From the NCBI GenBank assembly GCA_009692765.1, contig SHYQ01000006.1, forward strand, positions 1-36,141: DNA of 36,141 nucleotides. Direction: 5' to 3'. This DNA comes from Dehalococcoidia bacterium (GTDB taxonomy: Bacteria; Chloroflexota; Dehalococcoidia; UBA2979). Positions 1 through 36,141 of this stretch are shown piece after piece; position 1 is the stretch's first letter; each line of letters begins with the position of its first letter. The notes beneath the pieces are model-generated. The model saw nothing but the letters and a program-made list of their open reading frames with translations, did not search any database and had not been told where the DNA came from. The translations under genes were made by a program, and so were the position numbers.

Positions 1-329
1 CGTGGGGCCGAGGGCGAGGCCGCGCCCGCGGCGGTCGGTCAACTGGAAGAGCACGTCGCCCATCGCGGCCTTGCGGCCGGTCTGCTCCCACAACTCGATC
101 GGGTGGATCGCGGGGAGGTGCACCTCCTGCGCGCCGGCGCGGTCCATCTCCTGCCGCAAGATAGCCTCGACGTTGCGCTTCACGCGGTAGCCCAGCGGCA
201 TGAACGAGTAGACGCCGGCCATCAGTTGGTCGATGTAGCCCGCGCGTAGCAGCAGCGCGTGCGCGGGCGTCTCCGCCTCGCCCGGCGCCTCGCGCAGGGT
301 GTGCCCGAACATCCTCGACATACGCATGG
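1..329 (-). CDS. proS: Prolyl-tRNA synthetase, N-terminal part (runs off the window)
   Basis: Charges tRNA-Pro with proline in the cytoplasm. Only about the first 109 codons are present, and the gene leaves the window at base 1. The reverse strand reads MRMSRMFGHTLREAP, then a segment containing HALLLRAGYIDQLMAGVYSF and MPLGYRVKRNVEAILRQEMD, followed by a GAQEVHLPAIHP-type stretch and a WEQTGR motif. This is the start of the bacterial-type ProS catalytic core. Three in-frame ATGs lie close together (329, 323, 314); 314 gives the more usual short N-terminus. The ORF track missed it because it has no stop inside the window. Only about 30 bases separate it from the upstream protease gene on the same strand. 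In several bacteria proS follows ispG directly; here about 4.7 kb lies between them. Confidence 0.9.
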
Positions 330-359
330 CGCGAGTCTAGGCGGGACACGCTCCGACCG

Positions 360-1217
360 CTAGGACTCGGTCTCGCCCCGAGAGCGCAGAAGCCCGCGGA
401 TGCACTCGAGGATCGCGCTAGCCTTGAAAACGACGCCGAGGCCAATCATCTGCCGCGTCACCGCGAAGGGTATCTGGCCAGTTGGGATTTCTCGAATCTC
501 GATACGGCCGGAGTCTTCCTGTACGAACACGCTCGCAACGAGTCCCATCAGCAAGAACCGCGAGCCAATGATCATCGCTCCGTCGCGGGTGGCGTAGCCA
601 TTGCGGTTCAGAAGGACTACCGGGCTCCCGCTTGACCCGGGGAACACAGCGGCATCTATGAGGAATGCCGGCTTGCCTGCGTAATCGAGATAGGGTGGCG
701 TAGCGGTTGCTCCGCTTCGGATCACCGGTATCAAATTGACGGCGTCGTAGATACCGATCGGGTAGCCAATGAAGGAAACGTCTTCTAATGCGTCGAGTTG
801 CGCGAGTGCTTCTGGCGAGGCGAACTGGTCCGTGCTGAACGTACGAAAGAAGGGCGGTTGTTTCAGGTCGCCAAGGTGGTTGAGAACGGGTGCGAACGGC
901 GCGATCGTCACATCAACATCGTCACGAGGGTGCGGATGCCACATCTGAGCGAAGTTGGGCAGGGTAACGTTGATGCGGTCGCCGAGACGCGGTGCTTTAA
1001 CATCGGGCGGTTCGCCATCCGCAGCGGTCAGGAAGATATGGCCCGTCGATGCTCCGTCGACGACGTGCTTGTTAGTCACGAGGAAGACGCCAGTCTTGTC
1101 CTCGCCCCAAGTGTGCGAGACGAGAAACGCGGTGCCCACCGCGGTGCCCACGCTGGTCTCCGTTTCGATGCGGATCGTTGCGAAGAGCAACTGCTCCACA
1201 AGGGTTAGAGATTGCAT
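360..1217 (-). CDS. Trypsin-like serine protease, cytoplasmic, of accessory type
   Basis: A 285-residue protein with the chymotrypsin-fold catalytic triad: His51 in TNKHVVDG, Asp100 or Asp102 in DDVDVTIAPF, and Ser196 in PGSSGSPVV. A GxAFLV strand precedes the His motif, as in S1-family proteases. No signal peptide or membrane segment is visible, so it probably acts inside the cell. The track ORF starts at 1328, but the extra 37 residues are Arg/Ala-rich and lie over the divergent gene; ATG 1217 (MQSLTLVEQ) is chosen. Base composition is clearly more AT-rich than the flanks, and codon third positions are mixed, which suggests recent acquisition. Solitary trypsin-like proteins of this sort occur in bacterial conflict islands, but no partner gene is seen here. 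The substrate is unknown. Confidence 0.75.
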   Translation of the reverse strand: MQSLTLVEQLLFATIRIETETSVGTAVGTAFLVSHTWGEDKTGVFLVTNKHVVDGASTGHIFLTAADGEPPDVKAPRLGDRINVTLPNFAQMWHPHPRDDVDVTIAPFAPVLNHLGDLKQPPFFRTFSTDQFASPEALAQLDALEDVSFIGYPIGIYDAVNLIPVIRSGATATPPYLDYAGKPAFLIDAAVFPGSSGSPVVLLNRNGYATRDGAMIIGSRFLLMGLVASVFVQEDSGRIEIREIPTGQIPFAVTRQMIGLGVVFKASAILECIRGLLRSRGETES

Positions 1218-1264
1218 GTGCGCTACTCTACAGCGGCCCCGAGCAGCGCCGAGAGCGAGCCCGC

Positions 1265-1771
1265 ATGACTGACGCGCCTGCCGCACGCGACGTCCCTTGG
1301 CCCCCGCCCTCGCCCCAGCCGAAACCACTGCGCCCGCGCGACGAGCTCGGCCGGCCGCTGCCCGCGGGCGCCGCGACGCGCCTCGTGCTCCCCAACTTCG
1401 ACGCGATGACGGCCGAGGCGTGCCACGCCGAGGCGATCCGGCTCTTCGAGGCGCGCAACTACTTCGGCGCGCACGAGGCGTGGGAGACCTGCTGGGTGCA
1501 GCGCAAGGGCACGGAGGAGGAGGAGTTCTTCAAGGGCCTCGCGCAGCTGGGCGCGGGATACACGCATTGGGCGCGCGGCAACGCCCACGGCGCGGCGGCG
1601 CTGCTGGGCCGCGCGCTCGACCGCATGGGCGTGCTCGGCTCGCCGCATCGCGGCCTCGACATCGCGCGCTTCATGCGCGACGTCGAGGCGCTGCGCGCCA
1701 CCGCCGAGGCGTGCGCCGCATCGGACGCCCCGCTCACGCCCCTCGACGCGCCGCTGGCGCCGCGCGCGTAG
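1265..1771 (+). CDS. DUF309 domain protein
   Basis: A 168-residue protein, cytoplasmic by sequence. The core motif FEARNYFGAHEAWETCWVQ, followed by EEFFKGLAQLGAGYTHWARG, is the signature of the DUF309 family, small all-helical proteins of unknown function. The N-terminal 45 residues are Pro/Arg-rich and probably disordered. The start is ATG 1265 rather than the track start 1178, because the family core begins later and 1178-1217 would overlap the divergent protease gene. It is the first gene of a plus-strand trio. The protease gene diverges from it with only 47 bases between starts, so their promoters must overlap. No function can be assigned beyond family membership. Confidence 0.75.
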   Translation: MTDAPAARDVPWPPPSPQPKPLRPRDELGRPLPAGAATRLVLPNFDAMTAEACHAEAIRLFEARNYFGAHEAWETCWVQRKGTEEEEFFKGLAQLGAGYTHWARGNAHGAAALLGRALDRMGVLGSPHRGLDIARFMRDVEALRATAEACAASDAPLTPLDAPLAPRA

Positions 1772-1804
1772 CGGGCGCAGGCTCCCCCTGATGGTGATGC
1801 ACGC

Positions 1805-2272
1805 ATGCTGACCCACCAGCGGCTGGCGGCCGATCACACGCCCGAGGCGGTGCGTGCGCGCCTCGCCTCCGGCCCCGCCCAGAGCTACCGGCGCGACATC
1901 GTCTTTGGCGCGATCGACGGCACGGTCACAACCTTCGCCGTGATGCTGCGCGAGGAGCACGGGCTGCCGGACGGGGGCCGCTCAGCAGTGTGCGCCGGCG
2001 TCTCCACGTTCGTGGCGTTCATGCTTGTCGGCGCGGTGCTGCTGCTGGTGTTCGTCGTCGAGTTGCTGTCGCCCGGCCTCGTGCCGAGCCCGATCGTATG
2101 GAGCGCCGCGATGGCGGCGGCCGCGTTCTTCACCACAGGCGTGGCGAAGGCGTACGTGGTGCGCGAGCGCTGGCTGCGCTCGGGCCTCGAGACGCTCGCG
2201 CTCGGGGGCGGCGCGGCGCTGTTCGCGTACGCGGTCGGCCTCGCGTTCCGCGGCCTCGCGGCGGGCGGCTGA
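1805..2272 (+). CDS. VIT1/CCC1-family Fe/Mn transporter homologue, internally shortened
   Basis: A 155-residue membrane protein. RRDIVFGAIDGTVTTFAV (residues 29-46) is the first-helix signature of VIT1/CCC1 vacuolar-type iron/manganese transporters, and MLREEHGLP with a following TFVAFMLVGAV helix matches the segment just before TM3 of that family. Two more hydrophobic helices follow (about 98-115 and 134-152). Full-length members are about 220-240 residues. Here the text jumps directly from TTFAV to MLREEHGL, so the end of TM1, TM2 and the cytosolic metal-binding helices are missing while the reading frame is kept. It may be a non-transporting remnant or a reduced variant. It sits 33 bases after the DUF309 gene and one base before the next gene. 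Confidence 0.7.
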   Translation: MLTHQRLAADHTPEAVRARLASGPAQSYRRDIVFGAIDGTVTTFAVMLREEHGLPDGGRSAVCAGVSTFVAFMLVGAVLLLVFVVELLSPGLVPSPIVWSAAMAAAAFFTTGVAKAYVVRERWLRSGLETLALGGGAALFAYAVGLAFRGLAAGG

Positions 2273-2273
2273 G

Positions 2274-3053
2274 GTGCGTCTCGCGGCGCTCGCGTTCGGG
2301 ACGGTCACGCTGGTCGCGGCGTCGGTCGCGGCGCTCGCGGTGGCTGGTGTGCTCCGCCCGCGCGAAGCGCCCCGGGTGCAGGTCGCCGCGACGCCCTTCG
2401 CGCAGAACGTCGAGGCGACGCCGGACACGAGCCGCCGCGCGATCCCCGAGGAGCTGCGCGCGCGCACCGCACCGCCGCCGCGTGCCGCGACGCCAGGCGG
2501 CACCCCCGTCGTGAGCGCACCGCGTCGCACGGCCACGACGGGCCGCTGCCCCGACCCCGCCCTCACGCTCAGCACGATCCTCGAAGAGGGCGTCGGGAGC
2601 ACCTCGTGGACGTTCCTCGTCACGGGCGAGTGCGCGCTGTCGAAGCTCGCGCTCGACATCCGCATCGCCACCGACCGTGGGTCGGACGCGCGCTGCTTCG
2701 AGACCCCGTTCATGCGTCGCGTGCCCACGGCTGACTTCGAGTGGAGCGACCTCGCGTGCGGGCAGATCGGCTTCCCGCCCAACACCGCGCTGATCGAGGG
2801 GTGGTCGCTCGCGGGCGGGCGCATACCGGATGGGGTGTCCGAGACGCGCCTGACGATCGTGTATCGCAACTCGCCATCGACGCCGCCCGGCCTGCCGGAG
2901 CCGCGGGGCCTGCTCTTCACGTGGAGTTGGGACGGCGGCCCCTCGACGGCGGTGCCGTGGGACGTGCTGCCGATCCTCGGCCGCTTCGTCCGCGCCGGCG
3001 GCGACACGATCGCGCGCGCGCTGCCGCTCCCGCCCCCGAACGTATCGAGGTGA
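2274..3053 (+). CDS. Membrane-anchored or secreted protein of unknown function
   Basis: Not recognised. A 259-residue protein starting at GTG 2274, one base after the stop of the VIT-like gene, so it is probably translated by coupling. Residues 3-26 (LAALAFGTVTLVAASVAALA) form a signal anchor or uncleaved signal peptide without a lipobox. A Pro/Ala/Arg-rich linker follows to about residue 90, then a compact domain with four cysteines (in GRCPD, TGECAL, DARCFE, DLACGQ) that could form two disulfides outside the membrane. An alternating hydrophobic pattern and WSLAGGRIPDG suggest a beta-rich fold. The track start at 2025 is wrong because it lies inside the upstream gene. Confidence 0.6.
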   Translation: MRLAALAFGTVTLVAASVAALAVAGVLRPREAPRVQVAATPFAQNVEATPDTSRRAIPEELRARTAPPPRAATPGGTPVVSAPRRTATTGRCPDPALTLSTILEEGVGSTSWTFLVTGECALSKLALDIRIATDRGSDARCFETPFMRRVPTADFEWSDLACGQIGFPPNTALIEGWSLAGGRIPDGVSETRLTIVYRNSPSTPPGLPEPRGLLFTWSWDGGPSTAVPWDVLPILGRFVRAGGDTIARALPLPPPNVSR

Positions 3054-3077
3054 GGCGCGGCGCGCTGACCCTCGGCG

Positions 3078-3866
3078 TTACGTGCGCCGGCCCGCCACGA
3101 GCGTGATCACCAGCGGGCGCGTCACCATGCCGTCGGGCTCGGCCTCGACCATCGCGCGCAGGTCGGCGACGAGGCCCGCGCGCGCCGCCGGCTCCATCGA
3201 CTGCGTGTCCGAGTACGACTGCACGAGGTCGGCGTACTGCGCGCCGTCGTAGCGCTGGTCCCACGGGTAGCGCCACAACTGCACGTCCGTGAACAGCCCG
3301 CTCGCGCGCATCTCCTCGAACACCGGCGGCACGAGGTCGGGCGGCAGGCCGTCATCGTGCTGCTCGTCGGGGCGGTAGCGCAGGTAGATCGGGAAGCAGC
3401 GCTCGAAGAAGCCGCGGTCGGTCTCGGAGCGCACCTGGTTGGTGTCGATCACGGCGAGCACGCCGCCTGCGCGCCTCGGCGACGGGGGCGCGAGCAGCGC
3501 GTGCGCGCGCTGCATGCGCACCGCGGCGTCCACCCAGTGCCACGCCGTGGCGGCGAGCACGAGGTCCGCGCGGCCGAGCGCCAGTGGCGCGGTCTCGAAC
3601 GCCGCGTGCACCACGCCGAGCCGCGGCTGCGCCCCGAACTTCCGCGCGAGGAACGCCGCCATGTTCGCGCCCACCTCGACGGCGAGCACGTGCATGCCGC
3701 GGGCGAGCAGCGCCGCCGTCGCCTGCCCCGTGCCGGGCCCGACCTCGATCGCCTCGCGCGGGCGTCCGCCGATGTACGCGAACAGGTCATCGAAGAGCGC
3801 GGGCGGGTACCCCGGCCGCGCGCGGTCGTACACCTCGGGGTGGTCGTCAAACGCGCTCTTGGGCAT
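3078..3866 (-). CDS. Class I SAM-dependent methyltransferase
   Basis: A 262-residue cytoplasmic methyltransferase. After FDDHPEVYDRARPGYPP comes motif I, EVGPGTGQATAALLARG (about residues 40-57), the SAM-binding loop; the acidic end of strand 2 is in VLAVEVG; and LVLAATAWHWVD is the motif IV region typical of the UbiE/Methyltransf_11 group. The substrate is not deducible. The start ATG 3866 (MPKSAFDD) is chosen because everything upstream in the 405-residue track ORF is Arg/Pro shadow sequence lying over the sugar isomerase gene. It follows that gene on the same strand after 47 bases, so the two may be co-transcribed. Confidence 0.8.
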   Translation of the reverse strand: MPKSAFDDHPEVYDRARPGYPPALFDDLFAYIGGRPREAIEVGPGTGQATAALLARGMHVLAVEVGANMAAFLARKFGAQPRLGVVHAAFETAPLALGRADLVLAATAWHWVDAAVRMQRAHALLAPPSPRRAGGVLAVIDTNQVRSETDRGFFERCFPIYLRYRPDEQHDDGLPPDLVPPVFEEMRASGLFTDVQLWRYPWDQRYDGAQYADLVQSYSDTQSMEPAARAGLVADLRAMVEAEPDGMVTRPLVITLVAGRRT

Positions 3867-3913
3867 GTGGGGAGTGTATCCGTGCTGGTCCGAGCCGACG
3901 GGAGAGCCCGCCG

Positions 3914-4882
3914 TCAGTCGCTCCCCACCACCCCCGCCGCGCGCAGCACCTCGAGGGCGCGCGCGACGTCGACATCTGATTCGTGCTGGTCGATCTCGAA
4001 CGTGCGCGCGGCCAGCGGGTTCGCGGCGCCGATGCGCGCGGCGAGGTCTGCGAAGTCGACGTCGCCGTTGCCGGGCGCGCGGTGGTCGGTCAGCCCGCGC
4101 ACGTCGTGCAGGTGCAGCTCCACGAGGCGCGGGCCGAGCAGGTCCCACCACGCGCCGCGGTCGGTGAGCCCCAGGCGGTGGTGCACCTCGGCGTGGCCCA
4201 CGTCGTGCACGTACCCCACGGCCTCGACGGGGTACGGCGCGAGCAGCGCAGCCAGTTCGTGCGGCAGCGGGATCTCGTGGTAGTTCAGCCGGCACTCGAT
4301 GCCCAGCGTGACGCCGCGCCCCGCCGCCGCCTCGACGAGCGCCTCGAGGCTGCGCGCGGCCTGCACGAGGTACGGCGTGGCGATCGCGGCGCGCTCGCGC
4401 ACCGTCTCGTCGACCGTGCGTTGCCAGTCCTCGGCGAGCGCGTCGCGGCGGTCGTACATCGAGCGCAACCGCCGCTCGCCGGCGAGCGTGCGCGACCCGA
4501 CGCCGCCGAGGTGCACGACGACGATGCGCGTCCCCGCTTCGACCGCCAGGTCGATCGAGCGCGTGTGGTACATCACCGCCAGCGCCCGCTCATCCTCGTC
4601 GGTCGCGGCGAGGTTGAGGTCGCGGTTCCACCCGGCGGTCGGGTGCCGCTCGAGCGGGGCGGGCGCGTGCACGCCGAGCACGGGCAGCGTGCGATAGCCA
4701 AGGATCGCGCCGGCGTGCTCCGCGGTCATCGAGTGGTTGATCTCGACGCCCGCGTAGCCCAGCTCCTCGACGCGCGCGAGGAAGGCGCCCATGTCCCGCT
4801 CGAAGCGCGGCTGCATCGCCCACATCGTCGAGAGGGCGGGGAGCGGGGCTTCGGGGCGGGGCGACGAGGTCTGCGCAGTCAT
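3914..4882 (-). CDS. Sugar phosphate isomerase/epimerase-like TIM-barrel protein
   Basis: A 322-residue protein of the xylose isomerase-like TIM barrel superfamily (AP_endonuc_2 fold). Seen in order: FLARVEELGYAGVEINHS (first strand, acidic ligand), VLGVHAPAPLERH, RIVVVHLGGVG, LGIECRLNYHEIPLP (central Glu ligand), VGYVHDVGHAEVHHRLG, and LVELHLHDVRGLTDHRAPGN with a late FEIDQHES strand. The many His, Asp and Glu at strand ends are the usual divalent-metal ligands. The start is ATG 4882 (MTAQTSSP), since the upstream residues of the track ORF come from a repeat element. The substrate is unknown. It lies in the insertion that separates ispG from proS. Confidence 0.75.
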   Translation of the reverse strand: MTAQTSSPRPEAPLPALSTMWAMQPRFERDMGAFLARVEELGYAGVEINHSMTAEHAGAILGYRTLPVLGVHAPAPLERHPTAGWNRDLNLAATDEDERALAVMYHTRSIDLAVEAGTRIVVVHLGGVGSRTLAGERRLRSMYDRRDALAEDWQRTVDETVRERAAIATPYLVQAARSLEALVEAAAGRGVTLGIECRLNYHEIPLPHELAALLAPYPVEAVGYVHDVGHAEVHHRLGLTDRGAWWDLLGPRLVELHLHDVRGLTDHRAPGNGDVDFADLAARIGAANPLAARTFEIDQHESDVDVARALEVLRAAGVVGSD

Positions 4883-4899
4883 GCGGCCGTGTTCCTGAC

Positions 4900-4983
4900 T
4901 CCGCCGGGAGCGCGAGGGGCGCAGCCCTCGCATCTCATTCTGGCTCCCCCTCCCGCGCCGGGAGGGGGCCGGGGGGTGGGCCG
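4900..4983. repeat. Composite palindromic repeat, copy 1
   Basis: Between ispG and the sugar isomerase gene. It contains CCGCCGGGAGCGCGAGGGGC-GCAGCCCTCGC (GC hairpin unit), a short CATCTCATTCTGG spacer, and a perfect stem CCCCCTCCCG (4946-4955) with CGGGAGGGGG (4959-4968), followed by GGGGGGTGGG. It has the same order and spacing as copies elsewhere in the window. Confidence 0.8.
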
Positions 4984-5005
4984 TGGCCCGTGGGGGCGCC
5001 GCGCG

Positions 5006-6166
5006 CTACGCCTTCGCGAGCCCGCGCTCCGCGATCACCGTGTCGAGGAGCGCGTGCGTCTGCGCGAGCACCGCGTCGTACGGGAAGTGCCCGATGACGG
5101 TGTCGCCGCGTTTGAGGTTCACCCCCAGCGGCCCGCACCACAGCCCGATGTCGGCGTCGTCCGTCTCGCCGGGGCCGTTCACGCGGCAGCCCATGATCGC
5201 GATCGTGACGGCGTAGTCCTTCGCGTACTGCGCCATCGTCTTTACGTCGCGCGCGAGTTCGATGAACGCCTCGTTCTCCACGCGCGAGCAGGAGGGGCAC
5301 GAGATGATGTTGAGCCCCTCGCCGAAGTTCGCCGGCACGGAGCGGAAGCGCCCCGCCTCGATGTCCGCGATGATCTCGCGTCCGGCCGCGATCTCCTGGC
5401 CCTTGTCCTCGAACGGCACGGTGAGCGAGACGCGGATCGTGTCGCCGATGCCCTCGGACAGCAGCTGCTCGAAGGCGATGCGCGTCTTGATGATGCCGTC
5501 GGGCGGCATCCCCGCCTCGGTCACGCCGAGGTGCAGCGGCACATCCGGGCGCGCGGCGACGAAGCGGCGGTTGCCCTCCACGACCTTGCGCCAGTCGGAG
5601 TCCTTCAGCGACACGACGTAGCGGTGGAACCCGAGGTCGTCGAGGATGCGCGCGTGCTCGAGCGCGCTCTCCACCATCGCGCCGACATCGTCCGCGCCGA
5701 ACTTCGCGGTCTTCTCCGGGTCGACCGAGCCGCAGTTCACGCCGACGCGCAGCGCCACGTCGAAGCGCTCGGCGATCTCGGCGATGAACGCCACCTTGTC
5801 GTGCACCGACTTGTCGCGCTCGTGGTGGTAGAGGTGGCCGGGGTTGTAGCGGATCTTGTCGACGTGCGGCGCGACGGTCGCGGCAAGACGGTAGTTCTCC
5901 TGCAGGTCCACCGACAGCGCCGCGCGCCCGATGTCGCGCGTGCGCGCGCGCACCTCGGCGAGCGCCTCGACGTCCTTCGCGGAGTCCACGGCGATGCGGA
6001 TGAGGTCGGCCCCCGCGGCCTCGAGCAGCTCGACCTGGCGCACGGTCGCCTCGATGTCCTGCGTGCGCGTGGCGGCCATGGACTGCACGGCGATCGGCGC
6101 ACCGCCGCCGATCGTGAGCGCGCCGACGCGCACGGCGCGGGTGGGCTTGCGGCGGGCGAGTGCCAT
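5006..6166 (-). CDS. ispG: 4-hydroxy-3-methylbut-2-en-1-yl diphosphate synthase
   Basis: Penultimate enzyme of the MEP isoprenoid pathway: reductive ring opening of methylerythritol cyclodiphosphate to HMBPP with a [4Fe-4S] cluster. At 386 residues it is the two-domain bacterial length. The TIM-barrel half shows [28 protein letters not shown] and [10 protein letters not shown]; the C-terminal cluster domain has the ligands in ISCPSCSR and [11 protein letters not shown] (three Cys and the Glu). The ATG 6166 start gives the usual [15 protein letters not shown] leader. It is the most downstream member of the conserved minus-strand cluster here, separated from rseP by a small DUF2283 gene. dxr of the same pathway lies upstream in the cluster. 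Confidence 0.95.
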
Positions 6167-6252
6167 CGGCGGTGCCTATCGCTGCGAGCGAGCCTCGGAG
6201 GCACAAGGGTACCGCATCGAGGTTATGAGCGAGCGAAGGCGACGAGGCGGAG

Positions 6253-6501
6253 CTAGGCGTGCGCGAGGGTCGCGAGCGAGCGGAACGCCGCCGCCAGCTC
6301 GTCGCGATGGGGGAGTCCGTCGAGGTTCACGCCTTCGCTGACGTAGGTCAGGTCGAGGCCGATCGGCTCCCCAGCGGCGTCGAAGTCGATCCGCCGGAAC
6401 TCGTCGAGCTCCTCCGTATGGTCCGTGTCGTTCGCCCCGCGTGGCACGAAATCGACAGCCATCGCGTCGACGTCTCCGTCGTAGGCAATCGTGAGCCCCA
6501 T
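6253..6501 (-). CDS. DUF2283 small protein
   Basis: An 82-residue protein. The pattern AYDGDVDAMAVDFVP, then a central acidic stretch and IDFDAAGEPIGLDLTYVSEGV, matches the DUF2283 family (short beta-rich proteins whose core reads 'YD.e.Da.y..f ... D..G.i.G.E...'). The function is unknown; some family members sit next to mobile or toxin-antitoxin genes. The start is ATG 6499-6501. It lies between rseP (21 bases upstream) and ispG (86 bases downstream) on the same strand, so it is probably carried in the operon. It is not part of the usual gene order. Confidence 0.65.
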   Translation of the reverse strand: MGLTIAYDGDVDAMAVDFVPRGANDTDHTEELDEFRRIDFDAAGEPIGLDLTYVSEGVNLDGLPHRDELAAAFRSLATLAHA

Positions 6502-6522
6502 GGTCTCCTTGGTGCGCGAGGC

Positions 6523-7755
6523 CTACCGGATCAGCGACCCGCCGCCGAGCAGCCGTCCGATGTCCGCGAACGTGATGATCACCGCCAGCGCCATGAACGC
6601 GATGAACCCGACGAGGTGCACGAACGCCTCGCGCTCCGGCGCGATGCGCTTGCCGCCTCGTGCCACCTCGACCAGCAGGAAGAAGACGCGGCCGCCGTCG
6701 AGCATCGGCAGCGGCAGCAGGTTCATGATGCCGAGGTTGATCGACAGCAGCGCGGCCAGCTCGAGCAACGGCGCGACGGCGCCCGCCGCGGTCTCCGAGG
6801 AGCGCGCGACCTCGCCGGTGGTCTGCGCGATGCCGACGGGGCCGGCGAACTGCGGTCCGCCCGCGCCCTTGAACCACCCGATCACCTCGTTGCGCGCGAG
6901 GATCATCGTGTCGGCGGTCATGCGCGTGGCCGCGGGCGCGGCGGCCAGCGGCGGCAGCGCGACGCGTTTCGTGAACGGCGCGCCGCCGGGCCCGGTGGCG
7001 ACGGGCGCGATGCTGATGCCGGTGGGGCCCTCGCCCTTCGGCGGCGCCCACCGCGCGAAGACCGGGATCGTCACCTCCGCGCCGCCTCGACGCACCGTGA
7101 TCGGCACCGTCGTGCCCTGGTTGAGCCGCACGAAGCGGCTCGCCTCGAGGATGTTCGTGGCGTCGCGGCCGCCCACCCTGAGGATCGTGTCCTGCGCCTG
7201 CAGGCCGGCCTCCGCGGCGGGGCTGCCCGGGAGCACGCCCGTGATCATCGCGCGGCCCTCCGGCACCTCGTGCGGCACCATCAGCGCGATCGTGAACAGC
7301 AGCACGGGCAGCACGAGGTTCACCGCCGCGCCCGACACCAGCACGATGCCGCGCTGCCACGCCGGCTTCGACTGGAACGCGCGCGGCCCGGTGTCGGCCT
7401 CCTCGCCCTCCAGGCGCACGAAGCCGCCGATCGGCAGCCAGTTGAGCGTGTAGACCGTCTCGCCGACGCGCTTGCCCCACGCGCGCGGCGGGAAGCCGAA
7501 GCCGAACTCGTGCACCGTCACGCCGAACGCCTTCGCGGTGAAGAAGTGCGCCGCCTCGTGCGCCATCACGAGGCCAAGCAGGATCAGCAGGAACAGCAAC
7601 GTGCTCGTCACCGCGTTGCGCGCGAAGACGAACCCCAGCGCGAGAGCGATTGCGATCGCCCCGAGGGAGATCGCAATCTGCACCGGCCCCGCGCCGCCGC
7701 CGTCGTCCTGGGTGCCGCCGCTGACCGGCGTGCGGTCACGCCACTCGTCGTTCAT
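6523..7755 (-). CDS. rseP: Site-2 (M50) intramembrane zinc metalloprotease
   Basis: Integral membrane protease that cuts transmembrane substrates such as anti-sigma factors or signal peptide remnants. About 410 residues. A hydrophobic segment (IAISLGAIAIALALGFVF) is followed by the catalytic helix with HEAAHFFTAKAFG, in which HExxH binds zinc. Then come GFPPRAWGKRVGETVYTLNWLPIGGFV, one PDZ domain (VLPGSPAAEAGLQAQDTIL) and the second metal-ligand motif NLLPLPMLDGGRVFF. Members usually have HExGH; here it is HEAAH. The start ATG 7755 overlaps the dxr stop as ATGA, so translation is coupled. The charged Gly-rich N-terminus before TM1 is longer than usual. Confidence 0.92.
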   Translation of the reverse strand: MNDEWRDRTPVSGGTQDDGGGAGPVQIAISLGAIAIALALGFVFARNAVTSTLLFLLILLGLVMAHEAAHFFTAKAFGVTVHEFGFGFPPRAWGKRVGETVYTLNWLPIGGFVRLEGEEADTGPRAFQSKPAWQRGIVLVSGAAVNLVLPVLLFTIALMVPHEVPEGRAMITGVLPGSPAAEAGLQAQDTILRVGGRDATNILEASRFVRLNQGTTVPITVRRGGAEVTIPVFARWAPPKGEGPTGISIAPVATGPGGAPFTKRVALPPLAAAPAATRMTADTMILARNEVIGWFKGAGGPQFAGPVGIAQTTGEVARSSETAAGAVAPLLELAALLSINLGIMNLLPLPMLDGGRVFFLLVEVARGGKRIAPEREAFVHLVGFIAFMALAVIITFADIGRLLGGGSLIR

Positions 7756-8933
7756 GCCCCCACCCCCGCGACAACCGCTGCGTTGACGTACTGGCGGCCC
7801 CACGCCTCAGCCTCGAGGAACGCGTCGAGGTCGGCCGTGCGCACCGGCTCGTGCGCCTCCAGCGCGCGCGCGAGCAGCCGCGCGATGTCGATGAAGCGGC
7901 AGCGCCCCGCGAGGAAGTGCTCGACGGCGGCGTCGTCCGCGCCGCAGATCGCGGCGGCGGTGGTGTCGTCGCGCCGCCCGGCCTCGAGCGCTACAGCGAG
8001 CGCGGGATAGCGCGCGAGGTCGATCGCCGCGAAGTGCAGCGCGCCGCGCGCGGCGAGGTCAAGCGGCGGCGCGGGGCGCGCGTCCGCGCGGTCGGGGTAG
8101 GTGAGCGCGACCTGGATCGGCAGGCGCATGTCCGGCTCGCCGAGCTGCGCCTTCACCGAGCCGTCGCGGAACTGCACGAGCGAGTGCACCACGCTCTCGC
8201 GGTGCAGCAGCACGTCGATACGCGCCAGCGGCACGTCGAAGAGCCAGCGCGCCTCGATCGTCTCGAGGCCCTTGTTGAAGAGTGTCGCGCTGTCGATCGT
8301 CACCTTCGGCCCCATGCGCCACGTCGGATGGCGGAGCGCCTGCTCCGGCGTCACCGCGTCGAGGGTGCGCGCGTCGGCGTCGCGGAACGCGCCACCCGAC
8401 GCGGTGAGGATCAGCCGGTCGATGCCCTCCGGCGGCTCGCCCCACAGGCACTGCCAGATCGCCGAGTGCTCGGAGTCCACGGGGCGCAGCTCCGCGCCGC
8501 GCGCGCGGCCGGCCTCGAGGGCGGCGCGCACCGCGGGCCCGCCCACCACCAGCGCTTCCTTGTTGGCGATGGCGACGGCCTTGCCCGCGCGCAGCGCCGC
8601 GAGCACCGGCGCGAGGCCCGCGAGGCCGCTCGTCGCGACGAGCACGACGTCCACGTCGTCGCGGACGGCGATCTCCTCCAGCGGCTGCCAGGCGATGTCG
8701 GGGTGCGACGCGTGCAGTGCGTCCCGGAACGCGTCGGCCTCGACGCCCGCGCGCGCGCTGACGGCTGCGGGCGCGAACTCGCGCACCTGCTCGCGCAGGC
8801 GAGCGATGTTGCCGCCGGCGGCGAGGGCCACGACGCGCAAGCGATCGGGGAGGCCGCGCACAACGTCCAGCGCCTGCTCGCCCACCGAGCCCGTCGAGCC
8901 GAGCACCGCGATGCGGATCACGTCTGCAGCCAT
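7752..8933 (-). CDS. dxr: 1-deoxy-D-xylulose-5-phosphate reductoisomerase
   Basis: Second enzyme of the MEP pathway, NADPH-dependent conversion of DXP to MEP. It has 393 residues, normal length. The NADPH-binding loop IAVLGSTGSVGEQALDVV starts at residue 7; LVATSGLAGLAP, AIANKEALVVGG and VDSEHSAIWQCL carry the substrate and metal ligands; LTASGGAF and HPTWRMGPKVTIDSATLFNK are family signatures. The start ATG 8933 (MAADVIRI) is chosen although the track ORF extends to 9548 through cdsA. It overlaps the end of cdsA by 16 bases and its stop overlaps the rseP start (ATGA). Confidence 0.95.
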   Translation of the reverse strand: MAADVIRIAVLGSTGSVGEQALDVVRGLPDRLRVVALAAGGNIARLREQVREFAPAAVSARAGVEADAFRDALHASHPDIAWQPLEEIAVRDDVDVVLVATSGLAGLAPVLAALRAGKAVAIANKEALVVGGPAVRAALEAGRARGAELRPVDSEHSAIWQCLWGEPPEGIDRLILTASGGAFRDADARTLDAVTPEQALRHPTWRMGPKVTIDSATLFNKGLETIEARWLFDVPLARIDVLLHRESVVHSLVQFRDGSVKAQLGEPDMRLPIQVALTYPDRADARPAPPLDLAARGALHFAAIDLARYPALAVALEAGRRDDTTAAAICGADDAAVEHFLAGRCRFIDIARLLARALEAHEPVRTADLDAFLEAEAWGRQYVNAAVVAGVGA

Positions 8934-9706
8934 CGTACGATCCAGTATAGGCACGGCCCCGCGACCAACACGGAGTCGAGGCGATCGAGCAGCCCACCGT
9001 GCCCCGGCAGCAGCGCCGACATGTCCTTCACGCCCATCCGTCGCTTGAGCGCTGACTCGAGGAGGTCCCCCGCCATGGCGGCCGCCGGCACGACGATCGC
9101 GAGCAGCGCGAGGCCCAGCGGCGCGATCCCCGCGCCCGCGAGCCGCGGCGCGAGCAACGCCGCGCCCGCGCCGAGGAGCAGCCCGCCGATGGCACCCTCG
9201 ACGGTCTTGTTCGGCGAGATCGCCGGCGCGAGCTTGTGCCGTCCGAGCAGCCGCCCGGCAGCGTAGGCGCCGGTGTCGGTCGCGAACACGATCGCCAGTA
9301 GCACCACGAGCCACGCCTGCCCCTCGACGAGGTTGCGCGCGAGCACGAGGTGCGCGCCGGGGACGCCGGCGTAGAGGATCCCGCTGATCCACCAGCCGCC
9401 GACGCCGTCGCCCAGCGCATCCCACGACCACAGCAGCAGCCCGAGCGCGATGGCCGTGGGCGCGAGCAGCCACGCGATCGGGAACGCGGGACTCGTGCGC
9501 GCAAGCGCGACCAGCAGCGCCGTCGCCGCGGCGGCGCTCAGGCCCCACGTCAGCGGCGCGTCGGGCGCGACGGCACGCACGAACTCGTACGCGGCGTAGG
9601 CGAGTAGCGCGATCGCGACGGCGGCGAAGACACGCTCGGGCAGCGCGAGCAGCAGCGCGAGCAGTGGCAGGCCGGCGGCCGCGACGATCAGGCGCTGGAT
9701 CAGCAC
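8918..9706 (-). CDS. cdsA: Phosphatidate cytidylyltransferase
   Basis: Makes CDP-diacylglycerol from phosphatidic acid and CTP in the inner membrane. About 262 residues with several hydrophobic helices. The C-terminal half has FATDTGAYAAGRLLGRHK, ISPNKTVEGAIGG and DLLESALKRRMGVKDMS followed by LLPGHGGLLDRLDS, the CDP-OH-binding signature of the CTP_transf_1 family. The best start is GTG 9706 (VLIQRLIVAAAG); residues further upstream in the track ORF come from repeat sequence. It overlaps the dxr start by 16 bases. uppS, which normally lies between frr and cdsA, is absent. Confidence 0.92.
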   Translation of the reverse strand: MLIQRLIVAAAGLPLLALLLALPERVFAAVAIALLAYAAYEFVRAVAPDAPLTWGLSAAAATALLVALARTSPAFPIAWLLAPTAIALGLLLWSWDALGDGVGGWWISGILYAGVPGAHLVLARNLVEGQAWLVVLLAIVFATDTGAYAAGRLLGRHKLAPAISPNKTVEGAIGGLLLGAGAALLAPRLAGAGIAPLGLALLAIVVPAAAMAGDLLESALKRRMGVKDMSALLPGHGGLLDRLDSVLVAGPCLYWIVRWLQT

Positions 9707-9796
9707 GAGGCGCGGCTCGCCGTCACTCGCGCGTCGGGGGCGAGCACGGCCGAGCGGGATTCCGCTCCGCCCGTCGCATGTCTCCGTGCGGGAGCA

Positions 9797-9905
9797 TCGA
9801 GGCGTATGTGGCGCACGGCCCATCCCCCTGCCCCCTTCCCTGCGCGGGAAGGGGGTTCTGTTGTGGTGGGGGCTGCGCCCCCACGGGCCCCGCTCCCCGC
9901 CGGGT
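9797..9905. repeat. Composite palindromic repeat, copy 2
   Basis: In the 484-base gap between cdsA and frr. Order: ATCGAGGCG-like end, GCACGGCCCATCCCCCTG, stem CCCCCTTCCC / GGGAAGGGGG, TTCTG spacer, then the second hairpin GGGGGCTGCGCCCCC and a CCCGCCGGG end. It is in the opposite orientation to copy 1. Confidence 0.75.
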
Positions 9906-9915
9906 AGCAAGCCGC

Positions 9916-9987
9916 GCCGCCGCGCGTTCCGCCGCTCGGGCCGCCGCGCGTGCCGCCGCTCGTTCCGCCGCGCGCGTCGCCGCGCAT
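9916..9987. repeat. Tandem repeat, 12-bp period
   Basis: Six consecutive 12-mers of the form GCCGCCGCGCGT / TCCGCCGCTCGG, with alternate units more alike, giving a 24-bp higher-order period. On the minus strand this reads as Ala/Arg low-complexity (AAERAAARAA), but no gene is supported. It lies between the palindromic repeat copies in the cdsA-frr gap. Confidence 0.7.
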
Positions 9988-10030
9988 GCTGCGGCGAGGG
10001 TCACCGTGCTGGCAGCTCGCGAGTCCGGAG

Positions 10031-10121
10031 CCCCCTTCCCTTGAGGGAAGGGGGTTGGGGGATGGGTGATCCCAAAATGCAGAACCCCCTCCCGCGCAGG
10101 GAGGGGGCAGGGGGTGGGCCG
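10031..10121. repeat. Two adjacent hairpin units of the palindromic repeat family
   Basis: First unit CCCCCTTCCC-TTGA-GGGAAGGGGG followed by TTGGGGGATGGG; second unit CCCCCTCCC-GCGCA-GGGAGGGGG followed by CAGGGGGTGGG. They are separated by TGATCCCAAAATGCAGAA. They sit just downstream of frr and could also act as an imperfect terminator, although no T-tract is present. Confidence 0.75.
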
Positions 10122-10190
10122 CCCCCAGCAGGCGAAAGGCCGGTCGAGGTTCTGCCGCTCGTTCGCAGGCTGACTCCGGCCGGCGCACGG

Positions 10191-10748
10191 CTAGACCTCG
10201 AGGAGCTCGCGCTCCTTCTCCATGGCGAGCGCGTCGAGCTGGCCGACGTACGTGCCGGTCAGCCGCTCGACGTCGGCGAGGGCGCGGCGCTCGTCGTCCT
10301 CGGACACCTCGCCGGCCCGGACGGCCTTCTTCAGCTCGTCGTTGCCGTGACGGCGCGCGTTGCGCACGGAGACTCGGCCCTCCTCGGCCTTCGAGTGCAC
10401 CTGCTTTACGAGGTCGCGGCGGCGCTGCTCCGTGAGCGAGGGGATCGGCAGGCGGATCACGCGGCCATCGCTCTGTGGCATGATGCCGAGTTCGCTCGAC
10501 TGGATCGCGCGCATGATCGCGTCGGCCGAGGTGCGATCGAACGGTGTGATCGTGATCAGCTGCGCCTCGGGCGCCGCGAGGTTCGCCAGCTGGATCAGCT
10601 GCATCTTCGCGCCGTAGACCTCGACCGGTAGGTGCTCGACGAGCGACGTCGAGGCGCGGCCGGTGCGCACGGAGGCGAGGTCGCGACGCAGCGCGTCCAC
10701 CGCGTGCTCCATGCGCTCCTCGACTTCGAGGAGGATCTCTTCGGTCAC
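10191..10748 (-). CDS. frr: Ribosome recycling factor
   Basis: Splits post-termination ribosomes together with EF-G. It has 185 residues, the standard length. The helical hairpin domain I starts MEHAVDALRRDLASVRTGRAS; LPVEVYGAKMQLIQLANLAAPEAQ forms domain II; GRVIRLPIPSLTEQRRRDLVK is the family hallmark, followed by RVSVRNARRHGNDELKK. The start is ATG 10748. tsf lies only 60 bases upstream; the usual pyrH between them is missing. Confidence 0.96.
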   Translation of the reverse strand: MTEEILLEVEERMEHAVDALRRDLASVRTGRASTSLVEHLPVEVYGAKMQLIQLANLAAPEAQLITITPFDRTSADAIMRAIQSSELGIMPQSDGRVIRLPIPSLTEQRRRDLVKQVHSKAEEGRVSVRNARRHGNDELKKAVRAGEVSEDDERRALADVERLTGTYVGQLDALAMEKERELLEV

Positions 10749-10808
10749 GGTCGGCCTCCCTCGCAGCGCATCCGCCCGGAGGCGGCAGCGGGTCGGTGTG
10801 GCGCGGCG

Positions 10809-11315
10809 CTACCCGCCGAGTTCAAAGCGCGCGAAGCGCGCGACGCGCACGTTCTCGCCGGTCTGCGCCACGGCCTCCGACACCAGGTCCTGGATCGTGC
10901 GGCCGCTGTCCTTGATGAAGGCCTGCGTCAGCAGCGCGTTCTCCTCAGAAGTGCCCACGTGCTCCGCGGGCACCGCATCCGGCGTCAGCGCGAGCGGGTT
11001 CATCGCCGCGACCTGCATCGCGATGTCGCGCGCGAGGTTGCGGAACGTCTCCGTGCGCGCGACGAAGTCCGTCTCGCACTGCACCTCGACGATCACGCCG
11101 ATGCGGCCGCCGCCGTGGATGTAGGACTCGACCATGCCCTGCTTCGTCTCGCGCCCGGAGCGCTTCGCCGCGTCGGCGATGCCGCGCTCGCGCAGGATGC
11201 CCTTCGCCTTGGCGAAGTCGCCGTCCGCCTCCTCGAGGGCGCGCTTGGCGTCCATGACGCCAGCGCTGGTCTCCTCGCGGAGCCGCTTCACGTCTGCGGC
11301 GGTGATCGTTGCCAT
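10809..11315 (-). CDS. tsf: Elongation factor Ts, short form
   Basis: Guanine nucleotide exchange factor for EF-Tu. It has 168 residues and belongs to the short, single-core class (E. coli EF-Ts is about 280). VKRLREETSAGVMDAKRALEEADGDFAKAKGILRERG is the UBA-like N-terminal module that contacts EF-Tu; the core has GGRIGVIVEVQCETDFVAR with the TDFVAR loop that acts on the EF-Tu nucleotide site. The start is ATG 11315 behind CGAAGAGGAAGCC (good Shine-Dalgarno). It lies about 100 bases after rpsB, as in most bacteria. Confidence 0.95.
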   Translation of the reverse strand: MATITAADVKRLREETSAGVMDAKRALEEADGDFAKAKGILRERGIADAAKRSGRETKQGMVESYIHGGGRIGVIVEVQCETDFVARTETFRNLARDIAMQVAAMNPLALTPDAVPAEHVGTSEENALLTQAFIKDSGRTIQDLVSEAVAQTGENVRVARFARFELGG

Positions 11316-11414
11316 GGCTTCCTCTTCGTCCCTCGTGCGCTTGGTGCGCGTCGCGAGCCCTCGAGGGCTGCGCGCGTTGGTCGTTGCCCTGCCGCGACGG
11401 CGTCGCCGGACCGG

Positions 11415-12209
11415 CTACGGCTGCTCGCCGGCCTCGTCGGCGGGTGCGGCGGCCGAGGGCGGCGCGTCCGGTGCGCCGGTCGCGCGGGCCTGGAACTGCT
11501 GCTCCACTTCACCGACGGCGATGCCCTCGACGACGGCGTCCGCGATGCGCCCGGTCATCAGCTGGATCGCGCGGATCGCGTCGTCGTTGGAGGGGACGGG
11601 GAACTGGATCAGGTCGGGGTCGGCGTTCGTGTCGCACATGGCGACGATCGGCACGCCGGCGCGGTTCGCCTCGCGGACCGCGTTCTCCTCCATCGACGGG
11701 TCGACGACGAAGATCAGGCCCGGCAGGCGGCTCATGTTGCGCAGCCCGCCGAGGGAGCGCTCGAGGCGCTCGTACTCCTTCATCAGCACCATGCGCTCGC
11801 GCTTGGTGAGCCCCTCGGCCTCCATCGCCTCGTCGCCGCGCAGCACGCGGGTCTCGAGCTGCTTGAAGTGCTCGATGCGCCGGGCGATCGTGATGAAGTT
11901 GGTGAGCGTGCCGCCCAGCCAGCGCGTGTTCACGAACGGCATGCCGCTGCGCTCGGCCTCCTGCTGGAGGATCCCGCGCGCCTGCTTCTTCGTGCCGACG
12001 AAGAGCACCTGGTCGCCGGCCGACACCACCTCGCGCACCTTCTCGAGCGCGGCGTCGAGGCGCGCGACGGTCTGGGCGAGGTCGAGGATGTGGATGCCGT
12101 TGCGCTCCGTGAAGATGAAGCGCTTCATGTGCGGATTCCAGCGCCGGGTCTGGTGTCCGAAGTGGACCCCCGCCTCGAGCATCTGGCGCATGGTGACCCC
12201 AGCGGCCAT
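11415..12209 (-). CDS. rpsB: 30S ribosomal protein S2
   Basis: Ribosomal protein S2, 264 residues. It begins MAAGVTMRQMLEAGVHFGHQ with RRWNPHMKRFIFTERNGIHI, followed by FVGTKKQARGILQQEA, NTRWLGGTLTNF, LPGLIFVVDP and IVAMCDTNADP. An Ala/Pro-rich tail extends beyond the usual core. The start ATG 12209 has GAAGGAGTCACACC upstream, a strong ribosome binding site; the track ORF start at 12581 runs into the intergenic repeat and is rejected. It is the first gene of the minus-strand translation/lipid/isoprenoid cluster, so its promoter should lie in 12210-12400. Confidence 0.96.
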   Translation of the reverse strand: MAAGVTMRQMLEAGVHFGHQTRRWNPHMKRFIFTERNGIHILDLAQTVARLDAALEKVREVVSAGDQVLFVGTKKQARGILQQEAERSGMPFVNTRWLGGTLTNFITIARRIEHFKQLETRVLRGDEAMEAEGLTKRERMVLMKEYERLERSLGGLRNMSRLPGLIFVVDPSMEENAVREANRAGVPIVAMCDTNADPDLIQFPVPSNDDAIRAIQLMTGRIADAVVEGIAVGEVEQQFQARATGAPDAPPSAAAPADEAGEQP

Positions 12210-12404
12210 GGTGTGACTCCTTCGTGTCTGCGCTGCCCGCACATAGATTTGCCCACGCTGGTGGCGCGAGCAGGGTGCCGACGGTTCGGTGGTGTTCCCC
12301 CGTAGGGGCTCGCTCAGTATGGCAGCCCCGCCGCTCCCGCGCACCCCTCGAGCGTGGGTGGTGCCCCGGGGGCCGCCTCGCGCGGCGGGTCGTCGCGGCC
12401 GCGC

Positions 12405-12487
12405 GATCCGCCGGGTGTGGGGGCGCAGCCCCCACGTCTCTGTTCTGTCTCCCCCTCCCGTCCTCGGGAGGGGGCCGGGGGGTGGGC
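12405..12487. repeat. Composite palindromic repeat, copy in the rpsB/fmdB divergent region
   Basis: GATCCGCCGGGTG, hairpin TGGGGGCGCAGCCCCCA, spacer CGTCTCTGTTCTGTC, then stem CCCCCTCCCG / CGGGAGGGGG and GGGGGGTGGG. It occupies the middle of the 418-base divergent intergenic region; the rest holds the promoter at 12517-12545 and no visible gene. Confidence 0.8.
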
Positions 12488-12516
12488 TCTCCTCGCCTCC
12501 CCGCCGCCCCGGGCGA

Positions 12517-12545
12517 TTGTGAAGTCTGGCGCGAGTTCGTACACT
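12517..12545 (+). promoter_or_regulatory. sigma70-like promoter for the FmdB-dtd pair
   Basis: TTGTGA (12517-12522), a 17-base spacer, and TACACT (12540-12545) give a good housekeeping-sigma match in an otherwise GC-rich region. Transcription would start near 12552, about 75 bases before the GTG of the zinc ribbon gene. Confidence 0.5.
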
Positions 12546-12627
12546 ACCTGTCTCCCTCATCCGAGGATCAGGAGTGGCCACCGTCGGCCGACGCGTGCCG
12601 TCGAGCCCGCGCGCTGGGAGCGCACAC

Positions 12628-12927
12628 GTGCCGAGGTACGACTACCGCTGCGAGGCGGGCCACAAGTACGAGCGCCGGGAGCCCTTCGGCTCCCCAGCGG
12701 CCCAGCCCTGCCAGCGTTGCGGCAAGCCCGCCCAGCGCCTGCTGAACCTGCCGCCACTCCTGTTCAAGGGCGGCGGCTTCTACAAGACCTCCGGGAAGGC
12801 CGGCGCCGGCCCGCGTCCCGACCGCGAGCCCGACTCCGCCGCGCGCTCCAAGACCGCGCCGTCCTCCGAGGCGGCCGAGGCGCCCAACCCCTCGCAGGCG
12901 CACGCGAGCCCCTCCGTCGAGGAGTAG
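12628..12927 (+). CDS. FmdB-type zinc ribbon protein
   Basis: A 99-residue protein with the FmdB/CxxC_CxxC_SSSS regulatory-type zinc ribbon: YDYRCEAGHKYERREPFGS followed by QPCQRCGKPAQRLLN. This would give Cys ligands from one single-Cys knuckle (with the nearby His) and one CxxC knuckle. The tail after residue 45 is Gly/Pro/Ser-rich and disordered. Family members begin 'MPxYxYxC', so GTG 12628 (VPRYDYRC), with GGGAG eight bases upstream, is preferred over the track start 12574. The function is unknown; the family is often found beside translation genes. dtd follows 45 bases later. Confidence 0.75.
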   Translation: MPRYDYRCEAGHKYERREPFGSPAAQPCQRCGKPAQRLLNLPPLLFKGGGFYKTSGKAGAGPRPDREPDSAARSKTAPSSEAAEAPNPSQAHASPSVEE

Positions 12928-12972
12928 GCGCGCCGTGCCGCCTCGACGCTTCCCTCGGCCCGTGGGGTAGCG

Positions 12973-13452
12973 GTGCGCGCCGTCGTGCAGCGCGTGCTCC
13001 ACGCGCGCGTCACCGTGTCCGGAGATGGTGGCGACGACGTCGAGACCGGCGCGATCGAGGGCGGCCTGCTGGTCTACCTCGCGGTCGCGCCCGCGGACAC
13101 CGCCGTCGAGGCGGACTGGATGGCGCGCAAGGTCGCCGAGCTGCGGCTGTTCGTCGGCGATGGCGGCTTCCTCGACCGCTCCGTGCAGGAGGCGGGCGGC
13201 GCGGTGCTGCTCGTGTCGCAGTTCACGCTGTACGCCGACACCCGTCGAGGCCGCCGCCCCGACTTCACCGCCGCCGCCCCGCCCGACCTCGCCGCCCCGC
13301 TCGTCGAGGCGGTCGCGGCCGTGCTGCGCGCGCGCGGCCTGCGCGTCGCCGAGGGCCGCTTCGGCGCGCACATGCGCGTCGACAGCGCGAACGACGGCCC
13401 CGTCACGATCCTCCTCGACAGCGCCGACCGCGATCGGCCTCGACGGGGGTAG
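12973..13452 (+). CDS. dtd: D-aminoacyl-tRNA deacylase
   Basis: Hydrolyses D-amino acids mischarged onto tRNA (and glycyl-tRNA-Ala), a chirality checkpoint in the cytoplasm. 159 residues, close to the family's 145-150. MRAVVQRVLHARVTV is the standard start; VSQFTLYADTRRGRRPDF is the SQFTL motif; NDGPVTILLDS is the cross-subunit Gly-Pro motif that forms the active site in the dimer. Starts with GTG 12973. It probably shares the transcript of the zinc ribbon gene, and converges on the kinase/nad operon. Confidence 0.93.
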   Translation: MRAVVQRVLHARVTVSGDGGDDVETGAIEGGLLVYLAVAPADTAVEADWMARKVAELRLFVGDGGFLDRSVQEAGGAVLLVSQFTLYADTRRGRRPDFTAAAPPDLAAPLVEAVAAVLRARGLRVAEGRFGAHMRVDSANDGPVTILLDSADRDRPRRG

Positions 13453-13542
13453 GGGCGCGCAGCCGAAGCGGACCCACACCCCGGCGGAACGCGCGCGGCA
13501 GGCGCGCGTCCGGATCCGGTGTGCGCCTATTGCGCACGCCTC

Positions 13543-13652
13543 GGCCGGGAGCGCGAGGGGCGCAGCCCCCTCGCATTCTTTCCGAATGCTGAACCCCCTT
13601 CCCGCGCAGGGAAGGGGGCAGGGGGATGGGCCGTCCCGTCAGTCCTCGACGC
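13543..13652. repeat. Composite palindromic repeat, extended copy
   Basis: GGCCGGGAGCGCGAGG, hairpin AGGGGCGCAGCCCCCT, spacer CTTTCCGAATGCTGAA, stem CCCCCTTCCC / GGGAAGGGGG, GGGGGATGGGCCG and the terminal CAGTCCTCGACGC (reverse of GCGTCGAGGACTG). It lies between the convergent dtd and kinase genes. This copy shows the full element from one end to the other. Confidence 0.8.
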
Positions 13653-13675
13653 CCGCGCGCCCGCTCCCGTCGAGG

Positions 13676-14230
13676 TCAGGCCAGCCGCGCGAAGCCGCGC
13701 GCGACGACATCCTGCACGCGGTCGGCGGTGACGCGCGCGTCCGCGTCGTGCGTCGTGTCGAGGTGCGCGCCGGGGAGCGCATGCGCCGCGACGGCGGCGG
13801 TGAACTCGCGATGCAGCACCTCCACGCGGTCGGGGATCGAGGTGTCGCGGCCCGCGTCCCGCCGCAGCGCGACCTCGAGGCTCGGGAGCAGCGTGACGAG
13901 GTGGCTCGCGGTGTCAGCGTCGGTGAGCGGTGCCAGCAGCTCGCGGTACAGCGCGGCGATGCGCGGCAGCGCGACGTCGGTGACCACGACGGCGTAGCGC
14001 ATCGTCACGCACTCGCGCGCGATCGCGCAGGCGTTGCGCACCGCCAGCTCGAGTTGCTCCTGCGCCTGGTGGTCGCCCGCCCACGGGTGGCGGTAGCCCG
14101 CCTTCACCCAGTGGCGCAGCGCGTCGACCTCCACGTGCACCATGCGGTCGAAGCGCTCGCACAGCGCCTCGGCGACGGCGCTCTTGCCCGCGCCCGACGG
14201 CCCCGAGATCACGATGATCTGCGTCGCCAC
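13676..14230 (-). CDS. P-loop kinase-like protein in the nad operon
   Basis: A 184-residue P-loop NTPase of the small AAA_33/chloramphenicol-phosphotransferase-like kinase type. Walker A is ISGPSGAGKSAVAEAL at residues 8-23; MVHVEVDALRHWVKAGYRHPW is the substrate-side acidic strand; YAVVVTDVALP is the Walker B-like strand; LRRDAGRDTSIPDR gives the lid arginines. The LDTTHDADARVTADRV end is typical of this group. The substrate is not evident. It starts 8 bases after nadC on the same strand, so it is almost certainly co-transcribed with nadABC, which suggests, but does not prove, a nucleotide or nicotinamide-related substrate. Confidence 0.7.
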   Translation of the reverse strand: MATQIIVISGPSGAGKSAVAEALCERFDRMVHVEVDALRHWVKAGYRHPWAGDHQAQEQLELAVRNACAIARECVTMRYAVVVTDVALPRIAALYRELLAPLTDADTASHLVTLLPSLEVALRRDAGRDTSIPDRVEVLHREFTAAVAAHALPGAHLDTTHDADARVTADRVQDVVARGFARLA

Positions 14231-14238
14231 CTCGATGG

Positions 14239-15165
14239 CTACGCGGGGCGCACGTCGAGCGAGATGTCGAGGGCGGGCGCGGAGTGCGTCAGCGCGCCCA
14301 CCGAGATCAGGTCGACGCCGGTGCCCGCGACCGCGGCGATCGTGTCGATGCGGATGCCCCCCGAGGCCTCGAAGAGCACGTGCCGCGTCGCCGGCCGCGC
14401 GCGCAGCTCCGCGACGATCGCGCGCATCATGTCCGGCGGCATGTTGTCCAGCAGCACCGCGTCCGCGCCGCCCATCGCCGCCGCGCGCGCCATGTGCGGC
14501 GTGTCCGCCTCCACCTCGATGCGCACGAGGTGCGAGACGCGCGCGCGCACCTCCGCGATCAGGTCGGCGGGGGAGACGCCGCGGCGCGCCGCCGCCTCGA
14601 TGTGGTTGTCCTTGATCAGCACGCCGTCCTCCAGCGTGTTGCGGTGGTTGTAGCCGCCGCCGAGGCGCACCGCGTAACGCTCCAGGGCGCGCAGCCCGGG
14701 CGTCGTCTTGCGCGTGTCCACCACGCGCACCTCGCCGCCGCGCGCGGCCTCGTCGGCGTAGCGGCGTGCCATCGTCGCGGTGCCGGACATGCGCTGGAGC
14801 AGGTTCAGCGCGACGCGCTCACCGGACAGCATCGGCGCGAGCGGGCCGCTGATCTCGGCGGCGACGGTGCCCGACTCCACCCAGGCGCCCTCGGCGACGC
14901 GAGCGTCGAGCACGAGGTCGGGCGACATCTGCCGCATCACCTCGCGCACTACCTCGACGCCGCAGACGACGCCGGCCTCCTTGTAGAGCAGCGTCGCCTC
15001 GCCGGGCTGGTCGGGCGGGATCGAGGCCTGCGTGGTGATGTCGTAGGCGACTCGGTCCTCGGCGAGCGCCGCTACGACGATCGCCGCGATCACCTCATGG
15101 GCTGGATGGCCCGCGGGCAGCGCAGGACTCTGGGGACTTCGCTCGGAACCTCGAGGTGTCGTCAT
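14239..15165 (-). CDS. nadC: Nicotinate-nucleotide pyrophosphorylase (carboxylating)
   Basis: Quinolinate phosphoribosyltransferase: quinolinate plus PRPP gives nicotinate mononucleotide, CO2 and PPi. It has 308 residues, with about 20 more than usual at the N-terminus. DRVAYDITT, ERVALNLLQRMSGTATMA, VVDTRKTTPGLRALERYAVRLGGGYNHR and LIKDNHI are all QPRTase hallmarks (the last group binds quinolinate and PRPP phosphates); LFEASGGI and VDLISVGALTHS close the barrel. The start ATG 15165 overlaps the nadB stop as ATGA, giving coupled translation. The kinase gene follows 8 bases later. Confidence 0.96.
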   Translation of the reverse strand: MTTPRGSERSPQSPALPAGHPAHEVIAAIVVAALAEDRVAYDITTQASIPPDQPGEATLLYKEAGVVCGVEVVREVMRQMSPDLVLDARVAEGAWVESGTVAAEISGPLAPMLSGERVALNLLQRMSGTATMARRYADEAARGGEVRVVDTRKTTPGLRALERYAVRLGGGYNHRNTLEDGVLIKDNHIEAAARRGVSPADLIAEVRARVSHLVRIEVEADTPHMARAAAMGGADAVLLDNMPPDMMRAIVAELRARPATRHVLFEASGGIRIDTIAAVAGTGVDLISVGALTHSAPALDISLDVRPA

Positions 15166-16802
15166 GCGGTGACCTCCCGCTGCCGTTCGTCGCGCAGCGT
15201 ATCGCGATTGAGGTCCCGCAGGGCCTCCACGCGGGCCTCCGGCTCGCGGAACACGAGGTGGCGGCGCCACGAGTCTCGCGGCTCGGGGAAGTCCGTGCGG
15301 TAGTGCGCGCCGCGCGACTCCTCGCGCCGCAGCGCGCCCTCGGCGGCGAGGCGCGCGCAGACGAGGATCGAGCGCAGCTCGTACCCCTCGCGGTCGAACG
15401 GCTCGGGCGGCATGCCTGCGTGCCACCGGGCGAGGCGTACCGCGGTGTCGCGCAGCCCGGTGCCGTTGCGGATGATGCCCACCTGCTTCCACATCAGCGC
15501 GCGCACCTCGTCTGTCGAGGGCACGGCGTGGTCGCCGAGGGCGGGGAGCAGCGTGATCGCGCCGGCGATGAGCGCCGGCGGCATCATGCTGTCAGGTGAC
15601 GCGCCTTCGCCCGCCTTGAACAGCCGCTCCACCATGCGCTTCGCGAACACCATCGTCTCGAGCAGCGAGTTGCTGGCGAGGCGGTTCGCGCCGTGGACGC
15701 CCGTGCAGGCGGTCTCGCCGACCGCGAAGAGCCCCGCGACCGTCGTCTCGCCCCACGTGTTCGTGCGCACCCCACCCATCGTGTAGTGCGCCGCGGGCGA
15801 GACAGGGATGCGGTCGCGCGCCATGTCGAGGCCGGCCTCCAGGCAGCGCGCGTAGATCTGCGGGAAGCGCGCGGCGAGCCACGACCCGTCGCGGTCCGTG
15901 ATGTCGAGGAGGACGTGGTCCGCGCCGGTGCGCGCCATCTCGGCATGCTCGGCGCGCGTCACGATGTCGCGCGGAGCCAGCTCGAGGCGCGCGTCGTAGC
16001 GCTCCATGAAGCGCACGCCGTCGGTCGCGTACAGGAGCGCGCCCTCGCCGCGCACGGCCTCGGAGATCAGGAACACCGGCTGCCCCGGCAGCACCAGCGC
16101 CGTCGGGTGGAACTGCGTGAACTCCATGTCCATGACCTCGGCGCCGGCGGCGTAGGCCAGCGCCACGCCGTCGCCGGTGGAGACGTCCGGGTTGGTCGTC
16201 GTGCGGTACATCTGTCCCGCGCCGCCCGTCGCGAGCACGACGTTGCCCGCGCCGAACGACCGGCGTTCGCCCGTCGTGGACGTGAACGCCTCGATGCCGG
16301 CGGCGCGCCCGTCCTCGACGACGATGCTGCTCGCGAGCGTGTGCTCGAGGATCGTCACCTCGCGCTGTGCGAGCGCGGAGAGCGACAGCTCGATCTCGAG
16401 GCCGGTACCGTCACCGCGCGCGTGCACGATGCGCGAGGCGGAGTGCGCGGCCTCGCGCCCCAGCGTGATCTCGCCGTCGACGGTGTCGAAGCGCACGCCG
16501 TAGCGCACGAGGTCGGCGATACGGTCGGCGGCCTCGTAGCAGAGGATGCGCGCCGCCGCCTCGTCGACGAGGCCCGCGCCGGCCTCGATGGTGTCGCGCA
16601 GGTGGTCGGCGGGCGAGTCCTCCGGGCCGAGCGCGGCGGCGATGCCGCCCTGCGCGTAGCGCGTGCTCGCCTCGTCGATCGAGCCCTTCGTGACGACGAG
16701 GACGCTCGCGCCGTGCTCGCGCGCCTGCAGCGCGGCGTAGAGCCCGGCGATGCCCGATCCGATGACGACGAGGTCGTAGCGGCCGTCCCGCGCGGTGGTC
16801 AT
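15162..16802 (-). CDS. nadB: L-aspartate oxidase
   Basis: FAD enzyme that oxidises L-aspartate to iminoaspartate, the first step of de novo NAD synthesis. It has 546 residues, normal length. The dinucleotide fold is LVVIGSGIAGLYAALQA (residues 11-27); STRYAQGGIAAA, HSASRIVHARGDGTG, VLATGGAGQMY and FTQFHPTAL are family motifs; SPAAHYTMGGVRTN and GANRLASNSLLE carry active-site and FAD contacts. The helical domain is at the C-terminus. The start is ATG 16802, 27 bases after nadA. Confidence 0.96.
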   Translation of the reverse strand: MTTARDGRYDLVVIGSGIAGLYAALQAREHGASVLVVTKGSIDEASTRYAQGGIAAALGPEDSPADHLRDTIEAGAGLVDEAAARILCYEAADRIADLVRYGVRFDTVDGEITLGREAAHSASRIVHARGDGTGLEIELSLSALAQREVTILEHTLASSIVVEDGRAAGIEAFTSTTGERRSFGAGNVVLATGGAGQMYRTTTNPDVSTGDGVALAYAAGAEVMDMEFTQFHPTALVLPGQPVFLISEAVRGEGALLYATDGVRFMERYDARLELAPRDIVTRAEHAEMARTGADHVLLDITDRDGSWLAARFPQIYARCLEAGLDMARDRIPVSPAAHYTMGGVRTNTWGETTVAGLFAVGETACTGVHGANRLASNSLLETMVFAKRMVERLFKAGEGASPDSMMPPALIAGAITLLPALGDHAVPSTDEVRALMWKQVGIIRNGTGLRDTAVRLARWHAGMPPEPFDREGYELRSILVCARLAAEGALRREESRGAHYRTDFPEPRDSWRRHLVFREPEARVEALRDLNRDTLRDERQREVTA

Positions 16803-16829
16803 CGACGCGCCTTTCCGGCGGGAGCGAGG

Positions 16830-18044
16830 CTACTTGAGCGCGAGCATCCGCTCGAGGGCGATCTTCGCGTCGCGCTTGTGCTCAGCGGGCACCTCGATGC
16901 GGTTCACGACGTGGCCCTCGACGAGCGACTCCAGCACCCACGCGAGGTACGCGGGGTGCACGCGGTACATCGTGCTGCACGGGCAGACGACGGGGTCGAG
17001 GCAGAACACCGTCTTGTCCGGGTTCTCCTTCGCGAGCCGCGACACGAGGTTGATCTCCGTGCCGACGCCGATCACGGCGCCGGCCGACGCGTTGGCGACG
17101 TACTTCGCGATGAACGCCGTCGAGCCGTTGGCGTCCGCGGCGTCCACCACCTCGGCGCGGCACTCCGGGTGCACGACGATCTGTACGCCGGGGTGCTGGG
17201 CGCGCGCCTCCGCGATCTGCGTGAGCGAGAAGCGCTGGTGCACGGAGCAGTGGCCCTGCCAGAGGATCACGCGCGCGCCCTCGAGCGCCGCGGGCTGCGC
17301 GCCGCCGAGGTTGCCCGCCGGTACGCGCCAGTTCCACAGCACCATCTCCGCGTCGGGGATGCCCAGTGCGTGGCCGGTGTTGCGGCCGAGGTGCTGGTCC
17401 GGGAAGAAGAACACGCGCTTGCCCTGCGTGAACGCCCACTCGAGCACCTTGCCGGCGTTCGAGGAGGTGCAGACCACGCCGCCGTTCGCGCCGCAGAACG
17501 CCTTCAGCGCGGCCGCCGAGTTCATGTACGTCACGGGGATGATGTCGTTCGTGCCGCCGAACAGCTCGCCGAGCTCCCGCCAGGCCGAGCGCACGTCGCG
17601 CTCGTTCGCCATGTCCGCCATCGAGCAGCCGGCCTCGAGGTTCGGCAGGATCACCTGCTGGTGCGGCCCGGCGAGGATGTCCGCGGCCTCCGCCATGAAG
17701 TGCACGCCGCAGAACACGATGTACGGCGCGTCCTGGTGCGACGCCGCGTACTGCGCGAGCGCGAACGAGTCGCCGCGGTCGTCCGCGAAGCGAATGATGT
17801 CCTCGCGCTGGTAGTGGTGGCCGAGGATCACGACTCGCTCGCCGAGGGTCGCGCGGGCGGCGTGGATGCGGCGCGTGAGTTCCTCGACGGCCATCGCCTG
17901 GTAGTGCGCGGGGATGGTCGGCTGCCACGAGGAGAACGCGCGCTCCTCGACGAGCGGGATCGTCTCGATGCCCGCGTCGGTCTCGCACTGGAGTTGCGCG
18001 ATGGGGAAGTAGGGGTTGGGCTTGAGCGCCGGAGCGGTCGTCAT
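16830..18044 (-). CDS. nadA: Quinolinate synthase
   Basis: Condenses iminoaspartate with DHAP to quinolinate using an oxygen-sensitive [4Fe-4S] cluster. It has 404 residues, the long form with about 55 residues before the core. VILGHHYQREDIIRFADDRGDS is the first repeat's substrate motif; cluster ligand cysteines are probably in IVFCGVHFMAE, GVVCTSSNAGK and LDPVVCPCSTMYR; VHPECRAEVVD and GVGTEINLV complete the three-domain pattern. The start ATG 18044 has a GGAGG-like sequence upstream. It is the first gene of the nad operon; its promoter region carries three GTACGCT boxes. Confidence 0.96.
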   Translation of the reverse strand: MTTAPALKPNPYFPIAQLQCETDAGIETIPLVEERAFSSWQPTIPAHYQAMAVEELTRRIHAARATLGERVVILGHHYQREDIIRFADDRGDSFALAQYAASHQDAPYIVFCGVHFMAEAADILAGPHQQVILPNLEAGCSMADMANERDVRSAWRELGELFGGTNDIIPVTYMNSAAALKAFCGANGGVVCTSSNAGKVLEWAFTQGKRVFFFPDQHLGRNTGHALGIPDAEMVLWNWRVPAGNLGGAQPAALEGARVILWQGHCSVHQRFSLTQIAEARAQHPGVQIVVHPECRAEVVDAADANGSTAFIAKYVANASAGAVIGVGTEINLVSRLAKENPDKTVFCLDPVVCPCSTMYRVHPAYLAWVLESLVEGHVVNRIEVPAEHKRDAKIALERMLALK

Positions 18045-18072
18045 CGGAGGCCCCCGCCGTCCTGCGTCTTCG

Positions 18073-18146
18073 GTACGCTAACCTTTGCGTCCTGAGTACG
18101 CTAAGTCTGATGCGTCGAGAGTACGCTTACTCCTCGAAGGCGTCAA
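18073..18146 (-). promoter_or_regulatory. nad operon promoter with three operator-like boxes
   Basis: On the minus strand TTGACG (18146-18141), a 17-base spacer, and TACTCT (18123-18118) form a -35/-10 pair about 75 bases before nadA. Plus-strand boxes GTACGCTAA (18073), GTACGCTAA (18096) and GTACGCTTA (18121) recur every 23-25 bases, about two helical turns. Each is followed by GCGT after 5-9 bases. The first box is nearly palindromic (ACGCTAA-CC-TTTGCGT). Box 3 overlaps the -10 and the others lie downstream, a layout expected for repression. The candidate regulator is the NrtR encoded at 18659-19354. Confidence 0.65.
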
Positions 18147-18206
18147 TGCGGGAGAGCGCGGTGCCAGCCCGCTCGCTATCCTCTCTTCGCTCCGAAGGGC
18201 GCGCTC

Positions 18207-18488
18207 ATGACATTCCCCTGCCCCGTCTGCAACGAAGAGCTGCTCACCCCGCGCTTCACCGACGACGGCGTGATGATCTGCCCGCTCTGCGGCGAGGAGA
18301 TCGAGGCGCCCGAGGGGTGGGGCCGGCTCGACAACGTTGCGCCGGGGGCGACGGCGCCCAGCGCGAGCGGGCCCGCGGCCCCCTCCGACGTGGTGTCGCA
18401 GCTCGAGCGGGCCGCGGCGCTGCGCGACCGCGGCGCGCTGACGGCTGAGGAGTTCGCGGCGCTGAAGGCGAAGCTGCTCGCGGGCTGA
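18207..18488 (+). CDS. Zinc ribbon plus SHOCT-domain small protein
   Basis: A 93-residue protein. The N-terminal ribbon has CPVCNEELL and ICPLCGEEIEAPEGW, two CxxC knuckles that would bind one zinc. A Pro/Ala linker leads to the C-terminal SHOCT helix pair (LERAAALRDRGALTAEEFAALKAKLLAG), a short oligomerisation module. The start ATG 18207 has GAAGGGCGC upstream. It diverges from nadA, so the box-bearing region serves both genes, and converges on nrtR. It may be controlled by the same boxes; its function is unknown. Confidence 0.7.
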   Translation: MTFPCPVCNEELLTPRFTDDGVMICPLCGEEIEAPEGWGRLDNVAPGATAPSASGPAAPSDVVSQLERAAALRDRGALTAEEFAALKAKLLAG

Positions 18489-18515
18489 GTGGCGCGTCAG
18501 GCGCGCACGGGGGAA

Positions 18516-18598
18516 CCCACCCCCCGACCCCCTCCCGCGACGGGAGGGGGAGTCAGAGGAAGATGCGGGGGCTGCGCCCCCACACCCCGGCGGAACGC
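18516..18598. repeat. Composite palindromic repeat between the SHOCT gene and nrtR
   Basis: CCCACCCCCCGA, stem CCCCCTCCCG / CGGGAGGGGG, spacer AGTCAGAGGAAGATG, hairpin GGGGGCTGCGCCCCC and CACCCCGGCGGAACGC. It lies between convergent genes. Confidence 0.8.
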
Positions 18599-18658
18599 CG
18601 CAGCGGACACCCCCCCCCCGCGGAAGATCTGGCTGAGCGTCGCGAGCCTCGACGCGCC

Positions 18659-19354
18659 CTACAGCACCACCGGCTCTTTCGAGGTGAAGCGGTACAGCTG
18701 CGCCGGGCGGTGCGCGCCGTGGCGGCGCGTCTCGCCGGGGACCGCCTCGACGATGCCGGCGGAGAGCATGCGCTTGCGGAAGTTCCGGCGGTCGAGGGGG
18801 CGGCTGAGGATCGCTTCGTAGGTGGCTTGCAGCTCGCGCAGCGTGAACAGCTCCGGCAGCAGGCCGTAGGCGATGTTCGTGTAGTCGAGTTTCGCGCCGA
18901 CGCGCGCGACCGCCTGCTCGATCACGCGGTTGTTCTCGAACGCCAGTTGCGGCAGGTCCGCCACCGCGTGCCACGCCGGCGGCCACTCCTGCTCCTCGCG
19001 CAGGCGCACCGTGGAGGCCTCGACGAGCGCGAAGTAGGCGACGGCCACCGAGGGCTGTGCGTGGTCGAGGCCGGAGCGCGTGAACAGCTGCTCGAGGTAG
19101 ACGTCGGTCGCGCCGGTCTCCTCCACGAGCTTGCGCTGGGCGCGCTGGCCCAGCGACTCGCTGCCGTCCCAGCGCCCGCCGGGGAGCGCCCACTTGCCGC
19201 GCTCGGGCTCCGCGGTGCGGTGGATCAGCAGCACCTGCAGCCGCCCCTCGATGATCGCGAGGATCACGACGATCGTCGCGACGAGGGGCGGGCGCGCTTC
19301 GACGGGCGTGGTGTGCGCCGCAGGCTCCGCGGGCGTCGTCGACGGGCTGGTCAT
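18659..19354 (-). CDS. nrtR: NrtR-type NAD-metabolism repressor (Nudix plus winged helix)
   Basis: A 231-residue transcription regulator. The N-terminal Nudix fold (VATIVVILAIIEGRLQVLLIHR) contains the box region GGRWDGSESLGQRAQRKLVEETG. The C-terminal segment LDYTNIAYGLLPELFTLREL, then RRNFRKRMLSAGIVEA and HRPAQLYRF, is the winged-helix DNA-binding part characteristic of NrtR. Known NrtR proteins repress NAD synthesis genes and release DNA on binding ADP-ribose or related products. In the Nudix box the canonical RE is RK, so hydrolase activity is probably lost and the domain would only sense ligand. The nadABC operon lies about 600 bases downstream on the same strand, with the SHOCT gene between. 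Confidence 0.85.
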   Translation of the reverse strand: MTSPSTTPAEPAAHTTPVEARPPLVATIVVILAIIEGRLQVLLIHRTAEPERGKWALPGGRWDGSESLGQRAQRKLVEETGATDVYLEQLFTRSGLDHAQPSVAVAYFALVEASTVRLREEQEWPPAWHAVADLPQLAFENNRVIEQAVARVGAKLDYTNIAYGLLPELFTLRELQATYEAILSRPLDRRNFRKRMLSAGIVEAVPGETRRHGAHRPAQLYRFTSKEPVVL

Positions 19355-19400
19355 GGGGTGAGCCTACAGGACTCGCGTGTCCGAGGAGTTACACCGCGGT

Positions 19401-19494
19401 GCGTTCCGCACGGGTGTGGGGGCGCAGCCCCCACGACTCTTCTGATTGCCCCCCTCGCCCGCGAAGCGGGAGAGGGGCCGGGGGTGAGGGCTCC
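19401..19494. repeat. Composite palindromic repeat upstream of nrtR (first)
   Basis: GCGTTCCGCACGGGTG, hairpin TGGGGGCGCAGCCCCCA, spacer CGACTCTTCTGATTG, then the variant stem CCCCTCGCCCGCG / CGGGAGAGGGG and GCCGGGGGTGAGGGCTC. AACCTCGATG follows a few bases later. The B-type stem differs from copies with CCCCCTCCC. Confidence 0.8.
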
Positions 19495-19537
19495 CCTCGG
19501 CGTCCGCGCGAACCTCGATGTGATGCGCCGGGGGAGA

Positions 19538-19624
19538 TCCGCCGGGGTGCGGGGGCGTAGCCCCCGCGATCAATGCTTCATCTCCTCCCCCTCCCGCCTG
19601 GCGGGAGGGGGCCGGGGGGTGGGT
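19538..19624. repeat. Composite palindromic repeat upstream of nrtR (second)
   Basis: TCCGCCGGGGTGC, hairpin GGGGGCGTAGCCCCC, spacer GATCAATGCTTCATCTC, stem CCCCCTCCCGC / GCGGGAGGGGG and GGGGGGTGGG. It is in the same orientation as, and directly after, the previous copy; together they fill most of the nrtR-miaB gap. Confidence 0.8.
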
Positions 19625-19636
19625 TCCCGCCGCGCG

Positions 19637-20980
19637 TTACACCACCGTGAGCACGGGGCTGCGCGCGTCGCGGCCGCGCAGCGACCACGACGTCACCTGC
19701 GTGATCTCGACGTCGAGGAGGTCGCCGACCTGCCCCGGCGAGGCGAAGTGCACGAGCTGCCCCGCGCGCGTGCGACCGGTCGCGCGTCCGAGTTCGTCCA
19801 GCTGCTCGATCAGCACCTCGGCCGTCTTTCCGAGCAGGCGCTGGTTGATGCGCTCGGAGGAGCGCGCGTGCAGTCCCTCGATCACCCGGAGTCGCGCCTT
19901 CTTCACCTCGGCGGGCACGTCGTCGGGCAGGCGGCGCTCGGCGTAGGTGCCGGGGCGCGGCGAGTAGGCGGCGACGTGGATGACGTCGAAGCCCACGCGT
20001 TCGAGGAGCGCCACCGTTTCGGCGAACTCCGCCTCCGTCTCGCCGGGGCAGCCCACGATCACGTCGGTGGCGAGCGCGGCGTCGGGCATGCGCGCGCGGA
20101 TCCGCGCCACGCGCTCCTCGAACAGCTCGACCGCGTAGCCGCGGCGCATGCGCTCGAGCATGGTGTTCGAGCCGGACTGCACGGGGATGTTGAAGTGCTC
20201 GCACACCTTCGGCTGGTCGGCGACGGCGTCGATGATGCGGTCGGTCATGTCCTTCGGGTACGACGTGAGGAAGCGCACGCGCGCGATGCCGTCGATCGCG
20301 TCGATGCCCGCGAACAGCGTCGCGAGGTCGGGCCGCCCATCCCGCCCGCCGTACGCGCCGGCGTCGAGGTCGTGCCCGTACGCCTCGACGGTCTGGCCGA
20401 GCAGCGTCACCTCGCGCACGCCGTGCCCGGCGAGGAAGCGCACCTCCGCGAGGATGTCGTCCACCGGACGCGACTGCTCGCGGCCGCGGCGCAGCGGGAC
20501 GATGCAGTACGTGCAGAACTTGTCGCAGCCGTGGATCACCGGCACGAACGCCGTCGACCCGCTGGGCACGGCCCACGTGCGCGCCATGCCGCCGTCGAGG
20601 AGCGACCCGAGCTCGCCCTCGGACACGTCGCGCGCGTTTCCGGCGAGCTCGAGGATGCCGTCGAACTGCTGCGGCGGCGCCCACACGGCGACGTTCGGGA
20701 AGCGTCGACGCAGGTCGGCGGTCTTCGGCCCGACGGAGCAGCCCATCACCGCGATGTCGAACTTCGCGCCCTCGGCCTGCCGCTTGCGCAGCACGCCGAG
20801 TTTCGAGAATGCGCGGTCCTCGGCGTGCTGGCGCACGGCGCAGGTGTTGATCACGACGAGGTCGGCGTCGACGTCGTCGGGCACGGCCGTGTACCCGATC
20901 CGCTCGAGGCCGGCGGCGAGCTTCTGCGAGTCGGCCACGTTCATCTGGCAGCCGACGGTCCAGATGTTGTACGTGGCCAT
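19637..20980 (-). CDS. miaB: tRNA-2-methylthio-N6-dimethylallyladenosine synthase
   Basis: Radical SAM methylthiotransferase that converts i6A37 to ms2i6A37 in tRNAs reading UNN codons. It has 447 residues, normal length. The N-terminal cluster domain starts NIWTVGCQMNVADSQ and has VVINTCAVRQHAEDRAF and AVMGCSVG (three Cys ligands). The radical SAM motif is VIHGCDKFCTYCIVPLRRGRE near residue 150. A TRAM-type RNA-binding domain closes the protein (GRTRAGQLVHFASPG onward). The start is ATG 20980. tRNA-Ser(GCT) lies 62 bases upstream on the same strand; it is not a known MiaB substrate class. Confidence 0.94.
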   Translation of the reverse strand: MATYNIWTVGCQMNVADSQKLAAGLERIGYTAVPDDVDADLVVINTCAVRQHAEDRAFSKLGVLRKRQAEGAKFDIAVMGCSVGPKTADLRRRFPNVAVWAPPQQFDGILELAGNARDVSEGELGSLLDGGMARTWAVPSGSTAFVPVIHGCDKFCTYCIVPLRRGREQSRPVDDILAEVRFLAGHGVREVTLLGQTVEAYGHDLDAGAYGGRDGRPDLATLFAGIDAIDGIARVRFLTSYPKDMTDRIIDAVADQPKVCEHFNIPVQSGSNTMLERMRRGYAVELFEERVARIRARMPDAALATDVIVGCPGETEAEFAETVALLERVGFDVIHVAAYSPRPGTYAERRLPDDVPAEVKKARLRVIEGLHARSSERINQRLLGKTAEVLIEQLDELGRATGRTRAGQLVHFASPGQVGDLLDVEITQVTSWSLRGRDARSPVLTVV

Positions 20981-21042
20981 GCCGGATCCCTGCCCGCTCG
21001 GAAGTAGCGGTGCGCCTCGATGGCGGTATGTGGCCCTGTATG

Positions 21043-21133
21043 TGGCGGAGGGGGAGGGATTCGAACCCTCGGTCCCCAGAACGGAGACAGGCGCTTAGCA
21101 GGCGCCCGCACTAGACCACTATGCGACCCCTCC
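21043..21133 (-). tRNA. tRNA-Ser(GCT)
   Basis: 91 bases including an encoded CCA. The minus strand gives acceptor GGAGGGG pairing perfectly with CCCCTCC, discriminator G, anticodon stem GGCGC / GCGCC with loop CTGCTAA (anticodon GCT), a long variable arm as in class II tRNAs, and T-arm GAGGG-TTCGAAT-CCCTC. It reads AGC/AGU serine codons. Confidence 0.95.
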
Positions 21134-21230
21134 AGGCCGATCACTCATGCTACGGGGGCGCCTCGGACGCGGCAAGGAACGTCCACGGATCGGGCGCGCG
21201 GAGACGGCTACCGAATCTGCGAGGCGTTGA

Positions 21231-21295
21231 AGTGTTTGGTTCTGTTCATTGGTGGTTGACGAATACAAACGAAAGTGTATGGTTCTATTCGATGG
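21231..21295 (+). promoter_or_regulatory. fic promoter and direct-repeat operator
   Basis: TTGACG (21256-21261), a 16-base spacer and TATGGT (21278-21283) place the transcription start at about 21290, directly at ATG 21292, so the message is probably leaderless. Two copies of a 22-mer, AGTGTTTGGTTCTGTTCATT (21231) and AGTGTATGGTTCTATTCGAT (21274), each followed by GG, agree at 18 of 22 positions and lie 43 bases apart. The second covers the -10 and the start codon, as an autoregulatory operator would. The block is strikingly AT-rich. Confidence 0.5.
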
Positions 21296-22326
21296 AACTG
21301 AACCGTACAACAATCGTTTCCCCCTCGGCCCCTCGAGGCCGCCCGTCGCGGCAGGCGCTCTACGCCCGCCTCGAAGCCGAGGTGGTTGCGTTGCACGAAC
21401 GCTTCGGGGGGCTCCCGGCCTACCTCGATGCCCGCGCGATCAGGCGCGCGCTGCGCGCGGAGGAGGCGCACCACTCCACTGCGATCGAGGGGAACACGCT
21501 CGTCTTGAAGCAGGTCGAGGCGCTGCTCAATGAGGGGCGCGCGGTCGGCAACAAGGAGATTAAGGAGTACGCGGAAGTCCGTGGCTATGCCGATGCCGCG
21601 GAGTGGGCCTACGGGCAGGCGCGTGAGGGGGATTGGGCTCACAGTGCCACGATCTCTCTCACCGAAGTCCGCCACATTCACCAGATCGCGATGACGCCGG
21701 TCTGGCAGGTTGATCCGCATCCCGACGCCGGTCCGGACGAAGGGCCGGGGGACTTCCGCCGCCACGACATCCGTCCGTTTCCCGACGGCATGACGCCGCC
21801 GCCCTGGCCCGATGTGCCGGCGCAACTCGCGACGTGGGTCGACGAGGTGAACGCGCTCGACCCGCGGGCCCCCACGTTTCCAGAAGACCTCGCGCGGGTG
21901 CACGCAGGGTTTGAGCGTGTCCATCCGTTCATTGACGGGAACGGTCGGACCGGACGGCTGGCCCTCAACCTCGTACTGGTGCGCCTCGGGTACCCGCCGG
22001 TGATCGTCTACAAGCGCCAGCGCGATCAGTACTTGCGTGCGCTCCGTCGCGCCGATGCCGGAGATCCCGGAGCGCTGGGCGAAATGTTGGCGCGCGCGAT
22101 GCTTGCGAACCTCCACCGGCTCGTGCTGCCGTCGGTGGCCGAGGCCGATCGCACGCTGCCGTTCTCCGCGTTCGCGTCGGAGGACCTCAATGAGAACGCG
22201 CTCCGTGCGGCAGCGACACGCGGTCGATTGGCAGCCGTGCGCGGCCCCGACGGACGGTGGCAAACCTCGCGCGCGTGGGTCGAGGAGTACCGCGCCTCGC
22301 GCTACGTGCGCGGCGCTCGCGGTTGA
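21292..22326 (+). CDS. Fic family protein (AMPylase-like) with N-terminal inhibitory motif
   Basis: A 344-residue Fic protein. Fic enzymes transfer AMP or another phosphate-linked group from a nucleotide to a target protein. The catalytic motif HPFIDGNGRTGRL (about 211-223) is intact, with the His and the anion-binding GNGR loop. STAIEGN at 62-68 fits the (S/T)xxxE(G/N) inhibitory helix, so the protein is of the self-inhibited class II type and needs no separate antitoxin. The C-terminal NALRAAATRGRLAAVRGPDGRW and SRAWVEEY segment resembles excisionase-like DNA-binding tails. The start is ATG 21292, since the track start 21121 lies in the tRNA gene. It is slightly less GC-rich than its neighbours, and sits between a tRNA gene and sucD, a typical acquisition site. 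Confidence 0.85.
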   Translation: MELNRTTIVSPSAPRGRPSRQALYARLEAEVVALHERFGGLPAYLDARAIRRALRAEEAHHSTAIEGNTLVLKQVEALLNEGRAVGNKEIKEYAEVRGYADAAEWAYGQAREGDWAHSATISLTEVRHIHQIAMTPVWQVDPHPDAGPDEGPGDFRRHDIRPFPDGMTPPPWPDVPAQLATWVDEVNALDPRAPTFPEDLARVHAGFERVHPFIDGNGRTGRLALNLVLVRLGYPPVIVYKRQRDQYLRALRRADAGDPGALGEMLARAMLANLHRLVLPSVAEADRTLPFSAFASEDLNENALRAAATRGRLAAVRGPDGRWQTSRAWVEEYRASRYVRGARG

Positions 22327-22344
22327 GCGCCCGCGAAACGCAGA

Positions 22345-22368
22345 ACGGGGCGCGGTGACGCGCCCCGT
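22345..22368. terminator. Bidirectional hairpin terminator between fic and sucD
   Basis: Perfect 10-base stem ACGGGGCGCG / CGCGCCCCGT with loop GTGA between two convergent genes. No T-run follows in either direction, as is common in GC-rich genomes. Confidence 0.65.
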
Positions 22369-22392
22369 CCTCGCATCGAGCAGCGTCGAGGG

Positions 22393-23274
22393 CTACTTCA
22401 GGCCGGCCTTCTGCAGCACCTCGAGCATCGTCTGGCCGATGTTCGAGGGCGACTCGACGACGGTGGCGCCCGCCGCGCGCAGCGCCGCCTGCTTCGCCGA
22501 GGCGGTGCCCGCGGCGCCCGCGATGATCGCGCCCGCGTGGCCCATGCGGCGGCCGGGAGGCGCCGTCGCGCCGCCGATGAACGCCACCACTGGCTTCTTC
22601 ATCGTCTTGATGTACTCGGCGGCTTCCTGCTCCGCAGTACCGCCGATCTCGCCGATCAGCACGATCGCGTTCGTGTCGGGGTCGGCCTCGAACAGCTCGA
22701 GTGCCTCGCGCTGCGACGTGCCGATGATCGGGTCGCCGCCCACGCCGACTGAGCCCGACTGGCCGATGCCGAGGCGCGTCAGCTGGTCGACCGCCTCGTA
22801 CACCAGCGTGCCGGAGCGCGAGATCACGCCGACGTGGCCCTCCATGTACACGTCCACCGGCATGATGCCGGCGCGCGCGTGCTCGGCGACCGAGATCACG
22901 CCGGGGCAGTTCGGGCCGATCAGGCGCGACTTCGAGCCCTTCATCACGCGCTTCACCTTCACCATGTCGAGCACCGGGATGCCCTCCGTGATGCAGATGA
23001 TCACCGGCACGCCGGCGGCCTCCGCCTCGAGGATGGCGTCCGCCGCGAAGGGGGCGGGCACGAAGATCAGCGAGACGTTCGCGCCGAATTCCTTCACGGC
23101 CTCCTCGACGGTGTTGCGGATCGGCGTGTTCTCGATCACCTGGCCGCCGCGGCCGGGCGTGACGCCGCACACGATCTGCGTGCCGTACGCGCGACCGTTG
23201 GCGGCCTCGCGCTGCCCGGCGCCGCCGAAGCCCTGCACGACGACTTTGCTGTTGCGGTTCATCAAGACTGACAT
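22393..23274 (-). CDS. sucD: Succinyl-CoA ligase, alpha subunit
   Basis: Alpha subunit of succinyl-CoA synthetase (TCA cycle, substrate-level phosphorylation). It has 293 residues. The CoA-binding Rossmann domain starts [14 protein letters not shown] and continues with [27 protein letters not shown] is the ligase signature; the phosphorylated histidine is in [11 protein letters not shown]. The start is ATG 23274, with ten bases between the sucC stop and this start. The two genes form the usual sucCD pair. Confidence 0.96.
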
Positions 23275-23284
23275 CGGTGGCCCC

Positions 23285-24451
23285 CTACTTCCGCTTCGCG
23301 GCGGCGACGGCCATGCGCGCGGCCTCGGCGAAGCCGTCGGCGCGGCCGAGGTCGAGTTCCGACGCGTCGAGGATCTTCATGCCGGCCTCCACGTTCGTGC
23401 CCGCGAGGCGCACGACCGTCGGCTGCGGGATGAAGCCCTCGCGCTTGGCGTCCACGATCCCCTGCGCGATCACATCCGTGCGCGCGAGGCCGCCGAAGAT
23501 GTTCACCAGCACCGCCTTCACGTCCGGGTCGGAGCCGATGATCTTCAGCGCCGCGACAACGGTGTCCGTGCTGTTCGCCGTGCCGATGTCGAGGAAGTTC
23601 GCGGGGCTGCCGCCCTCGAACTTGAGCGCGTCCATCGTCGCCATCGCCAGGCCCGCGCCGTTGACGAGGCAGCCGATCGTGCCGTCGAGCTTCACATAGT
23701 TCTGGATGCCCGCGTCGTGCGCCTCGAGCTCGCGCTGCGCCTCCTGCGAGCGGTCGCGCATCCCGGCGATGTCCTTCTGCCGGTAGTCCGCGTTGTCGTC
23801 GATCGAGTACTTCGCGTCGGCCGCGAGGAGCTTGCCGTCCTTCGTCACGACGAGCGGGTTGATCTCGATGATCGACCCGTCCGTGGCGTCGAACGCCTTC
23901 ACGAGCGCGCCGATGATCGCCGTGGCGGGGTTGAGCAGGTCGCCCGTGAGCCCGACTTTGAACGCGAGCGAACGCCCCTGGAACGGCTGGAAGCCGCACG
24001 CGGGGTCGACGTGCACCTGGAAGATCGCCTCGGGGTGGTTGGCCGCGACCTCCTCGATGTCCATGCCCCCCTGCGCGGAGGCAATGATCACCGGCATCCC
24101 CGGCGTGTTGTCGATCGCGACGCTGAGGTAGATCTCCCGCTCGATGTCCACCAGCTCCTCGACGAGCACGGCCGACACCGGCAGCCCCTGCGGCCCGGTC
24201 TGGTGCGTCACCAGCTGCATGCCGAGGATGGACGCCGCGTGCTGCTTCGCCTCGGCGGGGGTCTGCGCGACCTTCACGCCACCGGCCTTGCCTCGCGCGC
24301 CGGTGTGCGCCTGCGCCTTGATCACGGCCTTGCCGCCGAGCTCGCGGCAGATCGCCTCGGCCTCCTCGGGTGTGCGCGCGACGCGCCCCTTCGGGACGGG
24401 CACGCCGAAGCGCGCGAGGAGCTCCTTGGCCTGGTACTCGTGGAGTTTCAT
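23285..24451 (-). CDS. sucC: Succinyl-CoA ligase, beta subunit
   Basis: Beta subunit of succinyl-CoA synthetase, binding nucleotide and, with the alpha subunit, forming succinyl phosphate. It has 388 residues, normal length. [22 protein letters not shown] opens the ATP-grasp domain; [19 protein letters not shown] is the glycine-rich nucleotide loop; [20 protein letters not shown] gives the Mg ligands; [14 protein letters not shown] and [17 protein letters not shown] form the C-terminal flavodoxin-like domain. It is first in the two-gene operon; its promoter would lie in 24452-24560. Confidence 0.96.
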
Positions 24452-24704
24452 GACGCCTCGAATCCGCCTCGTCGAGGCCGCGTGCGCGGCCAGCCGTTGA
24501 CGTAAGGACGGCCGCCGCCAGCGGCCCGCGCGATGGTATCACCCGGAGGCTTGGGGGCTAGGAGGGAAGGCACTGTCGTCGCGGTGTCGGGAGGTGAGAT
24601 CGCGGTCGAACGTAGCTGTGCCGCGTGCCCATTGCGTTTCTGGAACTGATAGAGATCATGAACTTGACTGATCAACGCTTCCAGCCGAAGATCACGTCAA
24701 TCTT

Positions 24705-24742
24705 CCCGGCCTCCCCGCAAGGGGATGGCCGGGCTTCTTTTT
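24705..24742 (+). terminator. Intrinsic terminator or attenuator immediately before the NYN gene
   Basis: Stem CCCGGCC-T-CCCC (24705-24716), loop GCAA, and GGGG-A-(T)-GGCCGGG (24721-24733), followed by CTTCTTTTT: a textbook Rho-independent terminator and the only one in the window with a T-run. It ends 11 bases before ATG 24754. Nothing upstream in this direction is an annotated gene, so it either ends a short RNA starting within 24560-24700 or attenuates the NYN gene. Confidence 0.75.
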
Positions 24743-24753
24743 CCGGACACGAG

Positions 24754-25374
24754 ATGAACGCTCAGGACGCCTCTCCCCGGGCGATCGTATTGATCGATGC
24801 GCAGAACATGTACCGGGGAGCGCGACGAGCGTTCTTCGGAGACAACGCCGCGAGTTCGCGCGACGGGCAGTACGCCCCGCGAGCCCTCGCCGAACTACTG
24901 GCCGCTCGCCACCGAGATGGTCAGGCACGAACGCTCCTCGAGACGCGAATCTACACCGGTCGGCCGGACGGATTCGTCAACCCCAGAGGGCACGCGGCGA
25001 ACGTGCGCCAGTGCCGGGCGTGGGAGGAGTCGGGCGTTGTCGTTCATCAACGCCCGCTGCAGTACGTCAACGGTCGGTCGCCTACCGAGAAAGGGATCGA
25101 CGTGTCGATAGCGGTTGATCTGATGAACGCGGCGGCGTCCGGGAGATTCGACGTTGCCGTCGTGTGTTCCGCCGACACCGACCTGATCCCCGCGATTGAG
25201 GCCGTGATGAACGGCTACGCCGGCAGCACCATGGCGGTCGAAGTGGCTGGCTGGCGCGAGGGGCAGTACGGGCAGCGGATCTGGATTCCCGGCCGCGACC
25301 TCCCGGTGAACTGGCTCTACCGGGACAACTACGACGCCGTCCACGATCCGACCGACTACAACATCCGCAGGTAG
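24754..25374 (+). CDS. NYN-domain (PIN-like) putative ribonuclease
   Basis: A 206-residue NYN/LabA-type protein. The acidic metal-binding set is seen in IVLIDAQNMYRG (Asp15, Asn18), EKGIDVSIAVDLM (Asp116, Asp122) and VVCSADTDLIPAI (Asp141, Asp143), which is the PIN-like fold arrangement for RNA cleavage. RIYTGRPDG and an Arg-rich central part suit nucleic acid binding. ATG 24754 is chosen because the track start 24625 would translate through the terminator hairpin. The coding region is less GC-rich than sucC, suggesting accessory origin. The target is unknown; the hairpin just upstream suggests conditional expression. Confidence 0.75.
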   Translation: MNAQDASPRAIVLIDAQNMYRGARRAFFGDNAASSRDGQYAPRALAELLAARHRDGQARTLLETRIYTGRPDGFVNPRGHAANVRQCRAWEESGVVVHQRPLQYVNGRSPTEKGIDVSIAVDLMNAAASGRFDVAVVCSADTDLIPAIEAVMNGYAGSTMAVEVAGWREGQYGQRIWIPGRDLPVNWLYRDNYDAVHDPTDYNIRR

Positions 25375-25480
25375 CTGGAGCTCCGCGCTGCGCTGACCCA
25401 GTCGCCCAACCCCCATCCCATACCCCACCCGTGTATCATCCGCCCGCCAACCAACACCCACACACACGAGGGGGGAACCG

Positions 25481-26002
25481 ATGTCCTCACGACAGGCGAT
25501 CGAGGCCGCGCTGGCGGCGGCCGACGCCCGGCTGGACGCGCTCAAGGCGCGCATGGAGACCTACGCCGACGACAAGCTGCTCGACGACGGCGGCAAGTGG
25601 AGCGTGCGCGACTGCCTCTGCCACGTCGCCGGATCCTCGAAGGTGTCCGCGGCGGGGACGCGCGCGCTCGCGCGGCTGAACCCGCCGGCCGCGCCGGCGG
25701 CGGCGCCCGCGGGCGCCGCGCCCGCCATGAGCGTGGACGAGCGCAACCAGGCGGCGATCGCCGAGCGCGCCGGCAAGTCGATCGCGGACCTAATCGCGGA
25801 GGCCAAGGCCGGGCACGCCGCCTCCCTCGTCGACCTCAAGGGCTGGGACGACGCCACGCTCGAGAAGAAGGTGCCGGACATGCAGCCGAACCGCCCCGCG
25901 CAGAGCGTCGGCGGGAACATCCTGCGCAGCCTCGAGTACCACGAGGGCGGCCAGATGGACCGCATCGAGGGCGCGATCAACGTGCGCACGCGCTGGACGT
26001 AG
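25481..26002 (+). CDS. DinB-like four-helix protein
   Basis: A 173-residue protein. WSVRDCLCHVAGSSK near residue 40 and ILRSLEYHEGGQMDRIEGAI near the end fit the DinB/mycothiol-dependent maleylpyruvate isomerase four-helix bundle, with single His residues where metal ligands are expected. An Ala/Pro insertion (about residues 68-82) lies between helices. The function is unknown; related proteins are thiol-dependent transferases or uncharacterised. The start ATG 25481 has GAGGGGGGAACCG upstream, a strong ribosome binding site. Confidence 0.65.
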   Translation: MSSRQAIEAALAAADARLDALKARMETYADDKLLDDGGKWSVRDCLCHVAGSSKVSAAGTRALARLNPPAAPAAAPAGAAPAMSVDERNQAAIAERAGKSIADLIAEAKAGHAASLVDLKGWDDATLEKKVPDMQPNRPAQSVGGNILRSLEYHEGGQMDRIEGAINVRTRWT

Positions 26003-26039
26003 CCCTCGAAGGCCAGGCGCGCTGGGGCGCGGCGTTCGA

Positions 26040-26526
26040 GGAATGAGGGGGCGGCACATCCCCCTGCCCCCCTGCGTGCGGTTGGGAGCGGCGCTCGGCG
26101 AAGTTGCCGCGTAGTGCGCCCTCACCCTGCCCTCTCCCACTCGACGTGGGCGAGGGTTCTGAGGAAATCTGGCCCCTCTCCTGCGAAGCGGGAGAGGGGC
26201 CGGGGGGCGAGGGCGCGCCACGGTGGAACCTCAACGCGCGCAGCGTCCGAGGACTGCGGGGTGCGGCCCACTCCCTCCCCCCTCCCGGCGCGGGAGGGGG
26301 TTTCAGAAGAGAAGGTGATGCGAGGGGGCTGCGCCCCTCGCGCTCCCGGCGGAACGGCGCGCGGTAGGCGCGCCTTGGATCGCAGCAGGGGCCGGTGGGG
26401 GCGCAGGCCCCGCAAGGACAACCCCCTCGCGCTCCCGGCGGATGCGTGCGCGGTAGGCGCGCGTCGGCGGGGACCTCGCTTCGGACGCCCCTCTCCACCG
26501 AAGCGGGCGAGGGGCCGGGGGTGGCG
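26040..26526. repeat. Cluster of degenerate palindromic repeats in a 529-base intergenic region
   Basis: Between the DinB-like and HDOD genes. Recognisable: CCCTCTCCCACTCGACGTGGGCGAGGG (26129-26155); stem CCCCTCTCCTGCG / CGCGGGAGAGGGG-like (26173-26199); AACCTCAACGC and CGTCCGAGGACTG (26228-26256); CCCCCTCCCGG / CGCGGGAGGGGG (26279-26300) with TTTCAGAAGA spacer and AGGGGGCTGCGCCCCT (26324-26338) plus CCCGGCGGAACG; and CCCCTCTCCACCGAAGCGGG (26488-26507). Two GCGCGGTAGGCGCGC motifs follow CCCGGCGGA ends. No gene is seen here. Confidence 0.75.
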
Positions 26527-26531
26527 AGCTC

Positions 26532-27389
26532 CTACCGCGCGGGGAGCGCGCCCTCGACGAAGGCGGCCACCTTCTCCTCGATGCCCTCCATCCCGCCCGT
26601 CTGCGCGAGCGTGCGCGAGATCGGCGGCACGCCCCACTCGGGCGCCGGCCGCTCCGTCGAGGGCGCCTCGACGCCGTCGGTGATGCCGGAGGCGCGCGCG
26701 AAGAGCCGCGCGCGGATCACGAACGCCACGAGGCTGCGCGGGTCGGGCAGCGCGTTCACGTCGAGCTGGTGGCGCCCCACGGCGTCGGCAAGATCGGGCG
26801 GGAAGTTCCAGTGCAGCGCCAGCGCACCGCCGAGTTCGGCGTCTGTGAAGCCGAGCACCTCCCGCTCCGCCTCCGGCAGCGTGATCTGTCGCTCCGCCGC
26901 CAGCCGGATGGCGCGCTCCAGGAGCCGCGGGCGCCGCTGGTCCAGCGCGAGCCGTCCGATGTTGTGCAGCACCCCGGCCGTGAACGCCTCGTCCACGTGC
27001 TCGCGCGTCGCACGCGAGAGCACCTCGGCCAGCATGCCAACCGTGACGGAGAAGCGCCAGGCGCGCACGGGGTCGAGCACCTCGCCGCCGGGGAGCGTGT
27101 CGATCACGCAGGAGGCGAGGGTTGCCGAGCGCACCGCGCGGAACCCGAGCAGCACGACCGCGTCGCGCACGGTGGTGATCCGTCGAGGGAAGCCGTAGTA
27201 CGCGGAGTTGGAGAGGCGCAGGACCTTCGCGGTCAGTGCCTGGTCGGAAGCGATGGCCTGCGCGAGCTCGTGGGCGGAGAAGCGGTCACCCTCGGCCAGC
27301 TCAAGCACGCGGAGGGCGACGACCGGGAGCGGGCGCAGCTCCATGGTCTCGTTGACGAGCAGGTCGAGTTCGGGGTTCGGTTGAACCAC
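26532..27389 (-). CDS. HDOD domain signal-transduction protein
   Basis: A 285-residue protein made almost entirely of an HDOD domain, a catalytically inactive relative of the HD phosphohydrolase fold used in bacterial signalling. LPVVALRVLELAEGD and AIASDQALTAKVLRLSNSAYYGFPRRITTVRDAVVLLGFRAVR are the domain's two N-terminal helices and hallmark; FTAGVLHNIGRLALDQ is the modified HD position (HN for HD), and LHWNFPPDLADAVGRHQ follows. The best start is GTG 27389 (VVQPNPELDLL); the 376-residue track ORF runs back through the tRNA gene and is rejected. The signal is unknown. Confidence 0.8.
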   Translation of the reverse strand: MVQPNPELDLLVNETMELRPLPVVALRVLELAEGDRFSAHELAQAIASDQALTAKVLRLSNSAYYGFPRRITTVRDAVVLLGFRAVRSATLASCVIDTLPGGEVLDPVRAWRFSVTVGMLAEVLSRATREHVDEAFTAGVLHNIGRLALDQRRPRLLERAIRLAAERQITLPEAEREVLGFTDAELGGALALHWNFPPDLADAVGRHQLDVNALPDPRSLVAFVIRARLFARASGITDGVEAPSTERPAPEWGVPPISRTLAQTGGMEGIEEKVAAFVEGALPAR

Positions 27390-27541
27390 CCCATCCCACC
27401 ATTCTGCGCGACGAACGCATACTCCCGATCTTCGGCCGAAGACCCCCGGCCGCGCAGTCCCTTCGGATGGATCGCACCCCATCGACGCGACCGTAGGGAT
27501 CGCCTCGGCGGCGTCCCCTTTCGACGGATCACCGGCGCGCC

Positions 27542-27629
27542 TGGCGGAGGGGGTGGGATTCGAACCCACGGTCCCCGAAGGGACGGCCGTTTTCAAGACG
27601 GCTCCGTTCGACCACTCCGGCACCCCTCC
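27542..27629 (-). tRNA. tRNA-Ser(TGA)
   Basis: 88 bases including an encoded CCA. The minus strand shows acceptor GGAGGGG / CCCCTCC, discriminator G, anticodon stem GCCGT / ACGGC with loop CTTGAAA (anticodon TGA), variable-arm hairpin CCGTCCC-TTCG-GGGACCG-like, and T-arm GTGGG-TTCGAAT-CCCAC. It reads UCN serine codons. The HDOD gene follows about 150 bases downstream. Confidence 0.95.
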
Positions 27630-27801
27630 GCGCCCACGCGAGCGGGATCTTGCCGCCGTCACCCCGGACTGCGCGCCTCGCTCGTTGCGATCCCCGCGCG
27701 GGCCCCGATGGGGGCCGGGCGTCGACGTCGGCGAGCGCCTCCATCATCGTGTCCCGCCACCCGTTTGCATAGAGCGGGACGCAGGGAAGCGGCGTGTCCG
27801 A

Positions 27802-27836
27802 CCTCCCGCAACGCCGGCTGTGCCGCCGGGAGTCGA
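27802..27836. other. Stem-loop in the tRNA-Ser / M23 peptidase intergenic region
   Basis: GAC-C-TCCCG pairs with CGGGA-GTC around a nested GGC/GCC loop; a second small hairpin GGCCCC-GATG-GGGGCC lies at 27701-27716. Apart from these the 339-base space 27630-27968 shows no gene and no convincing promoter. Confidence 0.35.
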
Positions 27837-27968
27837 CAGACACTCGTCAGCAACACGCACGCGATAACCCCGGCGGATCGCATGCTTGAAGCGGAGCGCC
27901 GCCCCGACGCGATGCCGGCGATCTCCCGCGCGTCTAGACTCGGCGGCGTCGAGGAACAGGAGAAGACG

Positions 27969-28661
27969 ATGGCGCTCATCGGTTCAGTCACCGCCAACGA
28001 GATCGGCGGCATCTTCACCTCGGGCGCGTTCTCCGCGCCGGTCACGGCGTGCTTCGGCCTGACGGACGAGGTGCACACCAATCCGCACGCCGGGACGGAC
28101 CTCGGCGCGGACGCGGGGACCGCGATCCCGTGCCTTGCGGCCGGGCGGGTCGTGTTCACCTCCAGGGCGGAGACGGGCGGGTGGTCGGACATCTTCGGCA
28201 AATCGTGCATCGTCGACCACGGTGACGGGACGCGCGCGCTCTACGCGCACATGGCGGAGCCACCGGCGCGCGCGCCGGGCGACGAGGTGGCGGTCGGCGA
28301 CACGCTGGGGCTCATCGGCAACACGGGGTACTCCTTCGGCGCGCACCTCCATCTCGGCCTGTCGACGGACGCCAACCCGTGGTTCAACAAAGACACGGAC
28401 GGCGGCGTCTCCCGGCTGCTCGACCCGCTCGATGGACTCGCGGCGGCGGCCCCAGTTACGCCGGCGATCCCGCCGCTCCCGGTCGAGGCGCCCGACGCGT
28501 ACACGCTCGCGGCGCACCAGGCGGGGTACCTCAGCGAGAGCAACGGCCGGCTGCGCCGGATGTTCGAGGCGCGTGTGCCGAAGTTCGTGATCACGGACGA
28601 GATCGCCACTATGCGACGCCTGGAGGACGCGCTGGTCGCCGCCGCCGACGCGATCCCCTAG
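27969..28661 (+). CDS. M23-family metallopeptidase domain protein
   Basis: A 230-residue protein with a LytM/M23 peptidase core. Zinc ligands are in NPHAGTDLGADAGTAIPCL (HxxxD) and the HLH of FGAHLHLGLS; TRALYAHM provides the auxiliary His, and VAVGDTLGLIGNTGYS is the usual beta segment before HLH. M23 enzymes cut peptidoglycan cross-bridges outside the cell, yet no signal peptide or membrane helix is visible from ATG 27969. The C-terminal 60 residues are helical and may bind a partner or ligand. The ribosome binding site is AACAGGAGAAGACG. The ferredoxin fusion gene follows on the same strand after a large stem-loop. Confidence 0.75.
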   Translation: MALIGSVTANEIGGIFTSGAFSAPVTACFGLTDEVHTNPHAGTDLGADAGTAIPCLAAGRVVFTSRAETGGWSDIFGKSCIVDHGDGTRALYAHMAEPPARAPGDEVAVGDTLGLIGNTGYSFGAHLHLGLSTDANPWFNKDTDGGVSRLLDPLDGLAAAAPVTPAIPPLPVEAPDAYTLAAHQAGYLSESNGRLRRMFEARVPKFVITDEIATMRRLEDALVAAADAIP

Positions 28662-28664
28662 CTT

Positions 28665-28714
28665 GGGGGCCCTGCGCGGGCGCCACCCACGCTCGTGGAC
28701 GCCAACGGGCCCCC
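28665..28714 (+). other. Large stem-loop between the M23 and ferredoxin-fusion genes
   Basis: GGGGGCCC (28665-28672) pairs perfectly with GGGCCCCC (28707-28714); the 34-base loop contains a nested GGCG/CGCC and CCAC/GTGG hairpin. It could terminate the M23 transcript or structure the leader of the next gene. No T-run. Confidence 0.4.
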
Positions 28715-28784
28715 CGGCTAGCATGACCCGAACCGCGACGGAGCAGCCGTCGAGGGTGGACCCGTCGACGGAAAGGCGTGCGCG

Positions 28785-29900
28785 ATGACCTTCGTCATCA
28801 CCGAACCCTGCATCGATACGACGGATCAATCGTGTGTTTCGGTCTGCCCGGTGGATTGCATCCACTTCGAAGAGGGCAAGGACCGGATCCTCTACATCAA
28901 CCCGACGGACTGCATCGACTGCGGCGCTTGCCAGCCGGCGTGCCCCGTCAGCGCGATCTTCCCCGAGGCGGAGGTGCCCGCGGCCTCGCAGCGGTTCACG
29001 GCGATCAACGAGCTGTGGTACGCCGACCCGGCCGCCGCGCGCGCCCAGGTCGGCGGCGAGGCCGCCGTACCGGCGCCCGCCGCTGCCGCCGCGGCACCCT
29101 CGAGCGCCGCGCCGGCTGCGGCGGCTGCCCGCCCGGCCGCCGCGCCCGCTGCGGCGGCAGTGCCCGCTGCGCCGCAGGCGGCCGTCGCGCAGGTATCGGC
29201 CGGCCACGCTCCGCCGGCGCACCAGCCGCTGTCCCCGGCGGGCTTCGTGTGGTTCGTGCTCTTCGCCGGTGTCTTCGTGCTGATGTTCGTCGTGCCGGGA
29301 CCGCCGGTCCTGCACTTCGGCAGCGTGAGCATCGGGTTGGTGATGGCCGCCCTGCTGCCGATCGACGTGATCCTCGGGGTGATGTTCATCGCTTCGCAGG
29401 TGCGTGAGCTGCACGGCTTCGCCGCGACGCACGAGCGCCGGCTCGGCGGGTGGCGCAGCCTGCGCGCGGAGATCCGCCGCAACGAGGAGTCGCGCCGCTA
29501 CCTCCTCGCGGAGACGGTGCAGCAGATCGCGCGCGAGCGCTTCGCCTTCCCCAACGCGGAGTACCCCGACCTGCGCACGTACGTGAACCTGCCGGAGCCC
29601 ACGCTGGCGCTGGAGCCCCGTGGCAGCGGCGACAAGCTGTTCCCCGACATCCTCACGGTGTCGTATCCGGGCAACCGTCCGGTCGCCGTCGTGCAGGTCG
29701 AAACGCGCGAGACGGTGACGCGCGACCAGGCGACGAACGTGTGGGCGCAGCTGGAGAACCAGGACGCGCCGGTCTACCTCTACGTGCCGGCGGGCATGCT
29801 CGCGCGCGCGAAGGACTACGCCGGCTCTGCGGGCATGAAGCGCGTGAAGTTCCGCACCTGGCGCTGGACGCCGAACGGGATGCTCGTCCGCGAGGACTGA
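28785..29900 (+). CDS. 7Fe ferredoxin fused to two membrane helices and a cytosolic 'PDI...VET' domain
   Basis: A 371-residue fusion. Residues 1-81 are a complete FdxA-type seven-iron ferredoxin: Cys9, Cys17, Cys21 and Cys25, and Cys43, Cys46, Cys49 and Cys53 (CIDCGACQPACP), giving 3Fe-4S and 4Fe-4S sites. An Ala/Pro-rich linker (about 83-150) leads to two hydrophobic helices (about 153-171 and 183-203). A charged helix and a C-terminal domain (about 240-371) follow, with LFPDILTVSYPG, AVVQVETRETVT, NVWAQLENQ and PVYLYVPAGML. That pattern recalls PD-(D/E)xK-like or related alpha/beta domains, but the catalytic Lys position is not evident (QVET). Both soluble parts should face the cytoplasm. 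Function unknown: a membrane-tethered electron donor or redox sensor. Start ATG 28785. Confidence 0.75.
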   Translation: MTFVITEPCIDTTDQSCVSVCPVDCIHFEEGKDRILYINPTDCIDCGACQPACPVSAIFPEAEVPAASQRFTAINELWYADPAAARAQVGGEAAVPAPAAAAAAPSSAAPAAAAARPAAAPAAAAVPAAPQAAVAQVSAGHAPPAHQPLSPAGFVWFVLFAGVFVLMFVVPGPPVLHFGSVSIGLVMAALLPIDVILGVMFIASQVRELHGFAATHERRLGGWRSLRAEIRRNEESRRYLLAETVQQIARERFAFPNAEYPDLRTYVNLPEPTLALEPRGSGDKLFPDILTVSYPGNRPVAVVQVETRETVTRDQATNVWAQLENQDAPVYLYVPAGMLARAKDYAGSAGMKRVKFRTWRWTPNGMLVRED

Positions 29901-29954
29901 CGCCCCGCTGCCCTCACCGCGCTCGCCCTGCCTCGACGCCACATCGACGCCGCG

Positions 29955-30146
29955 TCAGCGCGGCTTCCGCAGCGCCACGAACGCCCACACCACCTCGATC
30001 ACGACGAGGATCGCCAGCGGGGTGAACCAGCTGTCGAGCAGCGCCCCGCCGACGGTGGTCCGCAGGACCAGCGTGATCCCCACGGCGGCCCCGGCGAAGA
30101 TCGCGCCGAAGATGAAGCTGCGCAGCACGGGCGGTATGCGATTCAC
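29955..30146 (-). CDS. Small two-helix membrane protein
   Basis: Not recognised. A 63-residue protein from GTG 30146 (VNRIPPVLRSFIFGAIFAGA) with two hydrophobic helices (about 11-28 and 42-58) joined by a short polar loop, ending in RKPR, which favours a cytoplasmic C-terminus. The track ORF extends to 30437 through repeat sequence and is rejected. It converges on the ferredoxin-fusion gene, ending 54 bases after that stop on the opposite strand. Confidence 0.5.
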   Translation of the reverse strand: MNRIPPVLRSFIFGAIFAGAAVGITLVLRTTVGGALLDSWFTPLAILVVIEVVWAFVALRKPR

Positions 30147-30216
30147 GTGGGCTCGGTGCTCCCTGGGTACCGGTCGAGGGTACGCGGTCGCGGCACCGTG
30201 ACGCGAGCCACGGTAC

Positions 30217-30470
30217 GTTCGAGGACTGACGCGGGCGGCCATCCCCCTCCCCCTTCCCTGCCCGGGAAGGCGGTTCTGAACAGCGATGCGGGGGCTGCGC
30301 CCCCACGCCCCCGCAGCACGAGAGCGGGGGCGCGCTATCCGCTCCTCGCGAAGCGCCAGGGCGCACGCCCCCTTTCCGGAGGGAAGGGGGCCGGGGGGAT
30401 GGGCGATCCTCGCTCCTCTTCCTCCCCCCGCCCGCAACGCCGGAGAGGGGCCGGGGGTGAGGGCTCCCGG
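30217..30470. repeat. Array of palindromic repeat units in the 345-base gap before the AlkD-like gene
   Basis: CGTTCGAGGACTGACGCGG (30217-30235), GGCCATCCCCCTCC, stem CCTTCCC / GGGAAGG, TTCTGAA spacer, hairpin GGGGGCTGCGCCCCC (30290-30304); then CCCCCTTTCC-GGA-GGGAAGGGGG and GGGGGGATGGG (30368-30402), then CCCCCGCCCGCAACGCC with GGAGAGGGGCCGGGGGTGAG (30425-30461). No gene lies in this space. Confidence 0.75.
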
Positions 30471-30491
30471 CTTCGCGCAGGGATGCTCGCG

Positions 30492-31211
30492 TCAGGGCGC
30501 GATCGAGGCGGGGCCGCCGATGTTCTTGAGCGCCTCGCGGACGCTCAGGCCGCTGAGTTGCGCGGCGTGGGCGCGGACGTAGCGGCGCACGTCCTCGACG
30601 TCGGTCTTCGCGTACTCACGCAGCGACCAGCCGATCGCCTTGCGGATGAAGAAGTCGCGGTCGTCCAGGTTCGCCTCGATCGCCGCGTGCAGCAGGTCCA
30701 GGTCGGTGCCCGCCTTGAAGCGCAGCTGGCAGATGATCGCGACGCGGCGCTTCCAGAGCAGGGGGTCGTGGCTCCATCGGCGCATTTCGTCGATCATGCG
30801 CGCGCGATCGCCTCGCAGCACCTCGCCGATCAGTTTCGCCGTTTCGTCGACGAGATCCCACCACGCGCCGGTCACCACGAACTCCTCGAGGAGCGGCATC
30901 GCCGCCCACGTGAGGTGACGGCGATACGCACCCGCGTCGGCGAGCGCCAGCGCGGCGTAGCGCTCCTCGCGGTGCGTCGCCTCTCGCCATAGCGCGAGCA
31001 GCGTGTCGTGCCACGCCGCGAAATCCTCGAGCGGATGTGCGGCGAACGCGGCACGGAAGATCGGTCGCTGCACGGGGCTCGGCACCCCGTAGAACGGCAT
31101 CGTCGACTTCATGTACGCCTGCATCTGCGGCGCGCGGGCCGGGTCGGCGGCGGCGCGCAGGCCCGCGCGCACCGCCTCGATCAGCGCGCGATCGGCTCGC
31201 GGCACGCTCAC
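30492..31211 (-). CDS. DNA alkylation repair protein, AlkD-like HEAT-repeat glycosylase
   Basis: A 239-residue all-helical protein of the AlkD family, HEAT-like-repeat glycosylases that release 3-methyl- and 7-methylpurines. MQAYMKSTMPFYGVPSPVQRPIFR is the family's N-terminal signature; WWDLVDETAKLIGEVL, PLLWKRRVAIICQL, DRDFFIRKAIGWSLREYAKTD and REALKNIG follow in the expected order (DNA-contacting Trp and Asp in the WWDLVD and RKAIGW repeats). The start GTG 31211 overlaps the upstream DUF488 stop as GTGA; GTG 31205 is an alternative. It is last in a coupled three-gene unit. Confidence 0.88.
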   Translation of the reverse strand: MSVPRADRALIEAVRAGLRAAADPARAPQMQAYMKSTMPFYGVPSPVQRPIFRAAFAAHPLEDFAAWHDTLLALWREATHREERYAALALADAGAYRRHLTWAAMPLLEEFVVTGAWWDLVDETAKLIGEVLRGDRARMIDEMRRWSHDPLLWKRRVAIICQLRFKAGTDLDLLHAAIEANLDDRDFFIRKAIGWSLREYAKTDVEDVRRYVRAHAAQLSGLSVREALKNIGGPASIAP

Positions 31212-31585
31212 GCCCCCACGCGCTCGCGGATGAGCGTGGCGAGCAGGCTGCGATGGCACTCCTCGTCGGGGTGCGAGCCGCACAGCAGCGTCACGCCGGT
31301 CGTCGTCGCCATGCGCGCGGCCCAGTCGAGGAGGTTCAACCGCTCGAGGATCTCCGCGCGGTAGCGCGCGGCGAAGTCGTCCCAGAGCACCTCGTGCGCG
31401 TTGTACGCGTCGAGCAGCGGGTTGCTCGGCCCGAGCGCGGGCTCCCACTGGTCGACGGCGCCCTTCGCGATGCCGCGGGGCCAGCGCCGCATGATCAGCA
31501 GCCGCGGGTAGGGGTCCTCGGGCGGGTGGTACACCGACCCGAGCGCGATGCGTACGGTCGGGCGTTCCGCGGGCGCGCCGGTCAT
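31208..31585 (-). CDS. DUF488 family protein
   Basis: A 125-residue protein of the DUF488 family. LIMRRWPRGIAKGAVDQWEP, then LGPSNPLLDAY, VLWDDFAARYRAEI and GVTLLCGSHPDEECHRSLLATLI are the family's ordered motifs. A Cys (LLCGS) and the HPDEECHR stretch sit where the family usually has 'D..HNhA', a hint of an uncharacterised catalytic site. The start ATG 31585 overlaps the upstream double-DinB stop (ATGA), and its own stop overlaps the AlkD start. The biochemical role of DUF488 is not established; coupling with an alkylation-repair gene suggests a stress role. Confidence 0.8.
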   Translation of the reverse strand: MTGAPAERPTVRIALGSVYHPPEDPYPRLLIMRRWPRGIAKGAVDQWEPALGPSNPLLDAYNAHEVLWDDFAARYRAEILERLNLLDWAARMATTTGVTLLCGSHPDEECHRSLLATLIRERVGA

Positions 31586-32649
31586 CGCGGCACCGGGTCC
31601 GTCGAGGCCGTCGCGCCCCACGCCGCCCCCACGTGCGCGAGCAGCCCCGGCTGTCCGAGGTCCTCCGCGCCGAAGAGCGACGCGATCGCCATCAGCTCGC
31701 CGGCGTGCGCGAAGCAGTGCGCGGCGCTGCGCGACAACTCCGCGCCGATGTTCGTCGTGGCGAGCGGGCGCGCGAGGTCCGCGCCGCGCAGGCCCTGGAG
31801 GTACGGCGTGGTCGCGGCGCGCGTGCGCGCGAAGGCGGCGGCCGCCGCGTCGAAGTCGGGGACGCCGCGCGGGTCGCCGGTCGAGACGTGGGCGGCCTCG
31901 AGCCAGGCGTCGCGCGGGTGGCCCTGCGCGTGCACGTTCCACACGCGGTCCTCGTGCTCCGCGATGTGCGCCAGGGTGAACGCGCCGGGGTTGAGGCGGT
32001 CGAACGCGCCGAAGCGCGCGGGCGCGGAGAGCACGGGCGCGACACGCGCCACCTCGTCGTACGAGTCGAGGAGCAGACGCGCGACGAGGGGCACCTCGGG
32101 CGATGGCGCGGTCGCCCGCTCGATCGGCGTGGCGTCGTCGGTGGGTGTGGCGCAGCGCGCGAGGCGGCCGGGCAGCCGTACCTCGTCCGCGCCCGCGAGC
32201 GAGGCGATCACGGACAGTTCACCCATGTGCACGAAGAGATGCGCCACCGCGCGCGCGACGAGGTAGCCACGCGCCTCCGGCCCGTACCGCGTGTCGACGC
32301 GCGTCGCGAGCGAGGCTTCGTCGCAGCCCTCGAGGAAGCGCGTGGCGCCGTCCGCGACCTCGACAAACGCCGCGCGCGCCTCGACGAACGGCGTTGCGAG
32401 CGGGCGTGCCAGCGTGGCGGCTGTCTGTCGCGCGGACCAGTCGCGCCCCCACGCGCGCGGCTCGCCGCCGGCGGCGAGGACGTTGATCCACTGGTCGTAG
32501 GAGGCGGCGAGGTGCGCGGCGATCCAGCCCGCGGCGTTCAGCCGCCCCCACGGTCCCCCTCGACCCGGGTCAGGCACGCGGTCGAGCGTGGCGACGAACT
32601 CGTCCTGAGCGTCGAGGAGCAGGCGGACGGCGAGCGGCGGAGCGGTCAC
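31582..32649 (-). CDS. Tandem DinB-like domain protein
   Basis: A 355-residue protein made of two successive DinB/mycothiol-transferase-like bundles. Domain 1: LLLDAQDEFVATLDRV, WIAAHLAASYDQWIN, AVAHLFVHMGELSVIASL. Domain 2: LLLDSYDEVARVAPVL, TLAHIAEHEDRVWNV, AAHCFAHAGELMAIASL. Each has one His in the second helix and an HxxxH pair in the fourth, so both metal sites look intact. The repetition indicates an internal duplication. The start GTG 32649 (VTAPPLAVRLL) is chosen over the track start 32919, which lies over the next gene. It is the first gene of the coupled DUF488-AlkD unit. Confidence 0.8.
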   Translation of the reverse strand: MTAPPLAVRLLLDAQDEFVATLDRVPDPGRGGPWGRLNAAGWIAAHLAASYDQWINVLAAGGEPRAWGRDWSARQTAATLARPLATPFVEARAAFVEVADGATRFLEGCDEASLATRVDTRYGPEARGYLVARAVAHLFVHMGELSVIASLAGADEVRLPGRLARCATPTDDATPIERATAPSPEVPLVARLLLDSYDEVARVAPVLSAPARFGAFDRLNPGAFTLAHIAEHEDRVWNVHAQGHPRDAWLEAAHVSTGDPRGVPDFDAAAAAFARTRAATTPYLQGLRGADLARPLATTNIGAELSRSAAHCFAHAGELMAIASLFGAEDLGQPGLLAHVGAAWGATASTDPVPR

Positions 32650-32698
32650 GTCGGGCAGTCTACGACACGCCCTCGTGGGACCGGGTCGCCGCGGCGCG

Positions 32699-32932
32699 TT
32701 ACGCCGCGCGGCGACGGCGTGCGAGCGCCGCGAGGTACGGCGAGGGCGCGTAGCCCGCGGGGAACCTGGGCTGGCGCGTGGGCGGCGCGAGGCGCGGGAA
32801 GACCGTCGAGGTGAGGGCAGCGCCCTCCGCTTCCACGCCCAGCGCCTCGGACGCCCACTGACGGAGGAGCGTGAAACCGGCCACACCGATGATGAAGCCC
32901 AACGCGACGATGAAGCCAATCTGAGACGGCAT
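32699..32932 (-). CDS. Small single-pass membrane protein
   Basis: Not recognised. A 77-residue protein from ATG 32932. One hydrophobic helix lies at residues 4-24 (QIGFIVALGFIIGVAGFTLL), followed by a polar tail rich in Pro and Arg (FPRLAPPTRQPRFPAGYAPS) ending in ARRRRAA. The positive tail suggests the C-terminus stays in the cytoplasm. The track ORF to 33271 includes repeat sequence and is rejected. It lies 49 bases upstream of the double-DinB gene on the same strand and may share its transcript. Confidence 0.5.
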   Translation of the reverse strand: MPSQIGFIVALGFIIGVAGFTLLRQWASEALGVEAEGAALTSTVFPRLAPPTRQPRFPAGYAPSPYLAALARRRRAA

Positions 32933-33086
32933 TCCCGTTACCCCTGTCACCCGGCGGCGACTCGCGCCCGCCGGGACCGCCCGCCCGGTCCGTGAGGAGT
33001 GAACAGAACGCCTGTTCGCTCGTCGGGGGGACTGTAGAACGGGCGTGCTATCGCCGTCAAGGGGTGTCGCGATGCCTCGGGCCGCC

Positions 33087-33240
33087 GTCGAGGACTGCTG
33101 GCGCCGCCGATCCCCCGCCCCTTCCCCCCTTCCGAGGCGCGCTCCCCGCGCGCCGTCCCGCCGGAGCGCGACGGGCGCAGCCCCTCGGATCCGGTTGCTG
33201 TCCCCCCTCCCCGCGCAGGGGAGGGCCGGGGGTGGGGCCC
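33087..33240. repeat. Palindromic repeat units upstream of lysS
   Basis: CGTCGAGGACTGCTGG (33087-33102), CCCCCGCCCCTTCCCCCC, CGTCCCGCCGGAGCGCGACG with GGGCGCAGCCCCT, then stem CCCCTCCCC / GGGGAGGG and CCGGGGGTGGGGCCC. The elements are more decayed than other copies. With the lysS leader they fill the 368-base space 32933-33300; no further gene is seen. Confidence 0.65.
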
Positions 33241-33286
33241 TGCGCGGCGAGCACCTCGATGCCACGCGCATGTATGCGCCCCGTAT

Positions 33287-33299
33287 GCGTTACTAACGC
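33287..33299 (+). promoter_or_regulatory. Palindrome abutting the lysS start codon
   Basis: GCGTTA-C-TAACGC, a perfect 13-base inverted repeat two bases before ATG 33301. GTATGCG occurs twice just upstream (33273, 33283). The position would suit a repressor or RNA-level control, but no Shine-Dalgarno is visible, so a leaderless or weakly initiated start is possible. Confidence 0.35.
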
Positions 33300-33300
33300 C

Positions 33301-34836
33301 ATGCCGACCGAGCAGGAACTCATCGCGCAGCGGCTGGAGAAGCGGGAACGCCTGCTCGGCCTCGGCGACCCGTATCCGCCCCGCGTCACGCGCACGCACA
33401 CGGCAATCGAGGCCCTCGCCGCCCTCGAGGCCGCCCCCGCGCCCGCCGCGGGCGCCGCACCTGAGGCCGCCGAGGCCGGCCCCGCCGCCACCGTCGTCGG
33501 ACGCGTCACGGCGCAGCGCATCATGGGACGCGCGGCGTTCCTCGACCTGCGCGACGACAGCGGGCGCATCCAACTGCACTTCCGGCGCGACGCGCTCGCG
33601 GACTTCGCCAACCTCGCCCTCGTCGACCTCGGCGACTTCCTGGAGGCCAGCGGGACGCTGTTCCGCACGCGCACCGGCGAGCCGACCGTCGCGGTGACGG
33701 CGTGGCGAGTCATCACCAAGACGATCCGCCCGATGCCGGACGCGTGGCACGGCCTCACGGACGTCGAGACGCGCTACCGGCAGCGCTACCTCGACCTGCT
33801 CGCGAACGAGCGCGCGCGGGAGATCGCGCGGCAGCGCGCGCTCGTCGTCGCCACGATCCGCGGCTTCTTCGCCGGACGCGGCTTCATGGAGGTGGAAACA
33901 CCCGTCCTGCAGGACCAGGCCGGCGGCGCCGCCGCGCGGCCGTTCGTCACGCACCACAACGCGCTCGACCGCGACCTCTTCCTGCGCATCTCGCTGGAGC
34001 TGTACCTCAAGCGGCTGCTCGTCGGCGGCTTCGAGAAGGTGTTCGAGATCGGCCGCGTGTTCCGCAACGAGGGCCTCTCCACCCGCCACAACCCGGAGTT
34101 CACGCTGCTCGAGTCGTACGAGGCGTACGTCGATTACGAGCACGTCGCGCGCATGGTCGAGGAGCTGCTCGCCGGCGTCGCGACCGAGGTGCTCGGCGTC
34201 ACCGAGGTCGCGCACGGCGACCATCGCGTGAGCCTCGCCGCGCCGTTCGCGCGCACGACGTACCGCGTGGCGCTCATCGAGCACGCGGGGATCGACTACA
34301 CGCGCTACCCGACGCGCGACGCGCTGGCCGCGCTCGCCGAGGAGCGCCACGTCGCGTTCGCGCTCGACGCATCGTGGGCGACGATCCTCGACGCGCTGAT
34401 GTCGGAGTTCGTCGAGCCGAAGTTGATCCAGCCGACGTTCATCTTCGACTACCCGACGGCGCTGTCGCCGCTGGCGAAGAAGAAAGCGGACGACCCCGAC
34501 ACCGTCGAGCGCTTCGAGCTGTTCGTGCTCGGCTACGAGATCGCGAACGCGTACTCCGAACTCAACGACCCCATCGACCAGCGCGCGCGCATGGAGGAGC
34601 AGGCCGCGAAGCGCGCCGCCGGCGATGACGAGACGGAACTCGTCGACGAGGACTTCCTCACCGCGCTCGAGCACGGCATGCCCCCCGCGGGCGGCCTCGG
34701 CATCGGCATCGACCGCGTGGTGCAGCTGATCACGGGCGAGCACTCACTGCGCGAGGTGATCCTCTTCCCGGCGATGCGTGAGCGCGCCGGCGACGCACCC
34801 GCACACCCGGCACCCCTCGAGGGCCCCGCGGAGTGA
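33301..34836 (+). CDS. lysS: Lysyl-tRNA synthetase, class II
   Basis: Charges tRNA-Lys. It has 511 residues, normal length. The N-terminal OB-fold anticodon domain is VVGRVTAQRIMGRAAFLDLRDDSGRIQL; motif 1 is GFMEVETPVLQ; motif 2 is FRNEGLSTRHNPEFTLLE (about 253-270); motif 3 is GGLGIGIDRVVQLITG (about 464-479). YRQRYLDLLAN precedes the catalytic core. An Ala/Pro-rich insertion (about 41-63) lies before the OB fold. The start is ATG 33301. Its stop overlaps the GTG of the next gene (GTGA). Confidence 0.96.
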   Translation: MPTEQELIAQRLEKRERLLGLGDPYPPRVTRTHTAIEALAALEAAPAPAAGAAPEAAEAGPAATVVGRVTAQRIMGRAAFLDLRDDSGRIQLHFRRDALADFANLALVDLGDFLEASGTLFRTRTGEPTVAVTAWRVITKTIRPMPDAWHGLTDVETRYRQRYLDLLANERAREIARQRALVVATIRGFFAGRGFMEVETPVLQDQAGGAAARPFVTHHNALDRDLFLRISLELYLKRLLVGGFEKVFEIGRVFRNEGLSTRHNPEFTLLESYEAYVDYEHVARMVEELLAGVATEVLGVTEVAHGDHRVSLAAPFARTTYRVALIEHAGIDYTRYPTRDALAALAEERHVAFALDASWATILDALMSEFVEPKLIQPTFIFDYPTALSPLAKKKADDPDTVERFELFVLGYEIANAYSELNDPIDQRARMEEQAAKRAAGDDETELVDEDFLTALEHGMPPAGGLGIGIDRVVQLITGEHSLREVILFPAMRERAGDAPAHPAPLEGPAE

Positions 34837-35288
34837 CGGCGTTGGTGGCGCTGCGCGAGGATGTGCACATCCACGCCGAGCCCGCGGCGATCCAGCGGCG
34901 CATCCTCGCGCTCGACTCGTACCCCGACTGGCTCGGCCCCGCGTTCCGCGCCTACACCGCGGACGGCGAGGGCTTCGCGTTCCACCTCGCGGTGCCCGCG
35001 CGCACGGAGCGCGCCCGCCTGCGCCGCGCGGGCATCGAGGACGGCGCGGTCACCTTCGTGCGCGACGGCGACGGAGCGTACGAGTCGCTGACGTGGGCGC
35101 TGCACGCGGAGCGCGCGCGCGAGGTACACGTCACGCTGGAGGCGACCTACCGCCCGGCGGGCGGCCTCGCCGGCGCGTTCCTCGAGACGCTGTTCCACCG
35201 CCCGCACCGCGCGCAGGCGTTCCGCGACGCGCTGTGGCGCCTCAAGCACCTGCTGGAGGCCGCGCGCGCCTCGGCGGCGCGCGCGTGA
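34833..35288 (+). CDS. SRPBCC (START/polyketide-cyclase-like) protein
   Basis: A 151-residue helix-grip protein. EDVHIHAEPAAIQRRILALDSYPDWLGPAFRAY is the typical start (strand, helix, then the 'yp.W.p' loop), followed by alternating strands and the long C-terminal helix FRDALWRLKHLLEAA. Such proteins bind hydrophobic ligands in a central cavity; the ligand here is unknown. The GTG 34833 start overlaps the lysS stop, so translation is coupled. Confidence 0.65.
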   Translation: MTALVALREDVHIHAEPAAIQRRILALDSYPDWLGPAFRAYTADGEGFAFHLAVPARTERARLRRAGIEDGAVTFVRDGDGAYESLTWALHAERAREVHVTLEATYRPAGGLAGAFLETLFHRPHRAQAFRDALWRLKHLLEAARASAARA

Positions 35289-35293
35289 CCGGG

Positions 35294-35760
35294 CGTTTGA
35301 GGACTGTGTAGCGCGGCCCACCCCCTTCCCGACGCGGGAAGGGGTTCAGAAGAAGAGGGTGGGTCAACTTCCCCCCCCGGCCCCCTCCTTCCAGGAGCGG
35401 GAGTTGGCGAGCGCGTCGCTTCACTCCGCCTCGAGCAGCCATGCGGCCCAGGCGCCGTCGCGGTTGTCCGTCCGCGCGCGGGGAGCGCCGCGGTCAAAGC
35501 CCCCTTCCCGCGAGGGAAGGGGGTTGGGGGATGGGAGAGATCCCCTTCCCTTTTCAGAACCCCCTCCCGCGACGGGAGGGGGCAGGGGGTGGCCCGTGCC
35601 CGTGGGCACCTCGCTACTCCCGCGCGTGGCGCCCGTCAAGGCGCGTTGTGACGTTCCCCGCGCGCGTTCCGCAGGGGCATGGGGGCGCAGCCCCCCATGA
35701 TCTTTCTCTGATCTCCCCTCGCCCGCGCAGCGGGAGAGGGGCCGGGGGTGAGGGCTCTCC
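35294..35760. repeat. Palindromic repeat array in the 561-base gap before the Nudix gene
   Basis: GCGTTTGAGGACTG (35294-35307), GCGGCCCACCCCC, stem CCCCTTCCCG / CGGGAAGGGG with TTCAGAAGAAGAGGGTG; CCCCCTTCCC-GCGA-GGGAAGGGGG and TTGGGGGATGGG (35502-35535); TTTCAGAACCCCCTCCCG / CGGGAGGGGG (35553-35582); then GCGTTCCGC, hairpin TGGGGGCGCAGCCCCCCA and CCCCTCGCCCGCG / CGGGAGAGGGGCCGGGGGTGAGGG (35664-35754). At least four units in both orientations. Confidence 0.75.
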
Positions 35761-35821
35761 TCCGCGCCCGCACCTCGACGCTTCCGCGCATAGCGCCCGT
35801 CGAGGCGCGTTGTTACGCTCC
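35607..35821. repeat. Pair of 51-bp direct repeats flanking a palindromic element
   Basis: CACCTCGCTACTCCCGCGCG... (35607-35657) and CACCTCGACGCTTCCGCGCA... (35771-35821) agree at 42 of 51 positions, both ending in GGCGCGTTGT-nACG-nTCC. They bracket one composite hairpin element, as if the element lay between duplicated target sequence. The second copy forms the leader of the Nudix gene. Confidence 0.6.
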
Positions 35822-35849
35822 GCCACACCGAGGCCGCACGAGGAGCGCC

Positions 35850-36141
35850 ATGCACCGCCACTTCACGGTCACCGGCTTCGTCTCGCACGACGGGCGCACC
35901 GCGCTGCACTGGCATCGACGGCTGGCGATGTGGCTGCCGCCGGGCGGGCACGTCGAGGCCGACGAGGATCCGCTGCAGGCGGTGCTGCGCGAGGTGCGCG
36001 AGGAGACCGGCCTCGACGTCGACGTGCTCGACCGCGCGGCCTTCGCGTACGCGACGCCGCCGCAACTGCCGCCGCCCGCGGCGATGGCGGTGTACGACAT
36101 CCCGCGCGACGGCATCCTCGACGAGCCGCATCAGCACATCG
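35850..36141 (+). CDS. Nudix hydrolase, N-terminal part (runs off the window)
   Basis: The first 97 residues of a Nudix-fold hydrolase, which cleaves nucleoside diphosphates linked to another group. The Nudix box is intact: GGHVEADEDPLQAVLREVREETGLDV, matching Gx5Ex7REUxEExGU with the metal-binding REVREE. It is preceded by TALHWHRRLAMWLPPG. The substrate cannot be told; HRRLAMWLPPGGHVE fits broad housecleaning members. The start ATG 35850 has CGAGGAGCGCC upstream. It is not in the ORF track because it is open at the window end. Confidence 0.85.
   Translation, partial: MHRHFTVTGFVSHDGRTALHWHRRLAMWLPPGGHVEADEDPLQAVLREVREETGLDVDVLDRAAFAYATPPQLPPPAAMAVYDIPRDGILDEPHQHI

Follow-up and report, generated by a model that had tools for sequence, protein, structure and literature searches.

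The window analysed here, a stretch of 36,141 nucleotides from a Dehalococcoidia bacterium, carries three exact copies of the heptamer GTACGCT just upstream of nadA, the first gene of nadABC. What is this array, and which regulator reads it? A preliminary description of the sequence had proposed that the boxes are NrtR operators in the nadABC promoter. Our comparison of related genomes gives strong support to that reading, because the sites are conserved upstream of nadA in 37 of 37 loci, an independent target was found at nadE, and an nrtR gene lies next door. Judging from sequence comparison, we therefore regard it as very probable that the NrtR whose gene lies 0.6 kb upstream uses the three boxes as tandem operators to repress nadABC, and that one further operator acts at nadE.

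The locus and the repeat unit

The genome that contains the window is a 1.26-Mb assembly in 67 contigs, estimated at 75.6% complete. The features on which the argument depends are as follows.

14239-15165, minus strand: nadC, quinolinate phosphoribosyltransferase, start approximate (Pfam QRPTase_C and QRPTase_N)
15162-16802, minus strand: nadB, L-aspartate oxidase (TIGR00551 above cut-off)
16830-18044, minus strand: nadA, quinolinate synthase, first gene of nadABC (Pfam NadA, 4.4e-97; TIGR00550 above cut-off)
18060-18082, minus strand: operator site 3, 23-mer GTTAGCGTACCGAAGACGCAGGA, core 18064-18078, an extra copy, score 13.6
18083-18105, minus strand: operator site 2, 23-mer CTTAGCGTACTCAGGACGCAAAG, core 18087-18101, strong and universally kept, score 30.8
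18108-18130, minus strand: operator site 1, 23-mer GTAAGCGTACTCTCGACGCATCA, core 18112-18126, contains the nadA -10 hexamer, score 14.2
18118-18146, minus strand: putative nadA promoter, -35 TTGACG (18141-18146), 17-bp spacer, -10 TACTCT (18118-18123)
18659-19354, minus strand: nrtR, putative repressor of 231 aa (Pfam NrtR_WHD, 3.6e-25; NUDIX, 2.9e-13; PDB matches)

The gene divergent from nadA (18207-18488, plus strand) encodes a small protein with a SHOCT domain and a start resembling a zinc ribbon, and the array thus sits in an intergenic region that the two genes share.

The boxes occupy 18073-18079, 18096-18102 and 18121-18127, in the places described beforehand, and are spaced 23 and 25 bp apart. 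The preliminary description had taken the next GCGT after each box as its partner, but the gap to that element varies (7, 9 and 12), whereas on the plus strand the GCGT preceding each box lies at a constant distance of 5. The unit is therefore GCGT-N7-ACGC, and the GTACGCT box supplies one half of a palindrome. Relatives show a longer, 23-bp form of it that approximates CTTTGYGTAC-NNN-GTACRCAAAG. Taken at this length of 23 bp, the three sites fill 18060-18130, with sites 2 and 3 abutting without a gap and sites 1 and 2 separated by 2 bp.

Short parts of the unit are unremarkable by themselves. For instance, GTACGCT occurs 4 times in the window against 2.25 expected, and GCGT-N7-ACGC 7 times against 3.67 expected in this GC-rich DNA. 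The fuller pattern GCGTN5GTACGCTWA has exactly three matches in the 1.26-Mb genome, and its reversed-pattern control has none. Sites were also scored with a motif matrix trained on other genomes, the window's own genome being left out, and the three highest-scoring positions in the window are the three sites, although site 2 matches far better (30.8) than site 1 (14.2) or site 3 (13.6). In random sequence, a score at least as high as that of the weakest site arises about 4e-5 to 8e-4 times per 100 bp. A chance origin of the full sites is rejected on the genome pattern count with its reversed control, together with these random-sequence rates.

The nadA promoter and its register with the sites

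The -35/-10 pair that the preliminary description assigned to nadA also stands. Read on the minus strand from the promoter towards the gene, the sequence runs TTGACG CCTTCGAGGAGTAAGCG TACTCT CGACGCATCAGACTTAGCGTACTCAGGACGCAAAGGTTAGCGTACCGAAGACGCAGG...ATG, which would place the transcription start near 18111. A generic sigma-70 scan for TATAAT found no promoter upstream of nadA, since the -10 element here is of the form TANNNT and not TATAAT-like. The promoter assignment rests instead on comparison among relatives, nearly all of which keep TTGAC-N17/18-TANNNT at a constant offset from the sites.

This comparison reveals a fixed geometry. In 22 of 22 promoters that carry two or three sites, the distance from the beginning of site 1 to the -10 is exactly 7 bp, which puts the -10 inside the site. 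Counted from the first base of the -10 in the same promoters, site 2 follows at 17 to 19 bp. This register of site 2 is kept in the family's single-site nadA promoters, where a promoter is recognizable, and nadE promoters mostly use it as well (18 bp in 10 of the 19 with a recognizable promoter). At 10.5 bp per turn, spacings of 23 and 25 bp amount to 2.19 and 2.38 turns, about 69 and 137 degrees off, and the earlier view that the boxes lie in phase on one helix face is not supported. The simplest history would start from site 2 as the ancestral copy, with site 1 added over the -10 in some members of the family and site 3 gained in the lineage of the window.

Conservation and regulon content

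Loss of the boxes from orthologous nadA promoters had been named beforehand as a finding that would speak against an NrtR operator. Instead, at least one palindromic site was found in all 37 distinct Dehalococcoidia loci with a nadA at least 62% identical and upstream DNA present, low-identity matches in other phyla having been left out. Fifteen promoters carry one site, 21 carry two, and the window alone carries three. No third site occurs in the 36 other nadA promoters, a comparison to which the nearest relative (G004) contributes no promoter, since its assembly lacks nadA. Because some of the promoters counted here also served to train the motif, the genome-wide scan is the stronger test.

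In that scan, a sequence-only motif model built with nadE left out returns, across the window's own genome, just the three nadA sites and one site on contig 65 (G000:C65:3347-3369, L146); site 2 is its top match. The contig 65 site is single and strong and lies 5' of nadE, a gene identified by a product that exceeds the NCBIfam cut-off set for NAD+ synthase. Its -10-to-site spacing is 18 bp, as for site 2 of nadA. Twenty non-nadA matches were inspected in relatives, each in a different genome, and 19 of the 20 lie upstream of nadE. The sole inspected match elsewhere is a strong site just 5' of a glutamate synthase gene (relative G009, L190:2044-2066). In another relative (G017), a thioesterase-like gene sits between nadA and nadB and is preceded by a further strong site, GTTTGCGTACGCGGTACACAAAG (L045:584-606). 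Upstream of nrtR itself (19355-19636) no motif match was found that would indicate autoregulation, a trait reported for part of the NrtR family and not treated here as essential to it.

The regulator

The gene 0.6 kb from the array does encode an NrtR-family protein, as had been proposed, and its top matches in named genomes are Chloroflexota/Dehalococcoidia assemblies. Both domains of its product are above cut-off: an N-terminal NUDIX domain (residues 29-144) and a C-terminal winged helix, NrtR_WHD (164-223). Nearly every family member has an orthologue, and many of these orthologues adjoin nadA. The Nudix signature (GX5EX7REUXEEXGU) is present as GRWDGSESLGQRAQRKLVEETGA, in which RE is replaced by RK and the other positions are kept; K75 of this signature is nearly invariant among relatives, and the impairment appears mild. 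The NCBIfam model for an ADPR-responsive repressor (NF050029, equivalog) gives 149 bits (E 1.4e-43) against a 400-bit cut-off, which marks the protein as related but unassigned by that model. Consistent with the NrtR family, palindromic operators are found in promoters of NAD genes, nadA in every locus counted and nadE besides.

The best solved relatives are BtAraR of Bacteroides thetaiotaomicron (PDB 5bs6), which is the closest in sequence, and SoNrtR of Shewanella oneidensis (3gz5, 3gz6). In BtAraR, a GTGT half-site is defined by the DNA contacts of K179, R180, N181, K184, K204 and R205 (PMC4666351). These residues align to R189, R190, N191, K194, H215 and R216 here, so that R190, N191, K194 and R216 are identical and R189 and H215 stand for lysines. 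These positions are invariant in 14 relatives, except that K194 is arginine in two. The Dehalococcoidia half-site, GYGT, is close to the GTGT of BtAraR, and this match of contact residues and half-site ties the regulator to the site independently of gene order.

Comparison with known systems

NrtR control of nadABC is already known. In mycobacteria, NrtR binds an N7-spaced palindrome between nrtR and nadABC, and in Mycobacterium smegmatis the 23-bp palindrome by nadABC is GTTTTCGA-N7-TCGAAAAC (PMC6800001). The system described here resembles that of MsNrtR in having a Nudix plus winged-helix repressor adjoining nadABC and an N7-spaced palindrome of about 23 bp. However, the half-site here is GYGT/ACRC, three sites are present instead of one, and MsNrtR regulates itself whereas here nrtR has no site 5' of it and nadE is the second target.

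Tandem sites are likewise known in the family, from AraR. BtAraR covers 25 bp, its tandem sites have a 24-bp period, and two shifted complexes are seen in EMSA (PMC4666351). It shares with the protein studied here the GTGT-type half-site, the tandem sites and most of the DNA-contact residues, but it controls arabinose genes and responds to L-arabinose (PMC4666351), whereas the targets here are NAD genes. SoNrtR has the same two-domain architecture and is ADP-ribose-responsive with solved structures, but it is more distant in sequence (E 9e-25). NrtR of Shewanella and Synechocystis is released by ADP-ribose and NdnR of Corynebacterium by NAD (PMC4666351), and by analogy the protein studied here is predicted to leave DNA in response to one of these two ligands.

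Within the literature surveyed, the new elements are the Dehalococcoidia regulon and its consensus, the site embedded in the -10, and the lone three-site promoter; priority for the Chloroflexi is not claimed. Comparative genomics defines here an NrtR regulon (nadABC and nadE) and an operator consensus in the Dehalococcoidia, a group represented here almost solely by assembled metagenomes. The one-, two- and three-site promoters also form a natural series for asking how operator number tunes the feedback on NAD synthesis.

A proposed mechanism

With the sites, their register to the promoter and the regulator in hand, a mechanism can be proposed in which binding, repression, the identity of the ligand and what the third copy contributes are predictions. 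Each GCGT-N7-ACGC palindrome would be bound by one NrtR dimer. Site 1 would cover the -10, and sites 2 and 3 would cover about +7 to +52 from the predicted transcription start. At low levels of the ligand (by analogy, ADP-ribose or NAD), a row of dimers would cover the promoter and keep RNA polymerase off nadABC, and a single dimer would do likewise from the one site at nadE. When the ligand accumulates, NrtR would let go. The preliminary description had suggested looping repression, but a spacing of 23 to 26 bp leaves essentially no gap between dimers of about 25 bp, so end-to-end tiling fits better. A more elaborate version can be imagined in which the array is graded by copy number, with an ancestral site past the start, a second in the -10 and a third in the lineage of the window, all filled by contiguous dimers, and in which the response of nadABC to NAD is steeper or tighter than that of nadE. 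We consider this version improbable and offer it as speculation.

How many sites work, and how

Cooperative or nucleated binding may sharpen the response of nadABC relative to nadE, an extension of the NrtR reading with the same regulator. This is a credible idea toward which we lean less than halfway. It draws on the fact that sites 23 to 26 bp apart abut, on BtAraR, which covers 25 bp and gives two shifted complexes with tandem sites of 24-bp period (PMC4666351), and on the tandem pairs 23 bp apart upstream of NrtR-family genes in Proteobacteria (L110, L111, L112 and L136). However, inter-site spacing varies from 23 to 26 bp among promoters, a rotation of about 100 degrees, and where spacing is fixed this can be explained by the anchoring of each site to the -10, so that it offers no argument for protein contacts.

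Alternatively, only site 2 may be a working operator. Site 1 would then resemble a site mainly by virtue of the -10, which supplies part of it, site 3 would be a chance or decaying copy, and the triple array would have no special function. Site 2 is kept in every promoter of the family and scores far higher than the others, nadE manages with one site, and site 3 is unique to the window's genome, all of which fit this account. Yet the distal ACRC half-site of site 1, which the -10 does not require, is kept in 22 promoters, and nadE promoters have no site 1 match at the corresponding register (scores of -9 to -41). Chance alone would also yield a score such as that of site 3 less often than about every 1e5 bp. 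We hold this account to be unlikely.

That a regulator other than the window's NrtR binds the boxes is very improbable. The assignment to NrtR rests on family, linkage and residue comparison, which leaves room for another protein, but the palindrome type, the NAD regulon, the gene linkage and the contact residues all favour NrtR, as do related motifs beside NrtR-family genes in other phyla. The weakest proposal, that the repeats act as RNA in a leader hairpin or riboswitch of the nadA 5' UTR, can appeal to the probable transcription of sites 2 and 3 and their ability to pair as RNA, but it is scarcely tenable given that 17900-18350 has no Rfam match up to E 1, NAD riboswitches included, that folding is just slightly better than in shuffles (z -1.76), and that site 1, being over the -10, precedes the predicted transcript.

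Related arrays in other phyla

The tandem pairs at the four Proteobacteria loci named above lie upstream of the NrtR-family genes. In Bacteroidota, a very similar motif occurs in pairs at NrtR-family loci (L131, L132, L133, L140 and L141), with the two copies about 52 to 56 bp apart, and a macro-domain protein and an ADP-ribosylglycohydrolase are among the neighbours at L132 and L140.
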